From positions 64,501-128,500 of the forward strand of contig OW568895.1 in NCBI GenBank assembly GCA_938743325.2: a stretch of 64,000 nt of DNA. The letters are read 5' to 3'. Shown piece by piece: positions 1-64,000 of the stretch. The notes under the pieces are model-generated. The model saw only the letters and a list, made by a program, of their open reading frames with translations. It was not told where the DNA came from and made no database searches. Position numbers and translations under genes: made by a program. Position 1 is the first letter of the stretch. Each line of letters begins with the position of its first letter. Source of the stretch: Pycnococcus provasolii. Its lineage: Eukaryota > Chlorophyta > Pseudoscourfieldiophyceae > Pseudoscourfieldiales > Pycnococcaceae.

Positions 1-639
1 CACTGAGAGCTCTTCCGCCTTCGCTTCGAGAGAGAGGTTGAGCACGGCTGCGACCCCTTCGACCGCCGCCGTCGCGGCGTCGATCGTCGACGTCGTCACT
101 GTCTTGGTTTCTTCCGACGACGACGACGACGCTGACTCAGGTGCCAATTCCTCCGCGAGCGATTCCTTTAGAAGTTCCTCGTCGTCGCCGAGGCACCCGA
201 GCAGGAGTCTGCGGTACGCGTCTCGCTCCGCCTTCATGTTTTGCGTTTCCGCTGCGTGTAAGCGCGCGAGAGTGCGCACGTCCCCCTTTTCCATGATTTG
301 CAGTCTTCTTGCCGCCTCCGTGGAGAGACGCACGTACTCGACACCACCACCACTTCCACCTGCTACCGAAGACGCCGACTTTTGTCGTCCTGAGCCCTTC
401 GCAGGCGTGCCCTTTCTAGTTCCAGGAGTGTCTGACGACTCCCGAGGTCCCCGAGGTCCCCGAGCTGGCGACTCCTGAGACGATCCTCCTGCGATTCCCG
501 GCGGCAAAGAAACACCTACTCCTTGGAAGCCTGCAAGATCTTTTTGTAAGCTTTGAGACGCCTTACCGGAAATCTCGGATATCTTCGACGACGCATCTTT
601 CAGCGAGCCGACCAACGAACTCTGAAAGTTGGAGAACAT
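1..639 (-). CDS. Coiled-coil protein, N-terminal part (runs off left edge), possible golgin
   Basis: Reading the minus strand from the ATG at 639 gives 213 codons with no stop up to the window edge, so this is the 5' part of a longer gene. The N-terminus (MFSNFQSSLVGSLKDASS...) is a Ser/Gly/Lys-rich stretch with hydrophobic residues spaced every 3-4 positions. That pattern resembles the amphipathic lipid-packing (ALPS-like) N-termini of some golgins such as GMAP-210. A Gly/Pro/Arg-rich disordered segment follows (about residues 50-95), then a charged region around residues 105-165 with heptad-like character (RRLQIMEKGDVRTLARLHAAE), then a poly-Ser and acidic stretch. No catalytic motif is visible. 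A vesicle-tether or golgin role is inference from the N-terminus and coil only; the C-terminal domain that would decide it lies outside the window. The gene is divergent from the ELIP gene across a telomere-like tract. Confidence 0.6.
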   Translation of the reverse strand, partial: MFSNFQSSLVGSLKDASSKISEISGKASQSLQKDLAGFQGVGVSLPPGIAGGSSQESPARGPRGPRESSDTPGTRKGTPAKGSGRQKSASSVAGGSGGGVEYVRLSTEAARRLQIMEKGDVRTLARLHAAETQNMKAERDAYRRLLLGCLGDDEELLKESLAEELAPESASSSSSEETKTVTTSTIDAATAAVEGVAAVLNLSLEAKAEELSV

Positions 640-1101
640 GATGAATGAGGAAAGCAAACTCTTAAGATGAAGATGGATATCCGGGGAGCAGATAGACGCG
701 AGAGGAAAGCTCCCGGGGCAGGAAACGAAACGAAAGCGCCCTCTCGAGAACGAAAACGAAAACGAACCCTAACCCTAACCCTAACCCTAACCCGAACCCT
801 AACCCTAACCCTAACCCTAACCCTAACCCTAACTCTAACACCCTAACACCCTATTACCCTATTACCCTAATGCTCGTAAGTAGTACTTACCCTTGATGGG
901 TCTACCTTTATTTGTATTCGGGGATCCGCCCTTGCCCATGAAGCCTTCGCCTAGGGAAACCATCGGCCCGTATTGGTTTGGGCAAATCCCCCCCCCCGGG
1001 CCCCGGTGGTTCTCGTGGCTCAGGACCGTTGTTCTCTCAAGTCTCAAGTAGACTAAGATACTCACTTGTCACTTCCCGCATACAATACAAGACATATCAC
1101 G
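640..1101. other. Divergent intergenic region
   Basis: Shared upstream region of the minus-strand coiled-coil gene and the plus-strand ELIP. It contains the telomere-like tract (765-870) and a C-rich stretch (about 985-1005). Short reading frames here have no protein-like composition. No TATA box or RNA gene is obvious. Confidence 0.6.
765..870. repeat. Interstitial telomere-like (CCCTAA)n tract
   Basis: About sixteen tandem CCCTAA units (TTAGGG on the other strand) with a few variants (CCCGAA, CTCTAA, CACCCTA, ATTACCCT) decaying to the right. It sits in the divergent spacer between the coiled-coil gene (start 639, minus) and the ELIP gene (start 1102, plus). Coding sequence on both sides shows it is internal to the chromosome, or at least not a chromosome end in this assembly. 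Confidence 0.9.
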
Positions 1102-2127
1102 ATGATGCTCTCTCGCTCTCTCCGCATGAAAACACGCGCCATCCCGGGAACTCGCACACGCACTGTACTCAATAAGAAGAAGTTCTTATGTGCAGCCACA
1201 ACCACGGAAGTTGCTACCACTCCTGCTGAGAAGATGTTCACGGACGAACAGTATGCGGCGGCGATCGCAAAGGCGGCGGCGGAGATCAAGGACGCGAAGC
1301 TTGAGGTGACGACGACGAACGAGGAGGGAAGCGATGTCACGGCAACGCCGAAGACGCGCGTGTTCACGGACGAACAGTACGAGGCGGCGATCGCCGCGGC
1401 TGTGGCGCTGAAGGAGCAGCAGATGGCCGTGCAGGAAGCGACGACCGTCGTCGAGACGACCACCGACGCCACGGCCACGGCCACGGCCACGGAGACGCTC
1501 GTTCCCGCCGTGAAGCCCGAGGGACGCGTATTCTCCGACGAGGAGTATGCCGCGGCGATTGCCGCGGCGATCGCCGTGAATAACCAGGGCGAGGACGCCA
1601 CTTCCTCAGACGCACCTACGGGACGTGTGTTCACCGACGAGCAGTACGCCGCCGCCCTCGCCGCCGCGACCAACCCGGAGTTGGCGGGAGACGTCGCATC
1701 GGCGAAGCAGGTGATGTTCACGGAGGAGCAGTACGCGGCAGCGCTCGCGGCGGCATCTGACCCGGCGCTGGCCGCCGCGTCGGCGCCGAAGCCCGTGCCC
1801 GTGACGGAGGCGATGGCGTTCTCTGGACCTGCGCCTGAGACGATCAACGGACGTCTTGCGATGGTTGGTTTCGTCAGCGCTGTGGCTGCTGAGTTCAGCA
1901 AGCAGGAGACGATCGTGCAGCAGTTCGGCGACGCGACGAACGCCATCATTGCGACGGCCATCACATTTATTGTCGCTTCTTTGATTCCCATGCTTAAGGG
2001 CGACGTGGACAAGTCGACGACGGGCATGTTCAACGCGAAGGCTGAGCAGACGAACGGAAGGCTCGCGATGGTTGGTTTGAGCCTACTGCTAGTGATTGAG
2101 AACGTGAGCGGAAAGGCGTTCTTTTAA
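1102..2127 (+). CDS. ELIP/LHC-like three-helix protein with five N-terminal FTDEQY repeats
   Basis: 341 residues. The first in-frame ATG pair is at 1102; the frame extends upstream without an ATG. An Arg/Thr-rich N-terminus fits a plastid transit peptide. The C-terminal third is an early-light-induced-protein fold: helix I with ETINGRLAMVGF, a hydrophobic helix II (NAIIATAITFIVASLIPML), and helix III with EQTNGRLAMVGL. The two NGRLAMVG motifs carry the Glu/Asn/Arg pigment ligands of the chlorophyll a/b-binding superfamily. ELIPs sit in thylakoids and protect against excess light. Between transit peptide and helices are five copies of a motif of type [RVM]-F-[TS]-[DE]-E-[QE]-Y-x-A-A-[IL]-A, separated by Ala/Thr-rich linkers. 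Usual ELIPs are near 190 residues, so this extension is unusual. The family call is firm; the function of the repeats is unknown. Confidence 0.88.
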   Translation: MMLSRSLRMKTRAIPGTRTRTVLNKKKFLCAATTTEVATTPAEKMFTDEQYAAAIAKAAAEIKDAKLEVTTTNEEGSDVTATPKTRVFTDEQYEAAIAAAVALKEQQMAVQEATTVVETTTDATATATATETLVPAVKPEGRVFSDEEYAAAIAAAIAVNNQGEDATSSDAPTGRVFTDEQYAAALAAATNPELAGDVASAKQVMFTEEQYAAALAAASDPALAAASAPKPVPVTEAMAFSGPAPETINGRLAMVGFVSAVAAEFSKQETIVQQFGDATNAIIATAITFIVASLIPMLKGDVDKSTTGMFNAKAEQTNGRLAMVGLSLLLVIENVSGKAFF

Positions 2128-2500
2128 GAAAAGTGCTCATATGACGCGGAAAACAAGAATACATAGTCTATGATATTCGTGGAATTGAAAACGAACATCA
2201 TGACGAGTTGAAAATTATTCTTGGATGAAACCCCAAAACAACGGATTCCCAAACCCCCAAAGACCGAGTTCGAAACCGGTATCCCCCAGCAACATAAAGA
2301 GGCACAGGGGAAGGGACCAGGGGTCGTCCAACTGAGGGGATTCACCCTTGCCATTACAATCCCGAGGGTGATGGGGATCCACCCTTGCCCATAATACCCG
2401 GGACCCTCCGCCGCCGACGTCTTTCAGCTCGTTTCGTTTTCTGCTTTATCCACTTCTCCCCTGCTCCCCCATTACCCCTCTCAACAATACGCTGCCTGCC
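2128..2500. other. Intergenic region, ELIP 3' side to NAA35 5' side
   Basis: The first part is AT-rich and probably holds the ELIP 3' UTR. The second part is C-rich and pyrimidine-rich just before the NAA35 start at 2501. I see no gene, RNA gene or clear regulatory motif. Confidence 0.5.
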
Positions 2501-5500
2501 ATGTCTGCTCGCACTCCTTCCTACACCCCCTTCTCGTTGGATACGCTGGACGCGTGTATATCCTCCATGTCCAACGGAGAACTCATATACTCGTCGCAGT
2601 TTCGCATGGTCGACACAATATCCGCCATGGAACTCTGCGACCCGCGCATGGACTCACACGCTCTCAAGGAAGAAGGAAAAGGGTCCTCCTCCTCCTCCAA
2701 GGAATCGACTTCTCTCGTCTCCGCGTCACTGTCGTCAACGCAAGTCTCAGCCTCGTCAGCTATGGACGCACTCGACGCGACGTGCGCGAGAGAAGCGCTT
2801 CTACTCGAAGGAACCGCGGCTGTCATGAGCACGCTCGAGGCGACGCCCTTGCACGCGACACCGCCGTGGGAAACGACGACGCAGAAAATACAAGCAGACA
2901 GCTTCTCCGTCGACGCATTCAAAGCGGCGTCGCAAAACGAACTTGCCGCTGTCGCGCTTTGCGCAACCTTCGACGCCACGCTCGCATTCACGCACGCAGT
3001 CACAAACCTCGTGCACGGCGTGCGCGTCGCAGACGACGAGGACTTTGCGCCACCTGACGCCGCGTCCGTCCTACCGGCACAAAAACTCGGATGGGGAGAT
3101 AACACAGTCTCCAGAACGCACGAGGAAATCACAAAGGGACCGCCCACGTCGGGACACGCGCGCTTGCCCGTCGCTCTGTGCCGTGCCGAGGCCATATTAG
3201 CACAGCACGTTGGCAGCAATGACGCCATTAAGCCGATCCACGATCGGATCAAGCTGCGCCGAATCATGCTGGAAGTCATCGCACAAGCGCAAAGTGCCGC
3301 GCGCATGACATTCTCCTCCAGAAAAGATCTGAAGAAATCCAAATTCGATGCCGAGGCGGCGCTTGACAGCGCAGCGGCAGCTGCCCGAGATGCCATGGAT
3401 CTCGCACAAAGTTTCGTAGACGCATCGTCCGGCTCCGTTTCGGAGAATGACGGCTTCTGCGTGCGCAGCCTCCTTCGCGAAAAACTTGGCGCAAACGTGC
3501 CACGCTACTCGGCACTTCCGTCGCGCGCAGATTCGTACAAGCGCATGCACACACTTCTTGCGGGAATGGCGGGATGTATGCGCCTTCTGCGTCTGCTCGT
3601 GACATTCACCAAGGCACCTGCACTCGAAGTTCCCATGTCGCCTCACAGGCTCACGCCCGCGTGGGCAATGATGGACATTCTGAGACATTCGCAGACGATG
3701 AACGCGCCGCTCGTGAAGTGCGTTGTCGCGCGATCTCTCGTTGCATCCGCGCTGTTTAGCGTCGATCATGGGGGATGCCGTGGCCGCGAAGGGCCGGTCG
3801 ACGCGCAGTGGGCGGCGGGAACGCCACTCGCAAGGCTCGCCGCGCACATGGCTGGCCACGCCGCATGGCCTGTTTGCTCGCTCGGCGCAGTGGGATGCGC
3901 GGAAGAGGGCAAGTTTGCCGAAAGCCTCGCCGCTATGCTTGCGGCAGCTTGCCACGCGCTGCTGTCGAGCGGACCTCGGTGCCGAAGGAGGCTGCGCCGA
4001 CTGCTGGTCGAGCGTATGCCCGCGGTGACCGACGCCGCCGACGCCGTCGACATGTGCGTGCCAGTTCTCGCGCGCATCTGCGATGCGAACCTCGTGGGAC
4101 GGTCGTACGGCGGGAAGGCGGCACTTGTCTTCGCAGCTTGCATGTGCATCACGCCAGACAAAATGCCGGATGTTTCGCACGTCACAAAGGCGATGATCCT
4201 CGTGCGGCGTTGGGAAGACATTGTGCGTAGCGGCGCCGTCGATGTTGCAGAGGTGGTGCCGGCGGAGTGGGCGCACTGGAATGGCAGCTCGTCGATTGAT
4301 GGGAGCACGGAGGACACACCCCCGGCTGCTCCGACGAACGAGGAGGAGGAAATTATGGCGGGGGCGTACCGAGACAAGGCGGCGATGGAGGCTGCACGCA
4401 TGGTGTTCTTCCAGCGTGGGCTGCCAGCTCAGTTAGAGAAGAAGGGGGGGAAGAAGGGAAAGGTTGCCCGCGCAGGAGGAAAGGACGCATGGGCGGACGC
4501 CGTACGTGTGCTGTTCCCCGAGGCTGTGGCGGTTGGCGACGATGCCAGCAAGGAAGCTGATCAGTACTCCGTCGCCGTGCGCGGCGACGGAACGGGCGTC
4601 GGGCCAGCTGGCTGGCTGACGAAGAGTCTCGCGACGCGGCTTGGACAGGCGTACGTTGCACTTGGATTCCCGCAGGGTTTGTACACGAGCGCATCGCTAA
4701 CGGGTTCGCGGGCATACGGAAATGCACACGGCGACGAGTTGCTGATGGCGTACTGGTACTACGAGGTGCTGTGCACGCAGCAAATCCAGGCGGATGAGTG
4801 TTGGAATGACGTGCTGGAGGTGTCTGCGAAAAGTCTCATCGAATCCTCATCTTCGGATGGTACCGCATCTCCCCCGTTCGGCGCATCGCCGCTCGTCACT
4901 CCCGCGGCGGCTGATCGCATCAAGACGTCGTGCTCGTCTTTGCACCGCCTTGTGGACATGGTGGGCAGCTCTCCAAACCTTTCCGCAGCTCTTCACCTGA
5001 GTCCTGTGATGAGCAGTGTCGAGCGCAAGGCTGTGAATGCCGAGCGCACTGCTCTGCAGGGATCCGTTCGTCTCACGGCGGCGCTTCTTGAGAGCAAGAG
5101 CAACGCCGCGCAAGGATTTGAGGGACGTCCTGCGGATGCCACGTTCAACACGTCGCAGGAATGGTTCGAGCAGCGCTTCGGCTTTCTCTTTGCGACCACC
5201 GCGCCATCGGCGCTGGACTACAAGAGCTTCGTGGCGGTGACAGATCGCTCCAAGTTGGACGCCACGCGGCTGTATCACCTTTCTCGCGCATGTTTCATGG
5301 ACGCTTTCCATCAGTCGAAACAACTTCTGAAGGGATGCGAGGTGGCTGCCTCGGCATGTAGCTCGGCATCCTCCACCCACCAGGCTGGGTATGCAGCGAA
5401 CGTGCTTGAGATGCGCTCTGCAACGGCAAGCGCGAGCGGTGCCACGCTGACGCGTGCGTGCCAGGCCAATCTTGTTGCGGGTGTTATGCTGATGAACATG

Positions 5501-5611
5501 GAGGAGCCTGGCAAGAGTGACGACTCTTTGTCTGCTCGTTTGTCTTACGACTCGCACGTTTGCGTTGCGAGCGTCGCGTTGTCGCGTAAGAAGGATGACG
5601 TTGACACCTGA
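2501..5611 (+). CDS. NAA35: N-alpha-acetyltransferase 35, NatC auxiliary subunit (Mak10 family)
   Basis: 1036 residues from the ATG at 2501. The N-terminus carries the Mak10/NAA35 signature: MVDTISAMELCDPRMD at residues 36-51, preceded by YSSQFR, matching the family pattern of an 'SAxE..DPRMD' segment. The rest is a helical, Ala-rich scaffold with a Lys/Gly-rich loop around residue 645. In NatC the large auxiliary subunit binds the catalytic NAA30 and NAA38 and anchors the complex for co-translational N-terminal acetylation of Met-Leu/Ile/Phe/Trp starts at the ribosome in the cytosol. The protein is longer than the human form (about 725 residues), mainly through Ala/Ser-rich insertions. It follows the ELIP gene on the same strand and is convergent with the next gene. 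Confidence 0.85.
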   Translation: MSARTPSYTPFSLDTLDACISSMSNGELIYSSQFRMVDTISAMELCDPRMDSHALKEEGKGSSSSSKESTSLVSASLSSTQVSASSAMDALDATCAREALLLEGTAAVMSTLEATPLHATPPWETTTQKIQADSFSVDAFKAASQNELAAVALCATFDATLAFTHAVTNLVHGVRVADDEDFAPPDAASVLPAQKLGWGDNTVSRTHEEITKGPPTSGHARLPVALCRAEAILAQHVGSNDAIKPIHDRIKLRRIMLEVIAQAQSAARMTFSSRKDLKKSKFDAEAALDSAAAAARDAMDLAQSFVDASSGSVSENDGFCVRSLLREKLGANVPRYSALPSRADSYKRMHTLLAGMAGCMRLLRLLVTFTKAPALEVPMSPHRLTPAWAMMDILRHSQTMNAPLVKCVVARSLVASALFSVDHGGCRGREGPVDAQWAAGTPLARLAAHMAGHAAWPVCSLGAVGCAEEGKFAESLAAMLAAACHALLSSGPRCRRRLRRLLVERMPAVTDAADAVDMCVPVLARICDANLVGRSYGGKAALVFAACMCITPDKMPDVSHVTKAMILVRRWEDIVRSGAVDVAEVVPAEWAHWNGSSSIDGSTEDTPPAAPTNEEEEIMAGAYRDKAAMEAARMVFFQRGLPAQLEKKGGKKGKVARAGGKDAWADAVRVLFPEAVAVGDDASKEADQYSVAVRGDGTGVGPAGWLTKSLATRLGQAYVALGFPQGLYTSASLTGSRAYGNAHGDELLMAYWYYEVLCTQQIQADECWNDVLEVSAKSLIESSSSDGTASPPFGASPLVTPAAADRIKTSCSSLHRLVDMVGSSPNLSAALHLSPVMSSVERKAVNAERTALQGSVRLTAALLESKSNAAQGFEGRPADATFNTSQEWFEQRFGFLFATTAPSALDYKSFVAVTDRSKLDATRLYHLSRACFMDAFHQSKQLLKGCEVAASACSSASSTHQAGYAANVLEMRSATASASGATLTRACQANLVAGVMLMNMEEPGKSDDSLSARLSYDSHVCVASVALSRKKDDVDT

Positions 5612-5658
5612 ACTTTTTAGAAACCAAAAAATGAAAAGTTACACAAAGGATATTTTCC

Positions 5659-6777
5659 TTATATCTTGTCGTTCTTAATGTCGCCAATTGGTCCGTCGTC
5701 ACGCAAAAGCCCGAGGTTGGCGCCACCTTCTGACGATTTCGACGACTTGTCAGCCATGCCTGCCATACCACCACCAGAAGGTCGATTGCGCCACGGATTT
5801 TCCTTTGTTTTCATTTCTGGCTGCCGAGTTTTTGAAGATGATGAGGAGGAGGAGGATGCGGAGGCGGAGGACGACGACGACGAGACACCACTGGCAAGTC
5901 GTTCGACCTCCTTCTCCTTACGTTCTGCGGCACTCTTGCGCGACTCTAGCACCTTGTCCGGTGCGAACTGCACCTGCAAGCCAAACGCGCCTATTCCGAG
6001 TCCTGTGAATATGCACAGGAATCCCGTCAGGTAGAGTCCGCCACTCGCGATGAGTTTGAGCGCCTCAGACGCGTTCCTTAGAAAGTAGGCGTCAGGCGCG
6101 GGCATGGCGTCGATAGCCTCGTTCGCCTGTCCTGCGGCGAGTAGTACACCGACTCCAAATAACGTCGCCGCGGCGGCCCCCTTGTACGCCTCGACGGGTT
6201 CGGGCAGAGGCCTGTCCGCCTCCTCTCTTGCCCGTCGCAGTGCGTCTTCCCTTCTTTGCAGCGGCGTTTGGTTTGGGATTTCGATTCCGAACACTTTTGC
6301 GGCGGTGACATCCGACTCGGACGTTTTTTGCGTCGTCGCGCGGTTCGCACGTCGTTTCAGGACGCGAATAAGCAAAAAGACAACGCCAACCGTGTACGCG
6401 TATCCCGCGGCAGCTTCGAGCGGTCCAGGCGCTGCATCGTCTGAACTAGCATCGCTCTCATTCTCACTAGAAGCAGTTAGGAAGACAGAGTTTGGCGTAT
6501 TGATCTTGCGCTTCCTAGGAAGCGGTGGTTGCAAGGGTCGTGATGTCATTGGAGATGGATCAGAAGATGAAGACGATGAGGACGATGAAGATGAAGATGA
6601 TGACGAAGATGAAAGAAGGGCATTGCAAACCTTGGGAACCCGGGTACGGTTTGCTATACCAACTGTACGCATAAGTGTCAGAGACGAGTGAGAAGAAGTA
6701 GAAGAAGTTGAGGCTGAAGTACAAAACCGCATACAACGAGGAGTCGTGACCTTGGAAGCCATCATCGCCATCGCCAT
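5659..6777 (-). CDS. Plastid membrane protein, DUF3082-like
   Basis: 372 residues from the ATG at 6777. The Ser/Thr-rich N-terminus with a long poly-Ser run (about residues 55-75) and few acidic residues looks like a plastid transit peptide. Three hydrophobic segments follow: AAAGYAYTVGVVFLLIRVL near residue 135, AAAATLFGVGVLLAAGQ near 210, and a longer one near 255-285 ending GLYLTGFLCIFTGLGIGAFGLQ. The last two with the connecting loop resemble the DUF3082 family of cyanobacteria and plant chloroplasts, whose function is unknown. The C-terminal tail is charged and Ser-rich and probably disordered. The gene is convergent with NAA35, leaving only 47 bp between stop codons. The plastid call is inference from composition; the family call is moderate. 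Confidence 0.6.
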   Translation of the reverse strand: MAMAMMASKVTTPRCMRFCTSASTSSTSSHSSLTLMRTVGIANRTRVPKVCNALLSSSSSSSSSSSSSSSSSDPSPMTSRPLQPPLPRKRKINTPNSVFLTASSENESDASSDDAAPGPLEAAAGYAYTVGVVFLLIRVLKRRANRATTQKTSESDVTAAKVFGIEIPNQTPLQRREDALRRAREEADRPLPEPVEAYKGAAAATLFGVGVLLAAGQANEAIDAMPAPDAYFLRNASEALKLIASGGLYLTGFLCIFTGLGIGAFGLQVQFAPDKVLESRKSAAERKEKEVERLASGVSSSSSSASASSSSSSSSKTRQPEMKTKENPWRNRPSGGGMAGMADKSSKSSEGGANLGLLRDDGPIGDIKNDKI

Positions 6778-7244
6778 CGCTTTTCACCTAAGAAGGAGAT
6801 ACAGATAGATATCAGCGACAAAGGGACCTGGGAAGTCTTATCCAAAAAGGAAAAAGACGAGGGAGCCCAAACCCCGAACCCCTGAACCGGGCCAGAAAAC
6901 CCAACCCCTAACCTAAACCCCTACTAACCTGACGGAAAGGCAGACAATTCCAAGGCGACAAGGAGGAATCCCCAAAACACACGTGTGCCAAGTAAACAAT
7001 GCCACAAAGGGTATGTACCCCCTAGCTAGGTGGGCCTGTAGGATCAAACTTCAACGCCCCTATCGTAGGGGACACTCTTAGGGACCCGGTTCCCCGAAAC
7101 CCTAGCCGAAACCCTAGCCGAAACGGTAAAGGTGCGTTGCTTTAGCCTCGTCGAACCCCCTTGTCCGGCGGCGCCCGTATAGCACCTGTCCCGGGCGCCA
7201 ACACCATTTGTTTTATTTCAAGTTACTGACTGTGCTCAGGTTCC
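6778..7244. promoter_or_regulatory. Divergent promoter region with degenerate telomere-like repeats
   Basis: Spacer between the DUF3082-like gene (minus) and topoisomerase I (plus). It contains telo-box-like sequence at 6893-6927 (CCCCTAACCTAAACCCC) and a tandem AACCCTAGCCGA at 7096-7124. Plant telo-boxes (AAACCCTAA) occur upstream of growth-related genes; a regulatory role here is inference. Confidence 0.45.
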
Positions 7245-9551
7245 ATGGCGTCCTCGGCGGGTGCTCCTGCGTCTGCCGATACCTCGGGTACTGGGCTCGA
7301 CACCTTGCCTCTGTACAAACGTCTGCTGTACAAGAACGAAACCGACCGGATCAAGTACGAAAAGGCGGTGCAGACCTGTTTGGCGGCGGAAACGGAGCGG
7401 TCCCAAAAAAATAAATCCATGACAAACGGTGCCGCCGCGAAATCCAACGGGTCAAAAGCGTCACCCTCCGTGAAAGCGAAAAAGACTCTCGTGAAAAAGT
7501 CCGCACCGCCCGCCAAAGCAGGAGCCAAGCGCAAAATGGTGCAGTCCGACGACGACGACGACGACGACGACGACTCAGAAGACGACGACGACTCGGAGTC
7601 AGACTCAGAAGACGACGACGACGACTCAGAAGACGAAAAGCCGCTCGCTTCGAGAAAAAAAAACACAAAGACAACGCCGACTCCGCCGGCGAAGAAGGCG
7701 AAAAAAGCTGCCGCCGCCTCCGCTGGCAAGAAGGCGAAAAAGAAGAACGCATCCTCCTCCGGCGTCGGCATCGAGAAAACGACAAGCACAAAAGCTAAGG
7801 TGTGGGACACGCTCAGCCACAGCGGCGTGCTGTTCCCGCCGCAGTACGAACCTCACGGCATCTCTGTACGCTACAGTGGACAGGAGGTGAAACTCACGAC
7901 TGAACAGGAGGAGGTGGCGACGTGGTACGCACAGATGATACACACAAACTCGGACTACATCGGAAAGGAGCTCTTTCAGAAAAATTTCTGGGATGGGTTC
8001 AAAAAAATACTCGGAAAGAACCACGCCATGAAGGAACTGTCCAAGATTGACTTCGCGCCCATCGTCGAACACCTCGAAGCGCAGCGCGAAGTCAAAAAGG
8101 CGATGACGAACGAGCAGAAGAAAGAACTTAAGGTGAAAAAGGATGCCATGGAGGCGCCTTTCCTCTTTGCCATGCTCAACGGCACTCGCGAGAAGGTTGG
8201 CAACTTTCGCGTCGAGCCGCCGGGACTATTCCGAGGACGCGGCGAACACCCGAAAATGGGCATGCTGAAGCGCCGAATGGAGCCTGAGGATGTCATCATC
8301 AACATCGGGAAGGATGCACCCATTCCCACGCCGTTCACGCACACCGCAGACTTCCAGCTCGTCGAACTCAAGGGGCGGCATTGGCAGGAGATTCGACACG
8401 ACCCATTCTGCGCATGGATGGCAGGGTGGCACGACTCCATCAACACCAAGGACTGGAAGTACGTGCAGTTCGCCGCCACGTCGTCCGTCAAGGGCGAGAG
8501 CGACCTGAAGAAGTACGAGAAGGCGCGCAAGCTGTGCCTATACATCGACAAGATTCGCAAGGACTACGAGAAGGGCATGAAGAGCTCGGATCCTGAGACG
8601 GCGCAGTTGGCCGTCACCACGTACCTTGTCGACAAGCTCGCGCTGCGTGCGGGTGGCGAGAAGGAGGAAGATCTCGCGGACACCGTCGGTGTGACCACGC
8701 TTCGCGTGTCGCACGTCGAACTGCACGAAGATGGGGAGACGATCACGTTCGACTTCCTGGGTAAGGACAGCATCCGCTTCCACCAGACGCACAAGCTGAA
8801 CCCCGTGGCGGTCAGCGCGATGAAGCGATTCATGAAGATGCCTCGCGAGAAGACGTACGAACGCGGCGGCAAGACATTCGCCGCGGGGTCGAAGAAGGGT
8901 CCGGATGACGACATCTTTGGGCACGTCGACCCGTCGAAGGTGAACGAGCATCTCGCGAACCTCGTTCCAGAGCTTCGCCCAACGATCAAAACGTTCCGTA
9001 CGTACAATGCGTCCATTTTGATTGACGAAATGCTGCAGGAATTCGAGACGGACCAGTTCGTCGCTCAGGCGAAGAACAAGTCGGAGAGCGTTCTGGTGGA
9101 TGCGAAGGTGGCTTACTACAACAACGCGAACAAGGAGGTTGCCATTCTTTGCAATCACCAGAAGGGTGTTTCGAAGGACTTCGATTCGCAGATGGGCAAA
9201 AAGGTTGAAAAGCGCGACAGCATCAAGGAGAAGATTGCAGAGTTGAAGAAGCAGAAGGACCTGGCGGCTGACAAAAAGGCGTTGAAGATGAAGGCGCTGA
9301 ACGACCAGCTCGCGAAGGCTGAGACGGCGATGCGCCAGAAGGAGGACTTGAAGACTGTGAGCTTGGGCACGTCTAAGATCAACTACATGGATCCTCGCAT
9401 CACGATCGCTTTCTGCAAGAGGGCGCACGTGCCGATCGAGAAGTGCTTCAACAAGGCGCTTCTGGAGAAGTTCAACTGGGCGATGGAGGAGAGTCCCGAG
9501 TTTCGCTTCGACCCTGCGGTGGACCCTGTGTCGCGCATGCAGCAGGATTAA
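7245..9551 (+). CDS. TOP1: DNA topoisomerase I, eukaryotic type IB
   Basis: 768 residues from the ATG at 7245. The enzyme nicks one DNA strand through a 3'-phosphotyrosine and relaxes supercoils in the nucleus. A short N-terminal segment is followed by an acidic/Lys-rich disordered domain (about residues 60-175) with Asp/Ser runs and nuclear-localisation-like clusters. The core domain and C-terminal catalytic domain are complete. By comparison with human TOP1 (R488, K532, R590, H632, Y723) the active site is R468 (ALRAGGEKEE), K507 (LGKDSIR), R585 (FRTYNASI), H638 (ILCNHQ) and Y714 (TSKINYMDPR). A coiled linker (about 650-700) precedes the tyrosine. Length agrees with the family and nothing is missing. 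The DNA encoding the acidic stretch is a GAC-rich repeat. Confidence 0.97.
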   Translation: MASSAGAPASADTSGTGLDTLPLYKRLLYKNETDRIKYEKAVQTCLAAETERSQKNKSMTNGAAAKSNGSKASPSVKAKKTLVKKSAPPAKAGAKRKMVQSDDDDDDDDDSEDDDDSESDSEDDDDDSEDEKPLASRKKNTKTTPTPPAKKAKKAAAASAGKKAKKKNASSSGVGIEKTTSTKAKVWDTLSHSGVLFPPQYEPHGISVRYSGQEVKLTTEQEEVATWYAQMIHTNSDYIGKELFQKNFWDGFKKILGKNHAMKELSKIDFAPIVEHLEAQREVKKAMTNEQKKELKVKKDAMEAPFLFAMLNGTREKVGNFRVEPPGLFRGRGEHPKMGMLKRRMEPEDVIINIGKDAPIPTPFTHTADFQLVELKGRHWQEIRHDPFCAWMAGWHDSINTKDWKYVQFAATSSVKGESDLKKYEKARKLCLYIDKIRKDYEKGMKSSDPETAQLAVTTYLVDKLALRAGGEKEEDLADTVGVTTLRVSHVELHEDGETITFDFLGKDSIRFHQTHKLNPVAVSAMKRFMKMPREKTYERGGKTFAAGSKKGPDDDIFGHVDPSKVNEHLANLVPELRPTIKTFRTYNASILIDEMLQEFETDQFVAQAKNKSESVLVDAKVAYYNNANKEVAILCNHQKGVSKDFDSQMGKKVEKRDSIKEKIAELKKQKDLAADKKALKMKALNDQLAKAETAMRQKEDLKTVSLGTSKINYMDPRITIAFCKRAHVPIEKCFNKALLEKFNWAMEESPEFRFDPAVDPVSRMQQD

Positions 9552-10074
9552 GCTAAGCGTAGGAATACTCAAGTCAAGTCAAGTCAAGTCCGAGGATGGC
9601 TAACTAACTATCGCGTGTAAGTGTGTATCTCAAGATAACTATCTAGAAAAGAAAACAAACAAACTTCTTAGAGCAGAACCTTCCTCCCTCTTTGCGTGTA
9701 CCAACATGTACTTTACATATTCCTAAAGGTAACTGAACTCCCATGGAAAGACACATGGAAAGGCCCTGTCGTCCGAGTTCCTCTACTCTAGCTAGGGGTT
9801 TGACCGAGTGGTTCCGCCCATATGGCCATATGGTAGGTGGTGGTGCTGGGGGGAAATACACAGGGGGGAAATTACACCCTGGGGGGAAGTCGTTTTGTTC
9901 TACATATCTGTCAATTTCTCAGTTCTTGTTTCTGAGCTCTTCGCAGCCTTAACTGGTTTTTCTCCTCCCCCCCTGCCCTTAAGGGATGGTGGGAACTCCC
10001 CCCCCCCTGGAACGAACGACCTTGCACAGACCTTGCCTAACCCTCCTCTTCAAGTACTCTTCATTGTTCATTTC
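9552..10074. other. Intergenic region with (CAAGT)n microsatellite
   Basis: Contains a short CAAGT/TCAAG tandem at about 9568-9590 just after the topoisomerase stop, then an AT-rich 3' region, then G-rich and C-rich stretches (9838-9890 and 9965-10010). The reading frame of the next gene runs open leftward to 9808 but has no ATG before 10075. No gene is visible. Confidence 0.5.
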
Positions 10075-12807
10075 ATGTCCGCGTACATGTTCCCTTTTCC
10101 TTCTGCTCCCCCTCCCCCTGTGGGTCCCCCTGCCGCGGTGGTGAAGGTGAATGGATTCGCGTTCGGCCTACCAGGCCCGACGGTAGGTTCGGCGGCCCAA
10201 CCTCCCATGAAGAATCACCAACCTCCCATGAAGAATCTGCAGACTCATACTCAACCTCAACCTCAGCAGAGACAAGGACAGAGAGTCACGCCTGACGCGT
10301 CGCTCATAGCGGCGCGCCTGCCGCCCGCAGCCACACCGCCTACGCCGCCGAATGTACATGTCGACAACCAACAAAACATCCAACAGCCACCACCACCACA
10401 AAAAGACGTTCAGCTCAGATACGAGCCGAAGCAGCCGTCAAGGGCGACCACGCAGCCGTGGGCACTGCCAGACGCAAACGCCGTGAATGCAGAGGCGCCG
10501 CAAGCTGTGCACAAACCAAAGTTTAGACGACCGCCGCCAACGCCAAGTGGACCGCGCGCGGACATCTCCACCGTCGACGCGACGCTCGTCGCGGGAACGC
10601 CGCACGAACGCGCTCTAGCCGGAGATGCTGTTGGCGTGCAGCAGGCGCTCAACCAGCGAATAAGCGAAGTAGACCGACGTGACGCTCGGACGGGACGCAG
10701 CGCGCTCGCACGCCTCGCGAACGAAAGCGACTGGCATGGCCAGACGCCGCTCCATGCCGCTTGCAAGGGAGGCTCTGACGAGTGCGTTCGCTACCTACTC
10801 CATCTAGGCGCGAATCCCGCCGCTGCTGACCGGCTTGGTGCCACGCCCGTGCACGTCGCCAGCTGCCTCAGCGATGACACGTGCCTTAGTGCGCTTCTGG
10901 CAGCCACCGGCAACGGATTCCACGTCCTCCCGTCCCCGGCGAGAAGATGCAACGTGCGCGACAGCTGTGGACGAACGCCGCTGCACTACGCCGCCGCATC
11001 TTGCTCGGATGCATGCCACGCAATGCTTCTGCGCCGAGGTGCCGATCCTGACGCGCGCGACAACGCTGGCGCACCGCCGCACGACGCCGCCCCATCTGCA
11101 TCTGCGAGACGAGGGTGCATCGAGCGCAACGGTCGACGTGGGGAGCCGGAGAATCCGAATGCGGTGCCGCACAGGCCATCTGCCGCGGTCGTGGCGAATG
11201 CTGCGAATGATCCCACCGAACAGCCGAATCAGAACAATGTCGGCGGAAAAAGTAGCGTGCGCGCCCAGCTGGCAAACAACGCCGCGTCTATGCACTCGGC
11301 TCTGCAGGAAGCTCGGGGCATAATCGGCGCCGACGACCGTCATCGGTTCATCTCGAGCAGCAACGTTCGAAGGAAGGAGGAGATGGTGGCACGTCTGTGC
11401 CAGCGCACGACGTTATCGTCCACCGAAGAGCAGCGCAGGTTACGCGCTGCAGAAATGGCAGCTGATGGGTTTGCGCGCAACAAGGAGAAGGATCGCAAGC
11501 CCACGGCACCCTACGAGCAGATCCTTTACGGTGACATGCATGCGCACGCGCAGGTATTCCTCGCACGCGATGCGCATCCCGCGCGCGCAGCCGCAGCTTC
11601 TGCGCCACCGGATGCGCGCGACGGCGAACGTGTGCTTTCGTTGTGCCGTCGTGGCGACGAGGAAGGCGTGTTCTCGTTACTCGAGCAGGCACGCAAGGAT
11701 CGTAATGCAAGAGATGATGCACGAAATGCAAAGCATGCGGCGTGGATCGAGGCTGCTTGGCAGCCGGGAGATGATAGGCGTGCTGCTGCGACGGGCGCAC
11801 TGGACGCCGCAACACCTGTTCGTGCTCTCGTCGATTTTCAAGATGCACGTGGGAGAACCCCGGCAATGGAGGCACTTGCGGGAGGCCACACGTCTCTCGC
11901 GCGGCGTCTCCTCGTGGACGTGGGCGCGAATGCCGCCCTGCGCGATGACATGGGGCGTAATTGCTTGCATTTTTGTGCTCTAGCGGGTGCTGCTGAAATC
12001 GTCGACACTCTTCTCGAAGATTCGCGGTACAATGCGCCGATTGCACCGCGCGTCTTTGCCAAAAGCCAGGCGCCCACCATGCCGCGGGTATGGGAAGTGC
12101 GTGACTCCGCCGGTAAAAGGCCGAGCGACCTTGCGGCGGACGCTGGAATTCGCGCGGCACTTCGCCGCAAGATGGCAGAAGCGGGAGGTGGCGTTGCAAT
12201 GTCCGCAAGCCGTCTCGTCAAACTCGGGGTGCGACGTGGCCGGTCGTATCAGACCGAGTTGAAGGCGCTGAGACAGTCGCCAGTCTGTGGTGGCGCGCAG
12301 TCAATGCACCGCGCGCCCGCAATGCGCGGCCCGATGTACGCTCATCCGGCGGATGCTTCGTTTGCAGGTGCGATCGACGACATCGCGGCGAGGGTGCTGC
12401 GCGAGGTGCTCTTGATCAGCCTCGATGCGCAGCGCGGTCGAGCTCCGCCCTTCCGTGCGACAAGTGCGGCGGTGGTCCATCACGATCTTAATCTTCGCGT
12501 TGCGACCGAGGCGCGGCTCCCACAGGGTGCTGGCGGCGAGGCACCTGGCATGATCCGCGACCATGCCGCCGATACCGCCCCCTGCCGCGATCCAGAGCAG
12601 CAGGCTCCAGCAAGCGTGGAAAGCAATTTGGAGAGCTTGCATGCGGTTCTGCCAATGAGCGTTGGTCTTCGCATGCGTGAGGCGTGGACAGACTTGAGGA
12701 GAAGGCAGAGACGTGGCGAGCGCTTCAGCATTGGTGAGGCAATTGGCATGTGCTCTCTTGTGAGCGACCTCGTGAGTTGCCTGACCGAAGATGACGATGC
12801 GTTGTAG
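10075..12807 (+). CDS. Ankyrin-repeat protein with two repeat clusters
   Basis: 910 residues from the first in-frame ATG at 10075. The first 180 residues are Pro/Gln/Asn-rich and low complexity. Cluster one (about residues 185-345) has recognisable ankyrin units such as GQTPLHAACKGGSDECVRYL, GATPVHVASCLSDDTCLSAL and GRTPLHYAAASCSDACHAML. A polar linker rich in Arg/Asn follows. Cluster two (about residues 515-690) has GRTPAMEALAGGHTSLARRL and GRNCLHFCALAGAAEIVDTL. The C-terminal 250 residues show no domain I recognise. Ankyrin arrays are protein-binding scaffolds; the partner is unknown. It is convergent with the H+-ATPase gene, with 140 bp between stops. Confidence 0.75.
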   Translation: MSAYMFPFPSAPPPPVGPPAAVVKVNGFAFGLPGPTVGSAAQPPMKNHQPPMKNLQTHTQPQPQQRQGQRVTPDASLIAARLPPAATPPTPPNVHVDNQQNIQQPPPPQKDVQLRYEPKQPSRATTQPWALPDANAVNAEAPQAVHKPKFRRPPPTPSGPRADISTVDATLVAGTPHERALAGDAVGVQQALNQRISEVDRRDARTGRSALARLANESDWHGQTPLHAACKGGSDECVRYLLHLGANPAAADRLGATPVHVASCLSDDTCLSALLAATGNGFHVLPSPARRCNVRDSCGRTPLHYAAASCSDACHAMLLRRGADPDARDNAGAPPHDAAPSASARRGCIERNGRRGEPENPNAVPHRPSAAVVANAANDPTEQPNQNNVGGKSSVRAQLANNAASMHSALQEARGIIGADDRHRFISSSNVRRKEEMVARLCQRTTLSSTEEQRRLRAAEMAADGFARNKEKDRKPTAPYEQILYGDMHAHAQVFLARDAHPARAAAASAPPDARDGERVLSLCRRGDEEGVFSLLEQARKDRNARDDARNAKHAAWIEAAWQPGDDRRAAATGALDAATPVRALVDFQDARGRTPAMEALAGGHTSLARRLLVDVGANAALRDDMGRNCLHFCALAGAAEIVDTLLEDSRYNAPIAPRVFAKSQAPTMPRVWEVRDSAGKRPSDLAADAGIRAALRRKMAEAGGGVAMSASRLVKLGVRRGRSYQTELKALRQSPVCGGAQSMHRAPAMRGPMYAHPADASFAGAIDDIAARVLREVLLISLDAQRGRAPPFRATSAAVVHHDLNLRVATEARLPQGAGGEAPGMIRDHAADTAPCRDPEQQAPASVESNLESLHAVLPMSVGLRMREAWTDLRRRQRRGERFSIGEAIGMCSLVSDLVSCLTEDDDAL

Positions 12808-12947
12808 ATGAATCGCACCACTTCACTACTTATCTAACCGGTATTGCTCTTGTTGTGGAAAAAAAGGCTGCTACATACGTGTCCCTGTTACAAGCCCCTA
12901 GCCCTAACCATCTCTATCCTTTATACTCTCTCATCCCAAAAATCATC

Positions 12948-15863
12948 TTAAATCATGCTCGACGAGCTTCCACTTCCACTCGGCATGAGACGCGCAGATC
13001 CGTTGTCCACTGTGCTCTCACGCAGCGCGCGCACCTCGCGCTCCAGCGGCTCGATACGCTCAACTTTCACCTCCTTCAGCGCTTCCTCGAGCTGGTTCAC
13101 GCGCCCCTCGACGCCAGTCTGCCCCTTCATCTCCAACGCGCGCTTCTCCTTGAGCTCAAGCTCTGTTCGCAGGCCGGCAACATCGAAGTTCAGCAGGAGT
13201 TTGTACAATCCAACCTTGCTGAGATCCTGGACGAGGAACCACGCAATGCAGTAAGCCCACGTGAACACAGCCTGACCTGTGGTGAGCGATTCCATCTTCG
13301 TCGCGGGTCCGAATGGCCAGTTGAGCGAGAGAACGGTGGAGATGATCGTCGCGAAGACCGCCGCGCTCAGAAGCGCTGTGCCAGGCTTGCGATCCGTCGC
13401 GAAACCGTTGGCGACACGAGCGCTGAAGACCGTCAGGAAGTCCGAAAGGCTCACCTTAAGGTACATCATCGTGTACACCTGCCCGTACGTCATTTCGCCC
13501 ATACCCCACTCCTCGAACGTGCTACCCTTGTTGTGCGAGTTCAAGCCCATGTGCAGGAGCATGACGCTGCTCATCACCGCAACAAGGCCCAGCCACGTCG
13601 CCACGCTGAACACGATCGGCAGGTTCCATCTCTCGGGAATAGGTGACGGCTCGACGTAGTCGTACGCGATCGAAATGATCGTACCGTCGTTAAGAATGGT
13701 GATAATGACGAGCGAGATGACGGGAAGAACGAAGTAGTTGGGTACCGGCTCGCCGAGCTGCTCCTCCGTCCAGTTGTACGGTGCCTCCTTAGGATGCACC
13801 GACAGGATGGTCAGGAAGAAGAACGCGAGCAGCTGGATTGTGCAAGCGACGCGGTACACGACGTAGTTCTTCATGCGCTGGAAGATGGAGCGCGAGATGA
13901 CAATTGCGTCAACAATCACGCTAAGTCCGGGGGCAGTGAGGATGATGTCGGACGCCGCGCGCGCGGCGTCCGTGGCACCCTGCACGGCAATGCCGATATC
14001 CGCGCGCTTCAGCGCCGGGGCGTCGTTCACGCCATCTCCCGTCATACCGCACGACCAGCCACGCTGGCGCAGCGCCTCAACGATGAGAAACTTGTGCTCG
14101 GGGAACACCTGCGCGAATCCGTTGACGTTCTCGATCATCTCTCCGTAGTCGTCGCCGATCGTCTTGGGCAGCTGCTCCTTCGTGTCCACCATGGGGAGCA
14201 CGTCAGCCTTGAGGATGTTCGTTCCCATGCCCAGCACGCGGCACGTCTCCTTTGCGATTGCCGCGTGGTCACCCGTGATCATCTTCACGTCGCAGCCGTG
14301 CTCGATGGCGCGCTCGATCGTCACCTTCGTGTCGGGCCTCGGCGGGTCGAGGAAGGTGAGGAATCCGTACATCTTCATCGGCTCGCCCTGGTACGCGACG
14401 GACACGGCGAGCGCGCGAATGCCTCGCTCCGCCAGCTCCTCGATCGTGCGGTTGAACTCGTCCTCAATCTGCGCGCGGTTTCCCTCACACAGGGCCAGCA
14501 GCACGTTCGGCGCGCCCTTCGTGACGGTGAAAATGCGCCCCTGCGGGTCCCGCAGCGTCGCCTCCGTGCGCTTCTTCACAGGATCGAACGGGATGTACTC
14601 GAGCTGCTCGTACGCGTCGAGCGGAGTCTTGTCCACGGCGTTCAGCACGAGCGTGTCAAGCGCATCCTTCGCAGGTTCCTTCCACTTGGCGGCAAGCGCG
14701 GCGAATCGCAGGATGTGCTCCTTGGTGAATCCTGGAACGTACGTGAAGTAGTCCTGAAGAACCATCTTGTTGAGCGTGAGCGTTCCCGTCTTGTCGCTGC
14801 ACAGCATGTTCATGCCCGCGAGCTCCTCGATGGCGGACAGCCGCGCGACAATCGCCTTCTGCTCGGCAAGCTTACGCGACCCGAGCGCCATGGTGGTGGT
14901 GCAAACCACCTGCATGGCAATGGGGATCGACGCGACGAGCAGGACAACCGCGAACGCGAGCGCGTCCAAGAACGGCTCGGAGTTGGCGAGCATGTAGATG
15001 AGGCAGATGGACACCAGGAACAGGCTGACTCCTAGCAGGAACGTCGTGATGCGGATGAGAATCTTCTGGAAGTGTCCAACCTCGTCGACGGACTGGATCA
15101 TCGACGCCGTCTTGCCGAAGAAGGTGTTTCCCCCCGTGGCTGCGACGATCGCATCAATCTCACCTCGCACGACGGTACTTCCCATCTTCGCGACGTCACC
15201 CTCGCTGAATGTCACGGGCAGCGACTCTCCCGTGAGCGCCGCCTGGTCAATGTCGATGGGCGGCCCGGCGCACACGCGGCAGTCCGCGGGAACACCCGCG
15301 CCTGCGTTTAGCGCGACGCGGTCACCCGGAACGAGGTGCGCGGCGTTGATGTTCTTCCACTGCCCGTCTCGCTTCACCTGAGCCTGCGGCTTGAGCGAAG
15401 CCTTGAGTGCGGCGACGGCGTCGCCAGCCTTGCTGTCCTCGTAGAAGCCGACGGTGCCGTTGACGATCTGCAGCACGAGCAGCACGAACAGGTTCGGCCA
15501 GTCGGCGATGAGACCTTCGATGAAGATTGCCGTCCAGATCATGCACGGCATGGGCCCTGTGAACTGCGCGACGAACTTCTTCCACTTCGGCACGACTTTC
15601 TCCTCGAGCGCGTTGGGTCCAAACTCGCGCAGGCGTGCCGTCGCCTCGGTGGTTGTGAGACCATCCTCCCCTGTGTTCATGAGGCTTTCGTCGATCTCGA
15701 GCTCCATCTCCGGTTCCGCGGAGACTGGCGCCGTTGCATGATCGCCGTTTCCCGATGACCCTTCGTTTCCCGATCCGTTCAAAGGCGTGTATCTCAAAGG
15801 TGCCATTTCGCTTTCGTCCTTCTCCTTCTTGGAGAACCCGCGCATCAAACCGCCTCCCGGCAT
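12948..15863 (-). CDS. Plasma-membrane proton-pumping P-type ATPase (P3A)
   Basis: 971 residues starting at the ATG at 15863 (MPGGGLMRGFSKKEKDE). It couples ATP hydrolysis to H+ export and energises nutrient uptake. Seen: actuator-domain motif LTGESLPV; phosphorylation site CSDKTGTLTLNK with D357; KGAPNVLL in the nucleotide-binding domain; the hinge MTGDGVNDAPALKRADIG; and about ten membrane helices, with the P3A-type segment VLLVASIPIAMQVVCTTTMA. The C-terminus is a predicted coiled coil (QLEEALKEVKVERIEPLE) ending SSSSMI, so the plant penultimate-Thr 14-3-3 site (YTV end) is absent and regulation must differ from land plants. The frame is open upstream to a stop at 16020-16022 with protein-like sequence but no ATG, so a spliced 5' exon with an alternative N-terminus is possible. 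Confidence 0.93.
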   Translation of the reverse strand: MPGGGLMRGFSKKEKDESEMAPLRYTPLNGSGNEGSSGNGDHATAPVSAEPEMELEIDESLMNTGEDGLTTTEATARLREFGPNALEEKVVPKWKKFVAQFTGPMPCMIWTAIFIEGLIADWPNLFVLLVLQIVNGTVGFYEDSKAGDAVAALKASLKPQAQVKRDGQWKNINAAHLVPGDRVALNAGAGVPADCRVCAGPPIDIDQAALTGESLPVTFSEGDVAKMGSTVVRGEIDAIVAATGGNTFFGKTASMIQSVDEVGHFQKILIRITTFLLGVSLFLVSICLIYMLANSEPFLDALAFAVVLLVASIPIAMQVVCTTTMALGSRKLAEQKAIVARLSAIEELAGMNMLCSDKTGTLTLNKMVLQDYFTYVPGFTKEHILRFAALAAKWKEPAKDALDTLVLNAVDKTPLDAYEQLEYIPFDPVKKRTEATLRDPQGRIFTVTKGAPNVLLALCEGNRAQIEDEFNRTIEELAERGIRALAVSVAYQGEPMKMYGFLTFLDPPRPDTKVTIERAIEHGCDVKMITGDHAAIAKETCRVLGMGTNILKADVLPMVDTKEQLPKTIGDDYGEMIENVNGFAQVFPEHKFLIVEALRQRGWSCGMTGDGVNDAPALKRADIGIAVQGATDAARAASDIILTAPGLSVIVDAIVISRSIFQRMKNYVVYRVACTIQLLAFFFLTILSVHPKEAPYNWTEEQLGEPVPNYFVLPVISLVIITILNDGTIISIAYDYVEPSPIPERWNLPIVFSVATWLGLVAVMSSVMLLHMGLNSHNKGSTFEEWGMGEMTYGQVYTMMYLKVSLSDFLTVFSARVANGFATDRKPGTALLSAAVFATIISTVLSLNWPFGPATKMESLTTGQAVFTWAYCIAWFLVQDLSKVGLYKLLLNFDVAGLRTELELKEKRALEMKGQTGVEGRVNQLEEALKEVKVERIEPLEREVRALRESTVDNGSARLMPSGSGSSSSMI

Positions 15864-17512
15864 AGAGCCACCTATAGCGACGTTGAAGCCCGCTGCGCTG
15901 TCCACTTTCAGCAGAGACGGGGGTATGACTACTGCCTTTGAGGTATTGGGAGCACCAGATACACCTGCAGACGCACCACCACTTCCAACAGGGGCAAGCC
16001 GCCGAATGACGCCGAGAGACTAACCCTACCTAATAACCACACGAACGAGAGCAATGAAAGTAGCTAACTAAAGCTACTACTACTAACTAAAGCTACTAGC
16101 GACGAAGCAGAGCACACAGCCGATGAAACAAACGCCTTCTTTCCAATCTCCCTGGACCGATTATACAGGGCACGCGGGCCCCAGGCAAGATGTTGTCGCC
16201 CCCGGGTCCCAAGAAGGTGGGTCCCCGGGGCATCCGGGACCCTGCTCCACCAGAGAACTGCTTCTTCCCCCGGGGGAGGGAGGGGCCCCTCGAGAACAAG
16301 GCGCTGCTTCTAACTAACTCTAACTGAGAGGAGAGGCAGAACGAGAGGCTTCGCTCGCGTTCCCTCCCTTCACGAGGGTCCCGGTGGAGGGGCGGGTTCC
16401 ATAGGGCATAAGAAGGGGTATCCCCTCCTGTTTCGTCCCCTGGGACCTTCCCCTTCCCCTTTCGCAAACTCCTCAGGGTTTCGTTGGCAACAGCCTCCTG
16501 AAAATACCCTAGGGACTCAGGTGTCAGGGGGGCTCCATGGTTGCCGCTGCAGCTTGTGTTTCTTTTGGGCTTGCTTTGTTGATGCGTTCCCCTTGTTGGC
16601 CTGACCTGTTTCTTGACCGTGTTTCTTCACGCTCCTTCGCTGTTTCTTCCGTCCTTTCGTCCTTTTGGTTTTCCATTCATTTCGTTCGTTCAAGGGCTTC
16701 AAGGGGCTGATGGTGCGTGGACGTGCGCGTCCGCATCTAGAAAGCTCGAGTGTTTTTTTCTGGGGTTCTTTTTGTTTTTCCTTTGTTTTTTTTCGTGTTT
16801 GCTCGTCGTCGTTCCTCCTCTTTTCATTCGACCGGAAGGCTCTCTTTATGTATCATCTCGACCCTCATCATGCAAACGCATCTAAATTCTGAAGTGCAAC
16901 TGAAGTGCACATGCGCGGCAAAATTCTCCCCAAAAAACAAACCAGCAGAGATTCCTTTACGAGGTTGGCCACGCGCCTGCCCCTCTCTGCTGGTCTCTCT
17001 GCCTCTGGTGGTCAAACCATGTCCTGGCCCTACCAGCGCCCACCAGCGCCAACCCGGCCCAAGAAAAACCCTAGAATTCTTACCATAAGTAGAGAACTAC
17101 AGTACACATCGCCAGGACGAAAACGCCAACCCTCTACGATAGGAACTATGATCAAGTGATCAAGTGATCAAGTAGACAACCAACCGCAACACGAAGCGTC
17201 ACAAGCCGAATAAGAACAGGAAGAAGAAAACAAAGGCACAAACGCCCAAAAAGTCAAAAAAAAAAAAAAAAACCGAAACCCCGAAGGAAAGGAACCCATA
17301 AAAAACCCAATGAAAACCCAATAAAAAACCCAATAACAACCCAACACACAACGAGGAATCCCCCCGCTTCCCGCCACAACCACACCCCTCCGCCCAAAAT
17401 GCAAAAGCAAAGGCGGCCTAGGCTCCGAGTCTCCCCGAGAATGAGCCTGCTTCGCCTTCCCTCCTCCCTCCAAACCCTCCCCTCGCTCAGTCCCTCCCTG
17501 CTGAGCCTCGCC
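15864..17512. other. Large divergent spacer between H+-ATPase and kinase
   Basis: Holds the upstream regions of both genes. Visible: a direct repeat ACTAAAGCTACTA at about 16066-16100; a G/C-rich block with CCCGGG runs at 16190-16290; a T-rich stretch at 16750-16800; a triplicated GATCAAGT at 17151-17174; and an A-rich stretch (17250-17350) just before the kinase. Several short reading frames have biased Pro/Arg composition and no homology I recognise. I see no convincing gene. Confidence 0.5.
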
Positions 17513-20074
17513 ATGCCGCCCAAGCTGCGCAGCGCACGCGGCTCACGCAAACCTGCTGCGGACGTCGACGACGCCCCTCCTTTGGATGCGGCTTCACCGG
17601 CTGAACCTTCACCCCAACCTGGTGCTGGTCGTCCGCGACGTGCTGCAGCAGCAGCGGCGAAAGAACGACTCGCGGAACAAGCGGGGGCCTCCCCACCTGG
17701 GGGAAATGGGGGAAATAATGCGGCGGCGGCTGCCCTCAAAGAATCCGTGCCAACTACGAAAGGTGGGGCGGGTGACGTCGCGCCTGCGGATGAACCGAAC
17801 GCGCCGCCACCGCCAATGGATAACACGGGTGCACACGCAAGGGCGGGGGACGCCGTGCCGCCCGCACCGGCTGCTGCACCCCCGGGGGCGGCGGGTGCTG
17901 GGGCAGGGGCGCGAGGAGCTTCCGCGAAGAAAAGGCGACAGGGGGAACCGCCGCCGCCGAAGGATGAAGATAAGGAGGATGAGAAACGAGTACGTTTTTT
18001 TTCTCCCTCTCTCTTTCCGTCTCTCTCTCTCTCTCTCTCTAAAAAAAAAAAGTCGACGCTCACAACAACCATCCCACAATCAAAAAAACAAAAACAAAAC
18101 ACCGCACAGGAACGACTCAACGCTCAGGCTGTTGCACAAGCTGCCAAAAATGCCGCGGAATATGCCGTCAAGGCGGCGCCAGCACGCGTGCCCGCGCAGC
18201 ACCACCGCCCCGCGAACCGCCCCGTCGACCCGCCCGTTCACCAGGATGTCGTGCAGGGAACGAACGGAGAAGAACAGCCAATCGAAGCCATCCCGGACAA
18301 AACCTCCGTCGGCGGATCGCCAACCTACATCGTCGAACGAAGGCTAGGAAAGGGTGGATTCGGGCAGGTGTACATCGGCAAGCGCGTCGGCAAGACAGCC
18401 GCAAGCGCGCGCGACCCAGAGACCGTCGCGCTGAAGTATGAGCACCGAAGCAGCAAGGGATGCAACTACGGACCGCCGTACGAATGGAGCGTGTACCAGA
18501 GCCTGAATGACGTTCACGGCGTGCCGAAAGTACACTTCAAGGGAAGGCAGGGAGGCTACTACGTGATGGTTATGGACCTCCTCGGACCGAGCTTGTGGGA
18601 TGTCTGGAATCAGGCTGGACAGACGATGAGTCAGGAGATGGTGGCGTGCATCGCCATCGAGGCAATCGCCATTCTGCAGCACTTTCACGAGAAGGGGTAC
18701 GTGCACGGCGACATCAAGCCGGAGAACTTCCTGCTCGGACCGCCAGGCACGCAGTTCGCGAAAACGCTCTATCTCGTCGACTTGGGACTCGCCACACGGT
18801 GGCGTGACTCCATCTGCCACACGCACATCGACTACGATCAGCGACCTGACGTGTTCCGAGGAACGGTGCGCTACGCATCCGTGCACGCACATCTGGGACG
18901 CACGGCGTCTCGACGTGACGACCTCGAGTCGCTCGCGTACACTCTCCTATTCCTGCTCCGCGGACGCCTGCCGTGGCAGGGATATCAGGGTGACAACAAG
19001 GGATTCCTCGTATGCAAGAAGAAGATGGCCACATCCGTCGAGGCGCTGTGCCGCTACCCTCCCGGGTTCAACGACGCGACTCCCTCGGCATTCAAGCAGT
19101 TCACCGAGACGGTTGTGAATCTGAGGTACGACGAGGAGCCGAAGTATGCAGCGTACGCCGCGCTTTTCGCGCCCGTGTGCGGCCCGCCCACCGCGAGCCG
19201 GCCCGTGGACATCGCCGTCGGATATCAGCTGGGACAGAAGCGAAAGCGCGAGAGTCTCGAGGACGACGGTGCTCTGGGATCGGGGGGCAAGGAAACGGGT
19301 GGAACTGGCACAAACTCGGTGTCCAAAAAGAAGATGAGGCTCGGCCTGCCGGCTTGTCAGTGGATCACCGTGTACAACGCTCACCGCCCGATGAAGCAGC
19401 GATACCACTACAACGTTGCCAACGCAAGGTTAGAGCAGCACATCCACAAGGGAAACGAGGACGGCCTTTTCATCTCCTCCGTGGCCTGCAGCCAAGAGCT
19501 GTGGGCGCTCATCATGGACGCCGGCACGGGCTTCACCAGCCAGGTGTGGAATCTGTCCAAGCAGTTCCTTCCTAAAGAGTGGGTCATGGAGCAGTGGGAG
19601 GAGGGGTACTACATCACCTGCCTTGCCGGATCTAATGCGGGCTACGCTCTCGTAATCATGTCCAAGGGCACGTCGTACACGCAGCAGAGCTACAAGGTTT
19701 CGGATCACTTCCCCTTCAAGTGGATTCACAAAAAGTGGAAGGAGGGGTTCTACGTGACGAGCATGGCGGCTGCGGGTTCGCGGTGGGCGGTGGTCATGAG
19801 CCGCAACGCGGGCTACGCAGACCAGTGCGTGGAGCTGGACTTCATGTACCCGTCGGAAGGCATTCACCGACGTTGGGACGCGGGATATCGCATCACGAGC
19901 TGTGCCGCGACACCCGACCAGGCGGCGTTCGTGCTGAGCGTTCCGCGCCGACGCCCGAGTGACGAGACGCAGGAGACGCTTCGCACGAGCGCATTCCCGT
20001 CCACGCATGTCAAGGACAAGTGGGCGAAGAACCTGTACATCGCAGGTGTCGCCTATGGACGCACCGTCAGCTGA
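17513..20074 (+). CDS. MUT9-like Ser/Thr kinase (CK1-related) with plant-specific C-terminal domain; one intron at 17990-18109
   Basis: 813 residues after splicing. I chose the ATG at 17513 because [13 protein letters not shown] matches the start of plant MUT9-like kinases (MPELRSG...); an in-frame ATG exists at 17399. A disordered Pro/Ala-rich N-terminus is followed by a CK1-like kinase domain: glycine loop [13 protein letters not shown] near residue 237, catalytic loop HGDIKPENF near 357 (HGD in place of HRD, as in this family) and DLG in place of DFG. The last 240 residues ([11 protein letters not shown] to YGRTVS) are the very conserved domain restricted to this plant/algal family. MLKs phosphorylate histone H3 (Thr3) and photoreceptors in the nucleus, and MUT9 acts in transgene silencing in Chlamydomonas. 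The intron (donor GTACGT, acceptor CCGCACAG) has no stop and is a multiple of three. Confidence 0.93.
17990..18109 (+). other. Predicted 120-nt GT-AG intron, phase 0, stop-free
   Basis: Donor GTACGT at 17990 and acceptor GCACAG ending at 18109, with a polypyrimidine (CT)n run, poly-A and CA-rich sequence between. Its translation would be low-complexity Ser/Leu then Lys/Thr/Gln, unlike the flanks. Removal joins DEKR to [10 protein letters not shown] in frame. Called from sequence only. Confidence 0.75.
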
Positions 20075-20374
20075 GGGTGATTCGTTGGCGGGATCGCCTT
20101 TCTTTTCTTTGCATTTTCCTTTTTTTTACGCCAAAATAACCACAGGGTGGATCTCCTGTTTTCGAGGAGACGCGGGAAATAACACACATCTCTTTTTACA
20201 TACTCACTTTCGTTTTTTTCTTCTTTTGCTGTGCGCTTGTGAGTGTGGCTGTGTGTGTAAACAAAAAAATTCCCCTTCCGAAACACAACACGATAAATAA
20301 TTAAGAAGAGAAACCGCCCTCCCAACCACAGTCAGTCGATTTTTGATGAAATGATTCGTATTGATGACTTGAAT
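20075..20374. other. Convergent 3' spacer
   Basis: Lies between the stop codons of the kinase (plus) and the CMS1-like gene (minus). It is T-rich then A-rich, probably both 3' UTRs. No gene is visible. Confidence 0.5.
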
Positions 20375-21286
20375 TTACACGGCTGTGGAATAGAAGAGTA
20401 CATGTGCATTCGTCGGTGCTTGTTCGACAAGCTCCCAAACAGCTGGCGTCACGTCCACCATGTCGAGAAGGCTTCGATTCTTCACGTCAGGCGTCACGTC
20501 AACGGCCAAAACATCGAGTTTGCTTAGCGATACGGCGTCTCGTTCGATGAGGGCGGCAGCGCGATGCGGCGTCGACACAGCCATCGCTGGTGTCACGCAC
20601 TTCGGCACAGCGGCTGCGAGCACGTCACTTGCATGATCGTCGACAGTTTTTTTCTTCGCCGGTAAGAGTCGGTACGGCGGTGAATCTCTGGAAAAAGCCT
20701 CTGAGACGTTCGCGCATCTGTCCGCGCTTGCACATATGACGAGGAGTCGAGGCATCAGCGGTTTCGAAGCTTTCTTGGCTATGTCGCGCGGCAGGTTAGC
20801 TTCTTGCATGGCGTGCTGAATGGTGTCGTGAATTGCGTTTGATTTGTGCACGGATACTTTTGCCGCGTCTCGGAGGTGCACGGCAACGCCATCGTTTCCG
20901 TCTGCTCGAGCACATTCCGCGACGATTTGCGCGACACTCGCACTGTTCATCGCCTGAATCGCCTCGCGCGAAGGTCGTGACGTCCCTGACAACAATCTCT
21001 TCTTCTCCGCAATCTTTTTTTTCATGGAGTGTGACGGATTTGTTTGTACTGCGTTCCCGATGGACTGTGGTTTCGAGGACAACTTTGCATTTGCCTCCTT
21101 GGACTTGAAACTCTGGGAGGCGACGTCTTCTTTGACGCTTTTTTTCTTCTTCGTCTTTTTTTTCTCCAAGGGAGTCTCCTCCTCATTTTCCTCCTCCTCG
21201 GCAAGCTCGTCGTCAAGAGCAAGGGCACGTCGTTTGCGCTTCCCCGCTAGGAACAATCGCAGCGCCTTCTGGCGTCCCATGGGCAT
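20375..21286 (-). CDS. CMS1-like 90S pre-ribosome protein
   Basis: 303 residues from the ATG at 21286 (MPMGRQKALRLF); the frame stays open upstream without an ATG. The N-terminal half is rich in Lys, Glu and Arg with nucleolar-type basic clusters (KRKRRALALD; KKKTKKKK). The C-terminal half (about residues 165-303) resembles the CMS1/CMSS1 family, a degenerate DEAD-helicase-like RecA fold: PRLLVICASADRC, then a VSTPHRAAALIERDAVSLSKLD segment, which parallels the family's 'TPGRI..LL..GAL.L' motif, then DMVDVTPAVWELV near the end. Yeast Cms1 is linked to U3-containing small-subunit processome assembly. Neighbours give no further clue; it is convergent with the kinase gene across a 300-bp spacer. 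Confidence 0.7.
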   Translation of the reverse strand: MPMGRQKALRLFLAGKRKRRALALDDELAEEEENEEETPLEKKKTKKKKSVKEDVASQSFKSKEANAKLSSKPQSIGNAVQTNPSHSMKKKIAEKKRLLSGTSRPSREAIQAMNSASVAQIVAECARADGNDGVAVHLRDAAKVSVHKSNAIHDTIQHAMQEANLPRDIAKKASKPLMPRLLVICASADRCANVSEAFSRDSPPYRLLPAKKKTVDDHASDVLAAAVPKCVTPAMAVSTPHRAAALIERDAVSLSKLDVLAVDVTPDVKNRSLLDMVDVTPAVWELVEQAPTNAHVLFYSTAV

Positions 21287-21444
21287 GGCTGGCTTTACTG
21301 AAGGCGTTCGGGAAAACGTTCCGGCTGGGAAAGGTGGGCGCCGCCGCCGCGGAATCGCGGAGTCTGACAAACCAACCCCCAACGTGTAAATGGGGTTTTT
21401 GTTTCATGGCTCGGGATTCCAGATGTTGAGAATGTGTGTTTTCT

Positions 21445-21942
21445 TTACATGGGCGCGAAGCTCCCCGTTCCCGGCGTCGCGTCGCCAGTCACGAGCGCGA
21501 TTCCTAAAATCACAAGCGGGAGGAAAATAAACAACAGACCGATACCGACCCAGAACCCCTTCGCATTGCTGCTCGGCTCTTCCATGCTCACGTTCACAGA
21601 CTTCGACTTACTTGGCGTGTACTCTTTCGAGAGACGTTGGTTTTTCGCGGAGAGACCACGCCCTCGTCCCGTGGGAACGCCGCGCGCAACCAAAGATTGG
21701 CCCATGCGCCTTCCACGCCTCAAAGAGGATGACGATGAGGATGAGGATGACGACGACAAGCCACCACCACCATCACCCAAAAGACGACGACGACGAGGAA
21801 GAACCCCATAAGAAGGAAGACCCCATGAAACTATGGGGGGAGCAGCACGAGCAGCACGAGCAGCAAGGCCAGAGCAAGAGCACGAAGAGGCACGAAACGA
21901 AGAGGAAGGGACATGAACGCGAGTGCGAGACATGGCCGCCAT
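21445..21942 (-). CDS. Small single-pass membrane protein, probably plastid-targeted
   Basis: 165 residues from the ATG at 21942 (MAAMSRTRVHVPSSSF). The Ser/Ala/Arg-rich N-terminus without early acidic residues is consistent with a plastid transit peptide. Then come a Gly stretch, a run of about eleven Ser, and a basic segment (RRGRRMGQSLVARGVPTGRGRG). One strong hydrophobic helix lies near the C-terminus (GFWVGIGLLFIFLPLVILGI), followed by a short Gly/Thr/Pro tail. I do not recognise the family. The architecture, with a basic stroma-facing part and one C-terminal helix, resembles small thylakoid assembly factors, but that is inference. The gene is co-directional with the CMS1-like gene 158 bp downstream and divergent from the solute-binding-protein gene. 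Confidence 0.6.
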   Translation of the reverse strand: MAAMSRTRVHVPSSSFRASSCSCSGLAARAARAAPPIVSWGLPSYGVLPRRRRLLGDGGGGLSSSSSSSSSSSLRRGRRMGQSLVARGVPTGRGRGLSAKNQRLSKEYTPSKSKSVNVSMEEPSSNAKGFWVGIGLLFIFLPLVILGIALVTGDATPGTGSFAPM

Positions 21943-22389
21943 ACGAAAACAGTAAAACACAGAATGAACAGAATGCCGGAAATGAGGAAATCACCCGAAC
22001 CCTAACCCTAACCCTAACTCGAAAACCCGAAACGAAACAACAGCCTGCTTGAAGCCTTGAACCATGCGAACAAATCCCCCCCCGGGGAACTGAACGGGAA
22101 CAGCTGAAGCAGACAACAAAATACAGGTACTGTAACCGAAAAGGGCAACAAGAAGTTATCTGATTTATCTCCCCTTGCTTGGTAATATTACATGCATGAG
22201 GTGATACGTTACATTGTAACCACGTATATATGTGTCATATGTATGTCGATATGGCTTGTAATAATAATACCGTACATCATACGTTTAATCTAACGAGCGC
22301 CGCCACATTCACATTCACGTGAAGAGATCGTTCAGCATTCACAGACTCGTCAGTAGCATTAGTAGTCATTCAACACAACATAGTCTAAC
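21943..22389. other. Divergent intergenic region
   Basis: Contains the telomere-like tract at 21992-22019 and an AT-rich stretch (22150-22300). Just before the plus-strand start there is a CT/CA-rich leader. No gene is visible. Confidence 0.5.
21992..22019. repeat. Telomere-like CCCTAA tract
   Basis: Four CCCTAA-type units (CCCGAACCCTAACCCTAACC...) in the divergent spacer between the small membrane protein gene and the solute-binding-protein gene, about 50 bp upstream of the minus-strand start. Confidence 0.8.
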
Positions 22390-24162
22390 ATGGTGGTATA
22401 CGCAAAGCTCGTTACCGGGCTCGCTTTCGCTTTCGGGTGGGCGCTGGCGACGCTGACGCCCCTGCTGGAAATCAAAGCCGATGATGATGTGGCGTTGTGC
22501 AAGAAGATGGAGTTGGACTTCATCGTGCTGGAAGGCGACGCGACGTCAAAGGCGATCGAGGACGATATCGTCAGTGACTTGAAGAAGGTGGGCATCACAG
22601 TGAACACTCGTCTTTTGAATAAAACATTATTCAACGAGGCCATGGTCGATGGAGACTTCAACATGGCTTTCTCGGAGACGTGGGGGGCGCCGTACGACCC
22701 GCACGCGTACGCTGCGTCGTGGGCAACGCCGGACGAGGCATACTATGCCGCCCTCAAGGGACTTCCCCCGCCATTCACGCAGGAGGTGCTTAAACAGAAG
22801 GTGACCGAGGCGCTGCGTAAGGAGTCCGAGGTGGAACGCGAGGATGCGTGGACGGAGATTCTTACCGCCATGCACAAGCAAGCGACCGAGCTGCCCATTT
22901 CCAGCAAGCGCATCCCGGCTGTTATCAACAAGCGACTTACCGGATACACGCCAGGACATCAGCAGTTTGACTATCCGGTTCACACGCTCCGCGTTCTGAG
23001 CGGCTCGAGGAGCATCACCGTTGCTCCGGGCGCGCAGAGTGGCCTCTTCAGCAACGCTACCGGTGTCGGACGACTGGACGCGCACACCTACCGCCCGAAC
23101 GAGTTCTTCGCTAACAACTGGGTCTACGACGGACTCGTCGAATACGGTCGAGGTGGCGCCATCATTCCAAGCCTCGCCGCCTCGTGGACCATCACGGACT
23201 CGCCGGGGGGCGGCCAAAATTACACGTTCAACCTCCGCAAGAACGTCACCTTCCACGACGGCGCCGACTGGAACTGCACCGTCGCTAAGCTCAACTTCGA
23301 CCACGTCCTCATTCCGCCGCTCCGCACAGGTGACTGGCACGGGTGGTATGGCCTGCCCGAAGCGATTGAAGGATGGAACTGCACGGATGACTACACCTTC
23401 GTCGTTACGACCAAAGACAACTACTATCCATTCTTGCAGGAGCTGTCCTTCATTCGCCCGCTTCGCATGATGTCTCCGAACATGTTCGTAGGTGGCCTTG
23501 AGAGCGATCCACTCACGCAGAATTCGTGCCACAAGGGCTCGACATTAAATGAGACAGACGGGAGCCCAAAACCGATCAAACACGACGGCATGACACTTAT
23601 GTGCGCCGGTATCGCCGACCCCGACGGAATCTTCGGCACCGGCCGTTGGAAGTACGACAAAACGATCAAGGACGGTGAGGGCAAGGTGCAGAAGGTGCAC
23701 TTCACCGTGAACCTCGACCACTGGGACGCGCCGAGCACGTCGAGCCAGTATGTGAACGAGCTGGTCTTGGTGACCTATCCGACCCATGAAGCCGTGAAGG
23801 CTGCGCTGCTCGACAACTCCCTCGACGCCGTGATCGGCGCTGGCGTCCTCACAGAGAAGGATGTGGCCGTGTTCAAGCGCGAGCACGCCGACAACTTCGC
23901 CGTGCCCTTGACCGAGCCGATGCAGAACCGAATCGTCGTGTTCAACACAGCGAAGGCGCCGACCAACGAATTGCAGACCCGCAAGGTGATAATCCATGCC
24001 GTGGACAAGGATACCATAATCAAGAAGGAGCTTGCGGGACTCGCTGCACCTGCCGAATCGCTCTTCCCAAAGGACGCGCCGTATAGCGGTGCTCATCTGA
24101 CGCCGCGTCCCGACTACGACTATGAGAAGGCTCGACTGCTCAACTGCCCCGAGCCATGGTGA
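22390..24162 (+). CDS. NikA-like family 5 solute-binding protein with circularly permuted halves
   Basis: 590 residues from the ATG at 22390. A signal peptide or anchor (LVTGLAFAFGWALATLTPLL) comes first. Bacterial NikA and relatives bind Ni chelates or peptides for ABC importers. Here residues about 38-200 correspond to the C-terminal part of E. coli NikA: compare SETWGAPYDPHAYA and the ATELPISSKR end with NRTWGAPYDPHAFL and VYLPISY. Residues about 205-590 correspond to the N-terminal part: LDAHTYRPNEFFANNWVYDG, IPSLAASWTITD, YYPFLQELSFIRPLR, GTGRW and FNTAKAPTNEL. The order is therefore swapped relative to bacteria. Several N-x-T/S sequons suggest passage through the secretory pathway. No ABC permease gene is nearby. 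A nickel role is inferred from similarity only. Alternatives are a fragment of a longer tandem-repeat gene with unseen exons, though the signal peptide and clean stop argue against that. Confidence 0.85.
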   Translation: MVVYAKLVTGLAFAFGWALATLTPLLEIKADDDVALCKKMELDFIVLEGDATSKAIEDDIVSDLKKVGITVNTRLLNKTLFNEAMVDGDFNMAFSETWGAPYDPHAYAASWATPDEAYYAALKGLPPPFTQEVLKQKVTEALRKESEVEREDAWTEILTAMHKQATELPISSKRIPAVINKRLTGYTPGHQQFDYPVHTLRVLSGSRSITVAPGAQSGLFSNATGVGRLDAHTYRPNEFFANNWVYDGLVEYGRGGAIIPSLAASWTITDSPGGGQNYTFNLRKNVTFHDGADWNCTVAKLNFDHVLIPPLRTGDWHGWYGLPEAIEGWNCTDDYTFVVTTKDNYYPFLQELSFIRPLRMMSPNMFVGGLESDPLTQNSCHKGSTLNETDGSPKPIKHDGMTLMCAGIADPDGIFGTGRWKYDKTIKDGEGKVQKVHFTVNLDHWDAPSTSSQYVNELVLVTYPTHEAVKAALLDNSLDAVIGAGVLTEKDVAVFKREHADNFAVPLTEPMQNRIVVFNTAKAPTNELQTRKVIIHAVDKDTIIKKELAGLAAPAESLFPKDAPYSGAHLTPRPDYDYEKARLLNCPEPW

Positions 24163-24671
24163 AGCTCACCGAGATGGCTCTCCGCTCTTGGAACCTCGCC
24201 TCTGAACCGAACCTGGTGAAAGTAAATGTTGCTTAGACGGGAACGCATCATCCCGGCATCGCGGAGACTGTTGGAGTTGTTTTTAATTTTAAGGGAGTTG
24301 GTTTGAGACCGTTGTAACACGTGGCATACGGAGAGTCCGAAACGGGTTCGGGTTCGGGTTCGGGCTAGGGCTAGGGTATTAGGGTATTAGGGTTAGGGTA
24401 TTGGGGTTAGGGTTAGGGCTAGGATATTCTTCCCCCTCCTCCCCTCCCAAACCCTACCCGGGAACCCTCTGGTCGTCCTCCCTTCACGTTCTGCGGCGGC
24501 GGCGACCCATTTTGGGAACTACGCCTCATTTTATTTTAGTCTCACGCACAAGCAACGTTAGATTCGACCAGCGAACCTTTTGATAGTGGTTTCCTGCACC
24601 TACTCTTAGTATTCTTAGTAGTGCTCTTATTAGTAGCTTACTGTCTAGTATCTATAAGTATCTTGTATAGC
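24163..24671. other. Intergenic region upstream of CCCH/RS gene
   Basis: Holds the 3' region of the solute-binding-protein gene, the telomere-like tract (24342-24422), and a T/A-rich leader with repeated TTAGTA motifs just before 24672. No gene is visible. Confidence 0.5.
24342..24422. repeat. Degenerate telomere-like repeat tract (TTCGGG then TTAGGG)
   Basis: Starts as four GGGTTC units, passes through GGGCTA and GGGTAT variants, and ends in GGGTTA units. It lies 3' of the solute-binding-protein gene and about 250 bp upstream of the CCCH protein start at 24672. Confidence 0.85.
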
Positions 24672-25694
24672 ATGTACGGCGGCGGCGGCGGATACCCAGG
24701 AGGATACGGCGGAGCAGGTGGTCAAGGAGGTGGATATGGCGGATATGGCGGTGGTGGATATGGTGGTGGTGGATATGGCGGTGGCGGATATGGCGGTGGG
24801 GGATATGGCGGTGGCGGATATGGTGGTGCTCCTGGTGGTGGCGGTGGATACCATCAAGGAGGTGGCGGAGGATATTATGGAGGATATGGCGGGGCGGGAG
24901 GAGGATATCAAGGGGGATACGGCGGAGGAGGATACCCAGGAGGTGGCGGAGCTGGATACGGTGGAGGAGGATACGGCGTAGGAGGCGGATACGGCGGCGG
25001 AGGTGGTCAAGGAGGCATGCCCATGTGCAAAGACTTTCAGAACGGAATATGCACGCGAGGGGACCGATGCCGGTTCTCGCACGTCGGGCCTGGAACGGGC
25101 GGGCCGGTGAACGCACAAATATGCCGCGACTTCCAAAACGGCTTGTGCAAGCGAAGCAACTGCAAGTTCTCTCACAACCTAGACGGGGGCGGAGGCGGAG
25201 GCGGAGGCGGATACGGCGGACGCGGCGGCGGAGGAGGCGGATACGGCGGACGCGGCGGCGGAGGCGGAGGCTCCAAAGTGTGCAAAGATTTTCTCAACGG
25301 AAAGTGCAACCGCTCAAACTGCAAATTCTTGCACGACGCCTCGCAGGACCCGTACCTGCTAAACGGAGACCCGCGCGCTGCGCTTCTGCAGCGAGGCTCG
25401 GACGCCGCGCGCGACGACACGGACGACCGTCGTGGACGTAGCCGCAGTCGAAGTCGTAGCCGTAGCCGAAGCCGAAGCCGAAGCCGTAGCCGAAGTCGTA
25501 GCCGAAGTCCAGCTCGGAAGGCGGGTGGCGACAGTGAACCGGCTGAAGCACCGGAAGCAGATACGGAGAAGAAGGATGACGACGAGAAGGAACCAGAGGC
25601 GGAACCTGCCGAGCCTGTCGAGGCCTCGGCGCCGGAGGAAAACGAGGCAAAGGAGGAGGAACAACCAGCTGGTGATGATGAAGATGCACCATAG
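24672..25694 (+). CDS. Gly-rich CCCH zinc-finger protein with RS domain
   Basis: 340 residues from the ATG at 24672. Residues 1-115 are almost pure GGY/GGGG repeats (low-complexity, phase-separation type). Three C-x7/8-C-x4/5-C-x3-H fingers follow: MCKDFQNGICTRGDRCRFSH, ICRDFQNGLCKRSNCKFSH and, after another Gly-rich spacer, VCKDFLNGKCNRSNCKFLH. Next is a run of about ten Arg-Ser dipeptides (near residues 255-280), then an acidic Glu/Pro/Ala tail. The fingers resemble muscleblind/TIS11-type RNA-binding units, and RS domains are typical of splicing regulators, so a nuclear RNA-processing role is likely. The Gly and RS parts are encoded by near-perfect DNA repeats (GGATATGGCGGTGGT and CGAAGCCGTAGC types), so copy number may vary between strains or be misassembled. 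Confidence 0.82.
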   Translation: MYGGGGGYPGGYGGAGGQGGGYGGYGGGGYGGGGYGGGGYGGGGYGGGGYGGAPGGGGGYHQGGGGGYYGGYGGAGGGYQGGYGGGGYPGGGGAGYGGGGYGVGGGYGGGGGQGGMPMCKDFQNGICTRGDRCRFSHVGPGTGGPVNAQICRDFQNGLCKRSNCKFSHNLDGGGGGGGGGYGGRGGGGGGYGGRGGGGGGSKVCKDFLNGKCNRSNCKFLHDASQDPYLLNGDPRAALLQRGSDAARDDTDDRRGRSRSRSRSRSRSRSRSRSRSRSRSPARKAGGDSEPAEAPEADTEKKDDDEKEPEAEPAEPVEASAPEENEAKEEEQPAGDDEDAP

Positions 25695-25784
25695 CTGGAC
25701 TTTATCATTGTTGTAATAATGGAATAATGGGGTTCACTTCGTCCAGCCGTTTTCCATTTCACAACATTTCACATTTCAGATTAT

Positions 25785-27527
25785 TTACACATCCTTCGCG
25801 CGTTCCCAGCGAGGTAAACATGTCTCAGGATCAAACCACTGGTAATACCGATCGACACACCTTCGATGACGATACGTCGACGTGTCCTTCAAGCTTGCTG
25901 TCGTGTAGCGAAGCATGGCTGAGAGCGTGTGGCACCCAACCTCCTCGAATCCATGTCGTACCCATACTTCGTTCAGCACCGCATTGCCATCGCCGCGCGA
26001 TGCCTGCAATTCCCTCGCACGATGCAGGACTTGCGTGTCGTACACAATCACCGCGTTGTCACGTGAGTGTGAGCCCGGCGACGGCTTGTACTGAATTGAG
26101 TTCAAGGTGGTAGCCATGTAGTCGAGCACGCAGCTCTCGTCGTACTGCGTTGCGACATGAGCCTGTAGCGCCACCGCCATCCGGTGGGCATCCGTGGCAT
26201 CGCCGGGGATGAAATTCGCGACTTCAGAACATATGCCGCCATCCCAGTGGAACCGGCGAGAGCACGGCATGACCTCCTCCGAGGGCCCGGACGTGCCGAA
26301 GTCTAAGCCGGCGACCGCCGGGCAGTGCTCGAGCACTCTCTCGCTCAGCGTCATGCGATCGGCGGACTCCGGCGCGAGCACCGTCCCTCCCACGCTCATG
26401 AGACGGCCCAGCACGTCGCGGAAACCTCCTCGCGGTTGCGCCACCGGGCGGTTGAAGTTGTCCTCGAGATGCAGCTGGTATCGCTCCACCACGTTGAAAG
26501 GCTCGATGTTGCTGCCTGCGTGTCCGCCGCCGCCGCCCATTTGTCCACTTGTGTCCGCGATATCGAAGTGCTTCTGAAAGTACGGGTCGCCATCTGCGCA
26601 CACAAAGAGTCGATGTCGCCGCCCATCTCTTTGCGACATGTCCAGGCGTACAGTCGTCTTGACACGTCGACGATCCCACGGCGGAATCTTTCGCTTCGGA
26701 TTCTGGAAGTCCGTCGCCGCGGCACCGCCAGGCGCACCCCACAGCTCCGTCTGATATTTAGCGAGCGGCTTGTCAGCATCCGCCGTATCGCCGCACGGTG
26801 CACCGTAGTAGTCCCAGTTCGGCCAGAGGAAGTGCATGGGCGGATTATTTGCGTGGCTTAGCCACGGCGCCAGCAGCGGCACGCCCCACGGATGGTCGGC
26901 GTCCCACTCGAGCTCCAGCGCCCTGTTACCACCTTCCACCTCGCCGTACGGCGACGTCGCAACGTGCACGCACACGTCCTTCGGCGTCCATCGGCCGCTG
27001 TGCACGAGCTGGTAGAAGTTGTTGAGAAGGCCAAACTTCACATCCTTCGTGACGTCGTGGTGACAGTTGACCCATATTTTCACGTTTCTGTTTGGGACAG
27101 CGGCAATGCGTGTCGGCAGTTCGTCCTCGCGCGGGCCTTCGTTACTTTTCTTCGCGTCCAGCTTGACGTCTCCGTCCTTTGTTGTCTTAGGTGCGTCCGC
27201 CGGCGGCGGCAGGATATCGATTCTGTGCGCCTCGACGCAGACGATGCACCTGTCGCGCGGCACGTTTCTGTTTTCTGGCGAGAAGGCGAGCAGGCCGGTC
27301 TGAACCCCCTTGGCGCGTTCCGTGGCGTTGGACGCGAGCTTCTTGAGAACGGAGCACCGCGGCGCGTACGGTACGCGCTTGACGGGCGTCGCGTCGTACT
27401 TAAAGCCAGTCTGCGTCGGGTGCGGCGACGTGGTGTGTCGCCAGTGCGGCGGCGGTTTCGCTGATGCCAGTCGCGTGTGCACGGCCAGCAAGTGAGCCAG
27501 CAAGGCCAATACCAAGGCGTACGGCAT
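25785..27527 (-). CDS. Secretory glycosyltransferase, GT90/CAP10-like
   Basis: 580 residues from the ATG at 27527. An N-terminal signal peptide or anchor (MPYALVLALLAHLLAVHTRL) indicates entry to the ER. The middle of the protein shows CAP10-like features of family GT90 (Rumi, cryptococcal CXT1, plant homologues): a Trp-rich segment MHFLWPNWDYYGAP near residue 235, an Arg-rich KIPPWDRRRVKTTVRLDMS near 290, and ERYQLHLEDNFNRPVAQPRG followed by VLGRLMSVGGTVLAPES near 370-405. The last matches the family's nucleotide-sugar-binding end. GT90 enzymes transfer glucose or xylose to protein or polysaccharide in the ER/Golgi. A Cys-rich C-terminal extension of about 160 residues is unassigned. The family call is moderate because identity is low. 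Confidence 0.55.
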   Translation of the reverse strand: MPYALVLALLAHLLAVHTRLASAKPPPHWRHTTSPHPTQTGFKYDATPVKRVPYAPRCSVLKKLASNATERAKGVQTGLLAFSPENRNVPRDRCIVCVEAHRIDILPPPADAPKTTKDGDVKLDAKKSNEGPREDELPTRIAAVPNRNVKIWVNCHHDVTKDVKFGLLNNFYQLVHSGRWTPKDVCVHVATSPYGEVEGGNRALELEWDADHPWGVPLLAPWLSHANNPPMHFLWPNWDYYGAPCGDTADADKPLAKYQTELWGAPGGAAATDFQNPKRKIPPWDRRRVKTTVRLDMSQRDGRRHRLFVCADGDPYFQKHFDIADTSGQMGGGGGHAGSNIEPFNVVERYQLHLEDNFNRPVAQPRGGFRDVLGRLMSVGGTVLAPESADRMTLSERVLEHCPAVAGLDFGTSGPSEEVMPCSRRFHWDGGICSEVANFIPGDATDAHRMAVALQAHVATQYDESCVLDYMATTLNSIQYKPSPGSHSRDNAVIVYDTQVLHRARELQASRGDGNAVLNEVWVRHGFEEVGCHTLSAMLRYTTASLKDTSTYRHRRCVDRYYQWFDPETCLPRWERAKDV

Positions 27528-28279
27528 GGCCGGCCTGATGAGTGGAATCGGATGGCGAAACCACCACGATCGGATAGCTTAAGTTTATGGAGATGGAGAT
27601 GGACGCGACCTGCCGTGGCCACTTACATACTTCCCCATTCTTCTGAGCCTCAGACTGTCTGAGGCTGAAGAAACACCCTTTTGAAGGGGTGAAGTTTAAT
27701 ACAGAGAGACCATGCCATCACGTATGTACCCTAGTACTATAGTCTAGGTATAATATACAACATCATCACGACCCTGACAAGAAAAGGAGGGAATAGGGAG
27801 GGAGGGGGAAGTCGTGACGGGACCTTCTGATCATAGACTACTTTGCTCACCTGCGCAGTGCGAATTGCCTGCCGACCTGTGGCTACGACCAAAGTAAAGT
27901 GGGACATCCGCAACTTGCTGCCGACCTGTGGAACACGTTGTTTTCGGGACATTGTATAATAAAAAGCTCATGCACCTCCATATCCCCTAGTTAAGAAAAC
28001 AGGGAATAACGGTGCTTGATTCCTTGATGGCCTTCCGAATCATCCTACCCGGTAGTCTATGCAACATCGGGAACATCGGTCGACGGACTCGTCCTTCACC
28101 TACCGGGTACTGCCTGACCTGATAGGACTATCGCTTTGATATCGCCTCTTGTCGTGCGGCAAGCCGGCAACAGGTCTCGTTGTACCGCTTTAAGGCGCTC
28201 TCTCGGCTTTACTGTAAGACTGCACACTCGTTTTCGCCATCACTCCTACTTGTAGGAAGGTACCTTAGTAAGTAGTAGT
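27528..28279. other. Divergent intergenic region with dispersed repeat copy
   Basis: Between the GT90-like gene and the SHIPPO gene. It contains one copy of a dispersed repeat (27868-28010) also found at 48.1 kb. Near 27640-27690 there is an imperfect hairpin (GCCTCAGACTGTCTGAGGC). No gene is visible. Confidence 0.55.
27868..28010 (-). repeat. Dispersed repeat, copy A
   Basis: Reverse-complement match to about 48095-48235. Shared blocks include CCGACCTGTGG(C/A)..., CATCCGCAACTTGCTGCCGA, GGACATTGTA, GCACCTCCATATCCCC and TTAAGAAAAC. One GGTCGGCAGCAAGTTGCGGA unit is present here and two in the other copy. No coding capacity is visible, so a non-autonomous mobile element or structured spacer repeat is likely. 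Confidence 0.75.
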
Positions 28280-29431
28280 ATGGCGGACGAACAGCCTGTT
28301 GAACCTCCTGCGCCTGCTGCAGAGCCTGCTGCTTCTGCAGAGCCGGCCTCTTCTGAGCCTGCGCCTGCTGCTTCATCTGATGTTCCCCCCTCAGGAGAGC
28401 ACGAGCGCGACGTCACGCGCGCGTACGGCAAGGACCGTTCACGCCGAAAGAAGTACACGTACAGGGTCATACCGCCGTCCATGCAGAGGACGCAGTTTGG
28501 AAAGATGGTCGCGAGCGTAAACAAGTCCGCGCCGAGCTTCGGCTTCGGAACCGCGCTCAGGTTCGCGGAGGGAAAGAAGAGCAATCTGCCCAACTTCATC
28601 AGCAAGGAACACAGCAAGCAGCTCTTACCCGACTACACGCCGGGGCCAGGCACGTACGTCGCACGAAGCAGCATGGGCTCGCAGGCGTACAGCGAGAAGA
28701 AAAGCAGTGCGACGCCCGCTTTCATTCACGCAGACAGGTTTGCGATGGACGTGCGCGAACGCAAGATGCTCGGCAGTGTGCCCAGCCCGAACGCGTACGA
28801 CCCCGGAAGTTCGTTCGGCGCGCAGCAGAACAGCGTCAAGCGCAGCGAGTCCATCATCGGGTTCCCCGGCGCGCACAGAAACGCGCAGGCGTCCATTGGC
28901 AAGGGATACGAAGGCGCGCTATTTGCGCGCGACACGCCAGGACCTGGAAACTACCCCGTCGCGAGCGGATACGGGAAGCAGGTGCTCGCAGGCAACGTGT
29001 CGTACCCCGCACCTCCGTTCGGCCGCGAGCACCGCGCCATCGACCCGCGAATTCCCAACGCGCTCGAGAGGCGTTCCGCGCAGGTGCCTGGCCCCGGGCA
29101 GTACTCGTACGACCCGGCGTGCGCGCCGCAGAGGAATAGCACGAAGGAGAGCAAAGGCATGTACTCGTTCGGCAAGAGCGTCGACCGCTACCGCGCGGGT
29201 TTTGCGAGCTTGGATGGCGAGCGCGCGAACAAGGTGTACCAAGGCCTGCTCGGCCCTGGGCCGGCGAGCGACGCGGCTGCTCAGGTGAGATTGCTCGAGG
29301 GCGCGAACGGGCCGCAGCTGCTCAGCGTCAAGGCGTCCAAGCCAGAATTCACCTTTGCTCGCGAAATGCGCCTGCGTCCGCCGCGATTTACAAACATCGA
29401 GGCGCCAGGTCCTGGGACTTATGTGGTGTGA
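28280..29431 (+). CDS. SHIPPO (STPG)-repeat flagellar/microtubule-associated protein
   Basis: 383 residues from the ATG at 28280. An Ala/Pro/Glu-rich N-terminus of about 45 residues precedes several Pro-Gly-Pro motifs: YTPGPGTYVA, DTPGPGNYPV, QVPGPGQYSY, GLLGPGPAS and the C-terminal APGPGTYVV. This is the STPGR/SHIPPO repeat of ODF3/CIMAP proteins, which bind axonemal microtubules, including microtubule inner proteins. Spacers contain Phe/Gly-rich segments (SFGFGTALRF, MYSFGKSVDRY) typical of the family. Length and composition fit a full-length protein. It implies that the alga has or recently had a flagellate stage. The assignment is from motifs; the exact orthologue is not resolved. Confidence 0.82.
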   Translation: MADEQPVEPPAPAAEPAASAEPASSEPAPAASSDVPPSGEHERDVTRAYGKDRSRRKKYTYRVIPPSMQRTQFGKMVASVNKSAPSFGFGTALRFAEGKKSNLPNFISKEHSKQLLPDYTPGPGTYVARSSMGSQAYSEKKSSATPAFIHADRFAMDVRERKMLGSVPSPNAYDPGSSFGAQQNSVKRSESIIGFPGAHRNAQASIGKGYEGALFARDTPGPGNYPVASGYGKQVLAGNVSYPAPPFGREHRAIDPRIPNALERRSAQVPGPGQYSYDPACAPQRNSTKESKGMYSFGKSVDRYRAGFASLDGERANKVYQGLLGPGPASDAAAQVRLLEGANGPQLLSVKASKPEFTFAREMRLRPPRFTNIEAPGPGTYVV

Positions 29432-29488
29432 TAAAATCTAAGATGGCTGATTCAGTAATGGAATGCGCTTCACTTTACAAAAAACAAA

Positions 29489-31537
29489 TTACAAGGTGTT
29501 TCGCTCTAGTATCGCAACGACGGCGGCACAACGTGCACCATTCGCGCGCGCGACGTCCAACGCCGTCTTGCCATCGCCTGCGGCATGTGAGACGTCCGCA
29601 CCCGCCTCCAGGAGCGCTTCGACAATCGGCGCACAGCCCCTCCTTGCGGCAAGCATCAAAGGTGTCGGTCCCAAACCACCATCTGCGGTGCGCAGACGTA
29701 GGTTGCACAAGTCAGGTTCGTTCGTGAGAAGCAGCTTCGCAACCTTCGTTTGTCCAAGTCTCGCCGCGTTGTGAAACGCTCCCGATACGTATGGCTGTAC
29801 GTATGTTTTCGGTTGTACCTTGTCGTTGTCGTCGTTTGCGCCGTCGCCACCATCCTCCTCCTCCTCCTCCTCGTCATCATCGTCAACATCGTCATCGTGC
29901 TTGCGAAGCTCGTCAATTAGCATGTCAGGCGGATCGTCATTTTTAACGCGGGCGCCAACCTTCAACAGCCGCTGAATGATGTCAGGATGTGGTCCATCTC
30001 CCTCGAGATTGTCGCATGCCATGCATAGCGCATCTGCTCCACTGTTATCGCGTTGTGTCACCAGACGTTGAAGCAGGTGGTTAGAACTCGATTCGCATTT
30101 ACGCCTTTTCGCTGGTGGCATTTCGTCTTCCGAAAGAAACTGACTGACAGTCTGTGCGGCGTGTAGTATCACCTCGACTGCTTCATCTGAGCCACTTAGG
30201 CAAGCGAGTGCAAGAGGCGACCGATGGCGGGACTCAATCTTTTGGTTTTGGTCTTTGGTTTTGTTTCGGCTGTTCACAGCCCAATCTCCCTGCGCATAAT
30301 CCGAGTTGTCGCGTGTCACCATCAGAAGAGCTGCGTGGACGGCGCGAGCATCTTCGGCAGTTGTGATGTTGTTCAAGAGTGCACTGAGAGCCTTCGCGTC
30401 GCCAAGGCGTGCGGAAACATGCAGAGGCCGCTCATGCGTGTCACAATGACGAGGTGCGAGTAGCATAAGACCGAGTGCATCTTCTACCGGCTGTAGTAGA
30501 TGGAAGATGAGGGTGATAGCATCTGCAGCATGCTGTCCTCCATGTTCGCATATTGCATGCATGATCGTATTTCCACTAAAGGTTGTTGCGAGGACGATTC
30601 GCATAATTGTTCTTCGCAGGTGATCCTTGTCCGGTATGCGGTCGTTAAGAAAATCTTTGATTGCATTCTGTGCTTGATCAAGTTCAGCCTGAGTTGCTGT
30701 CGGATTCACGTCGGCGACTTGCAGTATGAGCTTCATCAGCGGCTGTAACAACTCGTCGGCTGCATCTTCCGGTACGGCGCTTCGTGCGTCGTGCGCGATG
30801 GCCATTTCAAGCACCCGTTTTTGCAGTGGTTCCTCGTATTGAGCGCAGTTGTAAAACTGCAGTTCCAAAGCCTCTTGAACTGTTTGAGCGTCGTCGGGAA
30901 TCGCCTTGTCTTTTCGATGTGACTTGCGCAAGATGGACGCGTTGAACATCTTCTCGAGCATGCGTTCGTTGAACAGCCCTTGCTCGAGCGCGGCAAAAAA
31001 CACTGCGTCGTCATCGTCTTCGTATTCTGCATCGTCCGTCTCGTCGTCAACGGCGTATCGGATGGCGCGCATGATGACGTTCCTCGCTTCTGTATTTCTG
31101 CCGGCGTCTTGGTGTGACATTGCCGGTCCTAGGCACACGTCCCGGTTCTGCAGACAAGCTGTGCGCCAGAGTTTGAGAATATCCGCCGACGCGTCGATCC
31201 GACACCTCCGAAACAAGGCGCTGACTTCGGCTGGGGAGAGCTGCTGCCTTGTAATTGTTCTTTGAAAAGCGAGTGGTGCCGGCGTATCTGCGAGGTCCTG
31301 TCGAAAGTTCCGCCTTCCGATTTGCTGCATGTGTCTCACGCATGGCTCCAGGATAGGAGCACAACTGTGCAGCGGCGTCCAGTCGTCTAAAAACGAGCAC
31401 CACACCAAAGCATTGGCGAGTGAGATATTCGCAGATGACGACGCGAACTTCTCCATGAAGAGAGTCAAAGACATGGGCGGCGAGTGTCTCAACGCTGAGT
31501 GCGAGGAGGCGAAGTAGATGGAAGTGCGCGGATCCAT
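29489..31537 (-). CDS. Ankyrin-repeat protein with acidic insert
   Basis: 682 residues from the first in-frame ATG at 31537 (MDPRTSIYFASS); the frame stays open upstream to 31702 without ATG. An N-terminal helical region with a WTPLHSCAPILEPCVRH unit (near residue 50) opens an ankyrin-like array. Middle units include GNTIMHAICEHGGQHAADAI, ERPLHVSARLGDAKALSALL and RSPLALACLSGSDEAVEVIL. After a nuclear-localisation-like PPAKRRKCE and an Asp/Glu run (near 565-585) there are two clear C-terminal repeats: GPTPLMLAARRGCAPIVEALLEAGADV and GKTALDVARANGARCAAVVA. It is a protein-interaction scaffold of unknown partner. It is convergent with the SHIPPO gene, only 57 bp between stops. Codon use is less GC-biased than in its neighbours. 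Confidence 0.72.
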   Translation of the reverse strand: MDPRTSIYFASSHSALRHSPPMSLTLFMEKFASSSANISLANALVWCSFLDDWTPLHSCAPILEPCVRHMQQIGRRNFRQDLADTPAPLAFQRTITRQQLSPAEVSALFRRCRIDASADILKLWRTACLQNRDVCLGPAMSHQDAGRNTEARNVIMRAIRYAVDDETDDAEYEDDDDAVFFAALEQGLFNERMLEKMFNASILRKSHRKDKAIPDDAQTVQEALELQFYNCAQYEEPLQKRVLEMAIAHDARSAVPEDAADELLQPLMKLILQVADVNPTATQAELDQAQNAIKDFLNDRIPDKDHLRRTIMRIVLATTFSGNTIMHAICEHGGQHAADAITLIFHLLQPVEDALGLMLLAPRHCDTHERPLHVSARLGDAKALSALLNNITTAEDARAVHAALLMVTRDNSDYAQGDWAVNSRNKTKDQNQKIESRHRSPLALACLSGSDEAVEVILHAAQTVSQFLSEDEMPPAKRRKCESSSNHLLQRLVTQRDNSGADALCMACDNLEGDGPHPDIIQRLLKVGARVKNDDPPDMLIDELRKHDDDVDDDDEEEEEEDGGDGANDDNDKVQPKTYVQPYVSGAFHNAARLGQTKVAKLLLTNEPDLCNLRLRTADGGLGPTPLMLAARRGCAPIVEALLEAGADVSHAAGDGKTALDVARANGARCAAVVAILERNTL

Positions 31538-32393
31538 GACGAGATGAGATGAGGAAGTCCACTTCAGGTATAATATTCTCACAATAACAGATGCGCCAGA
31601 AGGACGCCGACGCTTACGTGTTGTGTTGTAAGCCGACGCCGCCGACGCCGCCACAGATCCAAAAGTGGGAGTGAGAAATTCCTTCGGCAACAAATCCTCC
31701 ACAAACCAAGTCCTCGGTCGGTTAGGGTTTGGTGGGAGTTTGGGCTAGGGTTATCGGTTAGGGTTGTGGGTTAGGGCTAGGGCGTCTTACACATGTACAT
31801 GTGCATATTGTACGTCGTTTTTCTCACGGCACAAGCACGGCCTTGCCTTACAGTAATAGAGTGTTATTTGCCTTATTTTGATCCACGCAAACGCCAAACG
31901 CATCGCTCCTATTATAACGTGAGGTAAAGGTCGGCTCATCGCTCGCTCGCGACGCTCACGTGATCGTCGGGTCTAGCATCGTACTTCTAGTGGTAGTCTC
32001 CCTTTATGTAAAGGCGAAGAAGAGCGATCGATGCAAGCGACCGACGATTTCGATGCGGCTGGAGCGATGCATTAAGCCTTTAGCCGACACCTCAGAACCA
32101 CCTACCTGTTTGCAAGCGCCGACAACAAGCCCTCCCACCCTTGTCAGGACTCGCGCTTGCGCTGTAAGCTTGCGCCGACAACAGAGAAAGAAAACCTTGG
32201 TTGGAAAACGCCTTGCACACATACACTTGCAGTTCACGCCAGGTGCCAGGAGTTCCATTGCGTTCAACGCGTGCACAAGTCTGTAAAGCTCAACGCTTAC
32301 AGACCGGTCTGCTTGTGTTTTGTGTGCATATAAATCTACGTCGTCAGAATCCCCAGAAATCAACCTGCTTTAGTTCATCAAGTCATTATCAGC
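31538..32393. other. Divergent intergenic region
   Basis: Contains the telomere-like tract (31721-31782) and a purine/pyrimidine-mixed stretch to 32393. A 108-codon frame at 31960-32286 has no recognisable motif and I do not call it. No tRNA or other RNA gene is evident. Confidence 0.5.
31721..31782. repeat. Degenerate telomere-like repeat tract
   Basis: GGTTAGGGTTTGGTGGGAGT-type sequence with six or seven GGGTTA/GGGCTA units in the divergent spacer between the ankyrin gene and the SAP-motif gene. Confidence 0.8.
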
Positions 32394-33875
32394 ATGGCAA
32401 CTCCGAAGGCGACTCCGGAGAGAAAGTCAAACGCGCATACGCCAGCTTCGGCTTCGAGAGGAATTCAGTTCAATAACGAGTCGGACGTCGCGAGCTTCAC
32501 GTCGTCGCCATCCGCCGCGCGACTAGCCGCGAAAAATATCGCCTCGTCCGCGATTGCCAAAGCCGTCGCACGCGAACACGCTGCAGCCGCGAAGCAACCC
32601 CCGGCGGGCCAACCCACGCAGCGATCGGCGTCAAAAACCAGTGCCCTTCGACGGAGCTTTAAACAGCAGTCGGAAGATGCCGCCGGCGCACCCGTACCAC
32701 GCCGCGAGTCCACCTTCGGACAAAGCCAGAAAAAAATCAACCACCTCTACAACGTCAACCCAATGGAAAAAGTGGCGTTCGGACGGTCGAACGTCACCGC
32801 AACGAATCCCAGCATAGGATACAGCGCCGCACTTCCGCCACCTACCATGCACGACCCGTCCACCGCCACGCACGGCGGTGTGAGGTCGCTCCTCCTGAAA
32901 GACTTGCGACGAGAGCTGCGTGCGCGAGGTGCGTCGCCCGCGGGAGGTGTGGACGTCCTGCGAGACCGTCTCACGAAAGAGCTCGGGAGAGCTGGTGCCG
33001 AGCCGCTTGCCGACCCCGCAGTCAACGTCAAAGCCGAGGTGCCCGCGGGATCCGGGGGGGACAGCGACTCGCTCAGCCGAAGCAGACAGTGGATGCTCAC
33101 CAGGCCTCAAACAGCGCCGCGCGTCACGGACAGCCAGGTAGCGCTCGACCACGAGGATACGCCGTGGAACGCGCCCGTTGCGCCGATGAGTCCGGCGTAC
33201 GGGCGCAAGGCTGGACTGCAGAGCCCTGGTGGCAACCCGCGTGCGGGAGCGCGCAAGCTCAACGTGTTCACAATGCACCCGAGCGTGCAATTCGACGAGC
33301 CGTTCAGCCCACAGCGCGAGAATGACAGCGGCGAAATTGTACCAGCAGGGGACTCGGGAACGGAGGTGTACTCGAGCGGCGACAGGCCTGGTCGAGAGGG
33401 ACGCCTGCGGCATCGCGGCGCCACGACGACGAGCCACGACATTCTCATGGGCGAAATGCAGCGAGCGAGCGGCATGCGCGGAGGGGGGTGCATCTTCGAC
33501 GTCACGGAGGACGACCGAACGCGGCGCCGTGATGATTACGTCGAGCTGTTGAACAAAAAGGAAGTCAAGGCGAAGAACATCTCAGGACGTGGCGGGTACA
33601 TGCACCAAAGCCAGGTGTTTAACAACGAGCAGCCGGCGGCGGCGGTGGGTGAGGAACACCTCGCGGAACACCGCAGGGCGTCGAGGAGGTATAATCAGGG
33701 CGTGGGATTCAGCCTGCTGCGCGGCGGGTACGGGACGAAGCCTGACGCCGAAGACGACGTCGGCGTGCGCTCGATGAACAGATCCATACCGAGGCCGCAG
33801 AGCGCGAGGCCGTCGGTGCGCGACCCTGGGCCGCTCGGAGAAAGCTCCGTGATGAGCCAGGTCACCTTCGGCTGA
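32394..33875 (+). CDS. Disordered protein with SAP-like motif
   Basis: 493 residues from the ATG at 32394. Most of the sequence is Ser/Ala/Arg/Pro-rich and likely disordered. Around residues 165-200 the stretch LLLKDLRRELRARGASPAGG...VLRDRLTKEL fits the SAP motif: two short helices with a Leu pattern and the central Gly-x-Ser/Thr turn, used for DNA or RNA binding. Elsewhere there are short conserved-looking segments such as RPQTAPRVTD, FGQSQKKINHLYNVNPMEK and the C-terminal IPRPQSARPSVRD. The last two styles are common in algal cytoskeletal or flagellar proteins, so a nucleic-acid role is not certain. No catalytic motif. I cannot name the gene. Confidence 0.6.
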   Translation: MATPKATPERKSNAHTPASASRGIQFNNESDVASFTSSPSAARLAAKNIASSAIAKAVAREHAAAAKQPPAGQPTQRSASKTSALRRSFKQQSEDAAGAPVPRRESTFGQSQKKINHLYNVNPMEKVAFGRSNVTATNPSIGYSAALPPPTMHDPSTATHGGVRSLLLKDLRRELRARGASPAGGVDVLRDRLTKELGRAGAEPLADPAVNVKAEVPAGSGGDSDSLSRSRQWMLTRPQTAPRVTDSQVALDHEDTPWNAPVAPMSPAYGRKAGLQSPGGNPRAGARKLNVFTMHPSVQFDEPFSPQRENDSGEIVPAGDSGTEVYSSGDRPGREGRLRHRGATTTSHDILMGEMQRASGMRGGGCIFDVTEDDRTRRRDDYVELLNKKEVKAKNISGRGGYMHQSQVFNNEQPAAAVGEEHLAEHRRASRRYNQGVGFSLLRGGYGTKPDAEDDVGVRSMNRSIPRPQSARPSVRDPGPLGESSVMSQVTFG

Positions 33876-34016
33876 CGCGTGGCGAGAACGTGCATGTGAA
33901 CGTGAGAATGTGAACCAAAGCACGCAAAGCGTGGATCCCCCCGGGTGAATGGGTTTGGGGAGGAAAGAAGTTTAACTTTTTAAAAAAGCAAATGACGAGT
34001 ACATTTTCTGCTTGTT

Positions 34017-34250
34017 TCACAAATGGGTTACCTTTAGGGGCTCGGGTTCGTCCCACTCCGACCGTGAATCGAGTCTCGGTGGACGTGACGGAATCCTGCC
34101 TTCCGCGCACTCTTCGAAGGCAGATACTTCGTGAGTGAGTGGGTCCATGACAATTCCACAAAGCCGAGCGCCAGCCAGTTCGAGCACCGCCGCCGATTCT
34201 GCCGTCACCTCCATAGCTGTTGTCATAGCAAGAATTCTTCGCCACCCCAT
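34017..34250 (-). CDS. Candidate small protein (77 aa), unknown
   Basis: ATG at 34250 opens 77 codons with a balanced, protein-like composition (TAESAAVLELAGARLCGIVM, then an acidic C-terminal part ending WDEPEPLKVTHL). The competing frames here are Arg/Ser-rich and less protein-like. There is a possible splice donor (AAAG|GTAACC) near its 3' end. No homology is recognised. It lies beside a tandem-repeat block in the spacer before the subtilase and may be spurious. Confidence 0.25.
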   Translation of the reverse strand: MGWRRILAMTTAMEVTAESAAVLELAGARLCGIVMDPLTHEVSAFEECAEGRIPSRPPRLDSRSEWDEPEPLKVTHL

Positions 34251-34267
34251 CGACCGGTCAGCTGACA

Positions 34268-34645
34268 AGGTCACAGAGGTGGTCAAGAGTCAAGAGTCGA
34301 GATGAGGGGCGCCGGCCGCGAACTTGCCCCCTAGGTGGGTGATTTGTGTATGTAAGCTCACAACACAGAGGTCGGTGGTCAAGTTTGGTACGCGGCCTTT
34401 GTGTAAGGTGACAGAGGTAGGTGGTCAAGAGTCTTCTCGAGAAGAGGGGCGCCGGCCGCGAACTTGCCCCTCAGGTGGTTGATTTGTGTAAGTTCACAGA
34501 GGTTGCAAGAGCAGTCAAGAGGCAAGAGGTATGCCGGCCGCGAACTTGCAAGCTTGCCGGCTTTGCCCCCTAAGGTAGGTGGGTGATTTGTGTATGTAAG
34601 GTCACAACACAGAGGTAGGTGGTCAAGTTTGCAAAGTACGCGGAT
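34268..34645. repeat. Tandem repeat block, about three diverged copies of ~125 bp
   Basis: Copies begin near 34268, 34406 and 34524. Shared segments are AAGGT(C/G)ACAGAGGT, GGTCAAGAGTC, GCCGGCCGCGAACTTGC, CC(C)T(A/C)AGGTGG and TGATTTGTGTAAG. The core GCCGGCCGCGA also recurs three times at 44.86-44.92 kb. There is no coding capacity. Possibly a satellite-like spacer or a decayed non-autonomous element. Confidence 0.75.
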
Positions 34646-35013
34646 CCACCTGCTTTGCCAACGTTGAGCTGTTGAGCTGTTGCGTGGGACGTTTTTCACT
34701 TCGAGGCTCTGGAATGGTCTTGAAGAAGACGTGTATGGAAAGGTACATACACGCGCCTACCTTTAAAGTTTCCTGTAGTTCTTAAGTACCATCTTCTTTG
34801 GGTGGGCCATTCATAACTATTGGAAGCCCTCCATTTGTGTTTCGGCAAAGGAGGCTCATTATTATTCTTTCAGCTCCAAGCTTCATTGTTGGCCGCAGCA
34901 TTATTCGTCATTTCGCGAATCATTTCACTTCACTTCATTTCGTTTATTTTCGTTTCATTGCAGTGCAGTGCAGTGAGCCCATATGGGGGCAACAACCAGC
35001 CCTACCCTTACTA

Positions 35014-38000
35014 ATGTGGTGGTGGCAATCATACGCGGACATGGATACATTTAGCAGGAGGAGATGGGAAGTGCCTTTTGGGCACTGGCGCCGATGTTCG
35101 ACGCGTGGTAATCACGTGTGGTGGTGGTGGTCTTCTTCTTCTTCCCTTCGTCTGCAGATGCAGAGGTGCGTTCACTCTCTCTGCAGCTGCACAGGTGGTG
35201 GCGATCGGCGGCGGTTTCCTTGTGGACGTCGCACACGTGTGGTGGCGCTCAGTGAGGCCTTGCAACGCTCAGGACGCCTTTTCTTCGTCGTCGTGTTCCT
35301 GGCAACGGTGGCGTGTGCTTTGAGTGAGAATTTCGTCACGCCGGCGGTGAGTAAGGTGCTGCGACTCCGTAACGGCGTCGTGCACTCGAGCAAACTCAAC
35401 GACGCAACAATACAAAACGCATACTCGACGAAAGCTGCTGGGAGCGCGAATGCGTTGTTAGCAGCAGGGGTGGTGCACAAGCCGTTCGTCGCAGTCAGCA
35501 GACGTACCACTTCACCCGCGCAGAGAACGCTCATTCAGCGCGTGCTTGCACGTCACAACGCAACCGTCGCGGCATTTTTGCCAGACAACGCGTGGCTGTG
35601 CAACGGACCGCTGCCAGATGCCGCGGTGGCACTGCGACAAGAACTCGGCGGCCAGCTCGCTTGGATCGGAAGACTTCCCACCGCACATCGCGTCGACAAT
35701 GCCGTCGACACTGCCGTGCGTGACCTCAGCTATCTCGAGGCGTTGCGTGCACAGCCCACCTCGCGCCGACGAATGCTCACGAAAACAGAAAGGAAAAGTT
35801 ACGCGCGTGTAATACGACGGCTGAGCGTGCTAGATACACACGCGCCAAACGAACGCATCGTAAAGACGCCGGCTTTGAGGAATAGAACAGCTCACCTTGA
35901 CCACCGTAGCAGTGGTGGTGGTGGTGGTGGTGGTGACGACGGCGGCGATGGCGGCGTGCTCAACTTCGACGTGGAACTGTATCGTCCTTCAGAGATCGCC
36001 GATGCATGCGACTTGACGCAGCTGCAACATGGTCAGAACGACGACAACGAAGTGGCCGCAAGACGCCAACGCCTCGTGCGGTACGCTAACGCCGTGGCCG
36101 ACGACGTACGCAGTGCGCTCAACGGCGTGCAAAGCGACCTGCAAGCCACGCCGCTGCACCTCTCCGCGCCCCGTCGACGCCTCATCAATATGCAGCTACC
36201 GCACGTGAACGTCGTCGTCGATGGACGTGGATGTGATGCGTACTTCAGAGTTTCAATGCCACGCACTGCGCAAGTGGCGAGGTCCACCGCTGCCGCACTC
36301 CGTGGTATTAGCGACGTCGCATTCGTGGCGATGAGCTATCGGCGTAAGATGCGCAACTACGAGGCGCGCGTGATCGCGCAGAGCGGCTCGAGTGGAAACT
36401 CGCGCTACCACGACGCAAATCTCGACGGATCGGGCCAGGTATTAGGTATCGGAGACACAGGAATCGACATGGACAGCTGTTACTTCCGTGATGACGGTGC
36501 GGGAGGCAACACGCCGCGCGCGGGACATCGAAAAGTTTCGTGGTACTATACATACAGCGGCGCAGCGGATGGCGACTCAGATGGGCATGGCACTCACGTT
36601 GCGGGTAGTGCCGCGGGTCTCAGTACGAGCACACCCAACCCGGATAGTCGAGGAGTCGCACCCGGTGCGTCGATAGCCTTCAGTGACATAGGAGATTCGT
36701 CCGGTGGGTTGGTTGACGTTGGAACGTATCAGGACTTCTACGCGCGTGTCTTTGCGGCGGGAGCGCGCGTGCAAACTGACTCCTGGGGGGAGATGTCAAC
36801 GAGCTACGGAGTGTCTGCCAGGCAAGTGGACACATACTTCTACAGCGAGCCGCGTTTGCTTGGACTCGTTGCTGCCGGCAACAGTGGGCCGTACAGTTCG
36901 ACGGTCGAAAGCCCTGCGATGGCAAAGAGTATTGTCGCGGTGGGCGCCACGCTTAGCACGGCAAGCTCCTCGCCTGCGTCGGCACCCCGGGCGTACAACC
37001 TTATCGTCGATGGCACCACCACGCTTCGCATGTTGCGCGCGAGCGACTTCGGTGCCACTTCCATCACCATAGGCACATCGTATGCAATGGCACGCTCAAC
37101 TCCTAGCGAAGGATGCTCAGCCCTGACAAACGCCGCATCCGTGGCAGGCAAGATCGCAATCGTTGATCGCGGTACATGCTACTTTACGCAAAAGGCGCTT
37201 TTCGCTCAGCAGGCTGGTGCCACAGTTGTGGTGATCGTCAACTCGGAGGGCGGCTTTGTCGACATGAGTGACGACGGCACATACGGAAGTAGCGTCACCG
37301 TGCCCGTATTCATCGTGCCGCTGGAAGCGGCTTCTGCTATCGACGCGGCCATTGCTGATGGGAAGACAGCGGTCATCGGAACGTTCACAAGTCCATCGAA
37401 CAAGTGGGAACATCTAGCACGTTTTTCGTCGGTTGGACCCGTTGCTGCGGACAAACGCATCAAGCCGGACGTTGTGGGAGTGGGCGACTCCGTGCTTTCT
37501 GCGGGGTTGAACTCTAGTCCAAAGACAACCTGTGGCTGCGGTGCTAAGAAGATGGACTATCGCGGCACAATATCGACAACAACCGCAGGTGTGACGTGCA
37601 ACGCGTGGAGCTCTTTCAGCCCATTTGCGGGGGGTAGTCCAACGTACCCCGCCTACTACACGAGCGCCGGATTGACGAGCAATTACTGTCGCAACCCGGA
37701 CAGCGACGCGAGCGGCCCTTGGTGCTTCGCCGGAAGCGGCACGTCATGGGGATATTGCTCCGTGCCAACGTGTTCCAGCAGCCAGTGTGCACACTGCTCC
37801 GCTGCACGCATGTCTGGAACATCGATGTCCACGCCAATTGTGGCAGGAGCCGTAACGTTGATCAGACAGTGGTTCGCCACAGACCACGCCAACGTGCTGC
37901 CTTCTGGTGCCTTTGAGCCTAGTGGCGTGCTTCTGCGAGCTGTCCTCATAGCGTCTGGCGATGACATGCAGGGTACTAACTCGAACGCATTTCCACTAGG

Positions 38001-41000
38001 TCCTCGACCAAGCGTAAGTCAAGGATGGGGACGTGTCAACCTCGCAAACGTGCTGCCGCTTGCGACAGATGCCTTCCGTGTCCATGCTGTCGACATTTCT
38101 TTTGGAGGCTTTACCGTGGCAAACACGTTCCACGAGTGTGCTGTACCAGTGACAAGCGCTGACGAGGAGCTCGTCGTGAGTCTGGCATGGAATGACTATC
38201 CTGCGAGCCTTAGCGCCGCGGTGCATCTCGTCAATGACCTCGATTTGACGTTGCGTTCTCCCGACGTATCCGCATCTTCCTATTCGGCCCCATACACCTT
38301 GCGTGGAAACGGTGAGGCTGCGGGCGATCGGCGCCATACTCAAGAGGTTGTGAGAGTTGCATCGCCGAAAATAGGAACGTACGCTGTGCGCGTCAGCGCG
38401 GTGACAATTAACTACGAACAGACGTACGCTCTCTTCGTGCGCGGAGCGATAGGCACTGTCACCTGCGGCAAGGGTATTGCTGTTAGCACCGCATCGGCGT
38501 CAAGCACGGTGACTGCTGACCCGCCATGGGAGCCGCCAGCTTTGTGGTCATTCTACGGAGTCTGGCTTGGCCTGGCGAATGTGCCATATCCTCCAAGTCC
38601 GCCTCCTCCTCCATCGCCGCCTCCGAGTCCGCCACGTCCACCTTCACCGCCATCGCCACCGCCGCCGCCACCACCGCCTCCGCCGCCTCCGCCGCCCTCG
38701 CCGCCACCGCCGCCACCGCCGCCACCACCACCACCACCACCTTCACCACCTCCATCTCCACCTCCATCTCCTCCACCTTCACCACCTCCATCTCCTCCAC
38801 CATCTCCTCCACCTTCACCACCTCCACCTCCATCTCCTCCACCATCTCCTCCACCTTCACCACCTCCATCTCCACCTCCATCTCCTCCACCTTCACCACC
38901 TCCACCTCCATCTCCACCTCCATCTCCTCCACCTTCACCACCTCCATCTCCACCTCCATCTCCTCCACCTTCACCACCTCCACCTCCATCTCCTCCACCA
39001 TCTCCTCCACCTTCACCACCTCCATCTCCACCTCCATCTCCTCCACCATCTCCTCCACCTTCACCACCTCCATCTCCACCTCCATCTCCTCCACCTTCAC
39101 CACCTCCATCTCCTCCACCATCTCCTCCACCTTCACCACCTCCACCTCCATCTCCTCCACCATCTCCTCCACCTTCACCACCTCCATCTCCACCTCCATC
39201 TCCTCCACCGCGGCCACCTCCGCCGCCGCCTCCACCCGTGCCTACCACCTCTACCACAACCACGACGACGCTTGCACCAGTGTTGCCTACCACAACGACA
39301 ACATTGACGACGACGACGACGACGACGACAGCCCCGACTACCGCAGCGACAACGCCGGTGGTACAGTCGACGACCGCCGCGATGGCAACCACGACGACGC
39401 TGGCACCCGTGTTGCCTACCAACACAACAACAACATCGCCGATCACTACAACCACCACGACTGCCGCGACTGCCTCGACTACCGCAACGACAAGCACGAC
39501 GACGCTGGTACCCGTGTTGTCTACCACAACTACCACCACAACAGCAGCAACAACAACTATAACTTCAACATCGACAACGACCACGACTTCAATTACCACC
39601 GCGACGTCAAGCACGACGACGCTGGCACCCGTGTTGTCCGTTACCACGACAGCCACGACGGCGGCAGCCACGACGACCACGACAACGAGTGCAACCACTG
39701 CAGCAGTAGAAGAAACGGGTGCAGCCACTACCACGACGGCACCACCCCCTGCTCCAATTACGAAGGTGACTGCCGAGGTGGATATCGCCGTGTCCGGCTC
39801 TGCGGCAGATGTCGATGTGAGTGCCCTTATCGAGGTTACGAAGAATATGGTTCCAGATAGCGAGGGCGGTTCGACGGCGGTGGTGACTGTTGACTTCCAG
39901 GTGGAAGCCTCAGTGTCACTCGAGGGTGGTATTACGAACGCAAATTTTGCGGAGAAGGCGGACTCGATTCGCCGCTCCATCGCACTTGCACTTGATATTC
40001 CTATTGATCTGGTGCAAAATGTTGTGATATTGGCGACGAGTGCGTCGTCTCGCCGCGTGCTGATGCAGGATTCCCCGACGAGTGATGCCGTGGATGTTGG
40101 ATACACAGTCGTCGGCATCAAGGATGGAAGTGAAGCTGACAAGCTAGCATCCAAAACGAAGGCTGTTGTGGAAGACAATACGCTGGCCGAGAAAGTGGGA
40201 CAGGAGGCGAATGTCGTCGTTACGGTGAAGGTTAAGGAGGCGCCGAAGATGGCTGCTAAGGTCATGATAGAAAAGACTGTGGTGGAAGCTACCAAGGGCA
40301 GCACTTCGAAGGGTGTTGAAGTAGAGCAGATGCTGAAGGCTAGCGTCGACTCGGGAGACTTCCAGGCGAAGCTTGTTGAGAAGTCGCCTGCTGCGGCTGC
40401 AACGCTCACGGTGGAAAAAGTCTCGTCGACTGTGGAAGTGGTGCAGTCTCCACCTCCACCTCCACCTCCACCTCCACCTCCGCCTGTACCGACACCAGTG
40501 CAGCCGCCATTTGTTTCGGATTCCCCGCCTCTGAAAACGCAGGTGTGGTCAGATTTGCCACCGCCGCCACCGCCGCTTATCTCAAGTGTTGGTGGCGGTG
40601 GCGGTGGAGGTGGCGACATCATGACGATAATCATAATCGCTGTGGCTGTTCTTCTCGCTTCGATGGGTATTGCGGCGGTCTGGGTTGCACGGTCTCGCAG
40701 AGGTCGACGCAACGTGCAGCAAGGTGAGGAAAGCAAGCGGCAACAACAACCTGCGACGCCTGTGATGGCGAGCACGCCTACGTTTGCACATACGTCAATT
40801 CTGCCACATGAAGGCGAACGTCGCGGCTCGACCTTCGAGCCTCCGATGGCGGATTTGTCTGATCGATCTGATGATAGCGAGAGCGACGATGAAGAGCCTC
40901 CTCTAAGCCTTAAGGTGACGCAGCAGTTCCCTGAGCGTCGTGCGACATCCTTCTTGCCGCCGCTTCAACAAGGCGGCAAGCTTCCTCAGCTACCGGCGTC

Positions 41001-41040
41001 ATCATCTATGCCAGCTCTCCGTACTGGGAGGAGAGCTTAG
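35014..41040 (+). CDS. Membrane-anchored subtilisin-like protease with inserted kringle and Pro-Ser/Thr-rich stalk
   Basis: 2008 residues if the first in-frame ATG (35014) is used; ATGs at 35041 and 35158 are alternatives, since the likely signal peptide (FFVVVFLATVACALS) lies near residue 95. After a propeptide comes an S8 domain: D481 (GIGDTGIDMD), H525 (SDGHGTHVAG), oxyanion Asn near 622 (AAGNSGPYSS) and S937 (SGTSMSTPIVAG). A PA-like domain (DRGTCYFTQKALFAQQAGA) is inserted near residue 715. A complete kringle sits at about 838-919, just before the catalytic Ser: MDYRGT, VTCNAWSS, NYCRNPD, GPWCF, YCSVPTC. Then follow a beta-sandwich, a pherophorin-like PPSPPP stalk (about 1193-1409), a TTTTLAP Thr-rich stalk (to 1580), a globular SEA-like region, a transmembrane helix (IMTIIIIAVAVLLASMGIAAVW) and a cytoplasmic tail. 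Likely a cell-surface or wall-remodelling protease, comparable in type to Chlamydomonas sporangin. Confidence 0.9.
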   Translation: MWWWQSYADMDTFSRRRWEVPFGHWRRCSTRGNHVWWWWSSSSSLRLQMQRCVHSLCSCTGGGDRRRFPCGRRTRVVALSEALQRSGRLFFVVVFLATVACALSENFVTPAVSKVLRLRNGVVHSSKLNDATIQNAYSTKAAGSANALLAAGVVHKPFVAVSRRTTSPAQRTLIQRVLARHNATVAAFLPDNAWLCNGPLPDAAVALRQELGGQLAWIGRLPTAHRVDNAVDTAVRDLSYLEALRAQPTSRRRMLTKTERKSYARVIRRLSVLDTHAPNERIVKTPALRNRTAHLDHRSSGGGGGGGDDGGDGGVLNFDVELYRPSEIADACDLTQLQHGQNDDNEVAARRQRLVRYANAVADDVRSALNGVQSDLQATPLHLSAPRRRLINMQLPHVNVVVDGRGCDAYFRVSMPRTAQVARSTAAALRGISDVAFVAMSYRRKMRNYEARVIAQSGSSGNSRYHDANLDGSGQVLGIGDTGIDMDSCYFRDDGAGGNTPRAGHRKVSWYYTYSGAADGDSDGHGTHVAGSAAGLSTSTPNPDSRGVAPGASIAFSDIGDSSGGLVDVGTYQDFYARVFAAGARVQTDSWGEMSTSYGVSARQVDTYFYSEPRLLGLVAAGNSGPYSSTVESPAMAKSIVAVGATLSTASSSPASAPRAYNLIVDGTTTLRMLRASDFGATSITIGTSYAMARSTPSEGCSALTNAASVAGKIAIVDRGTCYFTQKALFAQQAGATVVVIVNSEGGFVDMSDDGTYGSSVTVPVFIVPLEAASAIDAAIADGKTAVIGTFTSPSNKWEHLARFSSVGPVAADKRIKPDVVGVGDSVLSAGLNSSPKTTCGCGAKKMDYRGTISTTTAGVTCNAWSSFSPFAGGSPTYPAYYTSAGLTSNYCRNPDSDASGPWCFAGSGTSWGYCSVPTCSSSQCAHCSAARMSGTSMSTPIVAGAVTLIRQWFATDHANVLPSGAFEPSGVLLRAVLIASGDDMQGTNSNAFPLGPRPSVSQGWGRVNLANVLPLATDAFRVHAVDISFGGFTVANTFHECAVPVTSADEELVVSLAWNDYPASLSAAVHLVNDLDLTLRSPDVSASSYSAPYTLRGNGEAAGDRRHTQEVVRVASPKIGTYAVRVSAVTINYEQTYALFVRGAIGTVTCGKGIAVSTASASSTVTADPPWEPPALWSFYGVWLGLANVPYPPSPPPPPSPPPSPPRPPSPPSPPPPPPPPPPPPPPSPPPPPPPPPPPPPPSPPPSPPPSPPPSPPPSPPPSPPPSPPPPPSPPPSPPPSPPPSPPPSPPPSPPPPPSPPPSPPPSPPPSPPPSPPPSPPPPPSPPPSPPPSPPPSPPPSPPPSPPPSPPPSPPPSPPPSPPPSPPPSPPPSPPPPPSPPPSPPPSPPPSPPPSPPPRPPPPPPPPVPTTSTTTTTTLAPVLPTTTTTLTTTTTTTTAPTTAATTPVVQSTTAAMATTTTLAPVLPTNTTTTSPITTTTTTAATASTTATTSTTTLVPVLSTTTTTTTAATTTITSTSTTTTTSITTATSSTTTLAPVLSVTTTATTAAATTTTTTSATTAAVEETGAATTTTAPPPAPITKVTAEVDIAVSGSAADVDVSALIEVTKNMVPDSEGGSTAVVTVDFQVEASVSLEGGITNANFAEKADSIRRSIALALDIPIDLVQNVVILATSASSRRVLMQDSPTSDAVDVGYTVVGIKDGSEADKLASKTKAVVEDNTLAEKVGQEANVVVTVKVKEAPKMAAKVMIEKTVVEATKGSTSKGVEVEQMLKASVDSGDFQAKLVEKSPAAAATLTVEKVSSTVEVVQSPPPPPPPPPPPPVPTPVQPPFVSDSPPLKTQVWSDLPPPPPPLISSVGGGGGGGGDIMTIIIIAVAVLLASMGIAAVWVARSRRGRRNVQQGEESKRQQQPATPVMASTPTFAHTSILPHEGERRGSTFEPPMADLSDRSDDSESDDEEPPLSLKVTQQFPERRATSFLPPLQQGGKLPQLPASSSMPALRTGRRA
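37528..37790 (+). other. Kringle domain within the subtilase catalytic domain
   Basis: About 80 residues with the kringle Cys pattern and hallmark segments YRGT, CNAW, GLTSNYCRNPD, GPWCF and GYCSVPTC. Flanked on the left by the DVVGVGDSVLSAG strand and on the right by the GTSMSTP Ser motif of the S8 domain, in one open reading frame. Confidence 0.85.
38590..39235 (+). repeat. Minisatellite encoding PPSPPP stalk
   Basis: CCTCCATCTCCTCCACCTTCACCA-type units repeated over about 500 bp after a more irregular Pro-rich start. All three forward frames and the reverse strand stay open here because the unit lacks T-A-rich stops, which creates long spurious frames (a Ser/Thr one, a His/Leu one and a Gly one). 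Confidence 0.9.
39241..39750 (+). repeat. Thr-rich repeat region with LAPVL(P/S) periodicity
   Basis: Degenerate ACN-rich repeat coding for poly-Thr with five recurrences of the motif TTTLAPVL[PS] (one as TTTLVPVL), likely an O-glycosylated stalk of the subtilase. Confidence 0.8.
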
Positions 41041-41141
41041 TATGTAGACTTTAAGCAGTACAAGTATTTATAGAAGAGTACAGTACAGTAATAATAATTG
41101 AGAGAACAACAATTTTAACTTTAAGAAGCATGAGCCGGCGC

Positions 41142-41166
41142 GATAGGGTTCGGGTTCGGGTTCGAG
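41142..41166. repeat. Short GGGTTC telomere-variant tract
   Basis: Three to four GGGTTC units about 100 bp downstream of the subtilase stop codon. Confidence 0.65.
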
Positions 41167-41385
41167 CTGACGAGTGACGACGGTCGTGACTCGTGAAGTC
41201 CTTTTGATCAATGATTTGCTCAGTCAACTGGCGCCTTGCGTAGTGCGCGAGTGCCTTGCTTGCGAGAGTTCAGATTTCAGAAGAAGTTTTTGGTTTTTGT
41301 TACGACTTACGACAAACCTAAAATTATTCAGATATGCAACTAACTAAGCACCCACCCACCCACTGACCCACCTACCTGGGCAGCA

Positions 41386-41807
41386 TCATTTATTATCACT
41401 CATCAGCGGCATCATGCATGCATTCGACGGGCATCGATTACTTGGCGACGAGAAGAGACCCAAGCCACCATCTGGTCCGCACACGGTGGGAGCATTGCTA
41501 ACTTGATAGCAAGCTGCAAAAGAAAATAAGGATCTAGTCACCAGCTTGCTGAGGTCCGCGTTGAGATCTGGTTGGTCTATTTGGTTGCCGATGCACACCC
41601 GACCTCCATTTTTAAGCTTGTTTGCGCACAGCTTCTTGAGCTTTGGGTTGCGCAAAACCTGTAAGGAGGGATGGAGGGATAGATTGTGAGTGAGAGGGAA
41701 AGGGCAGTGTACAATAGTGGTGATGGATCGTCACGTACAAGAAAAGAATCACTGGTTGTCGTAAGGCTGGGAAGGCTGATTTTCTTGAGGTTCTCGTTAA
41801 GGGCAAT
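41386..41807 (-). CDS. Leucine-rich / receptor-L-domain-like gene fragment, spliced, 5' exons unresolved
   Basis: Minus-strand exon 41807-41739 (acceptor AACAACAG) encodes IALNENLKKISLPSLTTTSD followed by SFL. A GT-AG intron (41738-41659, 80 nt, donor GTACGT, acceptor CTTACAG) then joins in frame to exon 41658-41386, which starts VLRNPKLKKLCANKLKNGG and ends at a stop. The joined protein has the Leu/Asn spacing of LRR or receptor L-domains, and the 69-nt exon equals 23 codons, one repeat unit. A Cys-rich tail (CGPDGG, NRCPSNACM) closes it. Exons further 5' were not found with confidence, so this may be the 3' end of a longer gene or a decayed fragment. Confidence 0.35.
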
Positions 41808-42834
41808 CTGTTGTTTCGTTTGCATTGAATTTGTAAGAAGAAGAGTGAGTTTCACATGCATGCCAGTGAGTGATATGATTTATTATTGTAGAAAATCAAA
41901 CAAAAACCAAGAATAAACAGACAAAAGAGAGTGACACACAAAGAACAAGACAACAAGAATAAACGCGAATTTCCCTTTTCCCTCTAAGTCAGTCCCCTCT
42001 TTCCCTCGGGGGACATAGATCCCATAAGTCCCCACAGATCTGCAACATGCCCCAAACTCGGTTGCGAGCTCCGTCCTCCCTCGCTCAACACATACCAAAA
42101 GAAACAAAAATCAAAACATCACGAAAACGAATACAAATTCAAAACATTACAAAAACGAATAAAAATTAATCAACCATACAAGACCTTGACAAACCAAATA
42201 AGAAGAACGAAGAAATGAACATACAAACTAAACAACTAAACAGGCAACGCTACTTGCTAGCTTTCATACCAGGCATAGCAGCGAGGGGAAGTGTCGAGAT
42301 TATACCTTATATGCCTTGTGGGGAACCGTTGTTGAGGACTCGGGATCCCAGAGGGATAAGGGGGCGCGGCCCCTGGTTGTCTAAGTTGTAAGACCAGTAG
42401 ACCACTCTCTTTTTTTTTTTCTTTTCTACTTATTATCTTCAAGGACAGGAAGAGGGTTACCCAGGGTTCGGGGTTTTAGATTCTGTTTTCTTGCGCCGAC
42501 TGTCTTGACGAGTTGACGACAACATTTGGCGATGTCCAACGAAAAGAAGTTCCGCCGGGTCAAGGGTGAATGGAGCTCTCGCGCCGGCCGGACGCCAATT
42601 CCACCCAGGCGGCCTAACGTTGCTTCGAAAACATCGCTCGCTCAATTCGGCGAATGGGGAACGGTGTGAGTGAGTGGACGACCGACTGGAAATAAACAAT
42701 GTATGTAAAGTACACTCCATTACTGTCTGCGCCGCAATCCAAAATTTGCCTCCATGGCTTGCATCGTATTTGCACCTGGCCCGAGGGGCTGTGTGTGTGA
42801 TTGTGATGGGGTCAGCGGAGAGGCTATGTGATTG

Positions 42835-43710
42835 TTAGTAATCATTCAAGGCGGCGGCGCATGTTTTTTTTTTTTCTCGTGTTGAAGGTATAATACGTAC
42901 ATCCCAGTCTCTTTTGTTGCGTTCAAGCATGTGCGCGACATGAGGATTGCGTCTCAGCACGTCCGATGGATTTTGATTGGCGAATCGCGTTCTGATTTCC
43001 TCGAGAAGTTCATCCGGACTCCAATTCAGCAAGTCTGGAAAGTCAGAGATCATGCGGTCTGTGCGGCAGTCTGCGGGCATGGCTGCTCTCCACGCATCAG
43101 CTTTCTCGGCAATGTCGTCGAGTCGATCTCCTCGCACGGACGTGTCAGCGTTGAAGTTGTTCCACCTCACGGCAGGCTTCGCCTCGCTTCCCGTTTCCGT
43201 TTCCGCGTGTGTGTCTGACGTCGCAGGTTCGACGAGTAGTGACAGCCTCAGCGAGCACATTCGCGATACGTCCCCTTCCGGGAAGATCTCCTTGAGTCGC
43301 ACGATGCGCAGGCTTACGTTTGCCGCTCCCGCTGCCGCGATCCTCGCCAAAACTGCTGGTCTGACTTCGTTACGTTCGACGCGTTCTTTCAAGTCAGGCA
43401 CGAGTGTGACAAGACTATCTAGACACGCACGCACGCGTTCTTCGCTCGTCTGCATTTCGTCCGCGACCGCCCCGACAGCGAGTTGAAGTTTTTGCTCGTG
43501 TGAAAGTTCCTTGATGATGTCAGACTCCTGGACGGTTCGTCCCATGAGACGCCAGGGGGGCTCGCCATCCAGCGACGACTCAGGCTCTTCTGTGTAATTT
43601 CTTCCGATGTCAGGCGACGGGACGGCAGCCAACCTATCCCGGCCGAACCTACCACGAGTCCTGGGAATCCAACCAAAAGAAGAATACAGACGTGGTTTCA
43701 AGGAGAGCAT
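42835..43710 (-). CDS. Possible mTERF-like organellar protein
   Basis: 291 residues from the first in-frame ATG at 43710 (MLSLKPRLYSSFGWIPRTRG). The basic, Ser/Arg-containing N-terminus could be a mitochondrial or plastid presequence. The body is helical with repeats of about 30-40 residues of the style LDSLVTLVPDLKERVERN, IVRLKEIFPEGDVSRMCSL, and MISDFPDLLNWSPDELLEEI. The Pro after a helix (VP, FP, FPD) and the 'L..L..IFP..DV..M' pattern resemble mTERF motifs of algal organellar transcription or translation factors. Only three or four units are visible, fewer than a typical mTERF superhelix, so the family call is tentative. It ends in a basic tail with an A-rich coding stretch (REKKKTC). Confidence 0.45.
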   Translation of the reverse strand: MLSLKPRLYSSFGWIPRTRGRFGRDRLAAVPSPDIGRNYTEEPESSLDGEPPWRLMGRTVQESDIIKELSHEQKLQLAVGAVADEMQTSEERVRACLDSLVTLVPDLKERVERNEVRPAVLARIAAAGAANVSLRIVRLKEIFPEGDVSRMCSLRLSLLVEPATSDTHAETETGSEAKPAVRWNNFNADTSVRGDRLDDIAEKADAWRAAMPADCRTDRMISDFPDLLNWSPDELLEEIRTRFANQNPSDVLRRNPHVAHMLERNKRDWDVRIIPSTREKKKTCAAALNDY

Positions 43711-44201
43711 GACTAAGGCGAGACGTTGTCTATTTGTATCTGCACAAGGCTGGAGGCAGGCGGCGTCGTCACTGGTCACTCACTGGTCGTCACTGGTTAC
43801 CGTGCGCGTCGTCACTGGTCACTCACTGGGCGCGGCGATCGACCGGCATGCGCAAAAAAACGAAAAACGAAAAACGACAACCTCGGAGGAGGCGAAGACA
43901 TCTCAGGATGTTGAGCTGAGCAGCATGGAGGCAAGTATAAACCGAAAGCTCAGGTGTCGACACGGGATACATCTTGGAAGAGAAATCGAGAAGATAAGAG
44001 TAGGAAGCAGGGGGAGATCCTGGAAAGGATTCCCGGCAGGCTTCGAGAGAGGGAAAGGGTCGGGACCCCTCGGGTCGTTCTCCCTGCCCCTCCCTCACTC
44101 TGCAAACAACAAAAAGTGGCGCCGTACGACCAAAAGTACCGTGTAAAAGGAGTATTTCTTGACCAAAACTGATACAGGAGCATCTCAGGGCACGTGGGGG
44201 G

Positions 44202-44230
44202 GTGTTAGGGTTTAGGGTTAGGGTTCGGGT
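44202..44230. repeat. Telomere-like TTAGGG tract
   Basis: GTTAGGGTTTAGGGTTAGGG followed by GGGTTCGGG in the long divergent spacer between the mTERF-like gene and the unknown plus-strand gene at 45634. It includes one TTTAGGG (plant-type) unit. Confidence 0.75.
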
Positions 44231-44839
44231 GCGACCTTTGTCGGACACGTTGTTGCTATCGTTGCCTCGTCAAGTTGCCGTAACTTATCGCGCCTGGACT
44301 GGACTGGACAGCCTGGTGGACTTTTTGAACAAAGACTCCCCCATGGAGGGCCAAGGCTGCCAGGCTGCCAGGGGGAAGGAAGACACACTCCTTGCTTGGG
44401 AGGAAGACAGGCCGCCAGCCGAGCGAGGACCAAATATGTACTGTAGGCTTCGCTGAGTCGCTGACAAGGCTTGACAAGGCCGAGGGAGGTGGCGGAGGGG
44501 ATCTTGCAAGTTGCCAAAGAGCGCCAATGATGAGGAGAATTCGTTCGCGCCAAGGAAAATGTTTGTCGAATTGGAAAATTGGCACAATTCAACCACCACC
44601 ATGGAGGGGCAGATGGTAATGCAAGTTCGATGAGAGACCAACTTCATTCCAAGAATTCATCCTTCCCCCCAATCATCTGCCCATCTGCCCAGAAGGAGGG
44701 GAAGGATGCATGAAATGAAGTTGGGGCCATAAAGGGGTTGCCTGTTCTCAATTAATGCAAGCAGGCCCAGACTCTCGAAGGAATACAAGGCGTGGCTCAA
44801 CCTACTTGTATGAATATTGTCCCGGAGGACAGGTAGGTA

Positions 44840-44920
44840 TTGCCAGTTGCCGGCCGCTCCCAGGAGTTGCCGGCCGCGAGCTCCCAACTTCCAAAGAGTT
44901 GCCGGCCGCGAGAACAGGCA
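44840..44920. repeat. Three TTGCCGGCCGC repeats
   Basis: AGTTGCCGGCCGC occurs three times in 65 bp, with linkers related to CCCAGG/CTCCCAACTTCC. The core is shared with the tandem block at 34.3 kb. Confidence 0.7.
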
Positions 44921-45198
44921 ACAGGGGGAACTTGCCAAGGTTTCGCGCGCAAGAAAACTTTCGTACCCCCGGTTTCAAGCAAGGCCTTGCCCTACTTCCC
45001 CCCCAACCTCTTCTTTTGTTTGGCGCGCGCACTTGAGGCTCCTCTGTCTCGAAACACGCATACATCAATCAAACTTGCAACCACATCATCTTACTCAAGT
45101 GGCTGTTTCTTGTGACTACGAAGCGGCCATATCTCCACTGGCAATACCAACTTGGTTTAACTGGCACCTTAGTCTAGGTAAGTTTGTGCTTTTGTGCG

Positions 45199-45277
45199 TG
45201 TGGTGTGGTGTGGTGTGGTGTGGTGTGGTGTGGTGTGGTGTGGTGTGGTGTGGTGTGGTGTGGTGGTGTGGTGTGGG
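45199..45277 (+). repeat. (TGGTG)n pentanucleotide microsatellite
   Basis: About fifteen TGGTG units, nearly perfect, with one interruption near 45265. Confidence 0.95.
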
Positions 45278-45633
45278 TAGGCGCACGCACGCACCTTGTT
45301 GTTCGTCAGACTTGTCTTGTTGGGTTTGGTTTTCAAGAGCGCAGTCCATGCATGGGAAGTGCGTGTTCGAGTTTTTGTCCGCCCCGTGTTTTTTGTTTTG
45401 TTTTGTTGTTCATGTTCGCTCGACATGTTTCTTGGCGGTATTCCTATAAGCATCACACTCACAATCACAATCATGTATCCTCCCAATCTTCTCTTGTTTT
45501 TTTCGTGACGTTACTACTACTTTTCGCTCTTCACAGGAACTTTGCGTTCGTTCTTGTTCTCACCGTACTGTGTGTCTCGCATACGAATAATATCTCGATA
45601 TAATAGATAAACTAGTACAGACAATAGGATACA

Positions 45634-47334
45634 ATGGCCTCCTCAGCAGCCGCGTCACCTTCATCATGCGCCGTCGTCGCAGGAGTCTCGGCGTCGGCCG
45701 CCCCTCTCTGCCCCGTGCAGACGTCAATGCCGTGCAGCTTAGAATTCAACCTATCGTCCTCATCAACGCCAACCAACTCGCCCCTGCCGCCGTCGACGCC
45801 ACAACAAACACTCACGAAAATGAACTCAGGAGCAGAAGAACCGGAGTACGAGTGCTACAAGCTTGGAAAGCGCAAGCGAAGCTACAACCAGGTGGAGCTC
45901 ACGTTCAGCTCCGCAAACGGAACACACAGCGTCGCCGTCGCGGATGCCAAACTCGTGCCTGGCCCAGAACCTGCGCCGAGCGACGAGTCAGACGGCACGC
46001 TGCTTTACGACGTCAGGCTCGTGAACGGCGCCATGCTGCGATGCTCAATCTACCTCGTGTACGCCGAACCCGAGCCTGTCACGCCGCCGAGCTCCAGCGA
46101 CGCCAAATGCCCGGAAACGACGTACCGCTGGAGGATGGTCACGCGTAAGTGCTGCACGCGAGGATGCGAAGGGCGCGTGCTCCGGCCCATCAAGCGCTAC
46201 GGGCGCATCGGGCGGCGGGCGCCGCCAAATGCAAGCCCCGCAACGCCGAGGGCTGATCCCAATGCGAGTCCCGCGGCGCCAGCTGTCGTCGGAGGCGAGT
46301 CCCCGCCGCAGTGGACGCAGTGGACGCCTCCTAGCCCGATGGATCGCAAGGACTACAAACACCTCTTCGTGTCGATCGACGAGGCGAGCACGCACGTGCA
46401 CCCGTTTCACCCGCACATTCAGCTGCACGGCGCGCGCAACCCCACGCTCGCTGGCGCGGCTGCCGCTCAGCCAAGCGCGAAGAAGTTTCGCCTGCTCGTC
46501 GCAGCACACGATCCGTCCGACAACTCATTTCTCGGCACGGCAGTGAGCGGCCCGATCCGCGTCGTGGCAAATAACGACGTCCCGAAAGGTGCCGCGGTGA
46601 TTTCGCTCGACGTTTCGATGCCAACTTCGTGGAAGGGATTCAACATGACTGACAATGCGGCGGCGGCGGCAATGCAGCCAATGCGACAGTGGGACGATGC
46701 CGCCGTGCAAACCCCGCGCGTTGCATCCGCGCGGCGAGGACCTCCCCCACCCCCTCCCCTGCCACGCTCGATGAGGACTACGAAAGCGGACGGTTCCGAG
46801 CCGTCAGCCTCGGCGTGGAAGCGTGCGAGGGCGGCGGACGAGGAGGAGGATGCCGCCGGAGCGCTAGCGGCACTTGCGGGTGTTGCAACGCTGAAAGCTG
46901 ACACGAATGTTCGCGAGACACCTGTCGTGGCGAGGAAAACCGCGAGGAGAGCAGCGGCACTCTCGAAGCCCGCATCCGCCGCGGCTGTGCCACCGACGCC
47001 GAATCCGCCAATCCCACCCGCCGATCACGCACCACTTGCTGCCGCCGCCGCCGCCGCCACCGCTGCTTCAGGCCACATTCCACCATTCATGACAATGCCC
47101 ACGGACGCCATGTCGGCTATGCACAACCCGGCAATGGCGCAGTTATTTGCGTCCATGTTTGCTGGCGGCGGCATGCCGATGCCTGCCGTGCCGCCAAGCG
47201 GCGAGACGTCCGCCTTTTACTTCTTCTTGAATATGTTCCTGAGCCGCATGGGTAAGGCGCCGCCGGCTCCGGGTGGTGGCCAGATGGCGATTCCAGCGGC
47301 GCTCATGCCTGGAATGGCACCTCCCCTGCCATGA
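45634..47334 (+). CDS. Unrecognised nuclear-type protein, possible DNA-binding factor
   Basis: 566 residues from the ATG at 45634. Ser/Pro-rich N-terminus (1-70). The segment at about 70-190 contains YECYKLGKRKRSYNQVELTF, DVRLVNGAMLRCSIYLVY and a basic Cys-containing stretch MVTRKCCTRGCEGRVLRPIK. A second conserved-looking segment lies at about 285-330: KKFRLLVAAHDPSDNSFLG then GPIRVVANNDVPKGAA, which reads like a beta-rich DNA-binding or Ig-like fold. The remainder is disordered, with poly-Pro, Arg-rich and poly-Ala runs, and the C-terminus is Met/Pro/Gly-rich. The mixture of a compact beta domain and low-complexity activation-type tails suggests a transcription regulator. This is inference; I do not recognise the family. 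Confidence 0.55.
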   Translation: MASSAAASPSSCAVVAGVSASAAPLCPVQTSMPCSLEFNLSSSSTPTNSPLPPSTPQQTLTKMNSGAEEPEYECYKLGKRKRSYNQVELTFSSANGTHSVAVADAKLVPGPEPAPSDESDGTLLYDVRLVNGAMLRCSIYLVYAEPEPVTPPSSSDAKCPETTYRWRMVTRKCCTRGCEGRVLRPIKRYGRIGRRAPPNASPATPRADPNASPAAPAVVGGESPPQWTQWTPPSPMDRKDYKHLFVSIDEASTHVHPFHPHIQLHGARNPTLAGAAAAQPSAKKFRLLVAAHDPSDNSFLGTAVSGPIRVVANNDVPKGAAVISLDVSMPTSWKGFNMTDNAAAAAMQPMRQWDDAAVQTPRVASARRGPPPPPPLPRSMRTTKADGSEPSASAWKRARAADEEEDAAGALAALAGVATLKADTNVRETPVVARKTARRAAALSKPASAAAVPPTPNPPIPPADHAPLAAAAAAATAASGHIPPFMTMPTDAMSAMHNPAMAQLFASMFAGGGMPMPAVPPSGETSAFYFFLNMFLSRMGKAPPAPGGGQMAIPAALMPGMAPPLP

Positions 47335-49232
47335 TCCAAAGATCGCTCGTTAAGTAATGGAAAGTTTTTTCTGGGTTTACATACATACTTCGTCCAACGA
47401 TCGGTCGTCCCTTTAAGTTTAGTTCACACGATTATTTGCATTGTGCTGTATCCCGATTAATGATCTGGCCAAGGCCTATCCAATAACGAACGAATCCGAA
47501 TGAGGTTGGAGAATCTTGACCGGTTTCAGTTTAACAGGAGAAGGTGCCCAGGCCCGCGAGTTCTGTGACAGGGCTCGGAAGACCATCGTATGTTACTCTA
47601 GGGACGCACCTACTGTACTATGATAGCCCAGAGTCGCCCAATCAACGCTTGATGGCTCTTCTTAACTATCGTAGTACTACTATTCAGGTCCATCGGGACG
47701 GTATACAGTAGGTACGTATAGTAGGAAGAGGAAGAATACTGTAGGGGCCCATTCTAACCTTAACAGCCCACTAGTGGCTCTCCAAGAAACAGGCGCATGC
47801 AGGTTGAAGTGGATCCCGTTGAGAATTGGGATACAAAGTCCTGCCATGAGCCTCAATTATTTTAATAGTTGGGAGGAGAATTGGTCCTCCTCCTCCTGAG
47901 CAGATCGAGATCGAGGTTTACTGTAGAGGGAGGTGGGGCACGAAGTTCATAAGAAGTTGTGACCGCCTATATTGCCTGACTCCACCGGGTCGCAGGAACG
48001 AGGCTCGGAGGCGAACCACCTAGGAAGGTGATGGCTGATGATCGCCTGATGAGAAACTACTGTAGAAAGGGAGGTCTTTTTAAAAAATTCAGAAAGGGAG
48101 CATATGGTTTTCTTGGGGTATATGGAGATGCATGCTTTTTACAATGTCCCAAAAACAACCTGTTCCACAGGTCGGCAGCAAGTTGCGGATGTCCCACTTT
48201 GGTCGTAGCCACAGGTCGGCAGCAAGTTGCGGATGTCCCACTTTGGTCGCGCACAAACAACGGGCAATTTGCATGTCCCACTTTGGTCGTGAGCCAACAG
48301 TGGCAAAATTTCCCACCCAAAACTCCCACGCAAAGTGGGACATGTGAGGTGCTTGCAAGCAAGCTCCCCGCCTTAAAACCCCACACAAATTGGGACATCC
48401 CCCTTCCCCTTCCCTGAGTGTTTTGTTAAAGTATATCGTGTCATCGAAACCTGTTGCAACCTCTACTGTAAAAGAGGTCTGTAAAAGCCTTGTGACCAAA
48501 ACACCATTTGTGCACTGGACCAATACTCGCCGAAGTAGGTAAGTTTACCCGGTACAGAACAGCTTCAGAGTTCAGAGAACACACTGGTCATCGGCGAATA
48601 TTCGGCATTCGGCCGAGGCCGAGGCAAGAACGAGGCACAGAAGTAGAAGGCCGCAGAAGGCGCAGAGCCGAGACTTGCGAAGAAGGAAAGGAAGTGAATT
48701 CCGGAATAAAATTCAGTTCATCTGTTTTATAGGAGGTTTTATACGCCAGAACGAACCCACGAACGAACAGTACTGCGCGTGTAGGGTACAGAACCTTTAA
48801 AGGTATCCCTCGCGTTGAACTCTCCAGCAGTTGCTTGGTGCTTAAGTTCCGCAACGGCAACTGTGCTCGCAACGGCTTAAGCAGCGAGTAGTATTCTTGT
48901 TGTGCGAGTCTTGTTGTATTCTTGTTGTATTCTTGTTGGCTTAAGTAGTACTTATAGTCGAGACACACTCCTGAAGATACACTCGTGTATCAGTACTGGG
49001 CGTGTGTATCTAAGCGAGCGAGACACACTCGTGATACCGTGGCGAGCGTGGTGCATACAGGAAGTTTGCTCTTGCTCTCGTTTCGTGCGTGTGAGCTGTG
49101 CGTGAGCTTGCTTGTGTGTGTAAGCTTGCTTTTGTGCGCGAGCTTGCTTGCAAGGCCTTAACGCCTTAAGGCTGCACACTACTCCTGAAATTGAAAGGGG
49201 CCACTTTCTTGAACTGGAACTTGAAGTTGAGT
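47335..49232. other. Long intergenic region with dispersed repeat
   Basis: First 700 bp: AT-rich sequence with no gene signal. The dispersed repeat lies at 48095-48350. Toward 48890-49160 the sequence becomes rich in CTTGTTGTATT and GCGTGTGAGC-type short repeats, probably leader of the next gene. No RNA gene identified. Confidence 0.5.
48095..48350 (+). repeat. Dispersed repeat, copy B, with tandem unit and inverted repeat
   Basis: Contains CCACAGGTCGGCAGCAAGTT plus GCGGATGTCCCACTTTGGTC twice in tandem (44-bp unit, about 48164-48250). Then CATGTCCCACTTTG at 48272-48285 pairs perfectly with CAAAGTGGGACATG at 48331-48344, giving a 14-bp stem with a 45-nt loop. Its left part matches copy A at 27868-28010 in the opposite orientation. 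Confidence 0.75.
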
Positions 49233-51362
49233 ATGTCTTCAAATCAAGAAGCTGTCGGCGGCGTCGTCGGCGGCGGCGGCGGTTCGTCGACGCCTCGTTT
49301 GCCTCCGGTGAAGACTTCTTCAAAGTCCCAGGGGGTCCCAGCGTCCTCCAGTGGTAACTCTCAGGGCACTTCCGCGCGATACTCGCCGCGTACCTCGATG
49401 CACACGCCTCGCACCTCGCGAGGTTCACGAACTCACCGCGGCAACGCAAGGGGGAACCACCACCACCATATCAACCTCGACCGCACGTTCGCGAACATAC
49501 TCAGCAACGGCAACATCCTCCAAGAACACCTCGTGGACACCACGCACCTCGAAATCGATCGGCCAGGCAGACAGTCCGTCAAACTGAACCCAGCGATGGG
49601 GAGAGAGGAACTCGCGAACGCACTCCTCAAGATGCTCAGCCAGTACGCATCCGTCGCGTTCCGAGACTCCATCACGCACTGGAACGCGGAGGTGGGAACG
49701 GGAACGCTCAGGCAGCACCTAGCCGAGCCCGTGTTCATTGCCATGGCACTCAAACTCATCGCCAAGGCGAAACACTCAGGGCCCATGGCGACGGAGCTTG
49801 CCAAGCTGCTGCTCTACTACCAGTACGAACCGCAGCCCAACGGACCCGGCACGCTGAACATTGTCAGGTTCGTCTCCATGGCAACGCCGCGCGTCGCCGC
49901 GGTTGGACAGTCGGCGAGAATGAAGAAACACGTGCCCGAAGACGAAGAGGACGACGAGGATGAGACGGCCGTTACGAGCCCACGAACAGCCAGAAGCGGC
50001 GCACTGACGGAGCGTGGAGCGAAGGGAAGGGCGGGTACCAAAGCCGAGCGGCGCAACAAGCCGACGCTGACACCACGAGGCTTTGACAGGCGACCGACGA
50101 AGAAGCTGACGTCCGTCGGCCTCGAGGCTGTGATCGAGGACGCGGTCACCGTGAACACGGACACGTGCATCGAGGAGTTCCTGCCGCGCCTGCTCAAGAC
50201 GCTCATATACCGCCTGCACATGCACATCACCGGCAGAACGGTGCTCGCGGAGTCCATCTTGGCGAACGTAATTGTCACGACCACGGAGCTGTGGCGGAAC
50301 ATGAACATTGTCGCCTTCACGTACCGCAGCAATAAAAGGAACGGCGGCGACGACGACGAGGCGGGCGGCGACGACCTCCTCGGCCTTCCGCCGCAAACGC
50401 CGGGCACCCTCGCGTCCGTCTTGGGCGACGCGGAGGACGAGGCCATCGTCTGCCTCGACATGATCGACAAGATGCTGCGGGACATACACCACCTGCCCGA
50501 TCTGGTGATTTTTGGCAACGGCGAGGTGAGCGAGCTCCGCAAGAGGAAATCGGACATCGACAAGATGATGTTCGACAGAAGAGCTCGTGAGGAGGACGGA
50601 GACAAGGAAAGCGACAACAACATCAACGGCATGGTTTTGGTGGACCACAACGTATCCGACGACGCGCATGAGCGCAAGCAGTCCAGGTACCAAGTCGCAT
50701 GCCGAGCGGTGGAGCTGGCGGCGATGATTACAAACCGCTTGGCGAAAATTTTCCCAGACATCACGAAGAAGTCGACGTATTCGAGTGTGTGCACGCACGT
50801 GCGTGGCTTGATGCGTCTCATCAACTTAGGCAACGGTCATGTTGCCAAGGCGATGACCGTCCCAAGCTTTCACGGAAGGCCTGATGCCTTCCTCCCAAAG
50901 GTTGACGTCACGGAATGCGGCACGAAGACGGTAGGTCACGAGGTGAAGCACAAACTTTCAAAAGCGCGCCATGGGCCGAGAAAAAAGAGGCTCGCAAAAG
51001 AGGCTCCAAAATTTGAAGACAAGAAGGTGGTGGATTCGGACTCGGACAGTGGTTCAGAGATCCGTGGTTACTCCTTTTCAAACCCTGATACGCTCAAGGC
51101 AAACATGGAAGCGCACGAGAAGCTTCAAGCTGCTGGAATCATGAAACATGCTGCGGCATCTTTAGAGGAAATCGACGAACGTGACAAATTGAGGAGAACA
51201 CACTTCGACGTGAGACGATTGGATATTAATCAGTGCTTAAACAGGACAATGCACCTGGGGTCGCACTACGAGAACATGTTTGAGAGACACATGAAGGTGC
51301 TCGACCGCATTTCACTTGACGAATACTATCGCAGAAGCTACAAGCGGCATGTGGCATCATGA
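49233..51362 (+). CDS. Unrecognised 709-residue protein
   Basis: First in-frame ATG at 49233 (MSSNQEAVGG); the frame is open upstream without ATG. Residues 1-85 are Gly/Ser/Thr/Arg-rich and disordered, including SPRTSMHTPRTSRGSRTHRG. From about 90 on the protein is helical: NLDRTFANILSNGNILQEHL, ELANALLKMLSQYASVAFRD, then an acidic patch (DEEDDEDE), a basic patch, and helical segments such as EEFLPRLLKTLIYRLHMHIT, IVCLDMIDKMLRDIHHL and YQVACRAVELAAMITNRLAK. The C-terminal part is charged (DSDSDSGSE; DERDKLRRTHFDVRRLD). The size, helical repeats and SPRT-type N-terminus resemble algal cytoskeletal or flagella-associated proteins, but I see no defining motif. Confidence 0.6.
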   Translation: MSSNQEAVGGVVGGGGGSSTPRLPPVKTSSKSQGVPASSSGNSQGTSARYSPRTSMHTPRTSRGSRTHRGNARGNHHHHINLDRTFANILSNGNILQEHLVDTTHLEIDRPGRQSVKLNPAMGREELANALLKMLSQYASVAFRDSITHWNAEVGTGTLRQHLAEPVFIAMALKLIAKAKHSGPMATELAKLLLYYQYEPQPNGPGTLNIVRFVSMATPRVAAVGQSARMKKHVPEDEEDDEDETAVTSPRTARSGALTERGAKGRAGTKAERRNKPTLTPRGFDRRPTKKLTSVGLEAVIEDAVTVNTDTCIEEFLPRLLKTLIYRLHMHITGRTVLAESILANVIVTTTELWRNMNIVAFTYRSNKRNGGDDDEAGGDDLLGLPPQTPGTLASVLGDAEDEAIVCLDMIDKMLRDIHHLPDLVIFGNGEVSELRKRKSDIDKMMFDRRAREEDGDKESDNNINGMVLVDHNVSDDAHERKQSRYQVACRAVELAAMITNRLAKIFPDITKKSTYSSVCTHVRGLMRLINLGNGHVAKAMTVPSFHGRPDAFLPKVDVTECGTKTVGHEVKHKLSKARHGPRKKRLAKEAPKFEDKKVVDSDSDSGSEIRGYSFSNPDTLKANMEAHEKLQAAGIMKHAAASLEEIDERDKLRRTHFDVRRLDINQCLNRTMHLGSHYENMFERHMKVLDRISLDEYYRRSYKRHVAS

Positions 51363-51744
51363 GGTGTGGAATCAACCAATCTGACGGAAGAAAATACTTT
51401 ATACAACCGAGTGTTTTGTTGTTTGGATTTAAAAAACAAAGATCGTTGCATTTGAGATTCTCTTTACTACACTTACCCAAGTAATCCTATGGTCGGAGGG
51501 GAGCCTGAAATATACGGTTGGTGGCGATGGTGACGACAACAATGACTACAACAAGCGCAAGCGGAGCTCTCACGCCTGACGCCAGCGAAAAGCAGCCTAA
51601 TGGTAGCTTCGAAATCACCGGCGTCATGTACGAATGTGCTGCTGAATAGCGCCATTGAATGGGCTAGATGGTGAACATAATGGTGTGAATGTACGGCCGC
51701 TGGACAAAATGAGTGACTCACGTTACATTACTGAATGAGCGATC
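51363..51744. other. Convergent 3' spacer
   Basis: Between the stop of the unknown plus-strand gene and the stop of the ARID gene (minus). It has moderate AT content, presumably both 3' UTRs. A TGA/ACG-rich stretch at 51510-51560 has no gene. Confidence 0.5.
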
Positions 51745-52739
51745 TTAGCAATCCATCGAGGCATCGAGGCACTCGAATATCCAGCGTCGGCCATATTTCG
51801 CCTGCTGCATCGCATAGCCAGGAACAATCTCGCTCAATTTGGACTCGCCGCCGTTGCACATGATATTCGCGCGCTCACGAAGCAGCTCGTGCCGACGCTC
51901 GACGATCGCATGAAGCACCTCATTCGTCATCATGTGCGCTGGATCGCCCATTGGCGCTGTTCCACCTAGCGAAGTGACACACTCCACCATGCGATCCCAC
52001 TCCTCTTGACGGCGGTTCGTAAGAAGCGTGTGAAGGCGCGCCTCACGCCTCTCTTCGGCGATTGGATCATTCTGAGGCGGACGGGTCTTGATGACAATCC
52101 GCAGCCGTTCTGAGGCTTTTCCAGCTCCAGCGGTCGGCGCTGGCGAGCCATCTGCAAGGTCAGCCAGCGCGCCGGCTGCGGCGAGATCTCCGAGCGCACC
52201 GATGGGCGACCTCATACCTGCGCTCTGGTTGATCACACGCGATGGCGTCGCCTCAGGATCCACGAATGTCGTCGTCGGCGGCGTCGGCGGCGGCTTCTTC
52301 GGCGACTTTCTTGCCGTTGGTGGTGGCGATGCTGCTGCAAGCCTCGCCGCGGCAAATCCCGTGTCCTGCGGTCTTGCCTTCTCATAGTCGAGAAGCAATT
52401 TCATGTACGTCTGGATCAGCTGATTGCCGATGGATGTGCACCTGTTGTTGCGTGTGAAGTTTCGCATGGCGCGGAATGCGCTCGTGCCTGACTTTCCACC
52501 CCAGTTGATTTTCCGCGCGGCGATGTGCTGCGTGTACTTGGGACCTTGGTTGTCAAGTTTTGGCGCGCGTTCCGTTGGATCCTTCACGCCTTTTCCTCGC
52601 CGTCGTTCCGTCTCATCAAAGCCGCCATTCAGTTCGACGTAATCGCAGCGTAGTGCCGTGGCACGTCGTGGCCTGCCACTGCGCGAGACAGGTTCCGGCT
52701 CTGGCTCTGGCACCGGTACCGGCTCCGGCTCCGGCTCCA

Positions 52740-52771
<32 letters not shown>

Positions 52772-53415
52772 TTAGGCTCTGGCATCTGCGGTGGTGGTGG
52801 TGGGCTCGGCGCTGCACCGGCGTTGTTCACGGCGGCTGTTGCCTCTGCATAGTCGTTTGGGAATCCTCCGCTGTCGCAGACATACTTGTACAGAGAGTAG
52901 AAGTCAAGCGGCGTGTGATTGCACATCACCTGCCCATTTGCAATCTTGGCCCACTGGCCCGCATCCTCGACGCTCCAGAAAGCGAGAAGATCGTCGTAGA
53001 ATGCGCGCTCCGTCATCGCGTGCACGCGCATGCCCGTCGGCCGTTCTCCGTTGATCGCGTCTGCAAGGTCCCTTGGCGTGTATGTGGTTCCGTCGGCGAG
53101 CGGGAATCCCATTCCGTGTCCTTCATCCTTGCAGATTTGCTTGACGACGCTCAGCAGGTCCTGCTGCGTCTTTTTCTGGCGCACCACACGCCCGGATGCC
53201 GTCTGATATGTCGTCGTGACGAACTCGTCGTTGTACGGGTCCCCGCCTCCGTCGCCGTCGTCGTCGTTGAATGCGCGTGCGCGTTTCTTCGACGAGCCTG
53301 GTTCCTGCAAGTGTTTGTCGACGTGGAATGTCGGGCGCACGCCCTCGTCGTCGGACACGCCGTCGGGGTGCAAGGCGCCTGAGCTGTCGCTGTCGTACAC
53401 GAACTCGAAGAGCAT
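51745..53415 (-). CDS. ARID DNA-binding protein with ARID domain split by a Pro-Glu insert
   Basis: 556 residues from the ATG at 53415. Acidic N-terminus with a nuclear-localisation-like SKKRARAF (near residue 45). Residues about 137-190 match the first half of an ARID domain: ERAFYDDLLAFW...NHTPLDFYSLYKYVCDSGGF. Residues about 304-347 match its second half: NWGGKSGTSAFRAMRN...NQLIQTYMKLLLDYEKA. Together they total about 98 residues, the normal ARID size. Between them lie 113 residues: Pro-rich, then (PE)n repeats, then an AT-hook-like SRSGRPRR and a basic stretch. The C-terminal third is Pro/Ala-rich, then helical. ARID proteins bind AT-rich DNA in chromatin-remodelling complexes. The domain call rests on pattern, so moderate; the insert is seen directly. 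Confidence 0.65.
52690..52795 (-). repeat. (CCGGCT)n repeat encoding PEPEPEP
   Basis: Hexanucleotide repeat of CCGGCT/CTCTGG type encoding the Pro-Glu tract inside the ARID gene insert. Confidence 0.85.
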
Positions 53416-53570
53416 CCCTGCTCTGAAGACCGGGTCACCTTAACGAGTGCAAGACAAGACCTCTCCGGAGAATGACCGGGGAACGAGAATGAGCAAGCGA
53501 ATGAGCAAGCAAGCGAGCCAGGAGCAGCGGCCCGGCCCACCAAGGCCAAGAGAGCAAACCAATCCAATCC

Positions 53571-53646
53571 AATGCAGCAAGAGCGAAGCAGGCCAATGCA
53601 GCAAGAGCGAAGCAGGCCAATGCAAGAGCGAAGCAGGCCAATGCAA
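53571..53646. repeat. Minisatellite AGAGCGAAGCAGGCCAATGC(AGCA)
   Basis: Three units of 20-24 bp in tandem, with related AATCCAATCCAATGCA sequence flanking, in the spacer upstream of the ARID gene start. Confidence 0.85.
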
Positions 53647-53868
53647 ACCAATCCACACCAAGCCAAGCTGACCCGTGCCAGCCACACCCAGCCAAACCAA
53701 GCAGTGCAAGCCAAGCCAGGTGAAGGGGAGAATGACGAGCGAGAATGAGAATGAGAATGACGAGAATCGGGGAGGGAGAATAATGAGGAGGGGGAGGGCA
53801 GAGAGCAGGAAAAAGGGGCCTGCTTTGCCCCCAGATGAACCCCAGGGCAAAGCAGGATGGGTCCCAAG

Positions 53869-53883
53869 TTAGGGTTAGGGTTA
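53869..53883. repeat. Short TTAGGG tract
   Basis: AGTTAGGGTTAGGGTTATT, two and a half TTAGGG units, 20 bp past the GOS1 stop and in the upstream region of the ARID gene. Confidence 0.6.
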
Positions 53884-53905
53884 TTATGCTCACCACAGTT
53901 CTTTA

Positions 53906-54607
53906 CTACTTGGCGAGCCAGTATCCGACGACAAACAGCGTGCACGTGCAAACGACGCAAGCGAGCACAATCGTGTCTCTCGACCGCTTGCGCCGGATGG
54001 AATTCACGACGTTGTGAATCGCAGGAAACGCGCTCGTCAACCCTTGGAGCTTGCCAGATATCGCGCTGAACGTGCCGCGCTGCTCGTTCAGCGCATTCGC
54101 GACGTTGCGAGCCTGCCCGATGATCGCATCCACGTTCGCGGTGCTGCCTTGCAGCGACGCGCGGTCGCCCAGCAAAGCAGCCGCCTCCTCAGCGGCGGAC
54201 AGACCGCCGTGGTGCATGTCCATCCCTCCTCCGTGAACCGAACCCACGCCGCGGCCTCCCAGAAGCTGGTCACGGGCGCTCGAGCGCGTTCCGCGCACAC
54301 GCCTAAACTCCGTCGTGAGTTCGCGAAGGATATCCCGGTGGCGTCCTAGCACGTGCCCGCGCGGCGAGTTACCGCCGCTGAGCACGCCTCCCATGGCGTC
54401 GTTCACGTCACGCAGTTGTGCGAGCTTCCCCTCCACCTCTGCGCACTGCGCGTCGAAGCCTCCTCCGGAGGAATCTCCCGCCTCGATGTCTCCTCGTCCC
54501 CCTCCCGGTGCTGCTGGAGCGCCTGACGTGATATGCGCGAGCTTCGCGTCGATGTCAGACTCCAGACGCCGCGCTTCACGACGAAGCTCATCCCACGACT
54601 TGGTCAT
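53906..54607 (-). CDS. GOS1: Golgi Qb-SNARE GOS1/GOSR1
   Basis: 233 residues from the ATG at 54607 (MTKSWDELRREARRLESDID), which matches the plant/animal start 'SWDALRKQARKIEAQLD'. The frame extends upstream to 55003, but that part is unlike any GOS1. Parts: N-terminal regulatory helices (1-110) with a Gly-rich loop; RHRDILRELTTEFRRVRGT near 125; a Gly/His-rich linker; the SNARE motif (about 165-215) with LQGSTANVDAIIGQARNVAN and an ALNEQRGTFSAI central layer carrying Gln; and a C-terminal anchor (TIVLACVVCTCTLFVVGYWL). GOS1 mediates vesicle fusion in ER-Golgi and intra-Golgi transport. Length agrees with the family (about 220-250). Confidence 0.88.
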   Translation of the reverse strand: MTKSWDELRREARRLESDIDAKLAHITSGAPAAPGGGRGDIEAGDSSGGGFDAQCAEVEGKLAQLRDVNDAMGGVLSGGNSPRGHVLGRHRDILRELTTEFRRVRGTRSSARDQLLGGRGVGSVHGGGMDMHHGGLSAAEEAAALLGDRASLQGSTANVDAIIGQARNVANALNEQRGTFSAISGKLQGLTSAFPAIHNVVNSIRRKRSRDTIVLACVVCTCTLFVVGYWLAK

Positions 54608-55134
54608 TGCCTCAGACCGAGAACTCGCACCTGCAACCTCCTCTAACGTACCAGCACCAGCAGTGGAAGGTCTCCCAAGGTCACTGTACTGGGTGTGAGC
54701 ACCCCGGTACTGCATACACCAGGTGAGCGCCACAGCCCAAGGTAAGCCAACGGGCACACGACTAAGGGCACCCTTCCAAGGTAAGAGAGCGCAGAGCAGG
54801 ACCGAGACGGAGGTGAGAGGTGCTCCAGACGCCAGAGATGCTGCCAGATGCTGCCAGATGCTGCTGCCAGAGAGAGAAGAGAGGAGAGATGTGCGGAATG
54901 AGGCGAAATGGAAATGAGACGCAGAAAAAAAAAAGTAAAAAAGTAAAAAAAAGGGGGGGGGAAACCAGGGAGACCCCTCATCCGAGTCAAAAGGGGGAAC
55001 CACTCGAGGACGGTAAACTTTAGGTTAGGAGTACAAGGGATCCTCAGATGATTCATTCGGGGTTACGATACTTTAAATTGTACACGGAGATTATGTCACT
55101 GGCTGCATGCACACTGAGTGTATCTGTGTATCAG
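54608..55134. other. Intergenic region upstream of GOS1
   Basis: 5' region of GOS1 and 3' region of the RING gene. Contains a repeated GATGCTGCCA (54838-54870) and a poly-A/poly-G run (54918-54961). No gene is visible. Confidence 0.5.
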
Positions 55135-56415
55135 TCAGTCCATGAACGATCGGCGCATCCACGTCACGCCTGTCGTCGTGCTCGCACTCGCACTCGCACT
55201 ACCATTGGACCGGCCCGCGATCGCTGCGTTGGTTCCTAAAGAACCAGGAGACGCATTGGGTGGGGACGACGCATCCTCCGCCGCCCTTCTCTCGCGCTCC
55301 TCGAGGGCGTCCTCAATCTCCCTTAGGCCGTTGTGCACAGCCTCCTCGTCCTTGCGACGCTGCGCCTCGCGCATGCGCGCGACACGCGCGGCGCGCTCGC
55401 GAGCGAGAAGCTCATCCTCCTCTTCGTCGTCCTCGTCGTCGTAAAAGTCGTCGCGGCCGCCTCCGCCCACGGCAACAGGGGCCGCCGTCGGCAAGGCCGG
55501 AGGCATGAATATCGCACGCTTCTGGCCCGTGCTGCACGCGCGAAGCTCGTCGAGAGAATTCACGGGAATCGCAGGAACAGGAACGAGTACGGCGGCCCCG
55601 CCACCATTCCTTGACCTTGCAGTGCCGTCGCCGTGCGCAACACCAATAGCGCGGCTCAACAGTTCACCCACGAGCGTCCTTCTGCGCTCCGCCTCCTCTT
55701 GAGCCGCCTCCTCTGCCGGTTCATCGTCGCCGCGTGCACGATTCGCCGCCGCGGCGGCACGCGCAGCCTCTGGCGTCGGCGCAGACGCTGTCGTCGTCGA
55801 CGACGACTCCTGAAACTCGCACAGCTTTGGCTCCGTGTATCGACACCGCGGACACTTCAGCTCGTGGTTTGGGTGTGCTGCGACGAGCAGCGCGACGCAC
55901 TCGAAGTGGTGCGCGTGCCCGCATCCTAAGATTGTTGCAGCACGCGGGTGCTGCTGTGCACCTTTTCTCTTCGTGGTCGGCATGATGACGTCGTCGAGGC
56001 ACACGCTGCACGTCTCGACTTCGGCAGAGGGGGTTTCTCCAACCAGGGCGTCACGACGATCTGCGACTTTTTGCTGATCAGCCAAGTCGTCCATCGCCTG
56101 AATTGCGCGCCGCATGGGCGACTTGGCGGCATGTTCGTGAATGCGGCAATCGCCCTTGCACCCCTGCACACCTTGCAAGGCCTGTTCTATCAGGATTTCT
56201 TTCTCAGCAAGCTCTTGCTCGAGGAGAGCCAGTTTCAAAGAAAGCTCGCGTTTTTCAGAAAGGACGGTCTTGTAGCGCGCTTCTAAAAAAGGACGAGGGG
56301 CCAAAGAAAGCGCGCATGATGATGACGACGAGGATGACGACGCAGAGAGCGCGGCCGCTGGACCGGAGGGCGCCAAGTCGTTCTCTTCTGCGATGACGTT
56401 CTCAACGGTCGACAT
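55135..56415 (-). CDS. RING-H2 zinc-finger protein, putative E3 ubiquitin ligase
   Basis: 426 residues from the ATG at 56415 (MSTVENVIAEEND). A poly-Ser stretch is followed by a coiled coil (about residues 50-90: KRELSLKLALLEQELAEKEI). The RING-H2 domain lies near residues 138-198: CSVCLDDVIMPTTKR, then CGHAHHFEC and CPRCRYTEP, giving Cys-x2-Cys, Cys-x-His-x2-His-x2-Cys and Cys-x2-Cys zinc ligands. The rest is Ala/Glu/Arg-rich: an EEAAQEEAERRRTL segment, an acidic DDFYDDEDDEEEDELL, and a helical ARVARMREAQRRKDEEA stretch. RING domains recruit E2 enzymes; the substrate is unknown. No transmembrane helix is seen. The gene lies in a minus-strand series (ARID, GOS1, RING, aminotransferase) with separate spacers. 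Confidence 0.75.
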   Translation of the reverse strand: MSTVENVIAEENDLAPSGPAAALSASSSSSSSSCALSLAPRPFLEARYKTVLSEKRELSLKLALLEQELAEKEILIEQALQGVQGCKGDCRIHEHAAKSPMRRAIQAMDDLADQQKVADRRDALVGETPSAEVETCSVCLDDVIMPTTKRKGAQQHPRAATILGCGHAHHFECVALLVAAHPNHELKCPRCRYTEPKLCEFQESSSTTTASAPTPEAARAAAAANRARGDDEPAEEAAQEEAERRRTLVGELLSRAIGVAHGDGTARSRNGGGAAVLVPVPAIPVNSLDELRACSTGQKRAIFMPPALPTAAPVAVGGGGRDDFYDDEDDEEEDELLARERAARVARMREAQRRKDEEAVHNGLREIEDALEERERRAAEDASSPPNASPGSLGTNAAIAGRSNGSASASASTTTGVTWMRRSFMD

Positions 56416-56662
56416 CACGCCTTCAGCCAACGCCGATCCGCAGACCGCAGGCAGCGTGTGTGTTGTGTGTGCGCTGCAAGGTCCCGCGGCGGAACGAAAG
56501 TGAAAAGGGGGAGGGCCTGGAGGGAGAGGGGAAGTCCCGCAACTGGGTTAGGGCTCTATGTAAAGGGCTACCCCTTTACGGGTTAGGAAGGGGTCGTTCG
56601 CTTTTGTGACATGCACAGTTTATTTTATTAAATTCAGTTGTTACACATTCCTCACTCAAACT

Positions 56663-57868
56663 TCAAGAAGCAACACACACTTCTCGCAGCACGCTCGCAC
56701 ACATCCTCGCTTCCTCGACAGTATTGAACACGCCAAAGCTCACGCGGAGCACGCCGCAACGCACGGAGACGAGCACGCCGCGCTTCTTCAACTCCGCGCC
56801 AAGCTCAAGCGCCGACGGAAGATGCGAGCCCGATGGTGTGTGTATGCCGACGATGTGCGCGACACGAGGGCGGGCGACGGACAAGCCGGCATCGATTGCC
56901 GCATCTTCCACCAACTGGGAAAGTGGTGCGACGTACTCTGAGATGCGACGAGGGTCCCATCCGACGACGAGCTCGAGCGACGCATGAAGCGCCGGCATCA
57001 ACGTCGGGTTGGGACGACCACCAGCGTCAGCTTTCCGCATATCTGTCCACGACTCTGTTGGATATCCTCCGGTGCTGGCGTCGAAGAGTGATGCGCCTTT
57101 CGCATCGAAGTCTGGCCAGTCGCGTACTTGTCGTTCGTGGAATTCGAGGCGGCGCATATGCGCCTGATGTCGCCGCGCGACGTACAGAAGGCTTGCACCA
57201 TACGGAGCGTAGAGGTGCTTGTGCACAGAGCACGCGACAAACGTCGCATCGACGGAATCTGGCCCGATTGCGATGGGTGCAGCACCAAGAGTTTGGGTAA
57301 GATCAAGTGCAAGAGGGATGGATTTCGCCTTGCATGCTTCAGCAACTGCACGCACGTCTACCGTGCTACCGTCCGTCCAGTGAGCGTGAGGTATTGCAAC
57401 GCACGCGACGTCGTCATTCGCAAGCTCTTCGAGCACGCCGTCCGTCCAATTTCTACCGTGTCGTCGCTGAACGATGCGAAGCTTTGCGTGGTGCTGCCAC
57501 GGCATGGTGTTCGATGCGAACTGCTGGTCGAGAACGACGACGGTTGGGTTTGCGTGTATGGCCCAGTTGACAGAGTTCGCGGCTAGTGTCATGGCGTAGC
57601 TCGTCGACGGGCATAGTGCGATGTCCTGTTCGGATACCGCTGATGAGTTTGAGAGGAGCTTTGCGTAGATGCGCTTGACGTGCGTTTCGCTCGAGGTTGA
57701 CGTGTCCATCGTCCACGGTTTACGTTTCGCAGCTAGTGCTTGCGACGCGGCTTCGTGGACTTGCGTGGGTATCGGCGAGCACGAACACGCGTTCAAGTAG
57801 GCGACGGGCGTGTCTGAGTCGTCCAGGTCGAACATATGACGCTGACACTCGAGCGCAAGCTGAGTCAT
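56663..57868 (-). CDS. PLP-dependent aminotransferase class V (cysteine desulfurase / isopenicillin epimerase-like)
   Basis: 401 residues from the ATG at 57868. The fold type I pattern is visible: YLNACSCSPIPTQVHEA at the start, CPSTSYAMTLAANSV for cofactor phosphate binding (near residue 87), LDLTQTLGAAPIAI with the Asp that binds the pyridine N (near 190), and ACSVHKHLYAPYGASLLYV with the Schiff-base Lys (about residue 217). C-terminal substrate-domain motif: VLVSVRCGVLRVSFGVFNTVEEARM, typical of the class V 'R.s.h.yNt.eEi' ending. There is no obvious desulfurase-type Cys loop, so SufS/NifS activity is doubtful. The closest style is the bacterial and fungal isopenicillin-N-epimerase-like or kynureninase-like group. 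Substrate unknown. No clear targeting peptide. Confidence 0.8.
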   Translation of the reverse strand: MTQLALECQRHMFDLDDSDTPVAYLNACSCSPIPTQVHEAASQALAAKRKPWTMDTSTSSETHVKRIYAKLLSNSSAVSEQDIALCPSTSYAMTLAANSVNWAIHANPTVVVLDQQFASNTMPWQHHAKLRIVQRRHGRNWTDGVLEELANDDVACVAIPHAHWTDGSTVDVRAVAEACKAKSIPLALDLTQTLGAAPIAIGPDSVDATFVACSVHKHLYAPYGASLLYVARRHQAHMRRLEFHERQVRDWPDFDAKGASLFDASTGGYPTESWTDMRKADAGGRPNPTLMPALHASLELVVGWDPRRISEYVAPLSQLVEDAAIDAGLSVARPRVAHIVGIHTPSGSHLPSALELGAELKKRGVLVSVRCGVLRVSFGVFNTVEEARMCASVLREVCVAS

Positions 57869-59135
57869 TGTGTTATTGAAGAAGAGCTTGTGTTTGTTTG
57901 TTTGTTTGTTTGTGTGTGTTGTGGCACGTTGAGGAGGTTAGCGCATTTATGACTTTGCACGGCATCCCGACCCATCCCATCTCGCCTATCCTTTTTGAGT
58001 GAGTCGTTCGAGTCAGCGTCGAGCTACCACGTCGACGTTTTGATTATCCCTGCGTTTTTTTGCTCTGCACGCCGTGGACGCTTTCGTATATTCGGCTGCG
58101 CCTTTGCCGTGAAACGCCCTGAGACTCGCGGCGTCACGCCCAAAAAATTCAGCCGTCGCTCGAAAGCTACCATCCATTATATGATGGTTGTCCACGTTGT
58201 GACGGTGTGGTGTGTGGTAGCTTTGTCACATACTGGCGCGCGCATTGAAACGCTAAACCCTTTTACTGTAGCACACCAGCCTAACAAGCTTTCATCCAGA
58301 AGTCTTCACACATACACGTACATGTGAAAGACAAGAAAAGGTGAAAAACAAGGAAAGCCGATGACATCCTCCCCGAACATTGGCATCCCAATCAATTAAC
58401 ACAACACAACCCAATGAACCAATGAAACAAATCTCAAAAAGATGAAAACATGCCATGAATGAAGCAAAAGACCACTTGACGTACCTCTTTAAAGGTAAAG
58501 TTCTAAAAGTATTAATAGTATTATTGACAGGAGTCAAATGTAACTTAACGTAACGAGACGAGCTCAGAAAACACACACGAAGTGAAATACGCTTAAATTA
58601 AGCCATCTTTTTCGTTGGCGCATGAAATGCGGCGAATCACAAAAGGCAGGAGAGGAGACCACCACCCTCTTCGAGACACATGCCTATCCTAACCCCGAAC
58701 TAACTTCATCAATCAAGGGGAAGAACAAACCCCGAACTGTTGCCTTCATCTTGATCTCCTCTCAACTTGCCCTTGCTCTGAGTCCTCTGATTGGGCGCTT
58801 TCGTTGGGCGCCATTCCGCATCAGACGCCGTTCACTTCTTTCTGTGCATAGTTTCTGTGTCCTTGTGCATCTCTGGAGCCTGCCGTGGTCTGGCCTGGCC
58901 CTCCTATAATTATTTTGTATTAGGCTATTCATCTGAACTCCTTCGTTTCAGTTTTCACTTGAGCCTCCCTTTTTGTCTTGTCTTCGAAGCTTGTACGCCA
59001 AAAGGCGTTCATTCCAATCAAAGAGGAGTAGGAGTGTTTGTCCCTTGGTTCATTCATTCTTGCTCAAGTGTACTGTACCGCATAAAGTAGTCTCTTAAGT
59101 GTCCGTGTCCGTCTTTCTTGTGTGTGTGTTCTCGT
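57869..59135. other. Divergent intergenic region
   Basis: Between the aminotransferase (minus) and asparaginase (plus). It has a (GTTT)n microsatellite at 57893-57918, an A-rich block (58320-58600), and a T-rich leader toward 59120. Two small frames (57995-58327, 58791-59090) have no family motif. No RNA gene is evident. Confidence 0.5.
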
Positions 59136-60776
59136 ATGTTCGTCTCATCATCAGGAGGAGTTTTTCCAGCTTTTCGTGGTGGTAATGCAAATTCACATCA
59201 AACGCATCACCACCGTGGTGGTTCATTCATGAGTGTTCATTCATCGGCACGGAATCTGCCACAGCGACACGGCAGACAATCCTCGAAGAAGATGGTGGAT
59301 TCCCACGTTCGTCAGGGCGCATTCACTCGAAGCACACCACGACATTCAAACTTAACACGCACTTCCTTTGCCACATCTTTCTTGCCGTCACCATCAATCT
59401 CGTCGTCATTGTCACGATGTGATGTACGCTGCAAAGCCACGACGTCGCAGCCGCCCTCCGCAGAGGAGACTTCAGAATCATCCACCTCAACAACAAGCAG
59501 AGACAGAGAATTAAACGTTGACGACGAATTAAACACTATAAACCCATGGACAAGCGCCAGTGAGTATGCAAATATGCCGAGAAAACCGCGCGTGTGCATA
59601 TTCCATACGGGAGGAACACTCGGCATGGAGCCGGGAGAGAACTCCGAGGACGAACTTATCACAATGGACGAAACGGCGTGCCCGCTGGAAACCATGTGCA
59701 AGGACGACGACGACGACGACGAAAACTGCGAGCCGTGCGAAGTCGTCGAACGACAAACAACCCAGCAGGAAACACACGCACGGAAGTCAAAGTCGCTCGA
59801 AAAGGCAACTCCGTACGATGTCACGCTCGGAAACTACGGTGCACTCGAGCCAGGAAACATGCTCGACAGACTTGTGGACCGCATACCTCAAATGACGACT
59901 TTCGCTGACCTCGACCTGTACGTTCTCTTCAACGAGGATAGCTCGAACGTCGGACCTGACCACTGGGTGACGATTGCAGAGGAACTTGACGCGAGGAGGG
60001 ACGAATACGACGCATTCATCCTCGTGCACGGAACAGACACAATGGCCTTCACCGCCAGCGCGCTCTCGCTCATGCTCGTCGGATTTGGAAAACCCATCGT
60101 CATCACGGGGTCGCAGCTGCCTCTCGGAGCGCCGCGAACGGACGCGCGCATGAATTTGATTGACAGTGTGAGCTGCGCGACGAATCCTGTGCTACTGCGT
60201 GCGCCCGAGGTTTGCGTGTGCTTCGACGGCAAGCTTCTGAGAGGGAATCGCACGCAGAAGGTGCACGCAAGCTCGTACACGGCATTTGATAGCCCTGGTG
60301 TCGCGCCTCTTGCGATGCTCGGCGTGGATATCGTGTGGGGTGAGGCAATGCTCGACCCTGCGTCATTCCACGATGCGCCGTACACGCCTCGCTTCGATTT
60401 GGACACGCGCGTGCTTCGCGTGCCCGTCGTCCCCGGCGTCGACCCGTACATTTCGTACGGCGACTGCGTCGAACGCGGCGTTCGTGGAATCGTGCTTGAG
60501 GTGTTTGGCGTGGGGAACATGCCGAATTGCCCGAGTAGCCAGTGGCTGAGATGGCTCGAAGATCAGGCGGACAAGGGCCTGAAGGTGTACCTGACTTCGC
60601 AATGCGCGAGCGGCGACATGCGTCCTGAACTGTACCAGAGCGGCAGTGTGGCGTTACGGCTCGGCGCGCAGGGCGGTCCGCGCATGATTCCCGAATGCGC
60701 GGTGGTGAAGTTGATGCTTTGTCTTTCTAATCAGGATGTGAGGTTGTCCGACCCAATTGCGGGCGAGCTCGGCTAA
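59136..60776 (+). CDS. Type I L-asparaginase (AnsA-like), probably plastid or mitochondrial
   Basis: 546 residues from the first in-frame ATG at 59136. Residues 1-150 form a Ser/His/Arg-rich, organelle-presequence-like extension with low complexity. The enzyme domain starts near 150: FHTGGTLGM with nucleophile Thr near 157; a second catalytic motif ILVHGTDTMAFTASAL near 295; ITGSQLPLGAPRTDARMN; VCFDGKLLRGNRTQKVHASS; FDSPGVAPLA; and VLEVFGVGNMP. These define the bacterial-type (type I) cytosolic asparaginases, which hydrolyse Asn to Asp and ammonia. Plants normally use the unrelated Ntn-hydrolase type, so this is a bacterial-like form. Between the first Thr loop and the next strand there is an acidic, Cys-containing insert of about 45 residues (CKDDDDDDENCEPCE...). 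It seems intact. Confidence 0.88.
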   Translation: MFVSSSGGVFPAFRGGNANSHQTHHHRGGSFMSVHSSARNLPQRHGRQSSKKMVDSHVRQGAFTRSTPRHSNLTRTSFATSFLPSPSISSSLSRCDVRCKATTSQPPSAEETSESSTSTTSRDRELNVDDELNTINPWTSASEYANMPRKPRVCIFHTGGTLGMEPGENSEDELITMDETACPLETMCKDDDDDDENCEPCEVVERQTTQQETHARKSKSLEKATPYDVTLGNYGALEPGNMLDRLVDRIPQMTTFADLDLYVLFNEDSSNVGPDHWVTIAEELDARRDEYDAFILVHGTDTMAFTASALSLMLVGFGKPIVITGSQLPLGAPRTDARMNLIDSVSCATNPVLLRAPEVCVCFDGKLLRGNRTQKVHASSYTAFDSPGVAPLAMLGVDIVWGEAMLDPASFHDAPYTPRFDLDTRVLRVPVVPGVDPYISYGDCVERGVRGIVLEVFGVGNMPNCPSSQWLRWLEDQADKGLKVYLTSQCASGDMRPELYQSGSVALRLGAQGGPRMIPECAVVKLMLCLSNQDVRLSDPIAGELG

Positions 60777-61029
60777 TTCACACAACAATAAGCTTGGAAT
60801 TGCTCATGTTCTGTAATGGAATGGAGTGAGTGTTTTGCTTTGTTTTTATAATTTGGTCGGTCGAGTATTTACTGTATTTTATGCCGCGACCACTACGCGA
60901 CGCCATTATTGTGATTTTAAAAAAGATATTTTTTGGCAGGTCCCCGAACTCTGGTCCAAGAAAACAATTTTTTTAAACAATCGGTCGGCAGGGTTCAATC
61001 GAATATCACAATTTCACACGCAATCACTC
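60777..61029. other. Short intergenic region
   Basis: 3' end of asparaginase and upstream of the Cache gene. T/A-rich with TTTTAAAAAAG near 60915. No gene is visible. Confidence 0.5.
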
Positions 61030-61691
61030 ATGTTGACGATGATGAAGCTCTCAGGCTCGGTGCTCGTGATGATGGTCGTGGTGATGCTGCAGCAGGCGCT
61101 CGGCGTTGTCGATGCCACCAACCTCCAGATGCAAAAACGCGCGATCGCGGAGCTGCTTGTCGATTCTACACTCAAGGCGATTGAGACTGACGGGCTCGAC
61201 GTTGTGCTCGGCCAGATCAATAATCTGAACAACACGCGATTCAGGGACACGAAGGTAAAAGTCTGCCTGCATCTATTCATCATCCGCGGCGGATAAATAA
61301 CAATACAATCACTGACAGCCTAATACACTAACTACTAAAACAGGACGTCAACGGATACGTGGTCGCATTCGCGAATAATGGTACGTGCCTCGCTCACGGA
61401 CAGAGACCGGGTGACTTCGTCGGACGCACAACGGAAGATGTGATCTTGACGAAGATACCGGAATTGAAGGATAAGCTGGACGGCTGGAAGATCAACACGT
61501 TGATGGTGGAGAAAGCGCAGGCTGGTGGTGGATGGGTCACGTACAATTGGATCACACCTACGGGAGTCGTTTACGAAAAAAACAGCCTTGTCAAACAGCC
61601 AAAAGACTACAAGGACATGTATGTGTTAAGCGGATACGATGTCACGACGCCGGAGGGTGTAGCACCGGCGCCCGATCCTACGGAAGAATGA
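61030..61691 (+). CDS. Secreted single-Cache (sCache_2-like) protein, two exons
   Basis: 190 residues after splicing: exon 1 61030-61254, intron 61255-61343 (GT-AG, 89 nt, with ACTAACTACTAAAACAG at the 3' end), exon 2 61344-61691, joined in phase 0. A signal peptide (MKLSGSVLVMMVVVMLQQALG) is followed by a helix (MQKRAIAELLVDSTLKAIET) and the Cache beta-sheet: GYVVAFANNGTCLAHGQRPG...GR, a helical TTEDVILTKIPELKDKL, AGGGWVTYNWITPTG and KDMYVLSGYDV. This reproduces the single-Cache pattern of bacterial chemoreceptors and sensor kinases (small-ligand binding), here without any transmembrane or signalling domain. It is probably secreted or lumenal. Ligand unknown. Eukaryotic occurrences are uncommon and bacterial ancestry is likely, though splicing shows it is established in the nucleus. 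Confidence 0.7.
61255..61343 (+). other. Predicted 89-nt GT-AG intron in Cache gene
   Basis: Donor AAG|GTAAAA, acceptor AAAACAG|GAC with a branch-like CTAAC upstream. Removal joins FRDTK to DVNGYVVAF in frame and completes the Cache fold; reading through gives a stop in the intron. Confidence 0.8.
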
Positions 61692-62633
61692 CTGAATGAG
61701 GATGATTCTGGATGATTTCTAGTTTTCTACTACGCCAGTACGTACGCTCGCTGGCTGGCGACGGTGTTGCCGTGTTGCTAACTACTACCTAATAAGTGAG
61801 ACGCTCGCTGATGAGGGCAGTTCGCTGTTTGTTCATTTGTTTGTTGTTACCGAAAACAAAAACTCAAACTCGGTTCATCATCATCGTGTTATTCGTGTAT
61901 GTATCACGCACAACAGCACTTGCACCTTCTCACTATTATTCCCACCACCAGCCAGCAACCATTCATTCCACGCACGCACGCACGCTCCGGGTTTATTAAC
62001 CCTAACCCCCAAAGGCGTTCCCGGTCCTCGAGCACCATCCGCAATAGCTAGCAATCGAGCTATAGGACGATTGATGACTGGAATAGTACGATTGGTAATC
62101 GGGGTCATTGTTGATCATCCAAGGAGGAATAAACATGCGACGTTTGGCCGCTTCTTCACGCACGACCTTACCATCTTCAAAGAACATTGCCGTCCCATTC
62201 TTAGCCATCCAGATCACTGGGTAAGCTCAGCAGAGGCCGTCTCGAGGTAAACGCCATCTGTAGTCTTGTGGATAAGGTATGGACGTATGGTGTCAGAGAG
62301 TCACGACTCACGACTCACGAGTCAAAGTCGTCAAGCATAAATAAATAAAACACAGTCAGTCAGAGTCAAGTCAAGTCAGGCATTTGGGTTTTGTGCACGG
62401 TCGAGTCAAGAGTCAGTCATGCACTATTGTTGACACTGAGTCATCCCGATCAGCGCCCCCAACCAGTACCCTACCCTAGGAGGGTATAATAGCATAGGTA
62501 CCCGACTGGCCGAGTGACTCCTCCTCCTAAAGTATCCTCCTAACCCCGAATAATGATTCCTCCTTCGTTTCGGGGTTTGTCTTTTTTTCCCCCTTTTTCT
62601 TCCGCCATTCCGCCCTTCTATCCATAGACTATC
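61692..62633. other. Intergenic region with candidate small gene
   Basis: Contains a candidate 68-residue ORF on the minus strand (62002-62208), a CACGACTCACGACTCACGAG repeat (62295-62330), an AGTCAAGTCA stretch (62350-62425), and the C/T-rich leader of the next gene. No RNA gene is visible. Confidence 0.5.
62002..62208 (-). CDS. Candidate small protein (68 aa) or terminal exon
   Basis: ATG at 62208 (MAKNGTAMFFEDGKVVREE) opens 68 codons ending at 62002 with good protein-like composition: AAKRRMFIPPWMINNDPDYQ then a Ser/Tyr-rich tail and CGWCSRTGNAFGG. An acceptor-like TTACCCAG lies 10 bp upstream of the ATG with a stop in frame just beyond, so it may be the last exon of a spliced gene. The stop codon overlaps a TTAGGGTTAA sequence. 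No family recognised. Confidence 0.35.
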   Translation of the reverse strand: MAKNGTAMFFEDGKVVREEAAKRRMFIPPWMINNDPDYQSYYSSHQSSYSSIASYCGWCSRTGNAFGG

Positions 62634-64000
62634 ATGCACCGCCGCGTCGTTCCCCAAAAGACGCGTGGCGGCGGTGGTGGTGGTGAGGGTGGTGGTGGTA
62701 ATGGTGCTGCTGCTGGTGGTGCTGGTAATGGTGGTGGTAATGGTTTGGATCTGGATGCGGAGTCTGTCCACTCATTGGAGTCTCTGCGTCATAAAAAGAA
62801 AGATAATAATAGTCGTCTGCTTCGCTTCTTCTTTCTTTTCGTTTCATTGCTATTTCTGTGCTTGACGTTTGCACTTCTTCTACCCTCTGGAGATGTCTGG
62901 GAACCTGTGATGATGTCTTTGTCTGGTGGTCTTTTTGGCCTTTTTGGTGCTCATGAGCACGATCTTTCCAAGTGCTCGGTTTTAAACGATGACGGAACGT
63001 GTGCGTCGCCGTGGGCTTCTTCCAAGAATAATCCTGGTGCCGACGCTTCGCAGAAAAATAATAAAAATAATAATAATAATAAGCCGGTCGGCTGCCCGCT
63101 CGGGTACGGCACAGAAGCGGCGCCGGGAACGCCGCTGCCGCCCGGACACCCGCCCGTTCACACGAAGGGTGTCACCGCCAAGGGAAGACAACTCAAGGCT
63201 GATGCGTATGAGAGGATACCGCAAACGTCGCAAAGGTCGCTCTCGCTCGGAGGACCGCGAAGCATATTCGTCAACGGAACCATATGGACGGCGCAGGTGT
63301 CGCCCTCGGGACTGCTCACGGGAACGCACGTGCACAGTGGCCTCGTCGTCGGGCAGAATGGACTCGTCACGCTCGCCGGTTCGGAGACGGCGGCTCGCAG
63401 CCTCGCAACGCCAAACACGCACGTCGTCGACCTGCAGGGGAAGTTCGTCGTTCCCGGATTTGTCGACGCGCACCTGCATCTCCTGCTAGGAGGCTGGTTT
63501 CTTGTGCGGTGGTGCGACCTCTCCACGCCGGAACTGCGCAAACTCGTCGAATCCGATGAGCCCAAGCAGCAGGACTTCGTCAAAGCTTTTCACGCCAAGT
63601 TGGCTAGCTGCGCGGCGAAGTGGAACGACCCAGAGGGCAAAGCGTGGGTCCTCGCATACGGCTGGGACGAAACGGAGTGGCCAGGCGAGGGCGCCGGGCC
63701 GACGCAGGCGGTCGTCGACAGCGCAGTTGGTACGCGGAAGGCGTGGGCGATGCGCAAGTGCGGTCACGCAGGACTCGCATCGAAAGCAGCGCGAGAGGCG
63801 GCATCCCTCCCCGCGTGGAACGGCGAACCGCAATCCAGCCTGCTCGTCGAGGCGGATGCCAGTTCCGTGGTGAAGAACATCCCGCCGCCGAGCTTGGCGG
63901 AAAAGCGCGCCTCGTTGTTTGCGGCGCAGAGGCACTTGCACGCCCGTGGCGTGACTGCGGTGCACGATATGGGCCTGATTGGCTTCCTCGATCATACGGA
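62634..64000 (+). CDS. Membrane-anchored amidohydrolase family 3 (YtcJ/LAF3-like), partial at right edge
   Basis: Open from the ATG at 62634 to the window end: 455 codons with no stop, so 3' truncated. A Gly-rich cytosolic start (about 1-40) is followed by one transmembrane helix (LLRFFFLFVSLLFLCLTFALLL near residues 63-85), an Asn/Lys-rich stretch, and then an amidohydrolase domain from about residue 210. Visible: FVNGTIWTAQ, the second strand set with VVDLQGKFVVPGFVDAHLHL carrying the metal-binding His-x-His (near 279-281), WVLAYGWDETEWPG, and GVTAVHDMG. This is the pattern of the Amidohydro_3 group that includes bacterial YtcJ and Arabidopsis LAF3 (a phytochrome A signalling factor with a membrane anchor). 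Substrate unknown. Only the first part of the barrel is present. Confidence 0.82.
   Translation, partial: MHRRVVPQKTRGGGGGGEGGGGNGAAAGGAGNGGGNGLDLDAESVHSLESLRHKKKDNNSRLLRFFFLFVSLLFLCLTFALLLPSGDVWEPVMMSLSGGLFGLFGAHEHDLSKCSVLNDDGTCASPWASSKNNPGADASQKNNKNNNNNKPVGCPLGYGTEAAPGTPLPPGHPPVHTKGVTAKGRQLKADAYERIPQTSQRSLSLGGPRSIFVNGTIWTAQVSPSGLLTGTHVHSGLVVGQNGLVTLAGSETAARSLATPNTHVVDLQGKFVVPGFVDAHLHLLLGGWFLVRWCDLSTPELRKLVESDEPKQQDFVKAFHAKLASCAAKWNDPEGKAWVLAYGWDETEWPGEGAGPTQAVVDSAVGTRKAWAMRKCGHAGLASKAAREAASLPAWNGEPQSSLLVEADASSVVKNIPPPSLAEKRASLFAAQRHLHARGVTAVHDMGLIGFLDHT

Follow-up and report, generated by a model that had tools for sequence, protein, structure and literature searches.

A predicted circularly permuted NikA-like protein of Pycnococcus provasolii and its algal family of candidate surface metal receptors

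The NikA-like gene and its features

The window, by which we mean the whole 64-kb stretch of Pycnococcus provasolii DNA that was analysed, carries an open reading frame of 590 codons that runs from ATG to TGA with no internal stops (Table 1). SBP_bac_5 (PF00496) is the only Pfam family found in its product, matching in two stretches of reversed order and scoring 137.3 bits against a curated cut-off of 32.4. The best NCBIfam match is TIGR02294 (nickel_nikA), with 281.7 bits in three stretches versus a cut-off of 393; this score would be lowered because the order of the profile penalises a permuted member. An earlier sequence-only reading of this DNA had assigned the protein to the NikA-like family 5 binding proteins, which agrees with NikA being the closest match, and had placed a single signal peptide in front. 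The latter is probable, its sole basis being an N-terminal hydrophobic stretch (1.64 on the Kyte-Doolittle scale).

Table 1. Features of the window gene, with positions in the window (residue numbers are those of the window protein; C10 is a paralogue; counts refer to aligned relatives and to bacterial proteins)
Feature	Position	Strand	Basis or remark
Window ORF, permuted NikA-like solute-binding protein (predicted), anchor-less copy	22390..24162	+	intact, intronless, 590 aa
Putative signal peptide, residues ~1-30	22390..22479	+	hydrophobic stretch; boundary set by eye
Cys37, adjoining new N-terminal end	22498..22500	+	Cys in 100/117 aligned rows
NikA C-terminal part, residues 38-201, profile 339-499	22501..22992	+	profile alignment, phmmer
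Glu116, column of NikA Ni ligand His416	22735..22737	+	Glu in 112/113 reordered relatives
Junction of old C and N termini, residues 202-219	22993..23046	+	profile alignment, linker span
NikA N-terminal part, residues 220-584, NikA 6-317	23047..24141	+	phmmer
Cys296	23275..23277	+	Cys in 113/113 relatives; bacteria 0/76
Cys331	23380..23382	+	Cys in 113/113 relatives; bacteria 0/76
Cys380, opens loop absent from NikA	23527..23529	+	Cys in 112/113; bacteria 0/76
Cys405, closes loop absent from NikA	23602..23604	+	Cys in 111/113; bacteria 0/76
Cys586, adjoining new C-terminal end	24145..24147	+	Cys in 112/113; bacteria 0/76
Remnant of old 3' end	24155..24249	+	77% alignment to last codons and 3' flank of C10

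Telomere-like repeats occur inside the window at 767-838, 21994-22017, 24387-24418 and elsewhere, and flank the gene on both sides. The idea of a captured mini-chromosome, drawn from these flanks, was dropped because such repeats are common genome-wide, the 18-base telomere repeat having 2591 plus 2626 overlapping matches in the genome.

The two halves of NikA stand in reversed order

With respect to the order of the halves, phmmer against PDB sequences aligns residues 42-197 of the window protein with residues 340-492 of the NikA of entry 4oer, and then residues 220-374 with 6-153 and 414-584 with 157-317 (whole-sequence E 4.8e-60). The same arrangement is seen with E. coli MG1655 NikA, where residues 39-178 match 341-475, residues 225-367 match 13-148 and residues 460-584 match 198-318, and the B. 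suis-type and E. coli NikA entries of the PDB give a similar reversed alignment. Both halves of NikA are present, reversed, and cover nearly the whole mature protein, as would be expected of a circular permutation; by sequence comparison, the window protein is a circularly permuted member of the family 5 binding proteins that is closest to NikA. That the C-terminal part precedes the N-terminal part had been proposed by the sequence-only reading, and phmmer and profiles confirm it, with residues 38-201 followed by 220-584. Among the 38 matched sequences of solved structures, we found no permuted relative.

A comparison of profiles gives the same picture. The normal profile combines E. coli NikA with 76 bacterial NikA-like proteins, and its columns were rearranged into permuted order to give the second profile. 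The best single domain of the window protein scores 272 bits with the permuted profile versus 144 bits with the normal one. Across 193 listed homologues and the three genome copies, the permuted profile scores higher in 195 of 196 proteins, and in 188 of 189 once seven fragments that lack the C-terminal half, for which this test says little, are set aside. The sole non-fragment exception (P0173) nonetheless has the C-terminal half first. The permuted profile is ahead in none of the 76 bacterial proteins; because these also trained the profile, they serve to check the direction and do not constitute an independent test.

Searches with both halves (tblastn) found no other NikA-like piece in the 64-kb window. 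Genome-wide (32.3 Mb, 46 contigs), a six-frame PF00496 search of the best candidates returned three permuted ORFs only, with six matches, and a second P. provasolii record (P0001) also has 590 aa and is 99% identical over its full length, with 7 differences. Extra exons are thus not needed to account for the reversed order. Additional NikA exons restoring the usual order, named at the outset as what would overturn the permutation, did not turn up in this tblastn check of the window DNA.

Permutation as the norm in a detected algal family

The family set comprises three sequences from the P. provasolii genome and 193 distinct homologues, drawn from the best 120 each of 451, 297 and 611 proteins. 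Of these 196 sequences, 189 are permuted, 7 are fragments of the N-terminal half and none has the normal order; the homologues are ranked by likeness to permuted queries, and a normal-order eukaryotic NikA far down the ranking would not show. The permuted set includes transcriptome-derived sequences. Permutation is thus typical of the detected family as a whole and is not peculiar to the window gene, so that the earlier description of a permuted window gene stands as regards the permutation but not its uniqueness.

The named homologues, a minority of the 193, are all algal. Source names include Pycnococcus, Chloropicon, Triparma, Symbiodinium, Thalassiosira, Skeletonema and two Bacillariaceae, and taxids add the pelagophyte Chrysoreinhardia and the diatom Coscinodiscus wailesii. 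All six diatom-labelled relatives are permuted (two Bacillariaceae, T. exigua, T. profunda, S. menzelii and C. wailesii). Permuted relatives in prokaryotes were rejected: the permuted alignment detected 229 prokaryotic relatives, and of the best 80 bacterial loci among them 80 of 80 are in normal order. A viral carrier was likewise rejected: five stretches in viral contigs matched a pattern and none encoded a relative. Searches of the open-licence full text of PMC listed no paper as reporting this permutation.

For residue-level comparison, six fragments were removed before a 117-row alignment and 4 more before a set of 113 relatives reordered to the NikA order; the bacterial set has 76 members after removal of 4 of 80 ORFs by length. 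A tree of 34 of the 113 reordered permuted rows and 77 bacterial rows places all permuted sequences on the same side of a branch whose SH-aLRT value is 100, and the same split (33 versus 73) is obtained when five long rows are left out. These were quick trees, with no outgroup or bootstrap and with a long branch between the groups. Since the permuted sequences lie on one side of a fully supported branch, a single permutation event appears likeliest.

Cut site, junction and cysteines

Cys586 lies at about NikA residue 320 and Cys37 at about 339 (E. coli NikA alignment, extrapolated by two residues), so that about 18 NikA residues would be missing at the cut. A short linker whose length varies little connects the old termini, the span from Y195 to H232 being 35 residues in 84 of 117 rows and 36-40 in the other 33, and the new termini fall at one site in NikA. 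The cut sits between residues of what we take to be lobe II of NikA, and is therefore assigned to the second lobe. His416 of NikA also lies in lobe II, according to the available text of PMC11091072.

Mature E. coli NikA has no cysteine, and the window protein has exactly six, at positions 37, 296, 331, 380, 405 and 586. Fifteen of the 17 rows that lack Cys37 have a gap there, mostly in truncated gene models; Cys586 is present in 116 of 117 aligned rows. Cys37 is unscored in bacteria, as the reordered set begins at residue 38. The paralogue C33 has six cysteines within the domain. From these patterns we infer three disulfides in the permuted family, one of which, between Cys37 and Cys586, would probably staple the new ends. 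Counting against full pairing, 52 of 99 rows have an odd cysteine count between C37 and C586 and must therefore leave at least one cysteine free there. C93-C566 was rejected as an additional disulfide, the two residues not co-occurring.

The sequence-only reading had proposed that the permuted form arose when a gene was duplicated and its outer halves were then lost. This is plausible, but no intermediate was seen: NikA-NikA fusions were sought as such and none was found, P0121 and P0039 repeating the already permuted unit. P0121 (1320 aa) contains two near-identical permuted units joined by C-TLG-C where the cut-site cysteines stand, and may be real or an artefact of the gene model. P0039 (692 aa) begins with the end of another permuted unit, and is thus probably the tail of a tandem array.

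Tether, transport partners and known systems

Following the domain, a hydrophobic C-terminal segment is found in 164 of 196 sequences (threshold 1.6); in C10 it is a hydrophobic helix preceded by a stalk rich in Lys, Glu and Val. The N-terminal hydrophobicity threshold is reached by only 57 of 196, partly because of truncated gene models. A six-frame PF00528 search of the genome, in which intron-split genes could be missed, found no permease of the NikB, NikC, Dpp or Opp type; its two matches are sulfate permeases, a plastid-type CysT and a CysW. The earlier suggestion that the protein is not tied to an ABC importer is in line with this. ZIP carriers match at seven places in the genome, six of them over the cut-off, and urease alpha, a nickel enzyme, is present.

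The closest known system is ZCRP-B (Zn/Co responsive protein B), described from marine diatoms (Kellogg et al. 2022, PMC9010474). The available text of that paper describes a NikA homologue (30.5% identity) whose abundance rises at low Zn and Co and which is located at the cell membrane. It lacks NikB and NikC partners, and its homologues occur among diatoms, dinoflagellates and haptophytes; the text implies that overexpressing ZCRP-B did not increase Co uptake. ZCRP-B and the permuted family share a NikA-like domain that lies largely outside the membrane, a single membrane segment and the lack of a detected NikB/NikC partner, but its transmembrane segment is reported near the N terminus, whereas most permuted members have theirs at the C terminus, and the window copy differs in having no membrane anchor. 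The main text of PMC9010474 does not mention a permutation, nor do the terms "green alga" or "prasinophyte" occur in it. Given that six of six diatom-labelled relatives are permuted, ZCRP-B itself is probably permuted too, and the permuted family probably includes it. The earlier proposal of a cell-surface binder can accordingly be kept for the family (C-terminal segment in 164/196, ZCRP-B at the membrane) but not for the anchor-less window copy.

Among the other systems, E. coli NikA (TIGR02294) shares with the window protein both halves, nearly the whole mature protein, and R137, W100, W398 and Y402. The window protein differs in its reversed halves, its six cysteines versus none in mature NikA, the Glu in the His416 column, the approximately 18 residues missing at the cut, its score below the equivalog cut-off and the fact that no NikBC-type permease was detected in its genome. 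FBP1 and the phytotransferrin ISIP2a of diatoms are, like the family proposed here, algal surface metal receptors of periplasmic-binding-protein descent, and act with endocytosis; they belong to other families (FhuD-like; phosphonate-binding-like) and carry iron, and the available text of PMC7676907 does not mention a permutation in either. S. aureus CntA (NF047575, opine metallophore binding) is the second-best named family, at 180.9 bits versus a cut-off of 800; it imports Ni, Zn and Co (cited in the available text of PMC9010474), but is bacterial, has the normal order and feeds an ABC importer.

The genome also has 25 matched stretches of PF02492 (CobW/COG0523-type), the superfamily of ZCRP-A, partner marker of ZCRP-B. 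One of these stretches adjoins urease and is probably UreG, and one ORF of 1695 codons holds two.

Binding cleft and candidate cargo

Roles of the NikA pocket residues follow the available text of PMC11091072, in which His416 is a direct Ni ligand; we found no mention of His416 in PMC12086673. In NikA numbering, Arg137, Trp100 and Tyr402 are kept in 113 of 113 reordered relatives and Trp398 in 107, and the window protein retains all four. The His416 column holds Glu in 112 of 113 relatives, Asn in C33 and never His, versus His in 71 of 76 bacterial proteins. Furthermore, Met27 is replaced by Phe in 111 of 113 and Thr23 by Arg in 110 of 113, Arg97 is kept in only 24 of 113 and Tyr382 is Asn in 112. 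These columns suggest that the chelate-binding pocket is kept and its metal end rebuilt. Such a change speaks against the cargo of NikA; Zn or Co would fit, though it proves neither. The loss of Arg97 and Tyr382 indicates that the cargo may also be something else. The earlier reading had tentatively suggested a Ni/peptide binder; nickel is disfavoured, given the Glu in the His416 column (112/113) and the response of diatom ZCRP-B to Zn and Co. A likely function of the family is the capture of metal complexes at the cell surface, with Zn or Co rather than Ni.

The window copy and its paralogues

The window gene and C10 share 94.4% DNA identity. About 184 bp, encoding the stalk and transmembrane helix of C10, are absent from the window copy, whose protein, unlike C10, has no segment after the domain; the alignment to C10 resumes at 24155-24249. 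The join left by this deletion shifts the frame and so creates the stop codon. The stop just past the NikA midpoint, already noticed by the sequence-only reading, is confirmed and finds its cause here; it would reflect secondary loss of the anchor, making the window copy probably secreted rather than surface-bound. By comparison with C10, the window copy appears to be a recent anchor-less duplicate.

Over 579 codons, dN and dS between the two copies are 0.045 and 0.031 (NG86) or 0.044 and 0.036 (YN00), with no sign of purifying selection between them; since dN exceeds dS, the window copy may be decaying. Their 37 amino acid differences in the domain comprise 14 that look derived in the window copy, 9 that look derived in C10 and 14 that are ambiguous. 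Two readings fit the window copy: a secreted binder whose selective regime has changed, or a duplicate that is decaying. The third genome copy, C33 (L007 1439-3391, minus strand), is divergent, with a long branch, Asn in the His416 column and an ORF that has no anchor.

Proposed explanation and alternatives

We consider, with a probability of about 0.7, that the window gene encodes a secreted, recent copy of an old algal family derived from NikA by permutation, whose usual member is a surface receptor for a metal complex; the fold, disulfides, cargo, hand-over route and role of the window copy as a soluble binder are what we infer from sequence. The usual member would have a signal peptide and a two-lobed cleft, its chain starting and finishing where NikA formerly had its middle; a disulfide would bridge the cut, and a stalk with a single membrane helix would come last. 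Between the lobes, the Arg/Trp/Tyr pocket inherited from NikA, with Glu replacing the nickel-binding His, would bind a metal complex, for which zinc or cobalt is the likeliest metal. The bound metal might then be passed to a ZIP-type carrier or taken up by endocytosis, and not handed to an ABC importer. FBP1 and phytotransferrin provide a precedent for algal surface receptors that derive from binding proteins and act with endocytosis (available text of PMC7676907). A fuller historical account is a good deal more tentative: one permutation in an early algal lineage, which shifted the chain ends into the second lobe of NikA, with a disulfide in place of the excised loop, a gained stalk and the His-to-Glu change, may have turned a nickel carrier into a tethered Zn/Co receptor that spread across unrelated marine algae, with loss of the anchor yielding the soluble P. 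provasolii version.

The strongest competitor, which falls somewhat short of even odds, concerns the window copy only: it may be a functionless duplicate that has lost its anchor and is drifting, with C10 doing the work. The frame-changing deletion in a gene otherwise so close to C10, the excess of dN over dS by both methods and the larger number of apparently derived domain differences in the window copy (14 versus 9 of 37) all fit such decay. However, the rest of the ORF is intact, the six core cysteines and the pocket are kept, C10 carries changes too, and the anchor-less 590-aa form recurs in a second record of the species with 7 differences only. That the reversed order itself is an artefact of annotation or assembly, with missing exons restoring a normal NikA, has a negligible probability; the window gene is read as an ORF of genomic DNA, but the same order is found in three separate genes of the genome and in 189 of 196 sequences, transcriptome-derived ones among them, and no further NikA piece lies in the 64-kb window.

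With respect to cargo, a ligand of another kind (for example a peptide, an opine metallophore or some different organic chelate) is unlikely, although CntA (staphylopine-type) ranks second among the named families with peptide binders next, and many cleft columns are unlike NikA: all these scores are far under their cut-offs (800 bits for CntA), and the core of the NikA chelate pocket is retained. Slightly less probable still is a nickel receptor like NikA that is simply permuted and serves urease. The best family match is nickel_nikA, the genome encodes urease alpha, and R137, W100 and Y402 are kept, yet the match is under its cut-off, the column of position 416, with His in 71 of 76 bacterial proteins, has Glu in 112 of 113 relatives, Asn in C33 and His in none, and diatom ZCRP-B follows Zn and Co (available text of PMC9010474).

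If the preferred reading of a permuted receptor family is true, it represents a natural circular permutation that became fixed throughout a receptor family of marine algae, and a rare instance in which the topology of a two-lobed binding protein changed along with its job, from free periplasmic ABC carrier to tethered surface receptor. The permuted, putatively cysteine-stapled and tethered form would be new; surface metal receptors made from binding proteins are already known. For ZCRP-B, which has been proposed to mark zinc stress in the ocean, it also supplies a molecular interpretation that can be tested, covering its metal residue, tether site and independence of ABC importers. Automated annotation calls such proteins NikA, implying nickel; in view of the conserved His-to-Glu change, that name should not be taken literally.

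Other fusions

Fusions involving binding domains were also observed. In P0026 (981 aa), the permuted NikA-like domain is preceded by a fused class-III binding protein (PF01497; its best NCBIfam match is TIGR03868), and P0065 (944 aa) has approximately 320 residues of coiled-coil-like sequence followed by the permuted domain. At L094 958-2985, a PF01497-like binding domain is joined in one ORF to a weak diphthine-ammonia-ligase-like part.
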